A stretch of DNA of 64,000 nt, from positions 62,001-126,000 of the forward strand of contig NZ_KB894810.1 of assembly GCF_000374645.1 (NCBI RefSeq), in the 5' to 3' direction. This stretch comes from Arhodomonas aquaeolei DSM 8974. GTDB lineage: Bacteria > Pseudomonadota > Gammaproteobacteria > Nitrococcales > Nitrococcaceae. Positions within the stretch are counted from its first letter, which is position 1. Every line of letters starts with the position of its first letter. Positions 1-64,000 of this stretch are shown one piece after another. A program made the position numbers and the translations under genes. Under the pieces are notes generated by a model that was given only the letters and a program-made list of their open reading frames with translations, did not search any database and had not been told where the DNA came from.

Positions 1-45
1 CGGCTCGACGCCGAGGACGTGCACGTGGAGGTGGTCCGGCGATGA
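1..45 (+). CDS. metN: C-terminal end of methionine ABC transporter ATPase MetN (partial)
   Basis: Only the last 14 codons and the TGA stop lie in the window. They end with a Val-Arg-Arg tail typical of the C-terminal regulatory domain. The stop overlaps the ATG of metI in an ATGA, which indicates translational coupling. The identity is inferred from the metN-metI-metQ order and not from motifs, because no catalytic region is present. Confidence 0.7.
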   Translation, partial: RLDAEDVHVEVVRR

Positions 46-719
46 GCGGGCTGATGAACGAGCTGTTGCCCAACGTCCAGTGGTGGGAGCTCGGCAGCGC
101 CACCTGGGACACGGCGCTGATGGTGGGCGGCTCACTGCTGTTCATCGTCGCCTTCGGCCTGCCCCTGGGCGTGCTGCTGTTCCTCACCGGCAAGCGCCAG
201 CCGCTGGCGCAGCCGGCGGTCTACGGCGTCGTCTCCTTCGTGGTGAACGTGCTGCGCTCGGTGCCGTTCATCATCCTGCTGATCGTGATGATCCCGGTGA
301 CGGTGCTCATCGTCGGCACCTCGCTGGGCGTGGCCGGCGTGATCCCGCCGCTGGTGGCGGCGGGCACACCGTTCTTCGCCCGCCTGGTGGAGACCTCGCT
401 GCGCGAGGTCGACCGCGGGGTGATCGAAGCGGCGGAGGCCATGGGCGCGACCACGCCCCAGATCGTCTTCGGCGCGCTGCTCCCGGAGGCCCTGCCCGGG
501 ATCATCGCCGGGGTCACCGTCACCGCCATTACCCTGGTCTCCTACGCCGCGATGGCCGGCGTGGTCGGTGGAGGCGGCCTCGGCGACCTGGCCATCCGCT
601 ACGGCTACCAGCGCTTCCAGACCGACGTGATGATCGTCACCGTCATCCTGCTGGTGGTGCTCGTGCAGCTGCTGCAGATGCTCGGCGACCGGCTGGTGCT
701 GTACTTCAGCCGCCGCTGA
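42..719 (+). CDS. metI: D/L-methionine ABC transporter permease MetI
   Basis: This is the inner-membrane permease of the MetNIQ importer for methionine. The 225-residue length matches the family (about 217-225). Five hydrophobic segments are visible, starting near residues 25-48. The EAA loop that docks on MetN is seen as EAAEAMGATTPQIVFGALLPEA at about residues 129-150, interrupted here only for description. The C-terminal VGGGGLGDLAIRYGYQRF stretch is characteristic of MetI. The gene starts inside the metN stop codon, and metQ follows after 39 bases, so the three form one operon. Confidence 0.93.
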   Translation: MSGLMNELLPNVQWWELGSATWDTALMVGGSLLFIVAFGLPLGVLLFLTGKRQPLAQPAVYGVVSFVVNVLRSVPFIILLIVMIPVTVLIVGTSLGVAGVIPPLVAAGTPFFARLVETSLREVDRGVIEAAEAMGATTPQIVFGALLPEALPGIIAGVTVTAITLVSYAAMAGVVGGGGLGDLAIRYGYQRFQTDVMIVTVILLVVLVQLLQMLGDRLVLYFSRR

Positions 720-758
720 GCCATCCCCTATCCGGATACACCGACACGGAGGACCCCC

Positions 759-1538
759 ATGAAACGTCTGCTCCTGATCGCCCTCGTGGCCCTCGCGACC
801 CCGTTCGCCAGCGCCGGTGCCGAGACCCTCAGCGTCGCGGCAACACCGGTGCCCCACGCCGAGATCCTGAAGTTCATCAAGCCCCGCCTCGCGAAGGAGG
901 GTGTGGACCTCGAGATCCGTGTGTTCACCGACTATGTGCAGCCCAACGTGCAGGTCGCGGAGGGACGCATCGACGCCAACTACTTCCAGCACACGCCCTA
1001 TCTCAAGGAATTCAACAAGGGCCGCGGCACCTCGCTCGTGCCGGTGACCGGCGTGCACATCGAGCCCTTCGGCGCCTACTCCAGCGAGGTCGACTCCCTG
1101 GACGCCCTCCCGGACGGCGCGACCGTTGCCATCCCCAACGATCCGACCAACGGCGGGCGGGCGCTGCTGCTGCTGGAGAAGGCGGGCGTGATCGGGCTCT
1201 CCGACGAGGCGGGCATCCTGGCCACGCCGCAGGACATCACCGCCAACCCGAAGGACCTGACGTTCCAGGCGCTGGAGGCGGCCATGCTGCCCCGCGTGCT
1301 CAACCAGGTGGACCTGGCGCTGATCAACACCAACTACGCGCTGGAGGCGGACCTCAACCCGACGGAGGACGCGCTGGCGATCGAGGGCGCGGACTCCCCC
1401 TACGTCAACGTGCTGGTGACCCGCGAGGACAACCGCGACAGCGAGGCGGTGCAGAAGCTCGCCGACGCGCTCACCAGCCAGGCGGTGGCGGACTTCATCG
1501 AGCGCAAGTACGACGGCGCGGTCGTGCCGGCGTTCTGA
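759..1538 (+). CDS. metQ: Methionine-binding lipoprotein-family protein MetQ
   Basis: This is the periplasmic substrate-binding protein (NlpA/MetQ family) that delivers methionine to MetNI. The 259 residues begin with a signal peptide (MKRLLLIALVALATPFASAGA) in which the usual lipobox cysteine is absent, so it looks like a soluble periplasmic form and not a lipoprotein. Family motifs VAATPVPHAEIL, the D-Y-V-Q-P-N segment and DANYFQHTPYL follow. A GGAGG Shine-Dalgarno sequence lies just upstream of the ATG. It is the last gene of the met operon, and the next gene is convergent. Confidence 0.93.
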   Translation: MKRLLLIALVALATPFASAGAETLSVAATPVPHAEILKFIKPRLAKEGVDLEIRVFTDYVQPNVQVAEGRIDANYFQHTPYLKEFNKGRGTSLVPVTGVHIEPFGAYSSEVDSLDALPDGATVAIPNDPTNGGRALLLLEKAGVIGLSDEAGILATPQDITANPKDLTFQALEAAMLPRVLNQVDLALINTNYALEADLNPTEDALAIEGADSPYVNVLVTREDNRDSEAVQKLADALTSQAVADFIERKYDGAVVPAF

Positions 1539-1845
1539 CCCGCCCCGCCGCATGCGGGCCATCGGGGCCATACCCCGGCGGCCCGCTCGTCACGGGACCG
1601 CCATGCCCTCGCACCGGCGGCCCCGACACCCGCCCGGGTGGCACCCCCTGAACGGCATACGCTCCCCGATCCGCACCGGGGTCGTCGCTCGACCTGCAAA
1701 AGGATCCGTGACGCACCTGCACGGGAAGCTGCCCCCGCCCCGCGCTCGCACGGCGGACATCGCGCCACGGTCTCGTGAATGACGCAGCCCGACGCGTGCC
1801 CCGGGGGACCCGCGGGGCGCACGGACGCGGCGGCAGCGCGCCGGC
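1539..1845. other. Convergent intergenic region with a GC-rich hairpin
   Basis: This 307-base gap lies between the convergent ends of metQ and the radical SAM gene. I see no credible coding frame. At 1555-1585 a hairpin can form: CGGGCC (1555-1560) pairs with GGCCCG (1580-1585), and an inner CGGGG pairs with CCCCG around a five-base loop. There is no T-tract on either side, so it may be a Rho-dependent end or an RNA-stabilising structure. Its function is unproven. Confidence 0.4.
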
Positions 1846-2820
1846 TCAGTCGCCGGCGCTGCAGCTCGCGCCGCCGAGCACGCAGAACTGCGCGCAGAAG
1901 GGATGGTTCAGCGCCACCTCGCCGGCCGCCTCGGCCAGGGTGCCGCCGAGCTCGAAACCGGGGTCGTAGGGCAGCAACGTGCAGGCGACCACCGACGGGC
2001 GCTCGGCGCCGCGGTGCTTGACCACCATGCGCGAGCCGGCGCACATGACGCTGTCCGGCGAGCGCCCGAGCTTCGACCAGCAGCCCTCGGTGATCTCGGG
2101 CACGTCCACGGCCGTGTCCATCTCCGGGAACAGCACCAGCGCCGCGGGATCGCCGGCATCAATGGCAATGCCCTCGCGCTCGAAATGCGCGGCAAAGCCG
2201 GCACGGACCACGGCCTCCGTCTCACCGGAGAACAGCCGCCCCGCAACGGCGATATTGAAGCCCTCCGCCGAGAGCCAACGCAGGCCGTCCATTGCCGGGC
2301 GCCAGGTACGCGAGCCCCGCTCCCACTCGTGCCACTCTGGGGTGTAGTGGTCCATGGACACGCGCATCGCCAGCCGCTCGCCGTAACGGGCATTCAGCGC
2401 CGCCAGGGCCTGCGCGTGCTTCATCATCGGGCGCATGGCGTTGGTGAGCACCAGCGCCCGGTAGCCCCTGGCGAGTACCGCCTCCAGCATGGCCAGCATG
2501 TCCGGGTTCATGAATGGCTCACCGCCGGTGAAACCGATCTCCGCCGTGCCCATGCCCTGCGCCTCGATCTCGTCGAGATAGGCGACGACCTCGTCGTGGC
2601 GGATATAGGCCAGACGGTCGTTGCGGGGCGAGGACTCGATGTAGCAATTGCGGCAGGTCAGGTTGCACAGGGTGCCGGTGTTGAACCACAGGGTCTCCAG
2701 GCGCCGCAGGGCCACGTGGGCGCGCGGCTCACCGTCCGCGGTGACTGCGGGATCGTGGAACTTGCCCGGCTGGAAGAAGTAACCGGTCTGCGCGGCGGTC
2801 TCTTTGGCGTGGCTACTCAA
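1846..2820 (-). CDS. Radical SAM protein with SPASM-like C-terminal cysteines, function unknown
   Basis: This belongs to the radical SAM superfamily. The [4Fe-4S] motif CNLTCRNC (CxxxCxxC) sits near residue 52, followed by the glycine-rich GFTGGEP motif that binds S-adenosylmethionine. The C-terminal third has additional cysteines (CWSK, VMC, VVACTLL, and a terminal CAQFCVLGGASC), which suggests auxiliary Fe-S ligation as in SPASM/MoaA-like enzymes. I chose a TTG start at 2820 because AAGGAG at 2829-2834 lies eight bases upstream. A longer frame to 2874 starts with low-complexity sequence and has no such site. The protein is about 324 residues. No peptide substrate, cofactor or partner gene is adjacent, so the substrate cannot be named. 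Confidence 0.75.
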   Translation of the reverse strand: MSSHAKETAAQTGYFFQPGKFHDPAVTADGEPRAHVALRRLETLWFNTGTLCNLTCRNCYIESSPRNDRLAYIRHDEVVAYLDEIEAQGMGTAEIGFTGGEPFMNPDMLAMLEAVLARGYRALVLTNAMRPMMKHAQALAALNARYGERLAMRVSMDHYTPEWHEWERGSRTWRPAMDGLRWLSAEGFNIAVAGRLFSGETEAVVRAGFAAHFEREGIAIDAGDPAALVLFPEMDTAVDVPEITEGCWSKLGRSPDSVMCAGSRMVVKHRGAERPSVVACTLLPYDPGFELGGTLAEAAGEVALNHPFCAQFCVLGGASCSAGD

Positions 2821-2828
2821 AAGGCCTG

Positions 2829-2834
2829 CTCCTT
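2829..2834 (-). promoter_or_regulatory. Shine-Dalgarno AAGGAG fixing the TTG start of the radical SAM gene
   Basis: AAGGAG on the minus strand lies eight bases before TTG at 2820, while no comparable site precedes the upstream in-frame start at 2874. This decides the start. Confidence 0.7.
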
Positions 2835-2935
2835 GTCGTTGCCCTGCCCGGCCCGGGCACCCCGAACCGGTCACGGCGGCGTTATAGCGCGGAGACGCAC
2901 GGGTAAGGAATACGCCGGACTACGTACACCGACAC

Positions 2936-4960
<2,025 letters not shown>

Positions 4961-4998
4961 AGGGGATTTCGGCCTCCGTTGGCCGTTGGCGTATCATC

Positions 4999-5015
4999 CC
5001 CGGCATTATGCCGGG
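4999..5015. repeat. Perfect 17-base palindrome between uvrB and the divergent aminotransferase
   Basis: CCCGGCAT-T-ATGCCGGG is an 8-1-8 perfect inverted repeat in the 137-base space between the two divergent genes. It lies 38 bases upstream of the uvrB start and 82 bases upstream of the aminotransferase TTG. It could be an operator for a dimeric regulator or an RNA hairpin in the aminotransferase leader. No T-tract follows, so it is not an intrinsic terminator. Confidence 0.5.
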
Positions 5016-5097
5016 TAACGGACCCGGTGCGGCGTGTCGCCGCCGGACGGCGGCGTCGCGCTACCCGCGTGTGTGCCGGTACAGGTGGAGGTGGATC

Positions 5098-6291
5098 TTG
5101 GCGTTTCAACTCGCACGACGGGTGCAGCGGGTGCGGCCGTCGCCGACCATGAGCGTGACCGCGCGGGCCGCGGCACTACGGGCCGACGGCCGCGACGTGA
5201 TCGGCCTGAGCGCCGGCGAGCCCGACTTCGACACCCCCGAGCCTATCAGGGAGGCGGCGGTCGCGGCGATCCGCGCCGGCGAGACCCGCTATACCCCGGT
5301 CCCGGGCACGGACGCGCTCCGCGACGCCGTCGCCGCCAAGCTGGCGCGCGAAAACGGCCTGCACTACGGGCGCGACGAGGTCATGGTCAGCACCGGCGCC
5401 AAGCAGTGCCTCTACAACCTCGCCGCCGCCGTCCTCGACGCCGGTGACGAGGCCATCATCCAGGCGCCGTACTGGGTCTCCTACCCGGACATCGTGCGCC
5501 TAGTCGACGGCGTGCCGGAGATCGTGGAGACCGACGAGCGCACGCACTTCCGCCTTACCCCGGACACCCTGGATGCCGCGGTCAGCGACCGCACCCGGCT
5601 GCTGATCCTCAACAGCCCCGCCAACCCGACCGGGATCGCCTACACCCGCGACGAGCTGGCCGCCCTGGGCGAGGTCCTGCAGGGCTATCCGGACGTGCTC
5701 GTCGCCAGCGACGACATCTACGAGCACATCCACTGGGGCGGCGCGCCGTTCGCGAACATCGTCAACGCCTGCCCGGCGCTGCGCGAGCGGACCGTGGTGA
5801 TCAATGGCGTGTCCAAGGCCTACGCCATGACCGGCTGGCGGATCGGCTACGCCGCCGGCCCGGCGCCGGTGATCACCGCGATGGCACGGGTCCAGTCCCA
5901 GTCCACCTCCTGCGCCAGCAGCGTCTCCCAGGCCGCGGCCCTCGCCGCCCTGGAGCACGGCGGCGAGGCGATCGCGCCCATGCGCGAGGCCTTCCGGCGC
6001 CGCCACGACCTGCTCGTCTCGCGCCTGGACGCCCTGCCCGGCGTGCGCTGCCGCCCCGCCGAGGGCACGTTCTACTGCTTCCCGGACTGCCGCCGGCTGA
6101 TCCGCGAACTGCCGCAGGTCGGCGACGATACGGCGCTCGCCGAGTGGCTGCTGGAACACGCGGAGGTCGCGGTGGTACCCGGCTCCGCCTTCGGCCTGCC
6201 CGGGCGGCTGCGCTTCTCCTTCGCCACGAGCGAGGAGCGCCTGAGCGAGGCCGTGGACCGGATCGAACGCTGCCTGGCGGAGGCCCTCTGA
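5098..6291 (+). CDS. Class I/II pyridoxal-phosphate aminotransferase, aspartate aminotransferase type
   Basis: This is a PLP-dependent transaminase of the AspAT Ibeta group, probably aspartate/aromatic with 2-oxoglutarate. The PLP lysine is in the motif NGVSKAYAMTGWRIGY at about residue 240. NSPANPTG and the terminal RLRFSFA segment (substrate carboxylate-binding arginine) are visible. The start is placed at TTG 5098, because GGAGG at 5087-5091 lies six bases upstream and gives 397 residues, the normal family length. The upstream frame to 5008 adds about 30 low-complexity residues. The gene is followed by tRNA-Asn. Exact substrate preference cannot be read from sequence. Confidence 0.85.
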   Translation: MAFQLARRVQRVRPSPTMSVTARAAALRADGRDVIGLSAGEPDFDTPEPIREAAVAAIRAGETRYTPVPGTDALRDAVAAKLARENGLHYGRDEVMVSTGAKQCLYNLAAAVLDAGDEAIIQAPYWVSYPDIVRLVDGVPEIVETDERTHFRLTPDTLDAAVSDRTRLLILNSPANPTGIAYTRDELAALGEVLQGYPDVLVASDDIYEHIHWGGAPFANIVNACPALRERTVVINGVSKAYAMTGWRIGYAAGPAPVITAMARVQSQSTSCASSVSQAAALAALEHGGEAIAPMREAFRRRHDLLVSRLDALPGVRCRPAEGTFYCFPDCRRLIRELPQVGDDTALAEWLLEHAEVAVVPGSAFGLPGRLRFSFATSEERLSEAVDRIERCLAEAL

Positions 6292-6303
6292 GGGCCGCGG
6301 GTA

Positions 6304-6331
6304 TTGACGCCACCGGCGCGGCCATTACAAT
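6304..6331 (+). promoter_or_regulatory. Sigma-70-type promoter for tRNA-Asn
   Basis: The -35 element TTGACG (6304-6309) and -10 element TACAAT (6326-6331) are separated by 16 bases. They end 23 bases before the tRNA 5' end, a distance typical of stable-RNA promoters. They lie right after the aminotransferase stop codon. Confidence 0.7.
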
Positions 6332-6354
6332 ACGCAGCTCACGGCTAACGCCAT

Positions 6355-6429
6355 TCCCCGGTAGCTCAGCGGTAGAGCAAGTGGCTGTTAACCACTGGGT
6401 CGGCGGTTCGAATCCGTCCCGGGGAGCCA
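6355..6429 (+). tRNA. tRNA-Asn (anticodon GTT)
   Basis: A full cloverleaf can be folded. The acceptor stem TCCCCGG (6355-6361) pairs with CCGGGGA (6419-6425), the discriminator G is at 6426, and CCA 6427-6429 is encoded. The anticodon loop CTGTTAA carries GTT at 6387-6389. The T arm contains the canonical GTTCGAATC. The gene reads asparagine codons. The region downstream holds relic genes, so this 3' end is a plausible former integration site, although I find no second copy of the tRNA end in the window. Confidence 0.96.
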
Positions 6430-6436
6430 AATTCCA

Positions 6437-6459
6437 CAGGGGCTCGCACGAAGCCCCTG
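6437..6459 (+). terminator. Hairpin downstream of tRNA-Asn
   Basis: CAGGGGCT (6437-6444) pairs perfectly with AGCCCCTG (6452-6459) around a seven-base loop. It starts eight bases after the encoded CCA. A C-run follows in place of a T-run, so it is a weak intrinsic terminator or a 3' processing structure. Confidence 0.55.
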
Positions 6460-6566
6460 GTCCCCCCAAAGCCTTCCCCGCAATCGAGACGTTTCCCTGC
6501 GGACGCGGGATCCACGGGTAGGCACAGCGCGCAGACCTCCCGCTCGGCCGTCACCCTCGGTGCCCG

Positions 6567-7081
6567 TCACGCCGAAATCCCGAATCTCTGCAGCCGCTTC
6601 GGGCTGATACCGCCGAGGGCGGTGAGCTGCTCGATACCCTCGAGCGGACGCCTGCCGATGATCGCCTGCGCCCGCTCGGGCCCGATGTGCGGGATGGCAT
6701 GCAGGCAGTCGAAATCCGCGGTATCGATGTCGATGCCCCGGGCGGCGGCACATGCGGTATCACGCCACGATTCGGCCCGCGACTGCCCCTGTTCTGGTTC
6801 CTCTTGCGCAGCACCAGGTGCAGGCCGACGGCATCCGCAAAGGTCTCCAGAATCCGCTCGCGAAGACGTGTTCACGGCCCGTTCGATACGGGTCTGCTCG
6901 ATCGCCCGGGAGACAGCGCGTCCCTGTCATTGGGGAGCGCCTGCCGGAGACGCTCTGCCACGTCAGGCGGACACTCCCCGTCGTCCAGCAGCGCGTGCAC
7001 ACACCTGTCCGTCGTGTGCGGCGACGTTCAGCAAACCGGCGATTGCGGACATGACACACCGCTCGGCGACAGCACGGATCC
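6567..7081 (-). pseudogene. Relic gene ending in a helix-hairpin-helix domain
   Basis: The minus strand from about 6875 to 6567 encodes a C-terminal helix-hairpin-helix pair. The segments IPHIGPERAQAIIG and LTALGGISPKRL are the two hairpins, as in ComEA-like DNA-binding modules. Upstream, protein-like sequence continues only by switching frame: LLDDGECPPDVAERLRQALP in one frame (about 6990-6931), RAIEQTRIERAVNT in another, then LRERILETFADAVGLHLVL in a third (about 6870-6810). That needs at least three frame changes, so the gene looks broken. I do not recognise the N-terminal part. An independent short HhH protein starting near 6875 is less likely, because its first 45 residues are low quality. 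Confidence 0.5.
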
Positions 7082-7199
7082 GAAAGATGGGGGATGCGGG
7101 AGCAGGATGCACTTCGAGCCTTTCCGTGCCCCGGGACTGGCGAAGTCGATCCCATGGGCGCATCCCGGCCGCTACCGACCCCGCCATCCCGCCCTGAAC

Positions 7200-7981
7200 T
7201 CAACCATGACTGTTGAGCAGTCTCTCCGCGACCTCGCAGAACCCACCACCGTGGCAGGCCGCGGTTATCCAGCGCGGGCAATGGGTCCGTCCGCCAGGGT
7301 GCGGGCGTACGTTCGCCACGTCGACGCTGTTGGGAAACCGCCGGAACATGGGCTCGTCGTTGGGTGCATCACCGACGAAGAGCACCCGGTTATCCCGCTG
7401 GACCCACCACGCCGAACACCTCCTCGAGCAGGCGCTCGGCCGTGCTGGCCTTGTCGTGCGTCCCGAACCAGGCGTTCACGTGGATGGAACTGGCCTGGGC
7501 GCGGGCGTCTGCCGAATGGAAGGTTGTGATGATCCGGGCGATTTCCGCCCGCGACCGTGGCGCCATGTCCTGGGCGTGATCCACGGCCATGTCGACGAGC
7601 CGATAGGTCTGGTCCGCGGCCAGTCGCGCGCCGGGAACCATAGCGACCACGTCGCCGGCGATCCCGAGCAGGCGCTGCTGGTCCGCACGCACCGCCTCGA
7701 GTGATTTCCAGAGGCACTGCCGCACCGCGCCGCCGGAAGCTGAAGGCACCGTTCTCGCCGATCACCGCCGCCACCGTCCATGCCCGCACGATGTGGTCAC
7801 ACCAACCGACGCAGCCGCCGGTTACGGGGATGACGTGCACACCAGTTTCGGCGAGCCGGTGCAGCATCGTCAAGGTCTCGGCTGCCAGTCGACCATGACG
7901 CGTGAGGGTATCGTCGACATTCGTGAGCACCACGTGGATATCGGCAAGCACCGCGGGCCCGGGCAGGGTCGACGCGGTCAT
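7200..7981 (-). pseudogene. Frameshifted HAD-IIB family phosphatase
   Basis: HAD-superfamily IIB (Cof/mannosyl-phosphoglycerate phosphatase-like) remnants occur in order in three frames. The N-terminal LTNVDDTLTRHGRLAAETL begins at 7981. In it the nucleophile aspartate of the usual T-D-I-D-D-T motif is Asn. The cap-domain part SLEAVRADQQRLLGI is in a second frame (7749-7390). The C-terminal LFVGDAPNDEPMFRRFPNS (Mg-binding GDxxND) is in a third (7385-7200). One lesion is an extra base in a GGG run near 7403-7405. The start overlaps the stop of the DeoR gene by ATGA, so the gene once belonged to the ugp operon. Catalytic loss and multiple frame changes make it a pseudogene. Confidence 0.85.
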
Positions 7982-8747
7982 GCCGCTGTCTTCCCCGCCA
8001 GTTGCAGGCGCGGGCCGCTGTCGCCGGGCGCCACGCCCGCGGGCAGGCGGTCCGTGGCGAGCACGTCGACCCCGTCCAGTGGCACTACACGGGACATGGC
8101 ACGACGCCCCCACTTGCTGGCGTCCGCAGCGAGGACGCGCATGCGGCTGTGGGCGAGGATGGCGCCGCTGACGGCCGCCTCCTCGGGCTCGAAATCGAGC
8201 ACCCCGTGGGCGATGTCGAGGCCGCCGCAGCCGACGACGCCGACGTCCACGAAGTAATGCGCGAAAAACGCCGAGACGGATTCGCCGAGCACGTCCCAGT
8301 CACCGTGGCGCAGGCGGCCCTCAGCCAGGTAGACCTCGACCTGCGGGACCCGCGAGAGCACGCCCGCGACGCCCAGGTTGTTGGTCATGACGCGGAGCCC
8401 TCGCCGTGCCGTGAGATGACGCGCCACCAGCTCCACGGTCGTGCCGATACCGAGGGCAACCGAGGCGCCCTCCGGGATGAGCTCGGCGACCGCGCGGGCA
8501 ATGCGCTCCTTGACGCCGGCGTTGACCATGCGGCGGGCGTCGACGGGGGCGTTGTGCGTAGTGGGGGGCGACCCGATGCCCCCATGGAGGCGCCGTGCCA
8601 GCCCCAGCTCACAGAGCTCGTTGAGGTCCTTGCGGATCGTCTGCGCGCTGAGAGCGAAGCGTTCGGCCAGCCAATCCACCGACAGCTCACCACTGTCACT
8701 GCGCTGCAGTGCCTCCAGGATGGCGTCCTGGCGGGGGAGGGCTTCAT
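7978..8747 (-). pseudogene. DeoR-family transcriptional regulator with a one-base frameshift near its start
   Basis: The DeoR-family architecture is clear. An N-terminal winged helix (RQDAILEAL, then LAERFALSAQTIRKDLNEL, then a GLARRLHGG wing) is followed by the sugar-phosphate sensor domain (GIGTTVELVARHL, MTNNLGVAGVL, GVVGCGGLDIAHGVLDFEPEEA). The natural ATG at 8747 overlaps the preceding gene's stop, but it reads out of frame after five codons. Restoring one base in the C-run at 8733-8737 joins it to the main frame and gives 256 residues, the family norm. As written, only a GTG at 8679 remains, which loses the first helix of the wing. It is probably the former local repressor of ugp. A homopolymer sequencing error is the alternative. 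Confidence 0.75.
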
Positions 8748-8940
8748 GCCTCCCCGCTCCGGCCAGCCAGAAAGGCCCCCGGGCGATCGGTGATCACCCC
8801 GCTCACGCCCCAGCCCCAGAGGGCCGCCGCGACGGGATCATTCGGCGTCCAGGCGTAGGCATCCAGCCCGCCGGCCCGCACCCGAGGCACGTCCGTTTCG
8901 CTCAGGCGCCCCTGTGGGCGATGACGCGATCGGCGATCAT
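8744..8940 (-). pseudogene. ugpQ: Glycerophosphodiester phosphodiesterase UgpQ with a large internal deletion
   Basis: ATG at 8940 overlaps the ugpC stop and encodes 12 residues, [12 protein letters not shown], containing the HRG of the GDPD active site. It then hits TGA at the junction near 8904. In a different frame the C-terminal end of a GDPD follows directly: RLSETDVPRVRAGGLDAYAW, then TPNDPVAAALWGWGV and VITDRPGAFL. A complete UgpQ is about 240-250 residues, so roughly 170-180 codons, including the metal-binding core, are missing and the join is out of frame. The enzyme hydrolyses glycerophosphodiesters to glycerol-3-phosphate, and that step is lost here unless a paralogue exists elsewhere. 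Confidence 0.88.
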
Positions 8941-10040
8941 ACGGCGCCCCCGTCGTCCGGATGGCTGAGGCTCCGCCCGGTGCGGGCGTCGAACAGGTGG
9001 ACGTGCGCCGGGTCGAGGCCGAGCTCGAGGTCCTGTCCTTCTGTGACCTCCGGGACGCCCTGAACACGCAGCGTGACCGCCTCCTCGTGGCCCGCCGGAT
9101 GCCCGTAGACAACGGTTTCCGCGCCCAGCAGCTCGATGAGCCCGACGCTGAGCGTCAGCCTTGGCCCACTACCCGGGGACAGATGCAGGTGCTCCGGACG
9201 CACGCCGACGGTAACCTGGCGCCCGGCCGTCGGCCCGGCGCGGGCGGACAGCGGCACCCGCAGCTCACCGGGCAGCTCGAGGCTGCGGCCATCCGCGGCC
9301 ACTGCGGCGGTCAGGAAGTTCATCGAAGGGGAACCGATGAAGCCCGCCACGAAACGGGTCGCCGGCCTCTGGTAGATATCCAGCGGCCGTCCGATCTGCT
9401 CGGCGACGCCACCGTTCATGACCACCAGTCGATCGGCCAGCGTCATCGCCTCGACCTGGTCGTGGGTGACGTACATCGCCGTCGTTCCGAGCCCACGCTG
9501 CAGCGCCTTGATCTCGACGCGCATCTGCACGCGCAGCTTGGCGTCCAGGTTCGAGAGGGGCTCATCGAAGAGAAAGACCTTGGGGTCGCGCACGAGCGCC
9601 CGCCCCATCGCCACGCGCTGGCGCTGGCCGCCGGAGAGCTGCCTCGGCTTGCGCTCGAGCAGCCCCTCCAGCTGGAGCATGCGCGCCGCGCGCTGCACGC
9701 GTTCCAGGATCTCCTCCTTCGGGCGCCCCTGGTTATTCAGGCCGTAGGCCATGTTCCGGAAAACGCTCATGTGGGGATAGAGGGCGTAATTCTGGAACAC
9801 CATCGCGATGTCCCGCTGCGCGGGCTCGAGGTCATTGACCACCCGCTCCCCGATCCGGATCTCGCCTTCGCTGGTCCGCTCGAGCCCGGCGACCATCCGC
9901 AGGAGCGTCGACTTGCCGCAGCCGGACGGGCCGACGATGACGACGAACTCGCCGTCCTCGGCCTCGAGGTCCACGCCGCGGATCGCCTCGACACCGCCGG
10001 CGTAGACCTTGCGTACCCCGTTGAGATGCAGTTCAGCCAT
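8937..10040 (-). CDS. ugpC: sn-Glycerol-3-phosphate ABC transporter ATPase UgpC
   Basis: This is the ATPase that powers UgpBAE. The 367 residues are of MalK/UgpC type. Walker [10 protein letters not shown] is at residues 37-45, the Q-loop is at [12 protein letters not shown], the signature is LSGGQRQRV, Walker B is [16 protein letters not shown], and the H-loop is YVTHDQ. The C-terminal TOBE/regulatory domain starts near residue 235 ([11 protein letters not shown]). It follows ugpE by nine bases, and its stop overlaps the ATG of the ugpQ remnant. Specificity for glycerol-3-phosphate is inferred from the neighbouring ugpB. Confidence 0.93.
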
Positions 10041-10049
10041 GTGTCCCGC

Positions 10050-10898
10050 CTATTTCTCCGTGTCGACCAGTCCCTTGACGAACAGCCGCTGCATGGCGAT
10101 GACCACTGCCACCGGGGGCAGCATCGCGAGCATGGACGTGGCCATCACGATCGGCCAGTTCGGCTCCTCGTCGCTCACCGTCACCATCCCCTTGATCCCC
10201 ATCACGATGGTGTAGAGGTGCTCGTCGGTGGTGACGATCAGCGGCCACAGGTATTGGTTCCAGCCATAGATGAAAAGAATCACGAATAGCGCCGCCATGT
10301 TCGTGCGCGATAGTGGCAACAGGATGTCGCGGAAAAAGCGAATCGGCCCCGCGCCGTCGATGCGCGCCGCCTCCAGGTACTCGTCCGGCACGGTGAGGAA
10401 GAACTGCCGGAAGAGGAACGTCGCCGTGGCCGAGGCGATGAGGGGAATCGTCAGGCCCGCGTAGCTGTTGAGCATCCCCAGACTGCTCACCACCTGGAAG
10501 GTGGGCACGATACGCACCTCCACGGGGAGCATCAGAGTCACGAAGATCAGCCAGAAGACGGTCATCCGGAACGGGAACCGGAAATAGACGATGGCATACG
10601 CGGAGATGACGGAAATCGCGATCTTGCCCACGGCGATGCCGAGCGCCATCACCAGGCTGTTGAACAGCATGGTCCCCACCGGAACGCCGCCCGCCCGCGC
10701 CATGCCGCTGGACAGTGCCTCGCCGTAGTTTGCGAGCAGGTGGCTGCCCGGCAGCAGCGGTATCGGCGGATTGATCAGCTCGCCGGGACCGAGCGTGGAC
10801 GCCACAAAGGTCATCCATAGGGGCAATGCGACGACCGCGAGGCCGAGCAGCAGCACGGCGTGGGTGAGCAGGTTGAGCCAGCGGCGATTCTCGACCAT
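10050..10898 (-). CDS. ugpE: Glycerol-3-phosphate ABC transporter permease UgpE
   Basis: This is one of two inner-membrane permeases of the Ugp system. The 282 residues have six predicted membrane helices, the first at about residues 13-33. The EAA docking loop (EAARIDGAGPIRFFRDILLPLS) sits near residues 192-213, broken here only for description. The C-terminal LFVKGLVDTEK ending is typical of UgpE. It lies between ugpA and ugpC in the canonical order B-A-E-C. Confidence 0.92.
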   Translation of the reverse strand: MVENRRWLNLLTHAVLLLGLAVVALPLWMTFVASTLGPGELINPPIPLLPGSHLLANYGEALSSGMARAGGVPVGTMLFNSLVMALGIAVGKIAISVISAYAIVYFRFPFRMTVFWLIFVTLMLPVEVRIVPTFQVVSSLGMLNSYAGLTIPLIASATATFLFRQFFLTVPDEYLEAARIDGAGPIRFFRDILLPLSRTNMAALFVILFIYGWNQYLWPLIVTTDEHLYTIVMGIKGMVTVSDEEPNWPIVMATSMLAMLPPVAVVIAMQRLFVKGLVDTEK

Positions 10899-10974
10899 GT
10901 TTCGGGGCCCGAGCGTTATAGCGGGACGTTGGACGACGGGGTGGCCACCGCACCGTCGTGGTGGCCGCGGGGCA

Positions 10975-11856
10975 TCAGTACGCCACCCGCCGCTCGATGT
11001 AGCGGAACTGGACCACTGTCAGCGAGATGACGATGGCCATCAGGATGACCGACTGGGCCGCGGAGCTACCGAGGTCCAGGCCGATGAAGCCGTCCTTGTA
11101 GACCTTGTAGACCAGGATCTCGGTGGCCGCGGCCGGGCCACCGGAGGTCGTCGCGTGCACGATGCCGAAAGTCTCGAAGAACGAGTAGACGACGTTGATC
11201 ACCAGCAGGAAGAACGTCGTGGGACTGAGCAGCGGGAAGACCACGGTCCAGAACCGCTTCACCGGCCCCGCGGCGTCGATGGCCGCCGCCTCGATCAGCG
11301 AGCGCGGAATGGCCTGCAGTCCGGCGAGGAAGAAGATGAAGTTGTAGCTGATCTGCTTCCAGGCCGCCGCGATCACGACCAGCAGCATGGCCTGGGCGCC
11401 GTTGTTGTAGTGATTCCAGTCGACCCCCAGCACGGAGAGGGCGTAGGCCACGATCCCGATACTCGGGTTGAAGATGAACCACCACAGCACCCCGGCGATC
11501 GCCGGCGCCACGGCATAGGGCCAGATGAGCAGCGTCTTGTAGGTGTTCGCGCCCCGCATCACCCGGTCGGCGGCCACTGCCATGAGCAGCGACACGACCA
11601 TGGACAGGAAGGTCGTCGAGGCGCTGAACACGATCGTGCGCCCGAACGAATGCAGATAGGCAGGATCGTGGAACAGCTCCACGAAGTTCTCGAACCAGAC
11701 GAACTCCGTGGACAGCCCGAACGGGTCCTGCCGCAGCATCGACTGCCACAGCGCCTCGCTCGCCGGCCAGATGAAGAAGACCAGCGTCACCGCGAGCTGG
11801 GGCAGGACCAGCAGGTAGGGCAGGGCCCATCTGTCGAAACCGACGCGCTTTTGCAT
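10975..11856 (-). CDS. ugpA: Glycerol-3-phosphate ABC transporter permease UgpA
   Basis: This is the second permease of the Ugp importer, with about 293 residues and six membrane helices. The EAA loop ([20 protein letters not shown]) is present. I place the start at ATG 11856. An in-frame TTG two codons upstream (11862) lies too close to the GGAG at 11868-11871. It is separated from ugpB by a 45-base gap holding a strong hairpin, and from ugpE by 76 bases. Confidence 0.92.
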
Positions 11857-11870
11857 TTGCAACCCGCTCC

Positions 11871-11892
11871 GGCCCCGCCCGCGGGCGGGGCC
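11871..11892 (-). repeat. Perfect GC palindrome between ugpB and ugpA
   Basis: GGCCCCGCCCG (11871-11881) and CGGGCGGGGCC (11882-11892) form a 22-base perfect palindrome. It is able to make a nine-pair stem with a CGCG loop in the ugp mRNA. It sits directly after the ugpB stop. In maltose-type operons such hairpins protect the binding-protein mRNA and lower permease expression, and the same role is inferred here. No T-tract is seen. Confidence 0.6.
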
Positions 11893-11907
11893 GTTTCCCC
11901 GACTGCG

Positions 11908-13221
11908 CTACCGGGCGGTACGCTCGAACTTGCGCAGCAGCGCGTTGCCGCGCTCCACGGCACTGTCGAGGGCCTCGCGGGCGCCTTTCTCCCCCGACCA
12001 GACCGCTTCCAGCTCCTCGTTGAGCACGTCCCGGATCTGCACGAAGTTGCCCAGGCGCAGGCCCTTCGATGCCGGGGTCGGCTCGTTGTAGGTCAGCTGC
12101 TTGATGGCGATGTCCGCGCCCGGGTTCTCGTCGTAAAACCCCTCTCCCCTCGCCCGCTCGTACGCCGAGTAGGTGATCGGCACGTAGCCCGTCGACTCGT
12201 GCCAGTCGACCTGGACGTCGGGCGAGCTCAGGTACTTGAAGAACTCCGCGACGCCCTCGTAGACCTCCGGGTCCTGGCCACGCAGCACCCAGAGCGTCGC
12301 ACCGCCGATGATGGAGTTCTGCGGCGCCGCCTCCACGTCGCCCCGGTAGGGCAGAAAGGTCATGCCGAAGTCGAAGTCCGTCTCGCCCTTCACCGAGCCG
12401 TAGTACGCGGATGAGTTCATCAGCATCGCGCACTCGCCGGTGTAGAACAGCGGGTTGGGATCGCCGCGGCGGCCGCCGTAGGCGAAGATGTTCTCGTCCT
12501 GCCACTCCTTGAGCTGGCGGATGTGATCCACGAACAGGTCATCGTTGAGCTTGAGCTCGGTGTCCAGGCCCTCGAAGCCATTGGCCCGGGTGGCGATGGC
12601 GTGGTTGTGCCAGGCGCCAAAGTTCTCGAGCTGCACCCAGCTCTGCCAGCCGGTGGTGAACCCGCACTCGGCGGCACCGCTGTCGATGATCTTGCGCGAG
12701 ACGTCTTCCAGTGCCGCCCAGGTGCTCGGCGGGTTGTTCGGGTCCAGCCCGGCCTGCTCGAAGACGTCCTTGTTGTAGAACAGCACCGGGGTGGAGCTGT
12801 TGAAGGGCAGCGAGAGGAGCTTGCCGTCCGGCGTGGTGTAGTAGGATTTCACGGCGTCCAGGTAATCCGACGGGTCCCAGTCCACGCCGGCGTCCGCCAT
12901 GAGCTGGTGGACCGGGTAGACGGCCCCCTTGGCCGCCATCATCGTGGCCGTACCCACCTCGAAGACCTGCACGATCGCCGGCTGTTCGCCGGCCCTGAAG
13001 GCGGCGATCGCGCTCGTCATCGTTTCGGTATAGGTGCCCTTGTAGACGGGCTTGATCTCGTACTTGTCCTGGCTCTCGTTAAAGGCCTGCGCATACTGCT
13101 GGACCTTCTCACCGGTGGTTCCACCGCCCATGGCGTGCCACCACTGGATCTGGATGGCGGCATGGGCCTGGCCCACCGCCAACGCCGCGATCCCGAGCGC
13201 GCCGATCATCTTCTTGAACAT
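11908..13221 (-). CDS. ugpB: sn-Glycerol-3-phosphate-binding periplasmic protein UgpB
   Basis: This is the substrate-binding protein of the Ugp importer. A signal peptide (MFKKMIGALGIAALAVGQAHA) precedes the mature IQIQWWHAMGGG start. UgpB hallmarks are WWH, VPVYKGTYTE-type, VQVFEVGTATMMAAKGAVYP and the C-terminal ESTGYVPIT. The ATG at 13221 has GGAG six to ten bases upstream. The longer frame to 13266 adds 15 residues that do not resemble a signal peptide. At 437 residues it matches the family. It is the first gene of the operon and is preceded by a long regulatory region. Confidence 0.95.
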   Translation of the reverse strand: MFKKMIGALGIAALAVGQAHAAIQIQWWHAMGGGTTGEKVQQYAQAFNESQDKYEIKPVYKGTYTETMTSAIAAFRAGEQPAIVQVFEVGTATMMAAKGAVYPVHQLMADAGVDWDPSDYLDAVKSYYTTPDGKLLSLPFNSSTPVLFYNKDVFEQAGLDPNNPPSTWAALEDVSRKIIDSGAAECGFTTGWQSWVQLENFGAWHNHAIATRANGFEGLDTELKLNDDLFVDHIRQLKEWQDENIFAYGGRRGDPNPLFYTGECAMLMNSSAYYGSVKGETDFDFGMTFLPYRGDVEAAPQNSIIGGATLWVLRGQDPEVYEGVAEFFKYLSSPDVQVDWHESTGYVPITYSAYERARGEGFYDENPGADIAIKQLTYNEPTPASKGLRLGNFVQIRDVLNEELEAVWSGEKGAREALDSAVERGNALLRKFERTAR

Positions 13222-13669
13222 CAATCGCTCCTGCTCCTGGGGGATGGGTAGACGCACGGGCGCCACCGCCCGTCAGATCGAGGGCGAGTCTAGAGACGGC
13301 AGGTTTCACTTCGATGGCATTTTGCTTTCAGGTGAAAGGCCGAAGGCCGGCGTTGAAACGTCGCTCCAGGGAGTCCCGCGCGGTGGCATCGGCAACCAGG
13401 AACCGATGAGCAGGAGCCCCGAATCCGCCGATTCCGGCTACAGGGCATTGCCTCACACCGCCCGTGCCAGCCCGCTCCCTGTCGGGGAAACGCACCGCAC
13501 GACGGCGTGGTCGACGAGCAAAGCCATCTTCAGGCAGGGCCGACGCCGTCCGGCGGGGGACGGCGTGGCGGATGGATCAGGACGCATAGCGCGGCAACCG
13601 CCGGCGGCGCTCCCCCAGGGCAGTGCGCACACCGTTGGCGGTCGCTGCCGTCGACACGAGGTCGACGGC
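13222..13669. other. Non-coding region upstream of ugpB, downstream of galU
   Basis: This 448-base stretch has no convincing coding frame. It should contain the ugp promoter and the end of the galU transcript. A perfect nine-pair hairpin, ACGCCGTCC (13543-13551) with GGACGGCGT (13558-13566), lies about 100 bases behind the galU stop and lacks a T-tract. A dyad with CTTTC/GAAAG arms lies near ugpB and is described separately. I see no Pho box-like repeat. Confidence 0.5.
13304..13338 (-). promoter_or_regulatory. Candidate operator for the DeoR-type regulator of ugp
   Basis: A near-palindrome CTTTCAGGTGAAAG occupies 13325-13338, and a second TTTCAC half lies at 13304-13309, inverted relative to GTGAAA at 13332-13337. 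CTTTC/GAAAG arms are common in operators of DeoR-family proteins such as AgaR and GlpR. The site is 83-117 bases upstream of the ugpB start. The link to the broken DeoR gene of this operon is inference. Confidence 0.4.
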
Positions 13670-14557
13670 TCAGTGACCGCGCTGGTGGAGCTCGTCCAGG
13701 TACTCGCGGAACTGCGCGCCGAGCTCCGGGTGCTTGAGGGCGTACTCCACCGTCGCCTGCAGGTAGCCGAGCTTGTCACCGCAGTCGTAACGCGTGCCGC
13801 GGAACTCGTAGGCGAACACCGGCTCGTCGCGCATGAGCGCGGCGATGGCGTCGGTGAGCTGGATCTCGCCGCCGGCGCCGGGCCGGGTCTGGCGAAGCTT
13901 GTTGAAGATCGCCGGGTTGAGGATGTAGCGCCCGACCACGCCTAGGGTCGAGGGGGCGGCCTCCGGCGCGGGTTTCTCGACGATGCCGCGCACCTCGCTC
14001 AGGCGCTCGGCCACCGGCGAGGCGTCGACGATGCCGTATCGGTCGGTGTGCGCCTCGGGTACCCGCTGCACGCCGAGGATACTCGCCACCTGGGCGTCGT
14101 ACTGCCGGGTCATCTGCGCCAGGCAGCCGCTACCCTCCGGGTCGTCGATGAGGTCGTCGGCGAGGATCACGGCGAAGGGCTCGTCGCCCACGATGGGCTC
14201 AGCGCAGAGCACGGCATGGCCCAGGCCCAGGGCCTCGGACTGGCGGATATAGACCACCGCCACGCCGTTGGGCAGGATCTCGCGCACCTGCTTCAGGCGG
14301 TCGTGCTTGCCCTTGGCCTCGAGCTCGGTCTCCAGCTCGTAGGCCTTGTCGAAGTGGTCCGGGATGCTGCGCTTGTTACGCCCGGTCACGAAGATCAGGG
14401 TCTCGATCCCGGCCTTCGCGGCCTCCTCCGCGGCGTACTGCACCAGCGGCTTGTCCACCACCGGCAGCATCTCCTTGGGATTGGCCTTGGTCGCGGGCAG
14501 GAAGCGCGTGCCCAGCCCGGCGACGGGAAATACGGCCTTGCGGATGCGTCGCGTCAT
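13670..14557 (-). CDS. galU: UTP--glucose-1-phosphate uridylyltransferase GalU
   Basis: This enzyme makes UDP-glucose from UTP and glucose-1-phosphate for polysaccharide and envelope synthesis. The N-terminal nucleotide-binding motif [20 protein letters not shown] and the [15 protein letters not shown] stretch are diagnostic. The start is ATG 14557 with an AGGA eleven bases upstream. The longer frame to 14728 adds 57 residues without homology. The resulting 295 residues match the family. It is the last gene of the long minus-strand run. Confidence 0.95.
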
Positions 14558-14681
14558 AGTGCTCGATTCCTGGTTGCGGGCCCCGTGCGGGGGATGGCGC
14601 CTATCGATACACCGACCGCCGGGGGCGCACAAGAGGGCCGCGCCGGGAGGCGCGGCCGCAAACGCCGCAGGGCGGCGGGTG

Positions 14682-14939
14682 TCACCGGACGGTGACGTCC
14701 TCGCGAATGCCCTCCAGCGTCGTCTCACCGATGCCGTCCACCGCGGTCAGCCCCTGCGTGGACTCGAACGGCCCGTGGGCCGCCCGGTAGTCGACGATGG
14801 CCGCCGCCTTGACCGGGCCGATGCCGTCGAGGCGCTGCAGCGCCTCCGCGTCCGCTTCGTTGAGGTTGATGGCCGCGGCGAACACCGCGGGCGCCACAGC
14901 GAGTGCGGCCGCGCACAGGGCGGTCTTGAGCAGTTTCAT
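14682..14939 (-). CDS. Secreted ComEA-like helix-hairpin-helix protein
   Basis: This small 85-residue protein has a signal peptide ([21 protein letters not shown]) and one ComEA-type tandem helix-hairpin-helix domain ([29 protein letters not shown], then [15 protein letters not shown]). Such proteins bind DNA in the periplasm and act in DNA uptake in competent bacteria. The start is ATG 14939, with AAGGAGG ten bases upstream. Gammaproteobacterial homologues are often annotated ComEA although competence is untested. It lies between pyrF and galU. Confidence 0.85.
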
Positions 14940-15054
14940 GGCAAAGCCCTCCTTGGTTTCGGGGTTCCCTGATGGCGATGACTCCCATCGCCGGGGATGC
15001 CACCGCGTGCGGATCACGCGGTGACGAAAGAGCTTACCCCGCGGCGGACGGCGA

Positions 15055-15780
15055 TCACAAACCCGGCTTGTCGCCGGCGCCCGACAGCTCGGCCTCGGCG
15101 CCCGCCAGGGCGGCCGGCGGGTCCGCCGCGCGGGTGATGGGGCGGCCGATGACCAGGTCCGTGGCCCCGGCGGCGCGCGCCGCCGCGGGCGTCATCACCC
15201 GGCTCTGGTCGCCGGCGGCGGCCCCCGCCGGGCGGATGCCCGGCGTCACGCGGCGGAAGGCCGGCCCGCCCAGCGCGCGCATGGCCGCCGCCTCCCGTGC
15301 GGCGCAGACGACACCGTCCAGCCCCGCCTCAACGGCGAGGCCGCCGAGCCGGCTCACCGCGGCATCCACCGGCCCGGCGATACCGATGCGCTCGAGGTCG
15401 GCGTCGGAGTGGCTGGTGAGGATGGTGACGCCGGTAAGCAGGGTGGCGTGACCGCCGGCGTCCACAGCGGCACGTGCGGCCTCCATCATGGCGGGACCGC
15501 CGAGGGTGTGGACATTGACCATCCACACGCCCAGATCGGCGGCGGCCCGGCAGGCGCCGGCCACGGTGTTGGGGATATCGTGGAACTTGAGGTCGAGGAA
15601 CACGTCCCAGCCCGCGACGCTCCAGCGCCGCACCACCTCGGGACCGGCGCGCAGGAACAGCTCCTTGCCAACCTTCAGCCGACAGCGGCCGACCGGCAGC
15701 GAGGCGACCAGCGTCTCGGCGGCGGCGACATCGTCGAAGTCCAGCGCGACGATGATCCGCGGCGTTTCCGCCTTGTCCAT
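15055..15780 (-). CDS. pyrF: Orotidine 5'-phosphate decarboxylase PyrF
   Basis: This catalyses the last step of UMP synthesis, decarboxylating OMP. The 241-residue TIM barrel shows IIVALDF at the N-terminus, the catalytic [11 protein letters not shown] motif (Asp-Lys-Asp network) at about residues 63-73, and TPGIRP near the phosphate site. The gene begins one base after the lapB stop, as in E. coli, where lapA-lapB-pyrF are also adjacent. Confidence 0.96.
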
Positions 15781-15781
15781 G

Positions 15782-16957
15782 CTACTCCCCCTGCAGCCCC
15801 TTGACGGGCTTGATGGTGCTCCAGGCGCGGCAGCTCGGGCACTGCCAGTGCAGCTGCCGGGCGGCGAAGCCGCAGCGCTCGCACCGGTAGGGCTGGCGGT
15901 CGCCGATCAGCGCCTGGAAGAGCTGATGAAGGACGCGGAGGTCGCGCTGGCGGCGCCGGTCCGGGTCCTCGTCGTCGATGTTGAGCTCGATGAGCCGGTT
16001 GAGCCCGCGCACGGAGGGCCGGCGCCGCAGCTGGGAGGCCATGAACTCCACCGCCGCCTGGCGCCCCTCGGCCTCGGCGATGAGCTCGGAGAGCTTCATT
16101 ACCACGGAGGCGCCGTCGTAGGCATGCATGGTCCGGTAGAGGAACCGCCGGAAGCGGTTGAGCTGGCCCAGCTCCCGATAGCATGCCTCCAGCGGCGGCA
16201 GCACCTCGGGGAGGTAGTCGAGGTCCTGGTTCTGGACGTGGCGATAGGCCCGGGCGGCGGCGCGGACATGGCCGCGGCTGCGCTCCAGGTCACCGCGGAG
16301 CATGTTTGCGCGCACGCAGGTGGGATCGAAGCCGAGCGCGCGCTTGAGCAGGCCGCGCACCTCGTCGTCGCTGTCACCGCGACGCATCGCCTCCTCGGCC
16401 TGCTCACAGCAGAACTGGGCGCAGCGCCCGCCGAGATCCTCGCCGGTCACCCGCGCCAGGCGCTGGGCGACCCGCACGGCCTCCTCCCACTCCCGCTCCT
16501 GCTGGTAGATATCCAGGAGATGGCGCAGCGCGGTGACTGCGTGGTCATCGAGCTCGGCGACCTCACCGAAGATCGCCTCGGCCCGATCGAGGAGCCCGGC
16601 GCTCATGTAATCCTTGGCGAGCTCCAGCATGGCGTAGGCATGCTGGCCGCGTTCCAGCGACGGCCGCGCGATGAGGTTCTGGTGGATGCGGATCGCACGG
16701 TCGACCTCGCCCCGCCGGCGGAAGAGGTTCCCCAGGGCGAGGTGGGTCTCCACGGTGTCGGAATCCACCTCGACCATCCGGGTGAAGACCTCGATGGCCT
16801 TGTCCGGCTGCTCGTTGAGGAGGAAGTTGAGGCCGCGGAAGTACTCCGGCGAGAAGCTCGCGCGGCGACCGCGCTGACCGCCTCCGGCGTCACGCCGGCC
16901 GATCACCCACCCGGACAGGGCCGCGACCGGCAACAGCAGCCACAGCAGCTCAAGCAT
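15782..16957 (-). CDS. lapB: Lipopolysaccharide assembly protein LapB (YciM)
   Basis: This is an inner-membrane-anchored TPR protein that coordinates LPS synthesis and directs FtsH to degrade LpxC. The 391 residues show an N-terminal transmembrane anchor ([20 protein letters not shown]), a series of TPR helices (for example [20 protein letters not shown]), and a C-terminal rubredoxin-type zinc site CERCG...CPSC. It begins two bases after lapA, so the two are co-translated. Confidence 0.95.
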
Positions 16958-16959
16958 CG

Positions 16960-17253
16960 TCAGGGGTTGTCGCGCAGCGGCAGCTTGCGCAGCTCGTCCA
17001 CCTCGGTACGCGCCTGTTTCGCCTCACGGCGCAGACGGGCGAGCTCGCGGCGCTGGCGCACGATCAGTGCCGTCGTGGAAACCGCCCCGAGCACGGCGCC
17101 GCCGAGCAACGTCACCGCCAGCCACAGGGAGAGCGGCATGGTCGCGGTACCGAAGTAGTAGTTCACCTGGGCGTCCCCGGCGTTGAGCATGGCGAAGCTC
17201 AGCCCGAGGGCGATCACGGCGAGGGCGAGGATGAATAGCACTAGACGTCGCAT
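16960..17253 (-). CDS. lapA: Lipopolysaccharide assembly protein LapA
   Basis: This 97-residue inner-membrane protein of the DUF1049 family has two hydrophobic segments (residues 1-22 and about 39-62) and a basic coiled-coil tail (RQRRELARLRREAKQARTEV). It works with LapB in LPS assembly. The order ihfB-lapA-lapB is conserved in gammaproteobacteria. Confidence 0.92.
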   Translation of the reverse strand: MRRLVLFILALAVIALGLSFAMLNAGDAQVNYYFGTATMPLSLWLAVTLLGGAVLGAVSTTALIVRQRRELARLRREAKQARTEVDELRKLPLRDNP

Positions 17254-17372
17254 CGGTGTGCAGGTCCCTTCATGCAGCTGGAGTCCGGGGAGGTGCGGAC
17301 ATTCTGAAGCAAGCCATGACGGGAGTCACGCCGGCGGGGCGAAGCGGCCCCGCCCGATACGGCGTCGCCGGG

Positions 17373-17675
17373 TCACTCGCGAATGGGGTGGTCGCTGCCG
17401 TCGTTCACCCGCTCACGCATCTCCTTGCCCGGCTTGAAATGCGGAACGTACTTGCCGGGCAGCGCGACCGGATCCCCCGTCTTGGGGTTACGGCCGATGC
17501 GCGGGGGACGATGGTGCAGCGCGAAGCTGCCGAAACCGCGGATCTCGATCCGCTGCCCCGAGGCCATCGCCTCGCTCATCTGCTCCAGCAGGGTTTTGAC
17601 CGCCAGCTCGACATCCTTGTGGGGGAGGTGTTGCTGACGATCGGCAATGAGGTCAATTAGCTCGGATTTGGTCAT
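17373..17675 (-). CDS. ihfB: Integration host factor subunit beta (IHF-beta)
   Basis: This is the DNA-bending nucleoid protein subunit that pairs with IHF-alpha. The start [11 protein letters not shown] at 17675 gives the normal size of about 100 residues. The beta-arm contains the intercalating proline in [12 protein letters not shown], and the conserved IEIRGFGSF motif is present. The longer frame to 17723 adds unrelated residues. No strong Shine-Dalgarno sequence is visible. An intrinsic terminator separates it from rpsA upstream, so ihfB probably also has its own promoter. Confidence 0.95.
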
Positions 17676-17725
17676 CGTTCTACCAGCAAGCCTGATCCGC
17701 CACGGACGCAGCGGAGCCCCCAATC

Positions 17726-17769
17726 AGAAAGGCCGGGAGGTCGCCCACGGCATGAGCGACCCCCCGGCC
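17726..17769 (-). terminator. Intrinsic terminator after rpsA
   Basis: A 14-pair stem with a single mismatch pairs 17731-17744 with 17756-17769 around an 11-base loop. On the minus strand it is followed by TTTCT (17730-17726). It starts 12 bases after the rpsA stop and so separates rpsA from ihfB. Confidence 0.85.
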
Positions 17770-17780
17770 CCGCGGCCGCG

Positions 17781-19460
17781 TTACTCGTGGTCCTTGTTCT
17801 GCATCTGCTCCTTGAGCAGATCACCGAGCGCGGTGGTGCCCGCATTGGACGGCCGGCCGAAGTCCTCCACGGCCTCGCGGTCCTCCTGCTGGTCCTTGGC
17901 GCGGACCGACAGGTTGATCATGCGGTTGCGGCGGTCGACGGCGGTGAACTTGGCCTCCACCTCGTCGCCCTCGCTGATCACCTGGCGGGCATCCTCGACC
18001 CGGTCGCGACCGAGATCGGAGGCACGCAGATAGCCCTCGACCTCCTCGGCCAGCCGGATGGTGGCGCCCTTGGCGTCCACCTCGATGACGGTGCCCGTCA
18101 CGACGCTGCCCTTCGGGTGCTCGGCGACCCAGCTGGACAGCGGATCCTGCTCCAGCTGCTTGATACCGAGGGAGATGCGCTCACGCTCCGGATCCACGGA
18201 GAGGACCACGGCCTCGACCTCGTCGCCCTTCTTGAACTGGCGCACGACCTCCTCGCCGGCGTCGTTCCAGGACAGGTCGGAGAGGTGCACGAGGCCGTCG
18301 ATCCCGCCGTCGAGACCCACGAAGATGCCGAAGTCCGTAATGGACTTGATCGCCCCGGCGACCCGGTCGCCCTTGTTGTACTGGGCGGCGAACTCGTCCC
18401 AGGGGTTGGGCTGGCACTGCTTCATGCCCAGCGAGATACGGCGGCGCTCACCGTCGATATCGAGGATCATGACCTCGACCTCGTCACCGATCGCCACGAC
18501 CTTGGCCGGGTTGACGTTCTTGTTGGTCCAGTCCATCTCGGAGACGTGGACGAGACCCTCGACACCCTCCTCGATCTCGACGAAGGCACCGTAGTCGGTG
18601 ATGTTGGTCACGCGACCGTTGACGCGCGCACCCTCGGGGTAGCGGCCGGCGATGTTCTCCCACGGATCCTCGCCAAGCTGCTTGAGGCCCAGGGAGACGC
18701 GATTGCGCTCGCGGTCGAACTTGAGGACCTTGACCTGGATCTCGTCGCCGACGTTGACCACCTCGGAGGGGTGCTTGACGCGACGCCAGGCCATGTCCGT
18801 GATGTGCAGCAGGCCGTCGATGCCGCCGAGGTCCACGAAGGCACCGTAGTCGGTGAGGTTCTTGACGATGCCCGGGAGCACCTGGCCTTCCTGGAGCTTC
18901 TCCAGCAGCGCCTCGCGCTCGGCACTGTACTCCTCCTCGACGACGGCGCGGCGGGAGACCACCACGTTGTTGCGCCGGGGGTCGAGCTTGATCACCTTGA
19001 ACTCGAGGTCCTTGCCCTCGAGGTAGGTGGTGTCGCGCACCGGACGGATGTCCACCAGCGAGCCGGGCAGGAACGCGCGAACGTTGCCCAGGTCCACGGT
19101 GAAGCCACCCTTGACCTTGCCGCTGATCTGGCCGGTCACGGTCTCGCTCGCCTCGTAGGCGGATTCGAGCTTCTTCCAGACACGGGCACGCTTGGCCTTC
19201 TCGCGGGACAGGCGCGTCTCGCCGAAGCCGTCCTCGACGGCGTCCAGCGCGACCTCGACCTCGCTGCCCACCTCGACCTCGACGTTGCCCTCGTCGTCGA
19301 TGAACTGCTCCAGGGGAATGACCGCCTCGGACTTGAGGCCGGCGTTGACGATGACGTCGTCACCGTCGATTGCCACCACGGTGCCGTTGACGATCGCACC
19401 GGGGCGCATGTCGGTGTTCGAAAGGCTCTGTTCGAACAGTTCAGCAAAGCTTTCGCTCAT
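17781..19460 (-). CDS. rpsA: 30S ribosomal protein S1
   Basis: This is the ribosomal mRNA-binding protein needed for initiation on structured or weak-leader mRNAs. The 559 residues contain six S1 OB-fold repeats. The first two are degenerate and bind the ribosome, and the later ones show the [15 protein letters not shown] pattern with D/G-rich loops. No Shine-Dalgarno sequence precedes the ATG, as is known for rpsA in E. coli, where S1 autoregulates through a structured leader. cmk lies directly upstream, as is usual. Confidence 0.98.
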
Positions 19461-19509
19461 GGATGAGTTGATCCCAGACCGTAACCAGTCAAGTTGTTGC
19501 CATACATAC

Positions 19510-19546
19510 GGGAAGCGGCCCCCACCGGTTTACGGGGGTCGCTCCC
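19510..19546 (-). promoter_or_regulatory. Structured rpsA leader hairpin
   Basis: On the minus strand GGGAGCG plus CCCCC (19546-19534) pairs with GGGGG plus CGCTTCCC (about 19523-19510), with a small mismatch and one bulged base. The hairpin lies 50 bases before the rpsA start, between cmk and rpsA. It has no T-tract. A role in S1 autoregulation is inferred from the known behaviour of gammaproteobacterial rpsA leaders. Confidence 0.5.
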
Positions 19547-19576
19547 ACTTTCTTGTCGAGTCTCCAGGGGTCGGGT

Positions 19577-20260
19577 TCAGCGGCGCTGCTGCCAGCGACG
19601 CACCTGGCTCATCACCGCCTCGGCGGCCTGATCGACGTCGAGCTCGGTCGTATCGAGCACAACGGCATCTTCTGCCGGGGCGAGAGGGGCCACCGTGCGG
19701 GACGCGTCGCGCCGGTCACGCGCGGCGATCTCCTCTACAAGACCGCGAAGACTAGCACCAAGCCCTTGGTCTATCAACTGTTTATAGCGTCTGCGGGCGC
19801 GCTCGTCCACCGACGCGGTGAGGAAGACCTTCACCACGGCATCCGGGAAGACCACCGTCCCCATATCGCGGCCGTCCGCGACCAGCCCCGGGGGCTGGCG
19901 GAAGTCGCGCTGGCGCTGCAGCAACGCCTCGCGCACGGCCGGCAGTGCCGCGATCCGCGAGGCCGTATCGCCGCAGTCCTCGGTGCGGATGGCGGCGGTC
20001 ACGTCCTCGCCGTCAACGAACACGCTGGAGTCGGTCTCGCCGCTGGCGAAACGGATATGGATGCGCCGGGCGAGATCCACCACGGCGGCCTCGTCGGCGG
20101 GATCGACACCATCGCGGACCACCGCGTGGGCGAGCACACGGTAGATCGCGCCGCTATCGAGCAGGTGCCAGCCCAGGCTGTGCGCGAGGCGGCGGGCGAT
20201 GGTCCCCTTGCCGGAGCCGCCGGGGCCATCCAGGGCGATAACGGGCACGGACTCGCTCAT
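19577..20260 (-). CDS. cmk: Cytidylate kinase
   Basis: This phosphorylates CMP and dCMP with ATP. The P-loop DGPGGSGKGTIARRLA is at residues 11-26, and the NMP-binding and LID regions contain DGRDMGTVVFPDA and the conserved arginines in RARRRYKQL. The start is ATG 20260, with GGAGG four bases upstream. Its ATG overlaps the aroA stop (ATGA). The upstream frame to 20281 adds seven residues. The length is 227 residues, as in E. coli. Confidence 0.96.
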   Translation of the reverse strand: MSESVPVIALDGPGGSGKGTIARRLAHSLGWHLLDSGAIYRVLAHAVVRDGVDPADEAAVVDLARRIHIRFASGETDSSVFVDGEDVTAAIRTEDCGDTASRIAALPAVREALLQRQRDFRQPPGLVADGRDMGTVVFPDAVVKVFLTASVDERARRRYKQLIDQGLGASLRGLVEEIAARDRRDASRTVAPLAPAEDAVVLDTTELDVDQAAEAVMSQVRRWQQRR

Positions 20261-21600
20261 GTTGCCTCCGGCGTATGCCACTGCTCGGCCAGCATCAGAC
20301 CAACGGCGCGCGCCTCAGCGGCAAAGGTGGGGTAGGAGGTGGCCACGTTGGCGCAGTCGTCGATCACCACCGCATCCCGGGCCATCAGGGAGGCGACCGC
20401 GAACGACATGGCAACACGGTGGTCACCGTGGGCATGCACCCGGCCGCCGGTGAGGCCGCGGCCGCCGCGCACGATCATGCCGTCCGGCGTGGCGGTGACG
20501 TCGGCCCCCAGGGCGGCGAGCCCCTCGGCCATCACCGCGATGCGATCGCTCTCCTTCACCCGCAGCTCCTCCGCCCCGGTGACGCGGGTCTCGCCGCTCG
20601 CCGCCGCGGCGGCGACGAACAGCACCGGGAACTCGTCGATCGCAAGCGGCACCAGGCGCGCCGGCACGTCGATGCCGTGCAGCGGCGCATGGCGCACGCG
20701 CAGGTCCGCCACCGGCTCACCGCCGACCACGTCCTCGCGCACGGCGGTGATGTCCGCACCCATCAGGCGCAGGATCTCGATCACGCCGGTGCGGGTCGGG
20801 TTCATGCCGACGTGCTCCAGGATCAGATCGGAGCCCGGGGTGATGCTCGCCGCCACCAGGAAGAACGCCGCGGAGGACACGTCCGCCGGCACGCTCACCG
20901 GCGTCGCCGTCAGCCGGCCGCCCCCGGCGAGGGTCACGGTGCCCGCCTCGCGCCGCACCGGATAGCCGAAGCCGGCGAGCATGCGCTCGGTGTGGTCCCG
21001 GCAGGGCGCGGGCTCGCTGATGCGGGTCTCGCCCTCGGCGTAGAGGCCGGCGAGGAGCAGCGCGGACTTGATCTGGGCGCTGGCGACGGGCAGCGCATAA
21101 TCGATGCCGTGCAGCCGGCGGCCACCGCGCACGGTGAGCGGCGCGGTGCCGCCCTCCGCGGTCTCGATCAGCGCGCCCATCTCCGCGAGGGGCGCGGTCA
21201 CCCGGCGCATGGGCCGGCGAGTGAGCGAGGCGTCGCCGGTGAGCGTGGTATCGAAGGCCTGACCGGCGAGCAGCCCGCAGAGCAGCCGCATGGCCGTGCC
21301 CGAGTTGCCCATGTCCAGCGCCGCCGCCGGCGCGCCCAGGCCGTGGAGCCCTGCCCCGGCGAGCCGCAGGGCGCCGCTGTCCGGACCCTCCGCGGCCACG
21401 CCCATGGCGCGGAAGGCGGCCAGGGTGGCGAGCACGTCCTCGCCCTCGAGGAGGCCGTCGATGACGGTCTCGCCCTCGGCGAGGGCCCCGAACATCACCG
21501 CCCGGTGGGAGATGGACTTGTCGCCCGGGACCCGCAGGCGGCCGCGCAGCCGCTCGCCGCCGGAGGCGGTGAAGGTCAGTCGTGATTGAGCGTGTGTCAT
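20257..21600 (-). CDS. aroA: 3-Phosphoshikimate 1-carboxyvinyltransferase (EPSP synthase)
   Basis: This is the sixth step of the shikimate pathway, joining PEP to shikimate-3-phosphate. The 447 residues include the N-terminal PGDKSISHRAVMFGALAEG motif and LGNSGTAMRL-type (here DMGNSGTAMRLLCGLL). That last motif has the Gly-to-Ala sequence pattern of class II-like enzymes (NSGTAMRL) in place of the class I NAGTAMRP. The start is ATG 21600, and a 40-residue upstream frame is not family-like. It is translationally coupled to cmk and follows tyrA by 13 bases. Confidence 0.95.
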   Translation of the reverse strand: MTHAQSRLTFTASGGERLRGRLRVPGDKSISHRAVMFGALAEGETVIDGLLEGEDVLATLAAFRAMGVAAEGPDSGALRLAGAGLHGLGAPAAALDMGNSGTAMRLLCGLLAGQAFDTTLTGDASLTRRPMRRVTAPLAEMGALIETAEGGTAPLTVRGGRRLHGIDYALPVASAQIKSALLLAGLYAEGETRISEPAPCRDHTERMLAGFGYPVRREAGTVTLAGGGRLTATPVSVPADVSSAAFFLVAASITPGSDLILEHVGMNPTRTGVIEILRLMGADITAVREDVVGGEPVADLRVRHAPLHGIDVPARLVPLAIDEFPVLFVAAAAASGETRVTGAEELRVKESDRIAVMAEGLAALGADVTATPDGMIVRGGRGLTGGRVHAHGDHRVAMSFAVASLMARDAVVIDDCANVATSYPTFAAEARAVGLMLAEQWHTPEAT

Positions 21601-21613
21601 GCCCTGCCCGGCC

Positions 21614-22489
21614 CTAGCGTTCGAACACGTGGAGGAAGTCGTCCCGCGTGGCCTTCGCCCGTGAGAACACCGCCTCGAGGCTGTCACCGTCGCCGGCGCG
21701 CACCCACTCGGTGAGCGCATCCAGGTCCTCGCGGTAGCGCAGCAGCGTCTCCAGTACCGCCTCCCGGTTGGCCAGGCAGATGTCGCGCCACATCACCGGA
21801 TCGCTGGAGGCGATGCGGGTGAAGTCCCGGAAACCGCCGGCGGCGTACTCGAAGACCTCGTGGCTGGCGTCCCAGCGGCTCAGGGTGTCCACCAGCCCGT
21901 AGGCCAGCAGGTGCGGCAGGTGGGAGGTCGCCGCGAGCATGCGGTCGTGATGGGCGACGGCCATCTCGCTGACCTCCGCGCCGGCGCTGGTCCACATGCC
22001 GCGCACGCGCGACAGCGCCGCGGGGTCGGTGTCCGGCCCCGGCGTGAGGATGACCCGGCGGCCGCGAAACAGCTCGGGGAACCCGGCCTCCACACCGGAG
22101 CGCTCGGTGCCCGCCACCGGATGGCCGGGCACGAACCAGGGCGGCACGGCACCGAACACCGCGCGCGCGTCCTCGACCACGCTGCCCTTGGCGCTGCCCA
22201 CGTCGGTGACCACGCAGTCCGCCGGCAGGGCGTCGGCAACGGCCTCGAACACGCCGCGCACCGCGCCCAGCGGGACGCCGATCACGACCATGTCGGCATC
22301 CGCCACGCCCCGCGCGGGATCCGTGGTGCCCCGGTCGGCAACGCCCAGCGCCACCGCGCGGTCGACGCCCTCACGGCGCCGGCCCACGGCGACGACCTCA
22401 TCCACGGCGCCGGCCTCGCGCAGCGCCCGCGCCAGCGAGCCGCCGATCAGCCCCATACCGATGACGGTAAGCTGGCCGATGCGGATCAT
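21614..22489 (-). CDS. tyrA: Prephenate/arogenate dehydrogenase TyrA
   Basis: This is the NAD(P)-dependent oxidation of prephenate (or arogenate) towards tyrosine. The Rossmann motif GMGLIGGSLARALREAG is at residues 11-27. The catalytic histidine region (VPGHPVAGTERSG) and AVAHHDRMLAATSHLPHLLAY are present. At 291 residues it is a stand-alone dehydrogenase without chorismate mutase or ACT domain. The ATG overlaps the hisC stop. Cofactor and substrate choice cannot be settled from sequence. Confidence 0.94.
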   Translation of the reverse strand: MIRIGQLTVIGMGLIGGSLARALREAGAVDEVVAVGRRREGVDRAVALGVADRGTTDPARGVADADMVVIGVPLGAVRGVFEAVADALPADCVVTDVGSAKGSVVEDARAVFGAVPPWFVPGHPVAGTERSGVEAGFPELFRGRRVILTPGPDTDPAALSRVRGMWTSAGAEVSEMAVAHHDRMLAATSHLPHLLAYGLVDTLSRWDASHEVFEYAAGGFRDFTRIASSDPVMWRDICLANREAVLETLLRYREDLDALTEWVRAGDGDSLEAVFSRAKATRDDFLHVFER

Positions 22490-23628
22490 GCGCGCTCCCC
22501 GGACAGCGCCTCGCCCAAGGCCTCGACGAAGCGGGCGTTCTCCCCGGCGGTGCCCACGGTCACGCGCAGGAACCGCGGCAGCCCGTAGCCGCCGATCGGC
22601 CGCACGATCACGCCGCGGCGCAGCAGCGCCTCGTTGACAGCACCCGCGTCGTCGCCCACCTCCACGGCGAGGAAGTTGCCCGCGCTGGGCAGCACCGTGA
22701 GGCCCAGGCCCTCGAGGCGAGCGCGCAGCCACTCGCGCTGCTCGCTGTTGAGCGCGACCGAGCGGTCCACGTGGTCCGTGTCGGTGAGCGCGGCCTCCGC
22801 CGCCGCCTGGGCCACGGAGTTCAGATTGAAGGGGTGGCGCGCACGGTTGAGCAGATCGGCGATCTCGGGACTGGACAGGGCATAGCCCGCACGCAGGCCG
22901 GCGAGACCGTGGATCTTGGAGAAGGTCCGTGTAATCACCAGGTTCGGATAAGTCTCCAGCCAGCGGCGGCCGTCCACGTAGCCGGTACAGTCACGGGCGT
23001 AATCGACGTACGCCTCGTCGAGCACCACCACCACCTCGCGGGGCACACGCGCGATCAGCGACTCCAGGGTGTCGCCGTCCAGCCAGGTACCCGTCGGGTT
23101 GTTGGGGTTGGCGATGAACAGCACCCGTGTCTGTCCGCCGATACCGGCGAGCAGCGCCGCCGGGTCGTGACCGTAGGGCTGGGGATGGTCGGCGGCGTTG
23201 GCCGCCGCCACCACCGCCTCGGCGCCGACGGTGCGCGTGGCGATGGCGTACACCGCAAAGGCGTGCTGCGAGAACACCGCCTCGCGCCCCGGGCCGAGGA
23301 AGGCGCGGGCCAGCAGGTCGAGGACGTCGTTGGAGCCGTTACCGAAGGTGATGCACTCCGGGGCGACGTCGTGATGACGCGCCACCGCGTGGCGCAGGGC
23401 ATGGGCGCTGCCCTCCGGATAGCGGTGCACACCGGTGACGGCGTCCCGCGCCGCGGCCACCGCGGCCTCGCCCGGGCCGAGGGGATTCTCGTTGGAGGCG
23501 AGCTTGACGATGTCGCTCACCCCGTACTCGCGGGCGAGCTCGGCCTCGGGTTTGCCCGGCTGGTAGGGCTGGAGGTCCCGCACGCCGGGCACCGCCAGAT
23601 CGCAGAAGGGGATCGCGTCGCTGCTCAT
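22486..23628 (-). CDS. hisC: Histidinol-phosphate/aromatic aminotransferase HisC
   Basis: This is a class II PLP aminotransferase of the HisC family. Motifs are KLASNENPLGP at the N-terminus, the PNNPTGTW segment, VVLDEAYVDY, and the PLP lysine in RTFSKIHGLAGLRAGYAL. The start is ATG 23628 (380 residues). The much longer open frame to 24498 is the antisense-free read-through of pheA's other frame. Placement between pheA and tyrA suggests it transaminates phenylpyruvate, hydroxyphenylpyruvate or prephenate, possibly besides histidinol phosphate. Confidence 0.93.
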   Translation of the reverse strand: MSSDAIPFCDLAVPGVRDLQPYQPGKPEAELAREYGVSDIVKLASNENPLGPGEAAVAAARDAVTGVHRYPEGSAHALRHAVARHHDVAPECITFGNGSNDVLDLLARAFLGPGREAVFSQHAFAVYAIATRTVGAEAVVAAANAADHPQPYGHDPAALLAGIGGQTRVLFIANPNNPTGTWLDGDTLESLIARVPREVVVVLDEAYVDYARDCTGYVDGRRWLETYPNLVITRTFSKIHGLAGLRAGYALSSPEIADLLNRARHPFNLNSVAQAAAEAALTDTDHVDRSVALNSEQREWLRARLEGLGLTVLPSAGNFLAVEVGDDAGAVNEALLRRGVIVRPIGGYGLPRFLRVTVGTAGENARFVEALGEALSGERA

Positions 23629-23663
23629 CGCTCTCGCCTGTGTGCTATGTCTGCCGCCGCCGC

Positions 23664-24752
23664 TCAGTCGCCGGCACGCGGGTAGGAGCCGAGCACCTTG
23701 ATCAGGCTCGCCAGCTGCTCCATCTCGCCGAGGGCACGCTTGAGCGTCGGATCCTCGGCGTGGCCGAGGACGTCGATGAAGAACACGTATTCCCACACCC
23801 CCTGGCGCGAGGGCCGCGACTCGATCCGGCTCATGTTGAGCCCGTAGCGCGCGAGCGGCGCCAGCAGTCCGGCGAGGCCGCCCGGCTGGTTGGGGCGCGA
23901 GACCACGACGGAGGTCTTGTCCTCGCCGGTGGCGGGCGGGGTCGTGTTGCCGAGGATCAGGAAGCGGGTGGTATTCACCGCGCCGTCCTGGATGTTGGGG
24001 AAGAGGACCTCGAGCTCGTAGCGCTCGGCGGCGGCATCGGAGGCCACCGCCGCGGCCCCCGGCGCCGACGCCGCCAGGCGCGCCGCCTCGGCGGTGCTCG
24101 ATACCGGGATGCGCTCGGCCTGGGGCAGGTGTAAATCCAGCCAGGCGCGGCACTGGGCCAGCCCCTGCTGGTGGGAGTACACCCGCTGGATCGCCGCGAG
24201 GTCCTCCACGCGGCTGACCAGGTTGTGACGCACCGGCAGCTCCACCTCGCCGACGATCTTCAGGTGCGAGGTCAGGAAGCGGTCGAGGGTATGGGAAACC
24301 ACGCCCTCGGTGGAGTTCTCCACCGGCACCACGCCGTAGTCGGCGTTGCCGGCCTCCACCTCGCGGAAGACCGCGTCGATCCCCTCCTGGGACATGGCCC
24401 TCATGCCATGGCCGAAGTGCTTGAGCGCGGCCTCCTGGGTGTAGGTCCCCTCCGGACCGAGGTAGGCGACGGACAGCGGCTGCTGCAGGGCCAGGCACGA
24501 CGACATCAGCTCGCGGAAGAGCCTGAGCACGTCGCCGTCCGGCAGCGGCCCCGGGTTGGCCGCCCGCAGGCGCTTGAGCACCGAGACCTCGCGCGAGGGG
24601 CGGTAGAAATCCCCGGGCTCGCCGCTCTCGCGCTTGATCCGTGCGACCTCGCCCGCCGCCTCGGCACGGGCGTTGATCAGCCGCAGGATCTCGTCATCGA
24701 TGCTGTCGATGCGCTCGCGCACCTGCTGCAGCCGGTCCGTCTCGTCGCTCAT
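23664..24752 (-). CDS. pheA: Bifunctional chorismate mutase/prephenate dehydratase (P-protein)
   Basis: This converts chorismate via prephenate to phenylpyruvate. An AroQ chorismate mutase domain occupies about residues 1-90 (LQQVRERIDSIDDEILRLI, and K-R region VARIKRESG). The dehydratase domain follows (YLGPEGTYTQEAALKHFG, and the TTRFLIL catalytic motif). A C-terminal ACT domain with GGLAGLLAPLARYGLNMSRI and ESRP binds phenylalanine for feedback inhibition. AGGAG precedes the ATG. It lies nine bases after the serA stop. Confidence 0.96.
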   Translation of the reverse strand: MSDETDRLQQVRERIDSIDDEILRLINARAEAAGEVARIKRESGEPGDFYRPSREVSVLKRLRAANPGPLPDGDVLRLFRELMSSCLALQQPLSVAYLGPEGTYTQEAALKHFGHGMRAMSQEGIDAVFREVEAGNADYGVVPVENSTEGVVSHTLDRFLTSHLKIVGEVELPVRHNLVSRVEDLAAIQRVYSHQQGLAQCRAWLDLHLPQAERIPVSSTAEAARLAASAPGAAAVASDAAAERYELEVLFPNIQDGAVNTTRFLILGNTTPPATGEDKTSVVVSRPNQPGGLAGLLAPLARYGLNMSRIESRPSRQGVWEYVFFIDVLGHAEDPTLKRALGEMEQLASLIKVLGSYPRAGD

Positions 24753-24761
24753 GGCCCGCTC

Positions 24762-25931
24762 CTACTCGATGACCCGCACCGCGAGCACGCCCTCGATGCC
24801 GCGGATGCGCTCGACCAGCTCGCCGGGGATGCTGCCCTCGACATCCACCACGGTGTAGGCGAGGTCGTTGCGGGACTTGTTGTACATGTCCGCAATGTTG
24901 AGCCCCGCGTCCGCGAGCGCGGTGGAGATCTGACCGAGCATGTTCGGGACGTTGTTGTTGGCCACCGTCAGCCGGTCGCCCGCCCCGTTGCGCGGCAGCA
25001 TCATCTCCGGGAAGTTCACCGAGTTCACCACGTTACCGGTCTCCAGGTAGTCCCGGAGCTGGTCGGCGGCCATGATCGCGCAGTTGTCCTGCGCCTCGTT
25101 GGTGGACGCACCGATGTGCGGCAGGGTGACCGCCCGGTCATGGTCCTTGAGGGCGTTGCTCGGGAAGTCGCAGATGTAGGCGCCCAGGCGCCCGGCATCC
25201 AGGGCCTCCACCACCGCCGGCTCCTCGACGATGCCGGAGCGCGCGAAGTTGAGCAGCACGGCGCCCTCGCGCACCTGGGCGAGACGGTCGGCATTGACCA
25301 GCCCGCGGGTGGCGTCGATCTCGGGCACGTGCAGGGTGATCGCGTCGGACTCGGCGAACACCTCGTCGACGCTGTGCGCCCGGCGCACGTCCGCCTCCAG
25401 CTTCCACGCGCTGTGGATGGTGATCTGCGGGTCGTAACCGATGACCTTCATGCCCAGCGCGCGGGCCGCGTTGGCCACCTGCACGCCGATGGCACCTAGG
25501 CCGATCACGCCGAGGGTGCGGCCCGGCAGCTCGAAGCCGACGAACTGCTTCTTGCCGGACTCGGCCTGACGGTTGATCTCGGCATCGTCGCCTTCCAGGC
25601 CGCGGGCGAAGGCCCACGCCGGGCAGATGTTGCGGGCGGCGAGCAGCAGCCCGGCGACCACCAGCTCCTTGACCGCGTTGGCGTTGGCACCGGGGGTATT
25701 GAACACCGGGATACCGCGATGGCTGAGCTCGTCCACCGGCACGTTGTTCACGCCGGCACCGGCACGCGCCACGGCCTTCACCGTCTCCGGCAGGGCCATG
25801 CCGTGCATCTTGTGCGAGCGCAGCAGAATGCCGTCCGGGTGCTGGATCTCCGAGGACGCCTCGTAGCGCTCCCGCGGCAGTCGGTCGAGCCCCTTAACGG
25901 AGATATTGTTGAGAGTGAGTATCTTGTACAT
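24762..25931 (-). CDS. serA: D-3-phosphoglycerate dehydrogenase
   Basis: This is the first step of serine synthesis, the NAD-dependent oxidation of 3-phosphoglycerate. The 389 residues show an N-terminal catalytic domain, the Rossmann motif VIGLGAIGVQVANAARALG, the conserved RGLVNADRL and the catalytic LPHIGAST histidine. A C-terminal ACT domain follows (IADMYNKSRNDLAYTVVDVEG). An AGGAG site is positioned before the ATG. Its placement between serC and pheA puts the first two serine-pathway steps side by side. Confidence 0.95.
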   Translation of the reverse strand: MYKILTLNNISVKGLDRLPRERYEASSEIQHPDGILLRSHKMHGMALPETVKAVARAGAGVNNVPVDELSHRGIPVFNTPGANANAVKELVVAGLLLAARNICPAWAFARGLEGDDAEINRQAESGKKQFVGFELPGRTLGVIGLGAIGVQVANAARALGMKVIGYDPQITIHSAWKLEADVRRAHSVDEVFAESDAITLHVPEIDATRGLVNADRLAQVREGAVLLNFARSGIVEEPAVVEALDAGRLGAYICDFPSNALKDHDRAVTLPHIGASTNEAQDNCAIMAADQLRDYLETGNVVNSVNFPEMMLPRNGAGDRLTVANNNVPNMLGQISTALADAGLNIADMYNKSRNDLAYTVVDVEGSIPGELVERIRGIEGVLAVRVIE

Positions 25932-25970
25932 CAGCGCTCCTGCTTTCTTCCGTTCGCCGTGCCGCCGGCC

Positions 25971-27053
25971 TCAGCCGTGGCGGCGCTCGAAGTCCTGCAT
26001 GAACGACACGAGGGCGTCGACGCCCGCCTCGGGCATCGCGTTGTAGATGCTCGCCCGCATGCCGCCGACACTGCGATGGCCCTTGAGGGTGGCGAGCCCA
26101 GCCGCCTTCGCCTCGCTGAGGAAGGTGTCGTTGAGCGACTCGTCCGCCAGCACGAAGGGCACATTCATCCAGGACCGGCAGTCCGGGTCCACGGGATTGC
26201 GGTAGAAGCCGGAGGCGTCGATGGCGTCGTAGAGCTTGCCGGCCTTGCGCCGGTTGATCTCGGCCATGGCCTCGAGGCCACCCTGGCGCTTGAGCCACTT
26301 GAACACCAGCCCCGCCATGTACCAGGCGAAGGTCGGCGGCGTATTCGCCATGGAGTCGGACTCGGCCATCTTCTGGTAGTCGAGGATCGCCGGGGTCTCG
26401 GCCATCGCCGAACCGAGCAGGTCCTCGCGCACGATAACCACGGTCACGCCCGCCGGGCCGATGTTCTTCTGGGCGCCGGCGTAGATCATCCCGAATTTCG
26501 AGACGTCGATGGGCCGGGAAAGGAGCGTCGAGGACATGTCCGCGACCAGCGGGACCTCGCCGACATCCGGGACCCAGTGGAACTCCACGCCGCTGATGGT
26601 CTCGTTGGGCGTGTAGTGGAGGTAGGCGGCGTCGCTGGAGCGCTGCCAGCTCTCGAGCGCCGGGATGGACATGGGGTCGCCGTTGCCGCCCTCGGCGACG
26701 ACATTGACCTCGCAGTACTTGCGCGCTTCGGCGATGGCCTTCTTCGACCAGTTGCCGGTATTCACGTAGTCGGCGGAGCCGCGCCCGCGCAGCAGGTTCA
26801 TCGGCACCGCCGAGAACTGGCCGGAGGCACCGCCCTGGAGGAAGAGCACCCGGTAGTTGTCCGGGACCGCGAGCAGCTCGCGCAGGTCGGCCTCGGCCTC
26901 GGAGGCGATGGACACGAACTCCTTGCCGCGATGGCTCATCTCCATCACCGACATGCCGGAGCCCTGCCAGTCGACCAGTTCTTCCTGGGCCTGACGCAGG
27001 ACCTCTTCGGGTAGCGCTCCGGGACCCGCGCTGAAGTTATACACGCGCGACAT
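25971..27053 (-). CDS. serC: Phosphoserine aminotransferase
   Basis: This is the second step of serine synthesis, and it also acts in pyridoxine synthesis. The 360-residue class V PLP enzyme starts with [15 protein letters not shown]. It has [10 protein letters not shown] and the PLP lysine in [17 protein letters not shown] lies upstream of the ATG. It is 47 bases downstream of gyrA, in the gyrA-serC order conserved in gammaproteobacteria. Confidence 0.97.
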
Positions 27054-27100
27054 ACAATCTCGCTCCTGACAGCTTGCGAAAACCGTTGGCGCGCCGGCGT

Positions 27101-29653
<2,553 letters not shown>

Positions 29654-29715
29654 CGGGTGGTCTCACTCGGCTTTGGGCGATGCTCGGAACCCGCGCGGGC
29701 GCGAGTGCGCCGGCG

Positions 29716-29752
29716 GGCGTGTCATAAAACACGTCATGTTATCACAACGACG
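29716..29752 (-). promoter_or_regulatory. Likely gyrA promoter region
   Basis: This is the only AT-rich stretch in the 123-base gap upstream of gyrA. On the minus strand it reads TTGTGATAACATGACG followed by TGTTTTATGACA, so a -35 TTGTGA and a -10-like TATGAC or TTATGA are possible. ATAACA and TGTTTTAT form a partial dyad. No exact match to consensus is claimed. Confidence 0.35.
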
Positions 29753-29776
29753 GCCCCGGGACGGCCGCCGCCCGGC

Positions 29777-30334
29777 TCAGCCGTCGACGCGTTCGGCGCT
29801 CTCGATCACCAGCGTCTGCCGGGGCACGTCGCTCATGCCGCTGGCCCGCCCGGTGGGCACCCCCGCCATCTCGTCGACCACGTCCATGCCGTCCACGACC
29901 CGGGCGAACACCGCGTAGCCGAAGTCGCGCTCGCCGTGGTCGAGGAAGGCGTTGTCGGCGAGGTTGATGAAGAACTGCGAGGTCGCGCTGTCCACCGCCT
30001 GGGTGCGCGCCATCGACAGCGTGCCGCGCTCGTTGTCGAGCCCGTTGTCCGCCTCGTTCTCGATGGGCTCGCGGGTCGACTTGCGCTGCATGTCCTCGGT
30101 GAACCCGCCGCCCTGGATCACGAAGCCGGGGATGACCCGGTGGAAGATGGTGCCGTCGTAGAAACCGGCATCCACGTAGGCGAGGAAGTTCTCCACGGTC
30201 ACCGGCGCCCGCTCGGCATAGAGCGCGATCCGGATGTCGCCCCGGTTGGTGTGGAAGACCACCTCGGGCTGCGGGGCGGCGGACGCCGTGCCGACCATGC
30301 CGGCCAGCGCGAGGGTGAGCAGTGCGTTCTTCAT
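29777..30334 (-). CDS. ppiA: Periplasmic cyclophilin-type peptidyl-prolyl isomerase
   Basis: This catalyses proline cis-trans isomerisation in exported proteins. A signal peptide ([19 protein letters not shown]) is followed by a cyclophilin domain with [15 protein letters not shown], the catalytic arginine there, and [19 protein letters not shown]. The total is 185 residues, typical of PpiA. AAGGAG precedes ATG 30334. It follows mtnA by 35 bases. Confidence 0.93.
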
Positions 30335-30369
30335 CGTTTCTCCTTGGCTCGGTAGTTCAGGGGCCGCGC

Positions 30370-31386
30370 TCACTCCTGCGCGAGGGCGGCCAGTCCGTGG
30401 GTGTCCGGGCGCTCGACCACGCCGCGCTCGGTGACGAGCACGTCCACCAGCGACGCCGGGGTGACGTCGAACACCGGATTCCAGGCGCCGGCGCCCGGGG
30501 CGGCGATGCGCTGGCCGGCGACGGACAGCACCTCCTCCGCATCGCGGTACTCGATGGGGATGTCGGCACCGCTGGCGGTGGCATAGTCCAGGGTGGAGAA
30601 CGGCGCGACCACCATGAAACCGACCCCCAGCGCCCGCGCGGCGAGCGCCAGCGGGTAGGTGCCGATCTTGTTGGCGACATCGCCGTTGGCGCTGACACGG
30701 TCCGCGCCGACGATCACCCAGTCGACCACGCCGGTACGCATCAGCGACGCCGCCGCGGCATCGGCGATCACCTCCACCGGGATGCCGTCGGCGAGCAGCT
30801 CCCAGGCGGTGAGCCGCGCCCCCTGCAGCCACGGCCGGGTCTCGTCGGCGAACACCCGGCGGATGCGGCCGGCGGCCCAGCCGGTGCGGATCACCCCCAG
30901 AGCGGTGCCGAAGCCCGCCGTCGCCAGCGAGCCCGTGTTGCAGTGGGTGAGCACGCCGCAGTCGCGGCCCAGCCGCTCGGCCCCGAGCTCGCCCATGCGA
31001 CGGTTCGCGGCCACGTCGGCGTCGTGCAGCGCCTGCGCCTCGGCGAGCAGCGCCGCCGCGTCGGCGCCGCCGGCGGCGGCCTCGCGCATGCGCGCCAGCG
31101 CCCAGGCCAGGTTCACCGCCGTCGGCCGGGAGGCGGCGAGCGCCGATAGCCCGGCGTCAAAGTCGTCGTCCCTTGCCGCCATGGCGGCACCGTAGGCGGC
31201 GGCGATGCCGATCGCCGGCGCCCCGCGGACCACCATGTCACGGATGGCCGCGGCCACCCCGCGGGCATCGTGGCAGCGGCGATAGGCGATGCGCTCGGGC
31301 AGCACGCGCTGGTCCAGCAGCATCAGCGATCCGTCCGCCGCGTCCCAGGCGACGGCGCGGACCCGGTCGTGTTCGGCGATACTCAA
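30370..31386 (-). CDS. mtnA: 5-Methylthioribose-1-phosphate isomerase MtnA
   Basis: This isomerises methylthioribose-1-phosphate to methylthioribulose-1-phosphate in methionine salvage. It has an eIF2B-alpha-like fold. Motifs are [15 protein letters not shown], the catalytic cysteine in [11 protein letters not shown], and the catalytic aspartate region [21 protein letters not shown]. The start is set at TTG 31386, because GGAGG at 31393-31397 lies six bases upstream. This gives 338 residues, close to the family norm. The frame to 31587 would overlap the divergent mtaD. Confidence 0.94.
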
Positions 31387-31585
31387 CAACACCCTCCGGC
31401 AGTCGACCCCCGCGCCACACGTGCGGGGCGCGTCAGTATGCCACACCGGCGGGAAGGGAGCCGGCGGGTGAGCGCGCCCCTCCACCGGGCCTGCGGATTC
31501 ACCGAAATGTAGCGGGAGCCGTGACGCGCTTAGTAGCATTCCCCCACCAACCCGCCGCACCCGCCACCCGTGCAGGAGGACAGGC

Positions 31586-32908
31586 ATGCAGACAGTCGAT
31601 CAGGTCATTCACGCCGGCTGGGTGATCCCGGTGGAGCCATCGGGACAGTGCCTGCCGGCGCACAGCGTCGTCATCGACGGCGGGCGGATCGAGGCGGTGC
31701 TGCCCACCGACGAGGCCGGCGGCCGCTACGAGCCCCGGGTCGTCCATGACCGCCGCGATCACGCCGTGCTCCCCGGCTTCGTCAACGCCCACACCCACGC
31801 GGGCATGAATCTGCTGCGCGGGCTCGCCGACGACCTCCCGCTGATGACCTGGCTCAACGAGCACATCTGGCCGGCGGAGGCCGCCCACGCCGGTCCGGAG
31901 TTCGTCCAGGACGGCACCCGGCTCGCAGTGGCGGAGATGCTGCGCGGCGGCACCACCTGCTTCAACGACATGTACTTCTTCCCCGACGTCACCGCCCGCA
32001 CCGCACGCCAGGCCGGTATCCGTGCCGTGGTGGGGATGATCTTCATCGACTTCCCCACCGCCTGGGCCTCCGGGCCGGACGAGTACATCGACAAGGGACT
32101 CGCCGTACACGATGCCTGGCGCGACGACGCCCTGATCACCACGACCTTCGCACCGCACGCGCCCTACACGGTGAGCGAGCCCAACCTCGAGAGGCTGCGT
32201 ACCATCGCCGACGAGCTCGCCCTGCCGGTGCATATCCACCTCCACGAGACCGCCGACGAGATCCAGCAGAGCCTGGCCGCCACCGGCGAGCGCCCGATCC
32301 GGCGCCTCGACCGACTCGGCCTGCTGGGCCCCGGACTGATCGCCGTGCACATGACACAGCTCGACGACGCCGAGATCGCCCGCATCGCCGAGACCGGCGT
32401 ACAGGTCGTGCACTGCCCGGAATCCAACCTCAAGCTGGCCAGCGGCCTCGCCCCGGTGGCCGCGCTGGGCGCCGCCGGCGTGAACGTCGCGCTGGGCACC
32501 GACGGTGCCGCGAGCAACAACGACCTGGACATGCTCGGCGAGCTCCGCACCGCGGCCATGCTCGCCAAGGGCGTGGCCAGGGACCCGGCGGCCCTGCCCG
32601 CTGCCCGGGCTCTGGAAGCGGCCACCCTGGGGGGCGCCCGCGCCCTGGGCCTGGGCGATCGCGTCGGCAGCCTGACCCCCGGCAAGGAGGCCGACGTGAT
32701 CGCCGTGCGCATGGACGGCATCGAGAGCGCACCGCTCTTCCACCCGATCTCCCAGCTCGTCTACGCCAGCGGCCGCGACCAGGTCAGCGACACCTGGGTC
32801 GCCGGACGGCACCTGTTCAACGACGGCGTACTCACGACCCTGGACCAGGAGGAGATCGTACGCCGGGCCCACGGCTGGCGTGATAAGATCGCCGGAAAGC
32901 CGTCCTGA
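31586..32908 (+). CDS. mtaD: 5-Methylthioadenosine/S-adenosylhomocysteine deaminase family amidohydrolase
   Basis: This TRZ/ATZ-type amidohydrolase deaminates methylthioadenosine to methylthioinosine. The metal-binding HTHAG ([15 protein letters not shown]), HIHLHET and the downstream H and TDGAASNN motifs are all present. At 440 residues it matches MtaD. It is divergent from mtnA, as in Pseudomonas, where MTA salvage proceeds through methylthioinosine. CAGGAGG precedes the ATG. SAH deaminase activity is possible as well. Confidence 0.9.
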
Positions 32909-32921
32909 GCGCGGAGCCGTC

Positions 32922-33653
32922 ATGTCGCCACTCAGCGAAAACGCCGACCCCGGGGAACTGGCCAAGTTCAACCGCAGCGCCGCCTACTGGTGGGACCCGG
33001 AGGGCGAGTTCCGCCCCCTCCACGAGATGAACCCGCTGCGCCTGGACTTCATCGAGGAGGCCACCGGCTCGCTAGCCGGGCGCCGCGTCCTCGACGTCGG
33101 CTGCGGCGGCGGACTGCTGGCCGAGGGCATGGCCCGGCGCGGCGCCCGCGTGACCGGCGTCGACCTCGGCGACGAGGGCCTGTCCGTGGCGCGGCTGCAC
33201 GCCGGCGAGAGCGGCCTGGAGATCGACTACCGCCACGCCTCGGCGGAGACCATGGCGGCCGAGGCCCCCGCCACCTTCGATGTCGTCACCTGCCTGGAGA
33301 TGATCGAGCACGTCCCCGACCCGGCGGCCGTGGTCGCCGCGTGTGCACGCGCCGCCGCACCCGGGGGGACGGTGGTCTTCTCCACGGTCAGCCGCACGCC
33401 CAAGGCCTGGCTGCTCGCGGTCGTGGGCGCCGAGTACGTCGCCGGCCTGCTGCCCCGCGGGACCCACGACTACACCCAGTTCGTGCGCCCCTCCGAGCTC
33501 GCGGCCTGGGCGCGCGACGCCGGCCTGTCACTCACCCGGCTCACGGGCATCCACTACAACCCGGTGACCCGGCGATGCCGCCGCTGCCGCGACGTGAGCG
33601 TCAACTACATCGCCGCCTTCCGGGCGGACGGGGAGCAAGGGGGGCGGGACTGA
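32922..33653 (+). CDS. ubiG: Ubiquinone biosynthesis O-methyltransferase UbiG
   Basis: This is the SAM-dependent O-methyltransferase that acts twice in ubiquinone synthesis. The 243 residues include E-L-x-K-F-N near the start, YWWDPEGEFRPLHEMNPLRL, the SAM motif VLDVGCGGGLLAEGMARRGA, CLEMIEHVPDP and the GTHDYTQFVRPSEL stretch. The start is ATG 32922, since the frame to 32880 runs inside mtaD. It lies 13 bases after mtaD and four bases before mupP. Confidence 0.95.
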   Translation: MSPLSENADPGELAKFNRSAAYWWDPEGEFRPLHEMNPLRLDFIEEATGSLAGRRVLDVGCGGGLLAEGMARRGARVTGVDLGDEGLSVARLHAGESGLEIDYRHASAETMAAEAPATFDVVTCLEMIEHVPDPAAVVAACARAAAPGGTVVFSTVSRTPKAWLLAVVGAEYVAGLLPRGTHDYTQFVRPSELAAWARDAGLSLTRLTGIHYNPVTRRCRRCRDVSVNYIAAFRADGEQGGRD

Positions 33654-33657
33654 CGAG

Positions 33658-34323
33658 ATGGCACCGCTGGCCCGCGCCGTCCTCCTCGACCTGGACGGCA
33701 CCCTGCTCGACACCGCCCCGGACCTCATCGGCAGCCTCAACGACCTGCGCGCCGAGCAGCACCTCGCCCCCCTGCCCGCCGGCCAGCTCGCCACCGTCGT
33801 CTCCCACGGCAGCGGCCCGCTGGTGCGGCGGGGCTTCGATATCGATCCGTCCGACACCCGCTTCGCCGGACTGCGCGAGCGCTTCCTGGCCATCTACCGC
33901 GAGCGCGTTCACCGCGAGACCCGCGCCTTCGCCGGCATGGACGAGCTGCTGGCGATCCTGGAGGCCCGGCACGTCCCCTGGGGCATTGTCACCAACAAGC
34001 CCGGCTGGCTCACCCGGCCCCTGGTGGCCGCGCTCGGCTACGGCGAGCGCAGCGGCTGCCTGATCACCGGCGACGACCTCGCCCTGCGCAAGCCCAACCC
34101 CTACCCCGTGCTGCAGGCCTGCGACGCGCTCGATCTGCCCCCGGAGGCGTGCGTGGTCGTGGGCGACGCCCAGCGCGACGTCGAGTCCGGGCAGCGCGCC
34201 GGCGCGATCACCCTGGTGGCCCTGTTCGGCTACGTCCACGCCGAGGACCGCGTCACCCACTGGGGGGCGGACGGCCTCATCGGCCACCCCCTGGACATCC
34301 TCAACTGGCTCGGGCCGGCCTGA
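33658..34323 (+). CDS. mupP: HAD phosphatase, probable N-acetylmuramate 6-phosphatase MupP
   Basis: This is a HAD-IA phosphatase of the Gph group, 221 residues. It has the nucleophile motif DLDGTLLDTAPDL, the lysine motif KPNPYP and the metal-binding GDAQRDVESGQRAG. Phosphoglycolate phosphatase and MupP share these motifs. I prefer MupP, which acts in peptidoglycan recycling upstream of AmgK/MurU, because the ubiG-mupP-yciK order matches Pseudomonas. Substrate proof is missing. Confidence 0.8.
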   Translation: MAPLARAVLLDLDGTLLDTAPDLIGSLNDLRAEQHLAPLPAGQLATVVSHGSGPLVRRGFDIDPSDTRFAGLRERFLAIYRERVHRETRAFAGMDELLAILEARHVPWGIVTNKPGWLTRPLVAALGYGERSGCLITGDDLALRKPNPYPVLQACDALDLPPEACVVVGDAQRDVESGQRAGAITLVALFGYVHAEDRVTHWGADGLIGHPLDILNWLGPA

Positions 34324-34430
34324 CGGAAGCACCGGCGCCACCGCCAGGGTGACGCCTGCGCGGCGGACCACTCGCCAGCCCGAGACCGTTTCCGACCCTG
34401 GTGGGCGGGCCTCGCAGCGAATTCGCAAAC

Positions 34431-36506
34431 CTAGCGCAGGTGCTCGGCGGCCCAGCGCCCGACCTTCTGTTCACGTGCCTTGCTCCGGCGATACCCCTGC
34501 CGCGCCAGGTAACCCTGGCTCGCCGCCACGACGAACAGCAGGATCACCATGAATGGCGGCACGACGCCACGCACGAACGACGGCGCGTCCTCCTCGGGGA
34601 TGAGCGCCAGACTGAGCGTGTCCCCCTCCAGGCCGACATGCTCGACGACCCCCTGGACACGGAACTCGCGATTGACGGTGTCGCCCAGGAGCTCCGTCAG
34701 GGCAAGGCCCCGCCGTTCGAGGAACGCCTCCCGTGCGCCGCCCCCCGCCAGCTCGAAGCGGCCCTTCAGCTGCGTACGGACCTGCCCGGAGCGGGACCGG
34801 TTCCAGGCCTGGAACGGTTCTTGGACCTCTTTGACGTAGGCGGGCAGGAGAACCTTGAGGAGAAGTCTGGAGAACCAGACGGCGTCTTGCCGGGAGAGCA
34901 GCGCCGCATCGTCAGCCGCCAGCAGCGGCGACGACTCGTCGATGCGCTTGAACACGCGCTCCGCCCGGTAGCACCCGTCGGAGACGTAGTATTCGTCGCA
35001 CAGCGCCTTCACATCGGCCTTCAGCTGACCCAGCCCGCTGAGAAGGCGGCGGTCGTACCGGCGCATGAGCGCACGCTGGTACCGCGGCAGGTCCACGTCC
35101 TCGGCGGGACTGCCGGTATAGAGCCTGAATATCGCCTCCTGCAGACGCTGGAGCTCGGGCGAAACCGTCACCTCGGGCAGCGCCCGCGCCGGCGCCCCCC
35201 ACACCAGGCGCGAGCAGTCGAGCATCGAGGTCACCGCCGAACTCGGGCTGCTCAGCCGGCAGCCCGCCTGCCCGGAGATCGCCACAGTGTCCCCCGGCCA
35301 CAGCGTCACGTCGCGCAGCGCCTGCGGCCCGTCGGCATCGATCTCCTCCGGACCGCTCAGCAGATTCCAGGCCATGGGAAGGGAAACGCTCAGCGGCGAG
35401 GAAAGCACCCAGGCCAGGATCAGCAGCAGGGCGGCACCGATGGCGAGAACGGCATGGCGAATCCAGTGGTGGATGGGGAAACGCCGCCGCTGTTCATACA
35501 GTGACAGCGAGCCGTGCTGGAGCACGTGCCGTTCCGCGTCGACCTCGACCTCCGCCGCCGTCATCGGTAGGCGCTCCCACAGCGGCGGCAACCACGAACC
35601 CGGGTAGGTCAGGTCGAGATACTCCATGCGGGGAACGGCAACACTGATGTTCGTCTCCTGGACGGTCTGCCGCGTCATCACCCGCTCGAGCGGCCCCCTC
35701 AGGCGCTTCACGTCTACCGCCTTGCCACCGATGGGCCACATCGGCGCGGCGAGATAGCGCCAGACGCCAAGCAGGGCCACGAGGAGCGAGGCCGCACAGC
35801 CCCAGGCCAGATCGAAACAGGCGAAACCGAGCACCCCCAGCAGCCCCAGCAGACACACAAGCGCGCCCGCGCTGCCGCGCGTCTCGGCGTCCAGTCTCAG
35901 CCGGGCCTCCTCACGGGTTTCACGACGCTGCCCGAGCAGGGTCACCGCGCTCTCTTCGGCACCGTCCCCCCCGCCCTGCGAGGCCGCCGCCGAAGCGCTT
36001 GCGCCCGTGGTTGCCGCCCCGGAGGAGGAAGGATCGGCGGAGAAATCCCCGGACGCCACGCGGGCCTCGGCGCGCTCGCTGCGCCGGTCGAGTGCCACCG
36101 CGTCGGCCAGGGTCCGGCCGTTGAGCTGCACCACCAGCGCCGTCCGCTTGGCCAGGACGACCTCCGCCTCGTTGTAATTCGCAAGGACGTTGCGCAGCCG
36201 CTGATGCAGCTCGACCTCGACGCCGTCGATGAGGTCGTGATACTGCCCCTGACCGGCATTGTTGCCCGTGATGCCGTGGCGTGCGTACAGGCCGTTGAGC
36301 TGACGAACCTCGCCGCCGTACTTGCGCCCGCTGTAGACCTCGCCGAGCGCCGCACGCTCTTCCTCGCTCAGCCCGCGGGAGGGGGCACTGTCCTGAAGCA
36401 CACGGAATCGGCGCTTCGACGCCCGTCGCCGGCCTTGGTAACTGATCACGCTGACAATCGAGACAATCAGCACGACCCCGAACAAAAGGATCTGTAACCC
36501 TTCCAT
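34431..36506 (-). CDS. igaA: IgaA/UmoB family inner-membrane protein
   Basis: In Enterobacterales IgaA is the membrane inhibitor of the Rcs envelope-stress phosphorelay, acting on RcsD. Here the 691-residue protein has the family topology: one N-terminal helix (about residues 5-24), a cytoplasmic part, two helices near 215-262, a second cytoplasmic part, one helix near 355-380, a large periplasmic domain and a final helix near 655-675. Shared landmarks are LSEEERAAL, a GVEVEL segment, LVVQLNGRTL, VKRLRGP, RHVLQHGSLSL, FPIHHWIRH, GDTVAISGQAGC and DCSRLVW. The last two supply the paired periplasmic cysteines. The start is ATG 36506 with AGGA upstream. It sits alone and convergent to mupP. No rcs gene is in the window. 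Confidence 0.82.
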   Translation of the reverse strand: MEGLQILLFGVVLIVSIVSVISYQGRRRASKRRFRVLQDSAPSRGLSEEERAALGEVYSGRKYGGEVRQLNGLYARHGITGNNAGQGQYHDLIDGVEVELHQRLRNVLANYNEAEVVLAKRTALVVQLNGRTLADAVALDRRSERAEARVASGDFSADPSSSGAATTGASASAAASQGGGDGAEESAVTLLGQRRETREEARLRLDAETRGSAGALVCLLGLLGVLGFACFDLAWGCAASLLVALLGVWRYLAAPMWPIGGKAVDVKRLRGPLERVMTRQTVQETNISVAVPRMEYLDLTYPGSWLPPLWERLPMTAAEVEVDAERHVLQHGSLSLYEQRRRFPIHHWIRHAVLAIGAALLLILAWVLSSPLSVSLPMAWNLLSGPEEIDADGPQALRDVTLWPGDTVAISGQAGCRLSSPSSAVTSMLDCSRLVWGAPARALPEVTVSPELQRLQEAIFRLYTGSPAEDVDLPRYQRALMRRYDRRLLSGLGQLKADVKALCDEYYVSDGCYRAERVFKRIDESSPLLAADDAALLSRQDAVWFSRLLLKVLLPAYVKEVQEPFQAWNRSRSGQVRTQLKGRFELAGGGAREAFLERRGLALTELLGDTVNREFRVQGVVEHVGLEGDTLSLALIPEEDAPSFVRGVVPPFMVILLFVVAASQGYLARQGYRRSKAREQKVGRWAAEHLR

Positions 36507-37033
36507 GAGACATCCTGCATCATCGAACGGGGGGACCGTCCACGAACCTGCAAACGGACGAGGCACCGGGGCCCGGCCCGGGAGGTCGACGAACGATAAC
36601 CGGGCCATAAACCGACGCCCCGCCCTGTTCACGACGGCACGCAAAACACGAAGACAGGCTGCATCTCCTCCTTTGAGAACCATCGTCGCGGGTAGAAACG
36701 ACGCTGCCGGAGAGGAACGCGCGCCAAGCGCGAAACTCTATCTTTCCCGATGCCCCCCCGCAACGGCGCCCGCCCGCGATGCACACGTCCCCGTCGCACG
36801 TCCGCCATCGCCTGACAATCGCCCGTGCTCGCCGCTGCCCGCGGCGACCGCCATACTGCAAGACACGCCTCCCGGCACGGGCCTCCGGGTTTCCCGGTGC
36901 CGCCGGCCGCCCCCGGGAGGGCACTCAAAAGCACTGGACCGGGAGGAGTCGGGACGCAGCGACACCCGTGCCTCGCTACGTGGCCGCCTGGCCCGGTATA
37001 CTCCCCGGCCACCACGCCGCAGCCCTTGGACCC
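36507..37033. other. Divergent intergenic region, no gene seen
   Basis: These 527 bases lie between the divergent starts of the IgaA-like gene and the phytoene-synthase-like gene. Open frames cross it but give low-complexity Arg/Pro-rich translations. A TATACT -10-like element occurs at 36997-37002 on the plus strand without a good -35. I see no repeat, RNA or clear operator. Confidence 0.5.
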
Positions 37034-37909
37034 ATGCAGCCCCAGCAGTACTGCCGCGACAAGGCCGCCCCGCCGGGCTCCAGCCTCCACTACGCGCTGC
37101 TGTTCGCCGACGACGCGGACAGCCGCGAGGCGCTGCTCGCGGTCAACGCCGTGCACGCCGAGCTCACCGCCATCCCCCGCGAGGTCTCCGACCCCGGGGT
37201 CGCTGCGGCGAAGCTCGCGTGGTGGCGCGAGGAGGTGGGACGCGCCCTCGACGGCGGCGCCCAGCATCCGGCCGCCCAGGCACTGGCCGCGGCGAATGCG
37301 CGCCGGGCCCTGCCGCGGGACGATCTGGAGGCGCTGCTCGACGGGGTCGCCATGGATCTGGAGTACGGCGGCTACCCGAGCTTCCGCGAGCTCAGTGTTT
37401 ACTGCCACCGCCTCGGCGGCGGGTCGGTACGGCTCGCGGTCGCCGGGTGCGGCGCTGCACCGGACACCGCCGCGACCCTCGCCCACGACCTGGGCATGGC
37501 CCTGCCCCTGCTCCGGGGCCTGCGCCGGCTGCGCCCGGAGCTGGAGGCGGGACGGCTGCACCTCCCGGAGGACGAGCTGGCGCAGGCCGGTCTGGAGCGT
37601 GGGCAACTGCTGCGCGAGCCCGACAGCGAACCCGTGCGCGCCTTCCTCGACGGGCAGGCCGCCCGGATCATGGACTTTCTCGACAACGCCCTAGCCGCGG
37701 TCCCCGACGCGGAGCAGCGGCGCCTGCTGCCGCTGACCGTCCACGCGCGGCTGTACCGTACCCTGCTGGAGCGCCTGCGTGCCGAGGGCATGCCCGTGCT
37801 TCAGCAACGCCACCACCTCACGCCCGTGCGCAAGCTCTGGCACGCCTGGCGGCACGCCCGTCGGGCGCGGGCCGCACACCGGCGACACAGCAACGGAGAC
37901 ACACAATGA
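37034..37909 (+). CDS. Squalene/phytoene synthase-family protein, probably non-catalytic
   Basis: This 291-residue protein has the all-helical squalene/phytoene synthase fold. The opening YCRDKAAPPGSSLHYALLF and the KLAWWREEVGRAL helix are characteristic. The first [13 protein letters not shown] motif (normally DxxxD after the F-Y-A-F-C-R helix) is replaced by NAVHAELTAI. The second (normally DLGxALQLTNILRDV) reads DLGMALPLLRGLRRL, lacking the terminal aspartate. That suggests no prenyltransferase activity, as in the NDUFAF6-like branch. The start at ATG 37034 is based on homology. Its TGA overlaps the yciK ATG, so the pair is coupled. Confidence 0.72.
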   Translation: MQPQQYCRDKAAPPGSSLHYALLFADDADSREALLAVNAVHAELTAIPREVSDPGVAAAKLAWWREEVGRALDGGAQHPAAQALAAANARRALPRDDLEALLDGVAMDLEYGGYPSFRELSVYCHRLGGGSVRLAVAGCGAAPDTAATLAHDLGMALPLLRGLRRLRPELEAGRLHLPEDELAQAGLERGQLLREPDSEPVRAFLDGQAARIMDFLDNALAAVPDAEQRRLLPLTVHARLYRTLLERLRAEGMPVLQQRHHLTPVRKLWHAWRHARRARAAHRRHSNGDTQ

Positions 37910-38688
37910 CCGCCCTCCCCGTCCAGCCGCTGCCGATCCCCGACGGGCCCGCCGCACTGTCCGGCCACCGTGTGCTGATCACCGGCGCCGGCAACGGCCT
38001 CGGCCGCGCCATGGCCCTGGCCGCCGCGTCCGCCGGCGCCACGGTGGTGCTGCTCGAGCGCACGGTGAAGGCCGCTGAGGCGGTCTACGACGAGATCGTC
38101 GCCGCCGGTGGCCCGGAGCCCGCGATCTACCCCATGGAGCTCGCCGGCGTGGGCCCGGACGACCTGGCAGAGCTCGCCGAACGCCTGCGCGAGGGCCTCG
38201 GCGGCCTGGACGCGCTGGTCCTCAACGCCGCGGAGATCGGCCAGCCCGCCCCGCTGACCCAGTACGAGCCGCAGGTCTGGCTGCGCACCCTGCACGTCAA
38301 CGTCAACGCGGCCTTCCTGCTCCTCGCCCACTGCGCACCGCTGCTGCTGGAGTCCGCCGCCGGCCGGGTGCTGTTCATCAGCGACGAGGCGGGCCGTGAG
38401 GGCGTGCCGTTCATGGGCGCCTACGGGGTCTCCAAGTGGGCGCTGGAAGGGCTCATGCACACCTATGCCGCGGAGCTGCCGGATGACACCCCGCTGCGCC
38501 TGGCAAGCGTGGACCCCGGGCCGGTGCGCACCCTGCTGCGGCGCACCGCCTTCTCCGCGGAGACCGAGGGCGCGACCCCGCTGCCGGAGGCGGTGGCCCC
38601 GGGCATCGTCGAGCTGCTGGATCCGGCCACCCCGCTGGAGCAGGCGGCGCGGTTCACCGCAATGAGCGCCGCCGACGAGGAGGAGTAA
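37906..38688 (+). CDS. yciK: Short-chain dehydrogenase/reductase, YciK type
   Basis: This is a classical SDR of 260 residues. The cofactor motif TGAGNGLGRAMA is at about residues 26-37, followed by LVLNAAEIG, the NVNAAF helix, a catalytic Ser in LFISDEAG and YGVSKWALEG (Tyr and Lys). An LERT loop after beta-2 suggests preference to be tested. The substrate is unknown for YciK proteins. The mupP-yciK neighbourhood matches Pseudomonas, though the IgaA-like and phytoene-synthase-like genes lie between them here. It overlaps the upstream gene by four bases. Confidence 0.85.
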   Translation: MTALPVQPLPIPDGPAALSGHRVLITGAGNGLGRAMALAAASAGATVVLLERTVKAAEAVYDEIVAAGGPEPAIYPMELAGVGPDDLAELAERLREGLGGLDALVLNAAEIGQPAPLTQYEPQVWLRTLHVNVNAAFLLLAHCAPLLLESAAGRVLFISDEAGREGVPFMGAYGVSKWALEGLMHTYAAELPDDTPLRLASVDPGPVRTLLRRTAFSAETEGATPLPEAVAPGIVELLDPATPLEQAARFTAMSAADEEE

Positions 38689-38842
38689 CCCCCCGCGTTG
38701 GCTTGAAAAATATTGACACCCTTCACAGTCGGGGGACGGCGATCGGGCCTATGGTGGCCGGGATTACATTGGGGGCGGGGTTCGGCGTACCCACGTGAGC
38801 CCGCCCGGAACAATCCCAACCCACGGCAATGGACGCGACGAC

Positions 38843-39301
38843 ATGGACGCAGCACGCGCTGTCGAGAGGATTATTGGGTCCGGCTACCGCCTGGCCAGCA
38901 TCCACACCACGGACGGAGACCGGCTCGTGGCGCTGTTCAAGCGCCTGACGCTGACCACGGGCCGCGCGGTCTACCACTGGCGCGCCGGCGCCGGACTCTA
39001 CCGGCTGGGGATCGAGCATATCCTCATCCCCCGCACCCGCACCCCCTCGGAAGTCCTCTCCTACATCCGGGCGAGCCGCCACTTCGGGATCTACGTCCTG
39101 GAGGGCTTCGACGAGGCGCTCCGGCGCCAGTCCGTCGCCGACGACCTCACCGCCATTGCGGACGGCGCCGGCGACACCCAGCGGCTGGTCGTGTTCGTCG
39201 GTGAGGCCCCGCCGATGCCGGCATCGCTGGAGGGCCGCGTCGCCCGCGTCCGCCACAACGGCACCAGCGAGGCCCCGCGGACCGCCGGCACCCCGGGCTG
39301 A
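38843..39301 (+). CDS. Stand-alone protein resembling the N-terminal domain of Ycf46-type AAA ATPases
   Basis: This is a small soluble protein of about 152 residues. The run of motifs GYRLASIHTTDGDRLVALF, RAVYHWRAGAGL, EVLSYIRASRHFGIYVLEGF and TQRLVVFVG resembles the N-terminal recognition domain that precedes the AAA module in Ycf46-like ATPases. No Walker motifs follow, because the gene ends 10 bases before the convergent glycosylase gene. The start is uncertain: ATG 38843 is preferred, and an in-frame GTG at 38795 would add 16 residues. Neither has a good Shine-Dalgarno sequence. Function is unknown. Confidence 0.5.
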   Translation: MDAARAVERIIGSGYRLASIHTTDGDRLVALFKRLTLTTGRAVYHWRAGAGLYRLGIEHILIPRTRTPSEVLSYIRASRHFGIYVLEGFDEALRRQSVADDLTAIADGAGDTQRLVVFVGEAPPMPASLEGRVARVRHNGTSEAPRTAGTPG

Positions 39302-39311
39302 CACCGACGCC

Positions 39312-39965
39312 TCACCCCTGCCCGGCCGCCACACCGCGCTTCCCGCACAGGTCCGTCACCGGGCACTCCGCGCAGCGCGGCCGCGGCCGGCAGTGCTCCT
39401 TGCCCAGCTCGACCAGATAGGCATGGTAATGCTGATACGCCTGCGGCGTGCCCGCCAGGGTCGTTTCCAGGCGCTCACGCAGCCCCTCGTAGGGCGGCTC
39501 GTCGTCGAGCCAGCCGTAGCGCCCGAGGATGCGATAGGTGTAGGCGTCCACCACGAAGACCGGACGGTAAAAGGCATAGAGGACGATGTCGTCCGCCGTC
39601 TCCCGGCCGACGCCGTGGATGTCCAGCAGATACGCCCGCAATGACGGCGTCTCCCTCGCCGCCAGCCCCTCGGCGCCGCCGGCGGCCCGCCAGGCGGCGC
39701 ACAGGGCCTGAAGCCGCCGCGTCTTCACGTTGAAGTAGCCGGCCGGGCGTATCGCCTCCGCCAGGGTCTCGTGGGGGGCATCGCCCATGGCGGCCGGGTC
39801 CAGAAGCCCGGCCTCGGTCAGCCCGGCCATGGCCCTTTCGACGTTACGCCAGGCGGTGTTCTGGGTGAGCACCGCGCCCACCGCCACCTCGAAGGCATCG
39901 CGTGCGGGCCACCAGCCGAGATCGCCGTACGTGGCCTCCAGCCGCTCGAAAAGCCCGGCGAGCAC
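39312..39965 (-). CDS. HhH-GPD DNA glycosylase, MagIII-like (endonuclease III superfamily)
   Basis: This is a base-excision-repair glycosylase. It has the helix-hairpin-helix (LLDIHGVGRETADDIVLYA), the catalytic aspartate in FVVDAYTYRILGRYG, and a C-terminal [4Fe-4S] loop with CxxxxxxCxxCxxxxxC spacing (about residues 184-200). The lyase lysine of endonuclease III (GVGRKTA) is Glu here, so it should be monofunctional, as in the 3-methyladenine glycosylase MagIII. I place the start at GTG 39965, two bases after the rluB stop, giving 217 residues. An earlier GTG at 40001 would overlap rluB by 35 bases. Confidence 0.8.
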   Translation of the reverse strand: MLAGLFERLEATYGDLGWWPARDAFEVAVGAVLTQNTAWRNVERAMAGLTEAGLLDPAAMGDAPHETLAEAIRPAGYFNVKTRRLQALCAAWRAAGGAEGLAARETPSLRAYLLDIHGVGRETADDIVLYAFYRPVFVVDAYTYRILGRYGWLDDEPPYEGLRERLETTLAGTPQAYQHYHAYLVELGKEHCRPRPRCAECPVTDLCGKRGVAAGQG

Positions 39966-39966
39966 G

Positions 39967-40794
39967 TCAGCGCCGTCCCTGGCGGCGCCCTCCGCCGCCA
40001 CGCCCGGTACGGGGCCGGCGCCGCTCCGCGGTGTCGGCCACGGGCAGGCCGACGAGCTCGTAGAGTTGACGCACCTCGCCGGGCTTGAGCGTCGCGTGCT
40101 GTCCCTGGCGCAGCCGCGGCGGCAGCTCCACCGGTCCGAACTGCACGCGGATCAGGCGGCTGACCTGCAGCCCCTGGGACTCCCAGAGCCGGCGCACCTC
40201 GCGGCGACGCCCCTCGCGCAGGCGCACCCGGAACCACTCGTTGGCCGCCTCCTCCGGCGACAGCGGCTCCACGGACTCGAATCGCGCCGGGCCGTCCTCC
40301 AGGGTCACCCCCTCGGTGAGCCGGGCGATGACATCGTCGCCCACCCCGCCGAACACGCGGACCGCGTAGTCCCGGGGCAGGCGATAGCGCGGATGCATCA
40401 GGCGGTTGGCGAGCTCGCCGTCGGTGGTGAACAGCAGCAGCCCCGAGGTGTTCACGTCGAGGCGCCCCACCACCACCCACCGCCCCCGGCGCAGCTGCGG
40501 CAACCGCTTGAACACCGTCGGCCGGCCCTCGGGGTCGGAGCGAGTGGTCACCTCGCCGGCGGGCTTGTGGTAGATCAGCACCTGCCGCGGCGGCGGCTCC
40601 ACCGCGGTGCGGCCCAGCGGCCGGCCGTCCACCGTGATCCGGGCGTGCGGGCTGACCCGGTCGCCCAGGGTCGCGGCACGGCCGTCCACGCGGACCCGGC
40701 CGTCGCGAATCAGCGCCTCCATCTGCCGGCGCGAACCCATGCCCGCGCGGGCGAGCACCTTCTGCAGTTTCTCGGTCCCGGCGGTGTCGGTCAT
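39967..40794 (-). CDS. rluB: 23S rRNA pseudouridine synthase RluB (RsuA family)
   Basis: This modifies uridine 2605 of 23S rRNA in E. coli. The 275 residues contain an N-terminal S4 domain (LQKVLARAGMGSRRQMEALI), the catalytic aspartate in VGRLDVNTSGLLLFTTDGE, and a basic glycine-rich tail (RRPRTGRGGGGRRQGRR). The ATG overlaps the scpB stop (ATGA). The scpA-scpB-rluB order is conserved in gammaproteobacteria. A role as RluB and not RluE/F rests on that order and the length. Confidence 0.92.
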   Translation of the reverse strand: MTDTAGTEKLQKVLARAGMGSRRQMEALIRDGRVRVDGRAATLGDRVSPHARITVDGRPLGRTAVEPPPRQVLIYHKPAGEVTTRSDPEGRPTVFKRLPQLRRGRWVVVGRLDVNTSGLLLFTTDGELANRLMHPRYRLPRDYAVRVFGGVGDDVIARLTEGVTLEDGPARFESVEPLSPEEAANEWFRVRLREGRRREVRRLWESQGLQVSRLIRVQFGPVELPPRLRQGQHATLKPGEVRQLYELVGLPVADTAERRRPRTGRGGGGRRQGRR

Positions 40795-41381
40795 GTCGTC
40801 TCCCCGTCGTCCCCGGCCTCCGGCAGCCGCAGGTCCAGCTCCGGGTGCTCGGCGTCCGGGTCGCGCAGCTCCATCAGCGTCGGCAACTCGTCCAGCCCCT
40901 TGAGGTTGAAGTAATCCAGAAAAGCCCGGGTCGTGCCGAACACCGCCGGCCGCCCCGGCATCTCGCGGTGCCCGAGGACGCGCACCCAGCCCCGGTCCTG
41001 GAGGGTGCGCATGATCGAGCTCGCCACGCTCACGCCGCGGATCTCCTCGATCTCGCCGCGCGAGATCGGCTGGCGGTAGGCGATGATGGCGAGGGTCTCC
41101 AGCAGCGCCCGGGAATAGCGCCCGGGGCGCTCCTCCCACAGCCGCGACACCCAGGGCGCCAGGTCCTCGCGCACCTGGATCCGGTAGCCGCTCGCCACCT
41201 CCGAGAGCTCGATGCCCCGGCCCTCGTAGTCCGCCGCCAGCCCCGTCAGGGCCTCGCGCACCGTCGCCGGTGCGGGCATCTCATGATCGGCGAACAGCCC
41301 CCGCAGACGCTCCACGGACAGCGGCTCGTTGGCGGCGAGCAGCGCGGCCTCGAGGATGTGGCGCAGCTCAGGCTCACTCAT
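40791..41381 (-). CDS. scpB: Segregation and condensation protein B
   Basis: This is the kite-type winged-helix partner of the SMC-ScpAB condensin. It is 196 residues from ATG 41381. ILEAALLAANEPLSVERL, YRIQVREDLAPWVSRL and RALLETLAIIAYRQPISRGEIEEIRGVSV are family signatures. It overlaps scpA by eight bases and rluB by four. This species therefore probably uses SMC-ScpAB and not MukBEF, although smc is outside the window. Confidence 0.95.
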   Translation of the reverse strand: MSEPELRHILEAALLAANEPLSVERLRGLFADHEMPAPATVREALTGLAADYEGRGIELSEVASGYRIQVREDLAPWVSRLWEERPGRYSRALLETLAIIAYRQPISRGEIEEIRGVSVASSIMRTLQDRGWVRVLGHREMPGRPAVFGTTRAFLDYFNLKGLDELPTLMELRDPDAEHPELDLRLPEAGDDGETT

Positions 41382-42216
41382 CGTCGTCGTCCTCCGGGGC
41401 ATCGGCGGCCCCGCCACCGCCTCCGGCGCGCAGGTGGATGGGGGCGTACGGCTCGGCCTGCACGATCTCCACCAGCCCGGCCTTGAGCAGCTCCAGGATG
41501 GCGAGGAAGCTCACCACCACGCCGTCGCGCCCCTCCTCCGGGGTGAACAGCTGCGTGAACGGCGTGAACCGCTCCCGGGACAGCAGCGCCAGGGTGTCGG
41601 ACATGCGCTGGCGCACCGACAGCGCCTCCTCGCGCACCTGGTGATGGGTGTACAGCCGCGCGCGCTCCAGCACCCCGGCAAAGGCGGAGAGGAGCTCGCG
41701 CAGCGACACCTCCGGGTCCGCCCGGGTGCGCCGCCGATCCGGCGCCCGGGCATGGGCCGGGAAGATGTCCCGGGCCACCCGCGGCAGGGCGTCGATGCCC
41801 TCCGCCGCCTGCTTGTAGCGCTCGTACTCCTGGAGCCGGCGCACCAGCTCGGCGCGGGGATCGGCCTCCTCGTCCTCCGCCGCCGGCGGCCGCGGCAGGA
41901 GCATCCGCGACTTGATCTCCGCGAGCATGGCGGCCATCACCAGGTACTCCGCGGCCAGTTCCAGGCGCATGTCGCGCATCAGCTCGATGTAGCGCATGTA
42001 CTGCCGCGTGATCTCGGCGATGGGGATGTCCAGGACGTCCAGGTTCTGGCGCCGGATGAGATAGAGCAGCAGGTCCAGCGGCCCCTCGAACGCCTCGAGG
42101 AACACCTCCAGGGCATCCGGCGGGATGTAGAGGTCCCGGGGCAACTCGGTGACCGGCTCGCCCCGGACATGGGCCAGGACCTCCTCCGCCGTCGGCAGCG
42201 CCTCGGAATCGTTCAC
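41374..42216 (-). CDS. scpA: Segregation and condensation protein A
   Basis: This is the kleisin subunit of the SMC condensin. The N-terminal SMC-neck-binding region shows FEGPLDLLLYLIRRQNLDVLDIPI, and the C-terminal winged helix includes FLAILELLKAGLVEIVQ. The 280 residues start with GTG at 42216 and end in an acidic tail. It lies 16 bases after the trpS stop. Confidence 0.95.
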   Translation of the reverse strand: MNDSEALPTAEEVLAHVRGEPVTELPRDLYIPPDALEVFLEAFEGPLDLLLYLIRRQNLDVLDIPIAEITRQYMRYIELMRDMRLELAAEYLVMAAMLAEIKSRMLLPRPPAAEDEEADPRAELVRRLQEYERYKQAAEGIDALPRVARDIFPAHARAPDRRRTRADPEVSLRELLSAFAGVLERARLYTHHQVREEALSVRQRMSDTLALLSRERFTPFTQLFTPEEGRDGVVVSFLAILELLKAGLVEIVQAEPYAPIHLRAGGGGGAADAPEDDDDE

Positions 42217-42232
42217 CGGCGCCCGTGCCCCG

Positions 42233-43450
42233 TCACCGGTAGTCCAGCCCCATGGCGCCGCGGACCTCCTTCATGGTCTCCCGCGCCACGCCCCGGGCCT
42301 CGGTGCAGCCCTCGGAGACGATGCTGCGCACCCGCTCCGGGTCCTGCTCCAGCTCCCGGGCGCGCTCGCGGATGGGGTCGAGTTCCGCCTGCACGGCGTC
42401 GATCACCCGCGACTTGCACTCCAGACAGCCGATGCCCGCCGAGCGGCATCCCTCCAGGACCCACTCCTGGGTACGCTCGTCGGAATAGAGCTTGTGGAAG
42501 TCCCAGACCGGGCACTTGGTCGGCTCCCCGGGATCGGAGCGCCGCACCCGCGCCGGATCGGTGGGCATGGTGCGCATCTTGCGGTCCACCTCGTCCGGCT
42601 CCTCGCGCAGCGAGATCGCGTTGCCGTAGGACTTGGACATCTTGCGCCCGTCCAGCCCGGGCATCCGCGGCGAAGGCGTCAGGAAGGCCTCCGGCTCCGG
42701 CAGGATGGTCCGCCCGCCGCCCTCGAGGTAGCCGAACAACCGCTCGCGATCGCCGAAGGTGATGTTCTGCTGCTCGCCGAGCAGCGCCCGGGCCTGCTCC
42801 AGGGCCTCGATATCGCCGTGCTCCTGGTAGCGCCGGCGCAGCTCGTTGTACTTCTTGGCGTTGCGCTTGCCCATCTTGCGCACCGCCGCCTCGGCCTTCT
42901 CCTCGAAGCCGGGTTCGCGGCCGAACATGTAGTTGAAGCGCCGCGCGAGCTCGCGGGTGAGCTCCACGTGGGAGACCTGGTCCTCGCCCACCGGCACCGC
43001 GGTGGCGCGGTAAATGAGGATATCCGCGCTCTGCAGCACCGGGTAGCCGAGGAAGCCGTAGGTCGCCAGGTCCTTTTCACGGAGGTTGGCGATCTGGTCC
43101 TTGTACGTCGGCACCCGTTCCAGCCAACCCAGCGGCGCGATCATCGACAGCAGCAGGTGCAGCTCGGCGTGTTCGATTACCCGCGACTGGATGAACACGT
43201 GGGCGAGCGACGGGTTCACACCGCAGGCGAGCCAGTCGATGACCATGTCCCAGACGTTCTCGGCGATGATCTCGCGCTCGTCGTAGGCCGTGGTCAGCGC
43301 ATGCCAGTCGGCGATGAAGAAGAAGCACTCGTGCTCGTGCTGGAGCTGCACCCAGTTCTTGAGCACCCCGTGGTAGTGCCCCAGGTGAAGCCGACCGGTG
43401 GGGCGCATGCCCGAGAGCACCCGCATCCGCTGCGCGTCGTGGCTAGTCAA
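42233..43450 (-). CDS. trpS: Tryptophanyl-tRNA synthetase
   Basis: This class I aminoacyl-tRNA synthetase charges tRNA-Trp. The HIGH-equivalent is in GMRPTGRLHLGHYHG, and KMSKSYGN is at about residue 210. At 405 residues it belongs to the long form with an insertion around residues 220-280, common in proteobacteria other than E. coli (334 residues). The start is TTG 43450 with AGGAGG at 43455-43460, four bases away. The ATG eight codons later has no ribosome site. Confidence 0.95.
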   Translation of the reverse strand: MTSHDAQRMRVLSGMRPTGRLHLGHYHGVLKNWVQLQHEHECFFFIADWHALTTAYDEREIIAENVWDMVIDWLACGVNPSLAHVFIQSRVIEHAELHLLLSMIAPLGWLERVPTYKDQIANLREKDLATYGFLGYPVLQSADILIYRATAVPVGEDQVSHVELTRELARRFNYMFGREPGFEEKAEAAVRKMGKRNAKKYNELRRRYQEHGDIEALEQARALLGEQQNITFGDRERLFGYLEGGGRTILPEPEAFLTPSPRMPGLDGRKMSKSYGNAISLREEPDEVDRKMRTMPTDPARVRRSDPGEPTKCPVWDFHKLYSDERTQEWVLEGCRSAGIGCLECKSRVIDAVQAELDPIRERARELEQDPERVRSIVSEGCTEARGVARETMKEVRGAMGLDYR

Positions 43451-43529
43451 ACCGCCTCCTCTGTCTCGTGGTCCGTCGCGTCGGGGCGACCATGATAACC
43501 GCGCCCGCGCGGGAACGCAGCGTCGGCGC

Positions 43530-44156
43530 TCAACCGCCCTCGAACAGGCTCGCGTCGCCGGCGCCGCGGCGCACCACCTCCGGCGCCGGCCCGGTGAGAT
43601 CGACCACCGTGCTCGGCTCCATGCCGCCGGGGCCGCCGTCGACCACCACGTCCACGCGGCTGCCGAGGCGCTCGCGGATGAGTTCGGCGTCGGTCATCGG
43701 CAGCTCCTCGCCGGGCAGCAGCAGCGAGGTCGACATCAGCGGCTCGCCGAGCTCGGTGAGGATGGCCTGGGCGACGCGGTGATCCGGCACGCGGATGCCG
43801 ATGGTCTTGCGTTTGGGGTGCTGCAGCCGCCGCGGGACCTCGCTGGTCGCGGGCAGCACGAAGGTGAAAGGCCCGGGGGTATGGGCCTTGAGCAGCCGGA
43901 AGGTGTTGTTGTCCACCCGGGCGTACACGCCAATGTCGGAGAGGTCTCGGCACGCCAGGGTGAAGTTGTGATCGTCGCCGAGCCGGCGGATCTCGCGAAT
44001 GCGGTCCACGGCATCCTTTTCGCCCATGCGGCAGGCCAGGGCGTAGGTGGAGTCGGTGGGATAGACGATGACGCCGCCCTGGCCCAGCACCTCCACGGTG
44101 CGCCGCACCAGGCGCGGCTGCGGGGTCTCGGGGTGGATCTGGAAGAACTGGCTCAT
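43530..44156 (-). CDS. yciO: YciO/Sua5 family protein (L-threonylcarbamoyladenylate synthase-like)
   Basis: This 208-residue YrdC-fold protein has IVYPTDSTYALACRMG, the KRKTIGIRVPDH basic motif and STSLLLPGEE. The YrdC/Sua5 fold makes threonylcarbamoyl-AMP for the t6A tRNA modification. YciO proteins have weaker or debated activity. A strong AAGGAGG precedes the ATG. The order yciO next to trpS and scpAB is common in gammaproteobacteria. Confidence 0.9.
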   Translation of the reverse strand: MSQFFQIHPETPQPRLVRRTVEVLGQGGVIVYPTDSTYALACRMGEKDAVDRIREIRRLGDDHNFTLACRDLSDIGVYARVDNNTFRLLKAHTPGPFTFVLPATSEVPRRLQHPKRKTIGIRVPDHRVAQAILTELGEPLMSTSLLLPGEELPMTDAELIRERLGSRVDVVVDGGPGGMEPSTVVDLTGPAPEVVRRGAGDASLFEGG

Positions 44157-44284
44157 CGCGCCTCCTTGTGAGCGTTGCCGGCATGGCCCGGGGCACGGGC
44201 CCGGTCCCCGCAGTGTAACGGCACGGCCGCGGGCAGGCGATGTGGTATGGTTCCGGGCATTTCCACCCCGAGCGGAGGGCGGCC

Positions 44285-44584
44285 ATGTACTACGTAATCT
44301 ACAGCACCGATGTCGAGGACAGCACGGCGGCCCGCGCCAGCGCGCGACCCGACCATCTCGCGCGGCTGGAGGCGCTGCGCGACGAGGGCCGGCTGCTGCT
44401 CGCCGGGCCGATGCCCGCCATTGACAGCGAGGATCCGGGGCCCGCGGGCTTCGCCGGCAGCGTGGTGATCGCGGAGTTCGACTCCCTGGACGACGCCCGG
44501 CGCTGGGCCGACGACGATCCCTACGTCGCCGCCGGCGTGTACAGCGGTGTCACCGTGCAGCCGTTCAAGCGGGTGCTGCCGTGA
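44285..44584 (+). CDS. yciI: YciI-like protein
   Basis: This small cytosolic protein of 99 residues has a dimeric ferredoxin-like fold. It has [12 protein letters not shown] at the start, the conserved [22 protein letters not shown] with the His-Asp pair proposed as catalytic, and the DPYVAAGVY motif. Biochemical function is unsettled. It overlaps bolA by four bases (GTGA). Confidence 0.92.
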
Positions 44585-44868
44585 GCGCGGAGCGCCAGCG
44601 CATGATCGAGGAGCGGCTGCGCGCGGCGATCCAGGTCGAGGCGATCGGCGTGCGCGACGACAGCCACCTGCACGCCGGCCACGCCGGCGCCCGCGCCGGC
44701 GGCGGTCACTATCACGTGCACGTGGTGAGCCCGGATTTCGAGGGCCGGGGAACTCTCGCCCGTCACCGCATGGTCTACGCCGCCATGGGGGACGCCATGC
44801 GCAATGACGTCATCCACGCCCTGGGCATCACCGCCCTCACCCCGGCGGAGGCCGGGGAGGACGGCTGA
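44581..44868 (+). CDS. bolA: BolA family protein
   Basis: This 95-residue BolA/IbaG-like protein works with monothiol glutaredoxins in iron-sulfur and morphology regulation. The conserved histidines in [11 protein letters not shown] and the [19 protein letters not shown] helix are seen. The GTG start overlaps the yciI stop. The yciI-bolA-ppiC order matches Pseudomonas, although the usual yciB upstream is missing here. Confidence 0.93.
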
Positions 44869-44904
44869 CGCCCATCCATCCAGTCCCAGCAACCGGGAGA
44901 GAGC

Positions 44905-45729
44905 ATGAAAAGACAAATCGTTGCGGGCCTCGGCCTGGCCCTCGCCATCGCGGCGTCCGGGGTTCAGGCCGACGAGCCGGTCGTGAGCGTCAACGGCGAC
45001 GTGCTCACGCAGACCCAGTTCGACCAGGCCGTCAACCAGAGAACCCGTGGCCAGGGCGGCCAGCTTCCGGAAGGGCGCAAGCAGGCCTTCCTCCAGCAGC
45101 TGGTGGACCTCGAGATCCTCGCGCAGAAGGCCGCGGAGCGGGGCGTCGGCGACGACCCGGCGGTTCAGGCCGAGCTCGCCAACACCCGCCGTGCGATCCT
45201 CGCGCGGGGGCTGATCGAGCGGATCGCCAAGGAGGACATCGACGAGGACGCGATCAAGGCCGCGTACAAGAAGCAGTACGCCGACAAGGCCAAGGGCAAG
45301 GAGTACAAGGCGAGCCACATCCTGGTGAAGGACGAGAAAACCGCCAAGGAGGTCATCGGCAAGCTCGACGACGGTGGCGACTTCGCCGACCTCGCCAAGG
45401 AGTACTCCACCGGGCCGACCGGCAAGCGCGGCGGCGATCTCGGCTGGTTCGGGCCCAACCAGATGGTGCCGGCCTTCAGCAAGGCGGTGCAGGCCCTGGA
45501 GCCGGGCAACTACACCAGTGAGCCGGTGAAGACGCAGTTCGGCTGGCACGTCATCCGGCTGAGCGACGTCCGCCAGGCGAAGGCGCCGAAGCTCGCTGAG
45601 GTGCGGGACCAGATCAAGCAGACGCTCGCCCGCCAGGAGATCCGCAGCCGCCTCGACGAGTGGCGCAAGGACGCCGAGGTCGACTACCAGGCGGACTGGG
45701 CCAGGCAGGACGGCAACGGCTCGAAGTAG
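44905..45729 (+). CDS. Periplasmic parvulin-type peptidyl-prolyl isomerase
   Basis: This 274-residue exported foldase has a signal peptide (MKRQIVAGLGLALAIAASGVQA), an N-terminal SurA-like chaperone segment (LPEGRKQAFLQQLVDLEILAQKAAERG) and one PpiC rotamase domain (KASHILVKDEKTAKEVIGKL, then GDLGWFGPNQMVPAF and FGWHVIRL). It probably helps fold outer-membrane proteins. It is the last gene of the yciI-bolA operon and is followed by a terminator. Confidence 0.92.
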   Translation: MKRQIVAGLGLALAIAASGVQADEPVVSVNGDVLTQTQFDQAVNQRTRGQGGQLPEGRKQAFLQQLVDLEILAQKAAERGVGDDPAVQAELANTRRAILARGLIERIAKEDIDEDAIKAAYKKQYADKAKGKEYKASHILVKDEKTAKEVIGKLDDGGDFADLAKEYSTGPTGKRGGDLGWFGPNQMVPAFSKAVQALEPGNYTSEPVKTQFGWHVIRLSDVRQAKAPKLAEVRDQIKQTLARQEIRSRLDEWRKDAEVDYQADWARQDGNGSK

Positions 45730-45743
45730 CCGCCGCCCGCGCG

Positions 45744-45780
45744 ACGGCGGTCACCGGCGCAGCCGGTGGCCGCCGTTTTC
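45744..45780 (+). terminator. Intrinsic terminator after the parvulin gene
   Basis: ACGGCGG (45744-45750) pairs with CCGCCGT (45770-45776), and an inner CACCGG pairs with CCGGTG, joined by a G-T wobble around a five-base loop. TTTT follows at 45776-45779. It sits 15 bases behind the stop and ends the yciI-bolA-parvulin transcript. Confidence 0.9.
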
Positions 45781-45781
45781 G

Positions 45782-46132
45782 TCAGCTCTGGCCCTGCTCG
45801 CCGTCCGCCGCGGCCTCGAGCCGCTCCAGGTGCTTGCGCGCCAGGGTCTGGAAACGCGGGGTCAGACCGGCATCCTCGTAGATGGGATCGCCCTGCTCGT
45901 CCTCGGCGACCACGCGGCCGCCCTGCACGTAGGGGAAGGCCGCCTCGATCTCGTCCAGGGCGGTGGAGAGCAGGTCCGTGATGATCTGCTCCTGGGAGCG
46001 CCCCGGGTACATCTCCTCCAGGGCCGCCAGCTTGGCGGCATCATGCACAGGCAGCCGCACACAGTAGGCGTTGCGGGTTCTCGGCTCGCTGGCGGACTCC
46101 TCCCAGCTCTCCAGCAGATCGCGAAGCTTCAC
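45782..46132 (-). CDS. Conserved small protein of the group annotated 'type 1 pili tip component' in Pseudomonas
   Basis: This is a soluble acidic protein of 116 residues. It has KLRDLLESWE at the start, YCVRLPVHDAAKLAALEEMYPGR in the middle and a conserved GDPIYEDAGLTPRF stretch. The middle segment resembles a ribbon-helix-helix-like module (RLPVHDAAKL). The 'pili tip' name in databases has no visible sequence basis, since there is no signal peptide. GTG 46132 is chosen because GAGG lies six bases upstream. The frame to 46258 is unlikely. It is 134 bases downstream of pmbA on the same strand's far side. Confidence 0.7.
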   Translation of the reverse strand: MKLRDLLESWEESASEPRTRNAYCVRLPVHDAAKLAALEEMYPGRSQEQIITDLLSTALDEIEAAFPYVQGGRVVAEDEQGDPIYEDAGLTPRFQTLARKHLERLEAAADGEQGQS

Positions 46133-46266
46133 TCGACACCTCATCCAGCCGTTACTACTAATCTTCTCAGAGGTCTTGTCATGCGTCAGAGCGCCACAGC
46201 GGCCCGGTGGCGGCGTTGCGCCCACCGAGAACATGGCACCGCACCGGTGCGGATACAAGACCCGCG

Positions 46267-47619
46267 TTACTCGCCGGCGACGGTCATGCCCTCGACGACC
46301 AGCGAACCCGTGCGAATGCTGCCCCGGGTATCGACATCCCGGCCCACAGCGGTGATGTGGCGGAGCATCTCCTTGAGGTTGCCGGCGATGGTGATCTCCT
46401 CGACCGGGTAAGCGATCCGCCCGTTCTCGATCCAGAAGCCGCTCGCGCCGCGGGAATAGTCGCCGGTGACGGTATTCACGCCCTGTCCCATGAGCTGGGT
46501 GACCAGCAGTCCCTCGCCAACGTCGGCGACGAGCTCGTCCAGGTCCTTCTCGCCGGGGGCGACGCAGAGGTTATGCACGCCGCCGGCGTTGCCGGTGGTC
46601 TCCATACCGAGCTTGCGCGCGCTATAGCTGGAGAGCACATAGCCGCGCAGCACACCGTCCACTACCAGCTCGCGATCGCGGGTCGCCACGCCCTCGCCGT
46701 CGAACGGCGTGCTGCCGAGCGCCCCCGGGAGATGCGGCCGCTCACTGATCGAGAAGCCGGCGGGGAAGACCTGACGGTCCAGGTGGTCCACCAGGAACGA
46801 GGCGCGGCGATAGAGGCTGCCGCCGGAGATCGCGCCGACGAAATGGCCGATCAGCCCCCGCGCTGTGGACGGGTCGAAGATCACTGGCACCTGGCGGGTG
46901 CTCAGCCGTCGCGCCCCCAGCCGGGCCACGGTCCGGCGCCCCGCCTGGCGGCCGACCTCGGCCGCCGACTCCAGCCACTCCGGTGCACGCGCCGCGGTGT
47001 ACCAGAAGTCCCGCTGCATGGCGTCGCCCTCGCGGCCGAGGACCGCGCAGCTGATCGCGTGCTGACTGGCCGGGTAACCGCCGATGAAGCCGTGGCTGTT
47101 GCCGTAGACGCGCACGCCCTCGCCGGCGGAGACCTCCGCACCCTCGGAATTGGTCAGCCGCGAATCCACATCGAGCGCCGCACGCTCGGTCTCGCGGGCG
47201 AGCTCGATGGCCGCCTCGGCGCTCACGCCCCAGGGGTGGTGGAGCCCCAGGTCCGGGACGTCCCGGGCCAGGAGACCGGCATCGGCGAGGCCGCTGCAGG
47301 GGTCCTCGGAGGTATAGCGGGCGATCTCACAGGCGGCGGCCACGGTCTCGTCGATGGCGCCGGCGCTGTAATCCGCGGAGCTCGCCTCGCCCTTGCGCTG
47401 ACCGAAGTACACGCTCACCGCAAGGCCGCGGTCGCGCATGTGTTCCAGGGTGTCCACCTCGCCCTGGCGCACCTTGACCGACAGCCCCTGACTGGCGTTC
47501 GCGGCCACCTCGGCGGCGCTCGCGCCGCGCTGGCGCGCCGTCTCCAGGGCGCGCTCGACCAGTGTCTTCAGCTCCGCCACCGAGGGCAGACCGCGGTTGC
47601 AGTCGCGTTCACTGCTCAT
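46267..47619 (-). CDS. pmbA: Metalloprotease PmbA/TldE
   Basis: This is the TldE subunit of the TldD/TldE heterodimeric protease, which matures microcin B17 and degrades CcdA in E. coli. The 450 residues start at ATG 47619, with AAGGAG eight bases upstream. PVIFDPSTARGLIGHFVGAISGGSLYR and SRGASGFWIENGRIAYPVEEITIAGNL are family signatures. TldE lacks the HExxxH motif, consistent with a non-catalytic partner. It is 13 bases after tldD. Confidence 0.95.
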   Translation of the reverse strand: MSSERDCNRGLPSVAELKTLVERALETARQRGASAAEVAANASQGLSVKVRQGEVDTLEHMRDRGLAVSVYFGQRKGEASSADYSAGAIDETVAAACEIARYTSEDPCSGLADAGLLARDVPDLGLHHPWGVSAEAAIELARETERAALDVDSRLTNSEGAEVSAGEGVRVYGNSHGFIGGYPASQHAISCAVLGREGDAMQRDFWYTAARAPEWLESAAEVGRQAGRRTVARLGARRLSTRQVPVIFDPSTARGLIGHFVGAISGGSLYRRASFLVDHLDRQVFPAGFSISERPHLPGALGSTPFDGEGVATRDRELVVDGVLRGYVLSSYSARKLGMETTGNAGGVHNLCVAPGEKDLDELVADVGEGLLVTQLMGQGVNTVTGDYSRGASGFWIENGRIAYPVEEITIAGNLKEMLRHITAVGRDVDTRGSIRTGSLVVEGMTVAGE

Positions 47620-47632
47620 GGAAGAGGCTCCT

Positions 47633-49090
47633 TCAGGTCTGGGTTCCGCCCACGGTGAGCGCGTCCACCTTGAGCGTCGGCTGGCCCACGCCCACCGGCA
47701 CGCTCTGGCCGTCCTTGCCGCAGGTGCCGATACCGCCGTCCAGGGCCAGGTCGTTGCCGACCATGGACACCCGGGTGAGTACGTCGGGGCCATTGCCGAT
47801 CAGCGTCGCGCCCTTGACCGGGCGGGTGACGCGGCCGTTCTCGATGAGATACGCCTCGCTCGCGGAGAACACGAACTTGCCGGAGGTGATGTCCACCTGG
47901 CCGCCGCCGAAGTTCACCGCGTAGAGCCCGCGGTCCACGGAGGCGACGATCTCGCCGGGGTCGTGGGGACCGGCGAGCATGTAGGTGTTGGTCATCCGCG
48001 GCATCGGCAGGTGGGCGTAGGACTCGCGCCGGCCGTTGCCCGTGGGCGCCTCGCCCATGAGCCGGGCGTTGAGGCTGTCCTGCATGTAGCCCTTGAGGAT
48101 GCCGCGCTCGATGAGGACGTTGTAGCCGGTGGGGTTGCCCTCGTCGTCGACGTTCAGAGAGCCGCGCCGCCCCGGCATCGTGCCGTCGTCCACCACGGTG
48201 CACAGCGGCGAGGCGACGCGCTCGCCACGGCGGCCGGCGAAGGCCGAGGTGCCCTTGCGGTTGAAGTCCCCCTCCAGGCCGTGCCCCACCGCCTCGTGGA
48301 GGAGCACGCCGGGCCAGCCGGGACCGAGCACCACCGGCATGGTCCCCGCCGGCGCCTCCACGGCGTCGAGCTTGAGCAGCGCGAGCCGCACCGCCTCGCG
48401 GGCATAGCCGAGGGCCTGGTCGCGCTCGGTGAACACGGCATAGCCGGTGCGCCCGCCGCCGCCGGCCATGCCGCTCTCGCGGCGCTCGCCGTCCGCGGCG
48501 ATCACACTGACGTTGAGCCGCACCAGCGGGCGCACGTCCGCGGCGAGGCGGCCGTCCGAGCCGGCGACCAGGACCACGTCGTGCACCCCGGAGAGGTTGA
48601 CGATGACCTGCTCCACCCGCGGGTCCTGGCGCCGGGCCTCGGCGTCGACGCTACGCAGCAGCTCGACCTTCTCGTCCGAGGTAAAGGTCTCCAGCGGGTT
48701 CACGGGCTCGTAGAGCGAGCGCCCGCTGGCCGCCTGCCACGCCTGGAGCCGCCCGCTGTCACCGCTGCGGGCGATCGCGCGGGCCGCCCGCGAGGCCTCC
48801 AGCAGGGCGGGCATGACGATCTCGTCGGAGTAGGCGAAGCCGGTCTGCTCGCCGCTCATGGCGCGCACACCCACGCCCTGGTCGAGGTTGCGGCTGCCGT
48901 CCTTGATGATGCCGTCCTCCAGCACCCACGACTCGTGGCGGCGCTGCTGGAAGTACAGGTCCGAGGCGTCCACGCCGGGGCCCATGAGCTGGCCGAAGAC
49001 CCGGTCCAGGTCGGACTCGGCGAGGCCCGCGGGCGCGAGCAGGCACTCGCGCGCGAGGCCCAGGTTGCGCTCCATGACTTCGCTCGTCAT
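47633..49090 (-). CDS. tldD: Metalloprotease TldD
   Basis: This is the catalytic subunit of TldD/TldE. Its zinc-binding [11 protein letters not shown] (HExxxH) is at about residue 265. The signature [27 protein letters not shown] and [21 protein letters not shown] close the 485 residues. GGAGG precedes the ATG. It lies 59 bases downstream of the amidase gene, and yhdP-nit-tldD is a conserved order. Confidence 0.96.
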
Positions 49091-49149
49091 CGCTTACCTC
49101 CGAATGCCGCCGGCCCGTGGCCGGCGTTGTCGTTCCCCGGCGCGGACGG

Positions 49150-49986
49150 TCAGCACCGCCCCGCCGCGTAGGCTGCCGGACGCCGGTGCTCGAGGGCGGG
49201 GATACGCCGGCGCGCGGCCGCCACCGCGTCCGGGTCGAACGCCGCGGTCACCGCCCCGGGTCCCTCGCCCTCGGCGAGCACCACGCCCCAGGGATCGACC
49301 ACCAGGCTGTGGCCCCAGGTCCGACGGCCGCCGGGATGGGAGCCGACCTGGCCGGGGGCGAGCAGCCACATGCCGTTCTCGATCGCGCGGGCGCGCACCA
49401 GCACCGTCCAGTGCGCCTGCCCCGTGGGTACGGTGAAGGCCGAGGGCAGCGCCACCAGCTCGCAGCCGGCATCCGCCAGCCACCGGAAGAGTTCCGGAAA
49501 CCGGACATCGTAACAGACCGCCAGGCCCAGCCGACCGAGCGGGGTGTCGACCCAGGCCGGGCGGTCGCCGGGCTCGAAGGTCGCGGACTCGCGATACCCC
49601 TCGCCGGCACCGAGGTCCACGTCGAAGAGATGGATCTTGTCGTAGCGCGCCCGGCAGTGCCCGGTATCGTCGTACACCAGGCAGGCGGCGCGTACCCGCG
49701 CCCCGTCGTCGCCGTGCAGGGGAATGGTGCCCCCCACCAGCCACACGCCGCTGGCCGCGGCGGTGTCGGCGAGCCAGCGCTGGATCGGGCCGTCCCCGGC
49801 ATCCTCGGCCACGGCGAACTTCGCCTGCGCGTCGGCGCCGAGAAAGGCGAAATTCTCGGGCAGCACCACCAGCCGCGCCCCGGCCGCCGCGGCGTCGGCA
49901 ACCGCCGCGGCGGCGGCGTGCAGGTTCGCGGCGACATCGTCACCGGAGTTCATCTCAACGAGCGATACTTGCGCTTTCACCGTCAT
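49150..49986 (-). CDS. Carbon-nitrogen hydrolase (nitrilase superfamily amidase)
   Basis: This 278-residue nitrilase-fold amidase has the Glu-Lys-Cys triad in VVLPENFAFLG, RYDKIHLFDVD and LAVCYDVRFPELFR. The Nit1/deaminated-glutathione amidase branch is the best fit, with omega-amidase as an alternative. The gene begins 32 bases inside the end of yhdP. That start is supported because the N-terminal beta-strand (KAQVSLVEMNSG) aligns with the family. Confidence 0.88.
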   Translation of the reverse strand: MTVKAQVSLVEMNSGDDVAANLHAAAAAVADAAAAGARLVVLPENFAFLGADAQAKFAVAEDAGDGPIQRWLADTAAASGVWLVGGTIPLHGDDGARVRAACLVYDDTGHCRARYDKIHLFDVDLGAGEGYRESATFEPGDRPAWVDTPLGRLGLAVCYDVRFPELFRWLADAGCELVALPSAFTVPTGQAHWTVLVRARAIENGMWLLAPGQVGSHPGGRRTWGHSLVVDPWGVVLAEGEGPGAVTAAFDPDAVAAARRRIPALEHRRPAAYAAGRC

Positions 49987-52900
49987 TCAGCCCCCGTCCG
50001 GGCGTACTCCTGCTCTGGTTCCCCCTGTCGATCTCCAGGGGCTCGGTCTTCGGGTCGTCGAATGACCCCGTGACCCGGTAACGGTAGCGGTTCAGCCGAT
50101 CGACGTCGTCACCGAACACCCGCTGGGCGAGGAAGAGGAGAACGGCCCCCGGCGGGCCACCCGCCAGGCCGCCGATCAGCGGCAGTGCGGAGGAGACGCG
50201 GGGCGTGACCGTCACCGTCTGGTCGAGACGCTGGGTGACCAGGTTCACCGGCCCGGCGATGTCGATCCGCCCCGCCGGCCCCTCCAGGAAGAACTGCTCC
50301 GGCGTGAGCACCCCATCGCTCAGGTTCAGCGCCGCCTTCACCCGGTCGACGGCGAGCCCCTCGTCGGTAACGTCCGAGAAGTCGAGCAGCAGGCGCCGCG
50401 GCAGCAGCGGCAGACTGAGCAGCCCGAGCACCCGGCCCGCCCCGGGCTCCACCGAGGGGAGCACCGCATCCTTGACCTCGAAGCCCACGCGCCCATCCAT
50501 CGTGGCGACCTCCGGCTCCAGAAGCCGGCCCGGCCAGCGCAGGGTCGCATTCAGCCGCCCGGAACCGCCCTCCAGCGCCCCGGGGTAGCCGAGCCGCTCC
50601 AGCGCCGCGCCCGCATTGCTGGCCTGGACCTGGACCTTCAGGCGCACCCCATCGGCCCCGCCCTCACCGGTCACGGTCGCCTCCATTACCGGATTTTCGA
50701 CATGCAGCCGGCGCAGCCGGTTCCCCGCCCCGGGGGGCGCCAGGTCGAGCTCGACGCGGCCGAAGCGGTAGTCACCCACGGTGAGATCACCGACGCGCAC
50801 CTGCGCCGCCGGCAACCGCTCGACCGTCTCCCGCGGCCCGCCACCGCCCTCTCCTCCGCTGTCGACAGGAGACAGGCGGGCGCGCTCGAGGTTGACGGAC
50901 AACGGATCACTCCCGTCCGTCGGTGGGATGCGGAGCTCGCCCAGCAGGTCCGGACCGCTGAACGCGACCCGCCAGCCGCGGTCCTCCGGGCGGGCGGATA
51001 GATCGACGTCGCGGGCCTGGTAGCCGTCCAGGTGCAGATGGGCGACGCGCAGCGAGACCGTCAGCGGCGACGGCAGGGCCTGGACCCCGGCCGGTGCCGC
51101 ACCGGCCAGGCCGCCCGGAGCGAGGGTGTCCAGGCTGCCGGTGATACGCGTGCCGGCCTCCGGCAGGGCCGGCACGTCGCCACCACCGAGGGCAATGGCG
51201 GCGGTGGTCACGTCGGTGCCGTCCAGCGCCAGGCGCAACGCCGCGCGATCGCCCCAGACGACGGAGACCGGACCGGCGAGGCCATTCCGGCCGGCCGCCG
51301 CCTCGGCACGCAGGGCCAGGGCCCCGTCCGCGGCCTTGCCGAAGCCACCGGGCAGATCCACGGCCATGCCGCGCAGATCCGAGCGTACGCTCACGTGCAT
51401 GTCCCCGTCGCGGCCGTGGGGCGGGAAACCGGGGGCGTCGAGGCTCAGGCGCCAGTCCGCCTCACCCTCCGTCCGCCCGGCGAGCGCCGGCATCCCCGGC
51501 AGCAGCTCGGCCACCCCGGCACGCCCTGCGGCGTCGATCATGATGCGCGAGCCGCGACTGTCCAGGCGGGTCTGCGCACTGCTGCGCCAGGGGGCACCGG
51601 CGAAGGTCCCGGTGAGCCCGTCCCAGGCGAGGCCGCGCTCGCTGAAGGCAATACGCCCGGCAACGCCGGTCAGCCGGTAGGGCTCGCCATCGAGCGTGAC
51701 CGTCGCCCCGTCCAGGTCCACGCGGCCGTCGACATCGCCCCGCTCCACCTCCTCGAGGGGCACGTCCAGCTTCAGGGACAGCGGCACCGCCGCATCGCTG
51801 ACGTGCAGGGCGTCGAACAGCGGCGGGGCGTGCGCGCCCACCGGCGAGTCGCGGAGGAAGTCCAGCATGTCCTCCGCCGGGCCGCGGCTCTCCAGCGAGA
51901 GCTGCAGCTGGGCGTGCTTGCCCAGGCGCGGGATGAGCGCCTCGCCGGAGACGAGGTGCGTGCCCTGGTAGGTCCCCGCCTCGGCGGTGACGGTCATGCG
52001 GTCGTTGAGGAAGCGCAGGTCGGCGACACCGTCGCCGATCGCCGGCCACTCGGGGTGGAAACTGAAGCGCACGCCCTCGCCGTGGACGCGCACCCGGAAC
52101 AGCCCCTCGCCGTCGCGGAAGGGCATCGCCCGGAGCGGGCCGTACAGGCGCAGATCGCCGCTGGGCACGCGCCCGTCGACAAAGGCCTGGTCCAGCCAGG
52201 CGACGAGCTTGTCGTCCTTCATCACCCGCGCCGGGATGTAGTGGGAGACCCGCGAGACCACGCCGTCGCGCAGGCTGGCGCTCAGGTCGAGGAAGGGGCC
52301 GTTCTCCATGCCAAGCCACAAGGCTGCGCCGCCGGTGATCGTCCCGTCCGGCGACTCCCACGCCAGCTCGGGGACGTGGATACGCCACAGGCCGTCCTCG
52401 CGGTGGCGCCACTCGCCGCTGACGCGGGCGGCGTCCAGGGGCAGCGGCTCACGGAAGAACGCCGGCAGCCTCAGGGTGCCAGTGCCGGTCCGGAGCTGGA
52501 AGCGTCCGCCCTGGTCGGCGGCCACGAACCGCCCGCTGATCCCGCCGATACCCGGCCAGCGTCCGTTGGCGGTCAGGCCGGCGTCCTTCAGGTTGGCGCT
52601 GACGCGCCAGTCCGTCCCGGAGAGCGAGGCACGCAGGTCGGTGACCGCACCTTCCCCGGAGAGGGACTCCAGCACCTCTGACAACCGCCCGGGCAGCCCC
52701 GGCACTGAGAGCATCAGGGTGCGCAGGGGGCCGACCGCCAGTCGCGGCACGCCCAGCCGCCATTCCCCGGGATCGCGCGCCAGGGCCGCCACCGCCATGA
52801 CCCCGTCGGTGTCGTCGTGACGCCAACGCCAGTCCCACAGGTCCACGCGCCAACCGTCCCCGGCAGGCTGCCAGCGCGCCTGGCCGGTGAGGCGCTGCAC

Positions 52901-53713
52901 GGCAACGCCGTGCAGGGTCATGTCACTGGCGCGCAGGCGGGCACGGACGTCGCTGATCCGGCCCTCCTCGCGCCATGACCACAGCTCCAGGTCCACCCGG
53001 CCACTAAGCCCCTCGGGACGCACCGCCGGCGGCAGCCAGCCGGCAAGCCGCGACAGGCGCGCGGCCCGGGCACGCACGTAGGCCACGCCCTGGCCACCAT
53101 CCGCGGCACCCTGGTAAGCGATGCGGACGTCTCCCTCGACGATGCCCGGGGCCTGGCCCTCGGCGGCGACGCGCAGCTCACCGTCATCGCGCACCAGGTC
53201 GGCACTGACCCCGGTGAGGACGACATTGCGCAACCCGCCGCGGCCGATCAGGCGCACGACCCCGTCGCGCAGTGCGATCCGCGACGGCAGCGCCGCCAGT
53301 GGCAGCGACGCGGATTCCGCCGGCGCGAGCCCGCCGCCGGGCTGCTGAACCAGCGTTAGCGCGCTCCCCTCGGCAGTGATGCGGGAGGCACGCAGCGCCC
53401 CTTCGGTCAGCGAGCGCCACGGGTCGATGTCGACCGTCACCGCCGGCAGCTCCAGCCGGGTGTCACCGCCGCCGATGCGCACGTCGGTGAAGCGCAGCTC
53501 CGGGCGCCAGCCGTTCATGCGGCCGCTGACGCGCCCGACCTCGACCTCACGGCCGAGGGCCTCGCCGGCGAGGCGGGTCAGCGTGTCCTGGTAGCGGTCG
53601 ACATGGCTGACGGCAAGACGCGCCCCCACCCCCGCGAGCGCGACGAGGCCGAGGACCAGGGCGAGGGTGTAGAGGACGATTCCCGTCAGACGGCGTGGCG
53701 GCGTGGTCGGCAC
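49955..53713 (-). CDS. yhdP: AsmA-like phospholipid-transport protein YhdP
   Basis: YhdP is a very large inner-membrane-anchored periplasmic bridge protein that supports phospholipid transport to the outer membrane, redundantly with TamB and YdbH. The 1252 residues have one N-terminal helix (LTGIVLYTLALVLGLVALAGVGA) and long beta-rich repeats. The C-terminal AsmA-like part includes VTPRVSSALPLIGGLAGGPPGAV. GTG 53713 is preferred, with a GGGAG eight bases before it. A TTG at 53737 lacks one. It follows rng by 45 bases and overlaps the amidase gene. Confidence 0.93.
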   Translation of the reverse strand: MPTTPPRRLTGIVLYTLALVLGLVALAGVGARLAVSHVDRYQDTLTRLAGEALGREVEVGRVSGRMNGWRPELRFTDVRIGGGDTRLELPAVTVDIDPWRSLTEGALRASRITAEGSALTLVQQPGGGLAPAESASLPLAALPSRIALRDGVVRLIGRGGLRNVVLTGVSADLVRDDGELRVAAEGQAPGIVEGDVRIAYQGAADGGQGVAYVRARAARLSRLAGWLPPAVRPEGLSGRVDLELWSWREEGRISDVRARLRASDMTLHGVAVQRLTGQARWQPAGDGWRVDLWDWRWRHDDTDGVMAVAALARDPGEWRLGVPRLAVGPLRTLMLSVPGLPGRLSEVLESLSGEGAVTDLRASLSGTDWRVSANLKDAGLTANGRWPGIGGISGRFVAADQGGRFQLRTGTGTLRLPAFFREPLPLDAARVSGEWRHREDGLWRIHVPELAWESPDGTITGGAALWLGMENGPFLDLSASLRDGVVSRVSHYIPARVMKDDKLVAWLDQAFVDGRVPSGDLRLYGPLRAMPFRDGEGLFRVRVHGEGVRFSFHPEWPAIGDGVADLRFLNDRMTVTAEAGTYQGTHLVSGEALIPRLGKHAQLQLSLESRGPAEDMLDFLRDSPVGAHAPPLFDALHVSDAAVPLSLKLDVPLEEVERGDVDGRVDLDGATVTLDGEPYRLTGVAGRIAFSERGLAWDGLTGTFAGAPWRSSAQTRLDSRGSRIMIDAAGRAGVAELLPGMPALAGRTEGEADWRLSLDAPGFPPHGRDGDMHVSVRSDLRGMAVDLPGGFGKAADGALALRAEAAAGRNGLAGPVSVVWGDRAALRLALDGTDVTTAAIALGGGDVPALPEAGTRITGSLDTLAPGGLAGAAPAGVQALPSPLTVSLRVAHLHLDGYQARDVDLSARPEDRGWRVAFSGPDLLGELRIPPTDGSDPLSVNLERARLSPVDSGGEGGGGPRETVERLPAAQVRVGDLTVGDYRFGRVELDLAPPGAGNRLRRLHVENPVMEATVTGEGGADGVRLKVQVQASNAGAALERLGYPGALEGGSGRLNATLRWPGRLLEPEVATMDGRVGFEVKDAVLPSVEPGAGRVLGLLSLPLLPRRLLLDFSDVTDEGLAVDRVKAALNLSDGVLTPEQFFLEGPAGRIDIAGPVNLVTQRLDQTVTVTPRVSSALPLIGGLAGGPPGAVLLFLAQRVFGDDVDRLNRYRYRVTGSFDDPKTEPLEIDRGNQSRSTPGRGLNDGESASIAR

Positions 53714-53758
53714 GCGGGCGGCTCCCTCCCGGGGCAACGGCGCGCCCGGGGGCGCGCA

Positions 53759-55231
53759 CTACATGAGGACGACGTCGAACTGCTCCTGGGTATAGAGCGG
53801 TTCGGCCTGGAACTCGATGGGCTTGCCCACGAATTCCTCCAGCTCGGCGAAGCTGTCGCTCTCCTCGTCGAGCATGAGATCCACCACCTCCTGGGCGGCG
53901 AGCACCAGCAGGCGCTGGGCGTCGAACTGCCGCGCCTCGCGCATGATCTCGCGCGCGATCTCGTAGCACACCGTCTCCGGTGTGCGCAGCGTCCCCCGCC
54001 CGCCGCAGGTGGTGCACGGCTGGCAGAGCAGGTGCTCCAGCGACTCGCGGGTGCGCTTGCGCGTCATCTCCACGAGTCCGAGCGCGGAGACCCCGCTGAT
54101 CTGGCTCTTGGCGTGGTCGCGCTCCAGCGCCTTCTCCAGCGCGCGCAGCACCTGGCGGCGGTGCTCCGACTCCTCCATGTCGATGAAGTCGATGATGATG
54201 ATACCGCCGAGATTGCGCAGCCGCAGCTGGCGCGCGATGGCCTGGGCCGCCTCGAGGTTGGTCTTGAAGATCGTCTCCTCGAGGGTGCGGTGGCCCACGT
54301 AGCCGCCGGTGTTCACGTCGATGGTGGTCATCGCCTCGGTCTGGTCGATGATGAGGTAACCACCGGACTTGAGATTCACCCGCCGGTCCAGCGCCTTCTG
54401 GATCTCGTCCTCGATGCTGTAGAGATCGAAGATCGGCCGCTCGCCCGGATAGTATTCGATATACGGGGCAATTTCGGGAAGGAACTGGCGCGCAAAACCG
54501 ACGACCTTGTCGTAGTTCTCCCGTGAATCGATTCGCACCCGGTCGACCTGGTCGACGAGCAGATCACGCAGCGCGCGCAGCACCAGCGGCAGATCGGCAT
54601 GCACCAGCGAGCCGGGCTGGGCGGCGGCGGCGCGCAGGCGGATCGAGCGCCACAACCGGCGCAGGAAGTCGAGATCCCGGGCGAGGTCGGCCTCGTCCAC
54701 ACCCTCCGCGGCGGTGCGCAGGATGACGCCGGCGACGTCCTCGCCCTCCCCCTCGGCGACGAAACGCTCGCCGAGCTCACGCAGCCGGGCGCGCTCGCCG
54801 TCGTCCTCGATGCGTGCGGAGATGCCCACGGTCGGGTTGCCTGGCAGCAGCACCATGTAGCGCGAGGGCACGGTGATGTGGGTCGTCAGCCGCGCGCCCT
54901 TGGTGCCGATGGGGTCCTTGATCACCTGCACGAGCACGGACTGCTGCTCCTTGAGCAGCCGGGTGATCTCCGGCACCCGCGGCGCCTCCGCCAGGGCCTC
55001 GTCGGCATGGGCGATGTCGGAGGCATGGAGGAAGGCGGTGCGCTCCAGGCCGGCGTCGATGAACGCCGCCTGCATCCCCGGCAGCACCCGGGAAACCGCC
55101 CCCTTGTAGATGTTGCCCACCAGCCCGCGCTTGCGGGCACGCTCGATGTGCAGCTCCTGGAGCGAACCGTTCTCCACCAGCGCCACCCGCGTCTCCCGCG
55201 GGGTGATGTTCATGAGCAGTTCCTGGCTCAC
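53759..55231 (-). CDS. rng: Ribonuclease G
   Basis: This endoribonuclease acts in 16S rRNA 5' maturation and mRNA decay. The 490 residues have an S1-like insert near residues 38-120 (GNIYKGAVSRVLPGMQAAFIDAG), catalytic [12 protein letters not shown] TIDVNTGGYVG and IIIIDFIDM, and the zinc-link CQPCTTCGG. There is no RNase E-like C-terminal scaffold. The GTG start overlaps the maf stop, and the first residues match RNase G. Confidence 0.96.
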   Translation of the reverse strand: MSQELLMNITPRETRVALVENGSLQELHIERARKRGLVGNIYKGAVSRVLPGMQAAFIDAGLERTAFLHASDIAHADEALAEAPRVPEITRLLKEQQSVLVQVIKDPIGTKGARLTTHITVPSRYMVLLPGNPTVGISARIEDDGERARLRELGERFVAEGEGEDVAGVILRTAAEGVDEADLARDLDFLRRLWRSIRLRAAAAQPGSLVHADLPLVLRALRDLLVDQVDRVRIDSRENYDKVVGFARQFLPEIAPYIEYYPGERPIFDLYSIEDEIQKALDRRVNLKSGGYLIIDQTEAMTTIDVNTGGYVGHRTLEETIFKTNLEAAQAIARQLRLRNLGGIIIIDFIDMEESEHRRQVLRALEKALERDHAKSQISGVSALGLVEMTRKRTRESLEHLLCQPCTTCGGRGTLRTPETVCYEIAREIMREARQFDAQRLLVLAAQEVVDLMLDEESDSFAELEEFVGKPIEFQAEPLYTQEQFDVVLM

Positions 55232-55833
55232 GGGCGGCGCCAGTTGGCCAGGTAGTCGATCCCGAACTCGCCGAGCAGATCGCCGGTCTCGAACAGCGGC
55301 AGCCCCATGACCCCGGAGTAGCTGCCGTCGATGTGCTCCACGAACACCGCGCCCCGACCCTGGATGGCATAGGCCCCGGCCTTGTCCGCCGGCTCACCGC
55401 TCGCCCAGTAGGCGTTGCGCTCGTCGTCGGCGATCGAGCGCAGGGTCACGTGGGTGACGGACAGCCGCGTCGCCTCCTCATCGGTGCCGACCAGCGCGAC
55501 CCCGGTGAGCACCCGGTGACACTGCCCGGAGAGGCGTTCGAGCATGTCCATCGCCTCGGCCTCGTCCCGCGGCTTGCCGAAGACCTCGCCGTCGAGCACC
55601 ACCACGGTGTCGGCTCCGAGCACGGGCCGGTCACCGGAGACATTGGCCCGTCCCGCGCGCGCCTTCTCCAGGGCCAGGCGGATGACGAAGACCTCCGGGC
55701 TCTCGCCGGGCTCCAGGGTCTCCTCCGCGTCCTGGGAGACGCTCGCGAACCGCACGCCGAGCTGCTCGAGCAGCTCGCGGCGGCGCGGGGATTGCGACGC
55801 GAGATAGATGTCTACATCAGCCTGCGGGTCCAT
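55228..55833 (-). CDS. Maf/YhdE nucleotide pyrophosphatase
   Basis: Maf-family enzymes hydrolyse non-canonical or excess NTPs (dTTP/UTP for YhdE) and are linked to septation arrest. The 201 residues show the N-terminal LASQSPRRRELLEQLG, the ADTVVVLDGEVFGKP core and YAIQGRGAVFVEHIDGSYSGVMGLPL. The arrangement next to rng and yhdP favours the YhdE type. It overlaps rng by four bases. Confidence 0.93.
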   Translation of the reverse strand: MDPQADVDIYLASQSPRRRELLEQLGVRFASVSQDAEETLEPGESPEVFVIRLALEKARAGRANVSGDRPVLGADTVVVLDGEVFGKPRDEAEAMDMLERLSGQCHRVLTGVALVGTDEEATRLSVTHVTLRSIADDERNAYWASGEPADKAGAYAIQGRGAVFVEHIDGSYSGVMGLPLFETGDLLGEFGIDYLANWRRP

Positions 55834-55863
55834 ACCCAGTCCTCTCGGGTTGTGCGCGCGGGT

Positions 55864-56331
55864 TCAGTCTCGATGATAGGGATGATTGCTGAGAACCGTC
55901 CAGGCGCGGTAGAGCTGCTCTGCCAGGATCACCCGCACCAGCATGTGGGGGAAGGTCAGCGCCGAAAGCGACCACACCAGCCCGGCACGCTGCCGGCACT
56001 CGCGCGCGAGCCCGTCCGCGCCGCCGATCAGGAAGGCGACGTCGTCGCCGTCCATCCGCCATTCGTCCAGGTGCGTCGCCAGCGCCGCGGTGGTCAGCGA
56101 CCGCCCGCCCTCGTCCAGGGCGACGATGCGCGCCCCCTTCGCCGCGGCGAGCAGGCGTTCGCCCTCCTCCGCGGTGGCGCGGGCCGTGTCGCCGCCCCGC
56201 CGGGCGCGGCTCGCGGGGATCTCGACGATCTCCAGCGGCAGCTCCCGGGGCATGCGCCGGGTGAACTCCTCCACCCCCGTCGCCACCCAGCCGGGCATGC
56301 GCTGGCCCACGGCGGCGATGCGCAGCCTCAT
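55864..56331 (-). CDS. rlmH: 23S rRNA (pseudouridine-1915 N3)-methyltransferase RlmH
   Basis: This small SPOUT methyltransferase of 155 residues modifies m3Psi1915 in helix 69 of 23S rRNA. The knotted SAM site includes IVALDEGG and FLIGGADGL, and the C-terminal LSALTFPHMLVRVILAEQLYRA and HPYHRD ending are invariant in the family. It lies nine bases after rsfS. Confidence 0.97.
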   Translation of the reverse strand: MRLRIAAVGQRMPGWVATGVEEFTRRMPRELPLEIVEIPASRARRGGDTARATAEEGERLLAAAKGARIVALDEGGRSLTTAALATHLDEWRMDGDDVAFLIGGADGLARECRQRAGLVWSLSALTFPHMLVRVILAEQLYRAWTVLSNHPYHRD

Positions 56332-56340
56332 GCCGCGCCG

Positions 56341-56733
56341 TCACTCGCCCTGGCCGGCGCCGTCGGCCTCGTCCGCGTCGTCCACCGCCCAGATGTTCTC
56401 CAGGCGGTAGAAGTCACGCACGTCGGCAAGCATGACGTGCACCACGGCCTCGCCGAGATCGACCAGGATCCAGCCCGAGGTCTCATCGCCCTCCCGGCCC
56501 AGGGGATCGTGGCCCGCCTCGCGGGCGCGTTCGACCACGCGGTCGGCGATGCTCTTGAGGTGGCGGCGGGAGGAGCCGCTGGCGAAGACCATGAAGTCCG
56601 TGATTGCGGTGCGCCCGCGCACGTCTAACACGCGGACATCCTCCGCCTTCATGTCCTCCGCCGCATCCACGACCAGGTCGCGGACCGCCTCGGGTTCCAT
56701 CGTCTGATTGGACATGGCCTTCTCGTTGCTCAT
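56341..56733 (-). CDS. rsfS: Ribosomal silencing factor RsfS
   Basis: RsfS binds ribosomal protein L14 and blocks subunit joining in starved cells. ITDFMVFASGSSRRHLKSIAD and GWILVDLGEAVVHVML are family signatures. An acidic tail ends the protein. I place the start at ATG 56733, giving 130 residues. ATG 56715 and an upstream start at 56769 are possible, since no start has a clear ribosome site. It lies between nadD and rlmH, as is usual. Confidence 0.92.
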   Translation of the reverse strand: MSNEKAMSNQTMEPEAVRDLVVDAAEDMKAEDVRVLDVRGRTAITDFMVFASGSSRRHLKSIADRVVERAREAGHDPLGREGDETSGWILVDLGEAVVHVMLADVRDFYRLENIWAVDDADEADGAGQGE

Positions 56734-56796
56734 CGTTGCGGAAACGGTGCATCGCGCCTCACGCGCCACGCACCCCTCGGTGCCCCGGAAGAGGCA

Positions 56797-57453
56797 CTAG
56801 ACCTGGGGATAACCATACCAGCCGTTCTCGGCGATCAGCCGCCATGCGGGCTCGGGCATCAGACAGCGCGCGGACTCGCCGCAGGCGAGCAGCCGGCGCA
56901 CGCCGGTCGCGGAGATGTCGAGCTGGGTGACCGGCATGAACAGGATCCGCCCCGCGGGGGCGTCGCGCAGCGCCGATGCCGAATCCGCGCGGCGCGCCAT
57001 CGCCCACTCGCCGAACCCGCCCCCGAGCCGCGTCGGGTGACCGGGGCGCTCCATCACCACCAGGTGGGCGTAGTCGGTGAGCGCCTCCCAGCGGTACCAG
57101 CGCGGCAGCCCGAGGAAGGCATCACTGCCCAGCGCGAAGCACAGGGGACGCTCGCCGATCTCCTCGCGCAGGGTGCGCAGGGTGTCCACGGTGTAGGACG
57201 GACCACCGCGGTGGAGCTCGCGGTCGTCCACGCGCAGCCCCGGCATCGCCCGCACCGCCTCGGTGAGCACCTCCAGGCGCCGGTGCGGGGAGACCCGCGG
57301 CGGCGGGCGGTGGGGCGGGATGCGTCCGGGCACCAGGCGCAGCTCGGCGAGGTTGAGCGCCTCGAGCAGCTCCACCGCCGGCCGCAGGTGGCCGTAATGC
57401 ACCGGGTCGAAGGTCCCCCCGAGGATGCCCAGGGGCGCGCGGCCCGGGATCAT
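56797..57453 (-). CDS. nadD: Nicotinate-nucleotide adenylyltransferase NadD
   Basis: This transfers AMP to nicotinate mononucleotide in NAD synthesis. The 218 residues show the nucleotidyl-transferase motif [32 protein letters not shown] and the C-terminal [12 protein letters not shown] (ISSTxxR motif). ATG 57453 overlaps the proA stop (ATGA). Upstream frames to 57780 belong to the overlapping proA. Confidence 0.95.
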
Positions 57454-58733
57454 TCGCGGATGTGACCGTCGCCGAAGACCACGTACTTCTCCGTCGTAAG
57501 CCCCTCCAGCCCCACCGGTCCGCGGGCATGGAGCTTGTCGGTACTGATGCCGATCTCTGCGCCGAGCCCGTACTCGCCGCCGTCGGCGAAACGGGTCGAG
57601 GCGTTGACCATCACCGATGCCGAGTCCACCTCGCGGAGGAAGCGCTGGGCGTGGCTCCAGTGCTCGGTAACGATGGCGTCGGTGTGGTGGGAGCCGTAGC
57701 GCTCGATGTGCTCGATGGCGGCATCCAGGTCGTCGACGACGCGCACGGCGAGGACCGGCGCGAGGTATTCCGTGGCCCAATCCTGCTCGGTTGCCCCGGC
57801 CATCGCGGGGACCGCGGCGCGGGCACGCTCGCAGCCGCGCAGTTCCACGCCGGCCTCGCCGAAACGCGCAGCCAGCCCCGGCAGCAGCGTACCGGCGACG
57901 GCCTGGTGGACCAGCAGGGTCTCCATGGTGTTGCAGGTGCCGTAGCGCTGGGTCTTGGCGTTAAAGGCGACACGGTCGGCCTTGGCGAGGTCGGCATGCT
58001 CGTCCACGTATACGTGGCAGACGCCGTCCAGGTGCTTGATCATTGGCACCGTGGCGTCGCGCATGATGCGCGCGATCAGCCCCTTGCCGCCCCGCGGCAC
58101 GAGCACGTCGACGTACTCGTCCATGGTGATGAGCGCGCCCACGGCGGCGCGGTCGGTGGTGGTCACCACCTGCACCGCGGTCTCGGGCAGCCCGGCGGCG
58201 GCAAGCCCCTCGCCGATGCACGCGGCGATGGCCCGGTTGGAGTGGATCGCCTCGGAGCCGCCGCGGAGAATCACGGCGTTGCCGGACTTCAGGCACAGGC
58301 CGGCGGCGTCGGCGGTCACGTTGGGGCGCGACTCGTAGATGATGCCGACCACGCCGAGGGGCACGCGCATCTTACCCACCCGGATCCCGGAGGGCATGCT
58401 GTTGACCTCGCGCATCGCGCCTACCGGGTCCGGCAGCGCCGCGATGTGGCGCAGGCCGGCGGCCATGTCCGCGATGCGCGCGTCGGTGAGCTCCAGCCGG
58501 TCCAGGAGTGCGGCGTCCAGGCCCGCCGTCCGGCCCGCCTCCAGGTCCTTCGCGTTCTCGGCGCGCAGCTGCGGGGCCGCGGCCTCGATGGCGTCCGCGG
58601 TCGCCTGCAGGGCGTGGTTGCGCGGCCCCGGCTCCACCCGGGCGAGCGCCCGGCCGGCCTCGCGGGCCGCCCGGCCAAGGCCGGTCATGTACGCATCGAT
58701 GTCGAGATCCGTTCGCTCCGCGCTTGCACTCAT
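57450..58733 (-). CDS. proA: Gamma-glutamyl phosphate reductase
   Basis: This is the NADPH-dependent second step of proline synthesis, reducing gamma-glutamyl phosphate. The 427 residues resemble aldehyde dehydrogenase. The catalytic cysteine is in [15 protein letters not shown], with [13 protein letters not shown] and the C-terminal [24 protein letters not shown] signatures. It sits between holA and nadD, six bases after holA. proB is not in the window. Confidence 0.96.
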
Positions 58734-58739
58734 CGCTGG

Positions 58740-59786
58740 TCATCCGCTCCGGGCACCGGCGCGACCCGCACCGGCGGCCAATCGTGTCATCTCGCTGGCC
58801 AAGTGTAACAGTTCGTCCCACGGCCGGCCCCGGGCCGCGCCCTTGATCACCCGGTCGACCCGCGCGGCGTCCACCAGCAGCGCCTGCCAGCGCGAGGCGG
58901 GCACCGCCCCGGCGAGCTGCCAGAGGGGACGCTGTTCCGCCTTGCGGATGCGGTGACGCCGGAACACGGCGTCCGGCGACTCCCGGCGGCTGGCATGCGC
59001 GGCACGCAGCTCCAGCAGCACGCGCAGCATCCGCGCGAGCACGCCGAGCACCAGCACCGGCTCGTCATCCTCCTCGCGCAGGCCGTCGGTGATCCGCCAC
59101 ACCCGGGCGAGGTCGCCGGCGGCCACCGCCCGCGGCAGGTCGAAGGTGACGAAGCGGGCGCTGTCGCCCACCGCCTCCCGCACCTCGGCGGCACCGATGC
59201 GCCCGCCGTCGTAGAGCAGCGAAAGCTTGTCCACCTCCTGCGCGGCGGCGAGGAGATTGCCCTCGGCCCGCTCGGCGAGCAGCGCCAGCGCCTCCTCGTC
59301 CGCCTCCAGGCCCCGGGCACGCAGCCGCCGGGCGAGCCAGCCGGGAAGCTGGCCGGCGGCGACCGGCCACGCATGCACGTGGACCCCGGCACCGGCGAGG
59401 GCCTTCACCCAGGCGCTGCTGCGCTGGCGCGCGTCGATGCCGGCGGCCGCCACGACCAGCAGCGTATCCGCCGGCGGATCGCCGGCATACTCCTTGAGTG
59501 CGGCACCGCCGTCACGGCCGACCTTGCCGTCCGGGCAGCGCAGCTCCACCAGCCGGCGGCTGCTGAACAGCGACAGGCTGCGGGCGGCCTCGCGCAGACG
59601 CCCCCAGTCGAAACCGGCCTCGACCTGGAGCACCTCGCGCTCGTCGAAGCCGGCCGCGCGGGCGGCCTCGCGGATCTGCGACAGGGATTCCTCGACGAGC
59701 AGGGGCTCGTCGCCGGTGAGCAGGTACACCGGCGCGAGCCCGGCGCTCAGCTGGCGGGGGAGCTGCTCCGGGCGCAGCTCGGCCAT
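58740..59786 (-). CDS. holA: DNA polymerase III subunit delta (HolA)
   Basis: This is the clamp-loader subunit that opens the beta clamp. It is 348 residues. The N-terminal VYLLTGDEPLLVEESLSQIR and the beta-binding SLSLFSSRRLVELR segment are typical. LLAERAEGNLLAAAQEVDKLSLL marks the AAA-like middle part. lptE lies two bases upstream, in the conserved leuS-lptE-holA order. Confidence 0.94.
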   Translation of the reverse strand: MAELRPEQLPRQLSAGLAPVYLLTGDEPLLVEESLSQIREAARAAGFDEREVLQVEAGFDWGRLREAARSLSLFSSRRLVELRCPDGKVGRDGGAALKEYAGDPPADTLLVVAAAGIDARQRSSAWVKALAGAGVHVHAWPVAAGQLPGWLARRLRARGLEADEEALALLAERAEGNLLAAAQEVDKLSLLYDGGRIGAAEVREAVGDSARFVTFDLPRAVAAGDLARVWRITDGLREEDDEPVLVLGVLARMLRVLLELRAAHASRRESPDAVFRRHRIRKAEQRPLWQLAGAVPASRWQALLVDAARVDRVIKGAARGRPWDELLHLASEMTRLAAGAGRAGARSG

Positions 59787-59788
59787 AG

Positions 59789-62805
<3,017 letters not shown>

Positions 62806-62903
62806 CTAAAGCGCAGAGGATACCGTGACCCGCGAGGGGTTTGCACCAGTCGCCGCGAACGGCATATTGACGGATCATCTCCATACGACGGCGAGGAACG
62901 CTG

Positions 62904-63422
62904 ATGAGCGACGACAAGCACGAGCGCGAACTGCGCGGCTACGAACGCATGCTCGAACGCCTGCGCGACCGACTGGACACGGCGGAGAAGGAGCTCGGCC
63001 CGCATGTTCGCGAGGCGCTGGAGCACGCCCGCGACCGCGCCGTGGAGCTCGGCGAGCTCACCCGCGAGGAAGCGGACCGGGTGGCGGAATGGCTGCGTCG
63101 CGACCTCGAGGAGGCCGCCGACTACACCGCGCGCAACAACCGGGATCTGAGCGCCTGGCTGCACATGGACGTCCAGCTCATCGAGAACTGGCTGCTCGAC
63201 CGTTTCACCTCCGTGGCGGACCGTACCCGGCTGGAATGGCTGGAGTTCCAGCAGTTCCTGGAGCGGGCCTCGGAGTATCACACCGGCGAGATCGCCGGCC
63301 CCGGGCGCCTGCGCTGCCAGGCCTGCGGCGAGCACCTGACCTTCACCCGCCCCGGCCACATCCCGCCCTGCCCCAAGTGCCGGGGCACGGTGTTCGTGCG
63401 CGCCAGCGCCGACGCCGCCTGA
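62904..63422 (+). CDS. Zinc ribbon-containing YbeL-like protein (DUF1451)
   Basis: This 172-residue protein has a long charged helical N-terminus (YERMLERLRDRLDTAEKELG) and a C-terminal zinc ribbon with two CxxC pairs (CQACGEHLTF and CPKCRGTVF). Function is unknown for YbeL. It neighbours leuS and lnt, as in many gammaproteobacteria. GAGGA lies before the ATG. Confidence 0.9.
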   Translation: MSDDKHERELRGYERMLERLRDRLDTAEKELGPHVREALEHARDRAVELGELTREEADRVAEWLRRDLEEAADYTARNNRDLSAWLHMDVQLIENWLLDRFTSVADRTRLEWLEFQQFLERASEYHTGEIAGPGRLRCQACGEHLTFTRPGHIPPCPKCRGTVFVRASADAA

Positions 63423-63437
63423 GCCGCCGCGGGGATC

Positions 63438-64000
63438 TCAGTCCGCGCGCCGGCGGGGCGCGCGGGCGAGCCCCGCGGCGAGCACCAGCACCGCCAGCAC
63501 GAGTGCGACCGCCGGCACGTCGCGGTAGACGACGTAGGGCGTCTCCCCCCGGCGCGGGCGCACCGAGGCCTCCAGCACCGTGCGCTCGAACTGCGGCGCC
63601 TGCGCCCGGATCGTGCCGTCGGCGCCGATCACGGCGGTGATCCCGGTGTTGGTGGCACGCAGCATCTCCCGGCCGGTCTCCAGCGCGCGCATGCGCGCCA
63701 TCTCCAGGTGCTGGTGGGGCGCGGCGGAGTCGCCGAACCAGCCGTCGTTGCTGACGTTGAGCAGGACCTGCGCCTGCGGCAGGGCATCGGCGATGAGCGG
63801 GCCGAAGGTGACCTCGTAGCACACGGAGGCGCCGATGGTGACCCCGTCGACGGTGAGCGGCGCCGGCTCGGTGCCGGCGCTGAAGTCCCCCAGGGGCGCG
63901 CCGATGAAGTCCAGCGCACCGCCGAGCCAGTCCCGGAAGGGGACGTATTCGCCGAACGGCACCAGGTGGCGCTTGAAGTAGCCGGTGGCCGGCCCCTGGC
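63438..64000 (-). CDS. lnt: Apolipoprotein N-acyltransferase Lnt, C-terminal part (runs off the window)
   Basis: This transfers the third acyl chain to lipoproteins at the inner membrane. The window holds the last 187 codons, including the nitrilase-domain lysine region YFKRHLVPFGEYVPF, the catalytic cysteine in IGASVCYEVTFGPLIADAL, LLNVSNDGWFG and a final membrane helix (VVYRDVPAVALVLAVLVLAAG). The N-terminal helices lie outside. It is convergent with ybeL, 15 bases from its stop. Confidence 0.95.
   Translation of the reverse strand, partial: QGPATGYFKRHLVPFGEYVPFRDWLGGALDFIGAPLGDFSAGTEPAPLTVDGVTIGASVCYEVTFGPLIADALPQAQVLLNVSNDGWFGDSAAPHQHLEMARMRALETGREMLRATNTGITAVIGADGTIRAQAPQFERTVLEASVRPRRGETPYVVYRDVPAVALVLAVLVLAAGLARAPRRRAD

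Follow-up and report, generated by a model that had tools for sequence, protein, structure and literature searches.

The window, a 64,000-nucleotide stretch of the Arhodomonas aquaeolei DSM 8974 genome, carries on its minus strand an open reading frame (36506..34431) that translates into a 691-aa protein of the IgaA family. In the Rcs stress relay of enterobacteria, IgaA serves as a membrane-bound brake, and RcsF is the sensor lipoprotein that releases this brake. The igaA gene lies antisense between a mupP-like gene and a gene of the squalene/phytoene synthase (SQS/PSY) family:

33658..34323, plus strand: mupP-like HAD hydrolase of the interrupted operon, upstream of the break (Pfam HAD_2; synteny)
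34431..36506, minus strand: IgaA-family inner membrane protein, 691 aa, start ATG at 36506 (Pfam PF07095, E 8.3e-35; translation)
37034..37909, plus strand: SQS/PSY-family gene of the interrupted operon, downstream of the break (Pfam SQS_PSY; synteny)

A Pfam search with the 691-aa protein returned one family only, IgaA (PF07095), at 120.5 bits against a family cut-off of 25 bits, with the alignment spanning residues 74–463. Against PDB sequences, phmmer matched residues 388–526 to the periplasmic domain of E. coli IgaA (E 1e-4), a match that takes in the GDT..ISG..C and DCS..(V/I)W stretches of the window protein. Identity is 23% to E. coli IgaA and at most 28% to any homologue found. Hydropathy delimits five membrane regions (residues 1–26, 209–249, 236–256, 345–380 and 641–669) in the IgaA order, in agreement with an AlphaFold2 model, and the protein divides as follows:

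36429..36506, minus strand: TM1, residues 1–26 (hydropathy; model helix 2–39)
36051..36389, minus strand: cytoplasmic domain 1 (cyt1), residues 40–152, an OB-like beta-barrel (model pLDDT mostly 80–95; match to 4UZM)
35916..35927, minus strand: R-R-E-T motif, residues 194–197, corresponding to R188–T191 of E. coli and Salmonella IgaA (alignment)
35739..35882, minus strand: TM2–TM3 hairpin, residues 209–256 (model and hydropathy)
35520..35714, minus strand: cytoplasmic domain 2 (cyt2), residues 265–329, beta-rich (model; G262 equivalent invariant)
35367..35474, minus strand: TM4, residues 345–380 (model and hydropathy)
34596..35354, minus strand: periplasmic domain, residues 385–637 (top Foldseek matches 9BJ0/9BIY/9BIZ, E 5e-6 to 2e-5)
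35259–35261, 35214–35216, 34998–35000 and 34971–34973, minus strand: periplasmic Cys codons (Cys in 22/22 homologues)
34500..34586, minus strand: TM5, residues 641–669 (model and hydropathy)

The AlphaFold2 model was built from 21 sequences and has a mean pLDDT of 69 and a pTM of 0.50. Foldseek ranked IgaA structures in all of the first five places for it (E 5e-6 to 3e-4), and the modeled cyt1 superposes on E. coli IgaA cyt1 (4UZM) with a Z-score of 9.4 and an rmsd of 3.0 Å over 97 residues. The periplasmic part fits the IgaA crystal structures loosely (rmsd 8–12 Å) in a region where model confidence is low, and we take it as support for the family rather than for structural detail. The full-length IgaA homologue with five membrane helices that the earlier note had read from the letters is thus borne out by the profile match, the membrane topology and the Foldseek matches.

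Functional studies of enteric IgaA single out residues whose fate in the window protein can be followed by alignment. R188H, T191P and G262R, as well as loss of the C404–C425 disulfide, weaken repression by Salmonella IgaA (PMC5744062). Repression of RcsD by E. coli IgaA runs both through contacts in the periplasm and through cyt1, which faces the PAS-like domain of RcsD, and RcsF relieves this repression (PMC7418988, PMC13317618). The equivalents of R188, T191 and G262 are all identical in the window protein, and its C416, C431, C503 and C512 match IgaA C404, C425, C498 and C504, respectively. The IgaA-like periplasmic cysteines that had been proposed are therefore all present, here and in 22/22 non-enteric homologues. 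The R188 and G262 equivalents are likewise invariant among these 22 sequences, while the T191 equivalent is kept in 18 of them; in terms of the R-R-E-T motif, R and E are invariant (22/22) and T is found in 18. At the position of E. coli R97, in the cyt1 switch, the window protein likewise has an arginine. Retention of all six invariant functional positions (R188, G262 and the four cysteines) stands well above background, since, of 286 positions conserved among enterics, 42 are retained in at least 80% of non-enteric homologues.

The partner-facing surface behaved differently. Among the 11 periplasmic RcsF/RcsD-contact residues given in PMC13317618, 3 are identical in the window protein and 0 are kept in at least 80% of non-enteric homologues, a pattern that is weak evidence when taken alone because just 15 of 125 conserved periplasmic enteric positions are kept in these homologues. 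The simplest reading of the alignment would be that selection maintains the core of signal transmission and that the partners differ. Compared with IgaA/YrfF/UmoB/GumB of Enterobacterales, then, the window protein shares the PF07095 match, the five membrane segments, the two cytoplasmic beta domains, the four cysteines, the R188/T191/G262 equivalents and the occurrence as a solitary gene, but it differs in its mostly unconserved contact residues, its low sequence identity and a genomic background that lacks RcsD and RcsF.

That background was examined across the whole assembly (3.96 Mb in 48 contigs, estimated 100% complete). The RcsD_ABL profile found no match in the window genome, and RcsF found none at E 0.001; an RcsF-like match below the cut-off (E 0.037), inside a 1075-aa frame, was dropped as chance. 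The only HPt domains are those of a BarA-type hybrid kinase and of two frames of 783 and 2020 residues; judged by size and HPt number, the first of these frames is CheA-type and the second, with multiple HPt domains, ChpA-type. RcsB-like matches are limited to generic LuxR-type regulators, of which the best shares 32% identity with E. coli RcsB and lies on a contig that encodes no HPt protein. Extending the RcsD_ABL and RcsF searches to 22 genomes (21 with a full-length IgaA, including the window genome, and one with a fragment) gave 0/22 positives, whereas the E. coli control was positive in both; the 20 other non-enteric genomes with a full-length IgaA, mostly Alcanivoracaceae, all lack RcsD and RcsF. 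The earlier remark that no rcs gene was in view therefore extends to the entire genome, with no canonical rcs locus elsewhere according to the RcsD_ABL, RcsF and HPt searches. With the Rcs phosphorelay (RcsF-IgaA-RcsD-RcsC-RcsB), the window genome shares one component, IgaA; RcsD and RcsF are absent, and there is no convincing RcsB. The window protein is, in short, a bona fide IgaA-family member in a non-Rcs setting.

In two Stenotrophomonas genomes that carry igaA (L071, L073), several LuxR-type response regulators share 39–42% identity with E. coli RcsB, clearly closer than those of other carriers.

The assembly's 48 contigs and the limits of profile searches leave some room for a canonical Rcs system that sits elsewhere in this genome and was missed through assembly gaps or divergence. 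A highly diverged RcsD may indeed lie below the profiles' reach, although its phosphotransfer domain should then have shown up in the HPt search. The estimated completeness of 100%, the negative or accounted-for RcsD_ABL, RcsF and HPt searches, the same negative RcsD_ABL and RcsF result in 20 other IgaA genomes, and a best RcsB match that is LuxR-type, 32% identical and without an HPt protein on its contig make such a hidden system highly improbable. A different possibility is that the enteric mechanism persists with a swapped target: the window IgaA would repress an Rcs-like histidine phosphorelay in which a hybrid kinase, e.g., of the BarA/GacS type with an HPt domain, takes the place of RcsD. 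The window genome does encode a kinase of HAMP-HisKA-REC-HPt architecture (contig C9, near rnc-era-recO-pdxJ), and R97, placed opposite T411 of RcsD in a model of the E. coli proteins (PMC13317618), is kept in 20/22 non-enteric homologues. Nonetheless, no genomic link connects the kinase gene to igaA. Since BarA/GacS-type kinases are general rather than specific to IgaA carriers, we consider this exchange unlikely, at perhaps one chance in a handful.

The position of the gene bears on how it arrived. In 21/21 same-family relatives with a readable locus the ubiG-mupP-SQS/PSY-yciK region is without igaA, and in 20 of these 21 the SQS/PSY gene directly follows mupP with a gap of ∼210 bp or less. 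GC3 of igaA is 0.85, vs. 0.90–0.96 for seven neighbours. Given the operon without igaA in relatives, the antisense position and the lower GC3, igaA was most likely gained at its present site, antisense inside the operon. The earlier statement that igaA splits a mupP-yciK neighbourhood holds, with the addition that the SQS/PSY-family gene also belongs to that interval and is native there. At the edges of the insertion, neither repeats nor promoter or terminator signals were informative, viral contigs contained no igaA relative, and in the plasmid collection the only relatives were E. coli records of chromosome size labelled plasmids. These PLSDB entries (NZ_OL790696.1, NZ_CP134663.1 and NZ_CP141089.1; 4.8–4.9 Mb, with igaA) appear to be E. 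coli chromosomes that were mislabelled.

The earlier note had also made much of the gene being solitary. Solitary it is, but this is not unusual in itself: E. coli K-12 igaA, which maps between nudE and yrfG at 3.53 Mb, is likewise 1.2 Mb from rcsD-rcsB-rcsC at 2.31–2.32 Mb. What stands out is that the relay is missing, not that neighbours are. Of the suggestion that the locus marks a horizontally acquired Rcs-like module, the acquisition part agrees with the evidence for gain at this site; the module does not, as no second component travels with igaA here or at related loci.

In the organism's own order IgaA occurs sporadically, in 3/54 genomes, from three different families, and in a class-level sample 4 of 369 genomes matched, one of them spuriously. 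A Pfam IgaA match of 20 bits (genome G172), below the cut-off and in an ABC substrate-binding-like ORF, was dropped. A phylum-level sample yielded 15 genomes of one family, taken as Enterobacteriaceae because of their scores of 945–1190 bits, plus two sporadic matches. Scanning 84,980 named species genomes recovered at least 20 full-length non-enteric igaA loci in 19 genomes, a lower bound because the scan relied on one peptide pattern. The non-enteric carriers are Alcanivorax/Alloalcanivorax, one Pseudomonadales MAG, Stenotrophomonas (2), Alkalilimnicola, Natronospira, Rhizobacter and an Ectothiorhodospiraceae MAG, and all have a single igaA, as does the window genome, except Alkalilimnicola (one genome, two copies). 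In that genome, Alkalilimnicola ehrlichii AK92, one paralogue is convergent with a protein kinase-ankyrin gene and the other adjoins a DsbA-like gene (L063, L068).

Neighbour clustering over 24 igaA loci found no gene common to loci beyond close relatives, Pfam assignments of ORFs adjoining igaA across lineages pointed to unrelated functions, and within the Alcanivoracaceae alone igaA occupies several unrelated genomic locations. A distant Pseudomonas protegens IgaA homologue has been mentioned in passing (PMC4661788), so homologues outside enterics are not wholly new; our literature search found no paper treating IgaA without Rcs. The window gene is part of a wider, little-described set of IgaA outside Rcs.

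Like the window protein, the homologues from Alcanivorax/Alloalcanivorax, Stenotrophomonas, Alkalilimnicola, Natronospira and Rhizobacter are full-length and solitary, occur without RcsD/RcsF and keep the same conserved sites, but they form one clade that excludes it and are 22–28% identical to it. In the tree, a 100/100 branch sets the enteric sequences apart, and the remaining non-enteric sequences group in a clade of their own. The window protein stands alone between the two on a branch of length 1.73, its exact position being unsure because of the long branches. By tree path its nearest sequences are enteric, which, together with an antisense insertion into an operon intact in 20/21 relatives and the lower GC3, is what a recent horizontal import from Enterobacterales would have in its favor. 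An identity of 23% to E. coli IgaA and of no more than 28% to any homologue found, and a branch that falls outside the enteric clade, make such an import very improbable; as judged from the phylogeny, the window protein branches deeply and on its own.

The same long branch and the sporadic occurrence (3/54 genomes in the order) are what might be expected of a partner-less remnant, or of a moonlighting protein with, e.g., a role in membrane stability, in which the fold is kept and the regulatory function lost. We think this improbable too: the frame is open over its full length, deep branches agree in keeping the four cysteines and those cytoplasmic loss-of-function sites that were tested, and igaA is present in many Alcanivoracaceae. 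A relaxed function of the window protein is nevertheless possible, given its branch length.

We favor, with a probability of roughly 0.6, the reading that the window gene encodes a full-length IgaA-family inner-membrane regulator working without the Rcs phosphorelay. Its function as an IgaA-type transmembrane repressor, as in enterics, is predicted from homology at 22–28% identity, and its partner is probably different from RcsD. On the periplasmic side, the disulfide-stabilised domain would sense an envelope partner or anchor to it; on the cytoplasmic side, the OB-like domain would keep a membrane sensor protein switched off. Because RcsD and RcsF are both absent, both partners must then be other proteins. 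One candidate of the right kind would be the BarA-type hybrid kinase with its HPt domain, and the protein may control an unrecognised phosphorelay, as the earlier note had suggested.

IgaA has been studied almost only as the RcsD brake, and it is essential there because of Rcs. A full-length IgaA without RcsD and RcsF separates the intrinsic machinery (disulfides, R188/G262 and the cyt1 switch) from Rcs-specific contacts, and carriers lacking both proteins offer a natural system in which igaA deletion may be viable and the new partner findable. More tentatively, at odds we would put a little short of even, IgaA may represent a broader class of transmembrane repressors controlling other sensor proteins in several lineages, the Rcs role being one enterobacterial recruitment. 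If so, a TM1 plus cyt1 version from Fulvivirga would show the cytoplasmic domain to be a separable module.

Fulvivirga kasyanovii (Bacteroidota) encodes two stand-alone TM1 plus cyt1 proteins of ∼149 residues (L074:68-514 and L075:4490-4933), with Pfam IgaA matches under the cut-off (E 7e-4 and 2e-4, respectively). A MORN-repeat protein is encoded 145 bp downstream of the first copy. In the Ectothiorhodospiraceae MAG (L065:3352-5154), a MORN_2 repeat protein is encoded two genes from igaA, which may be coincidence.
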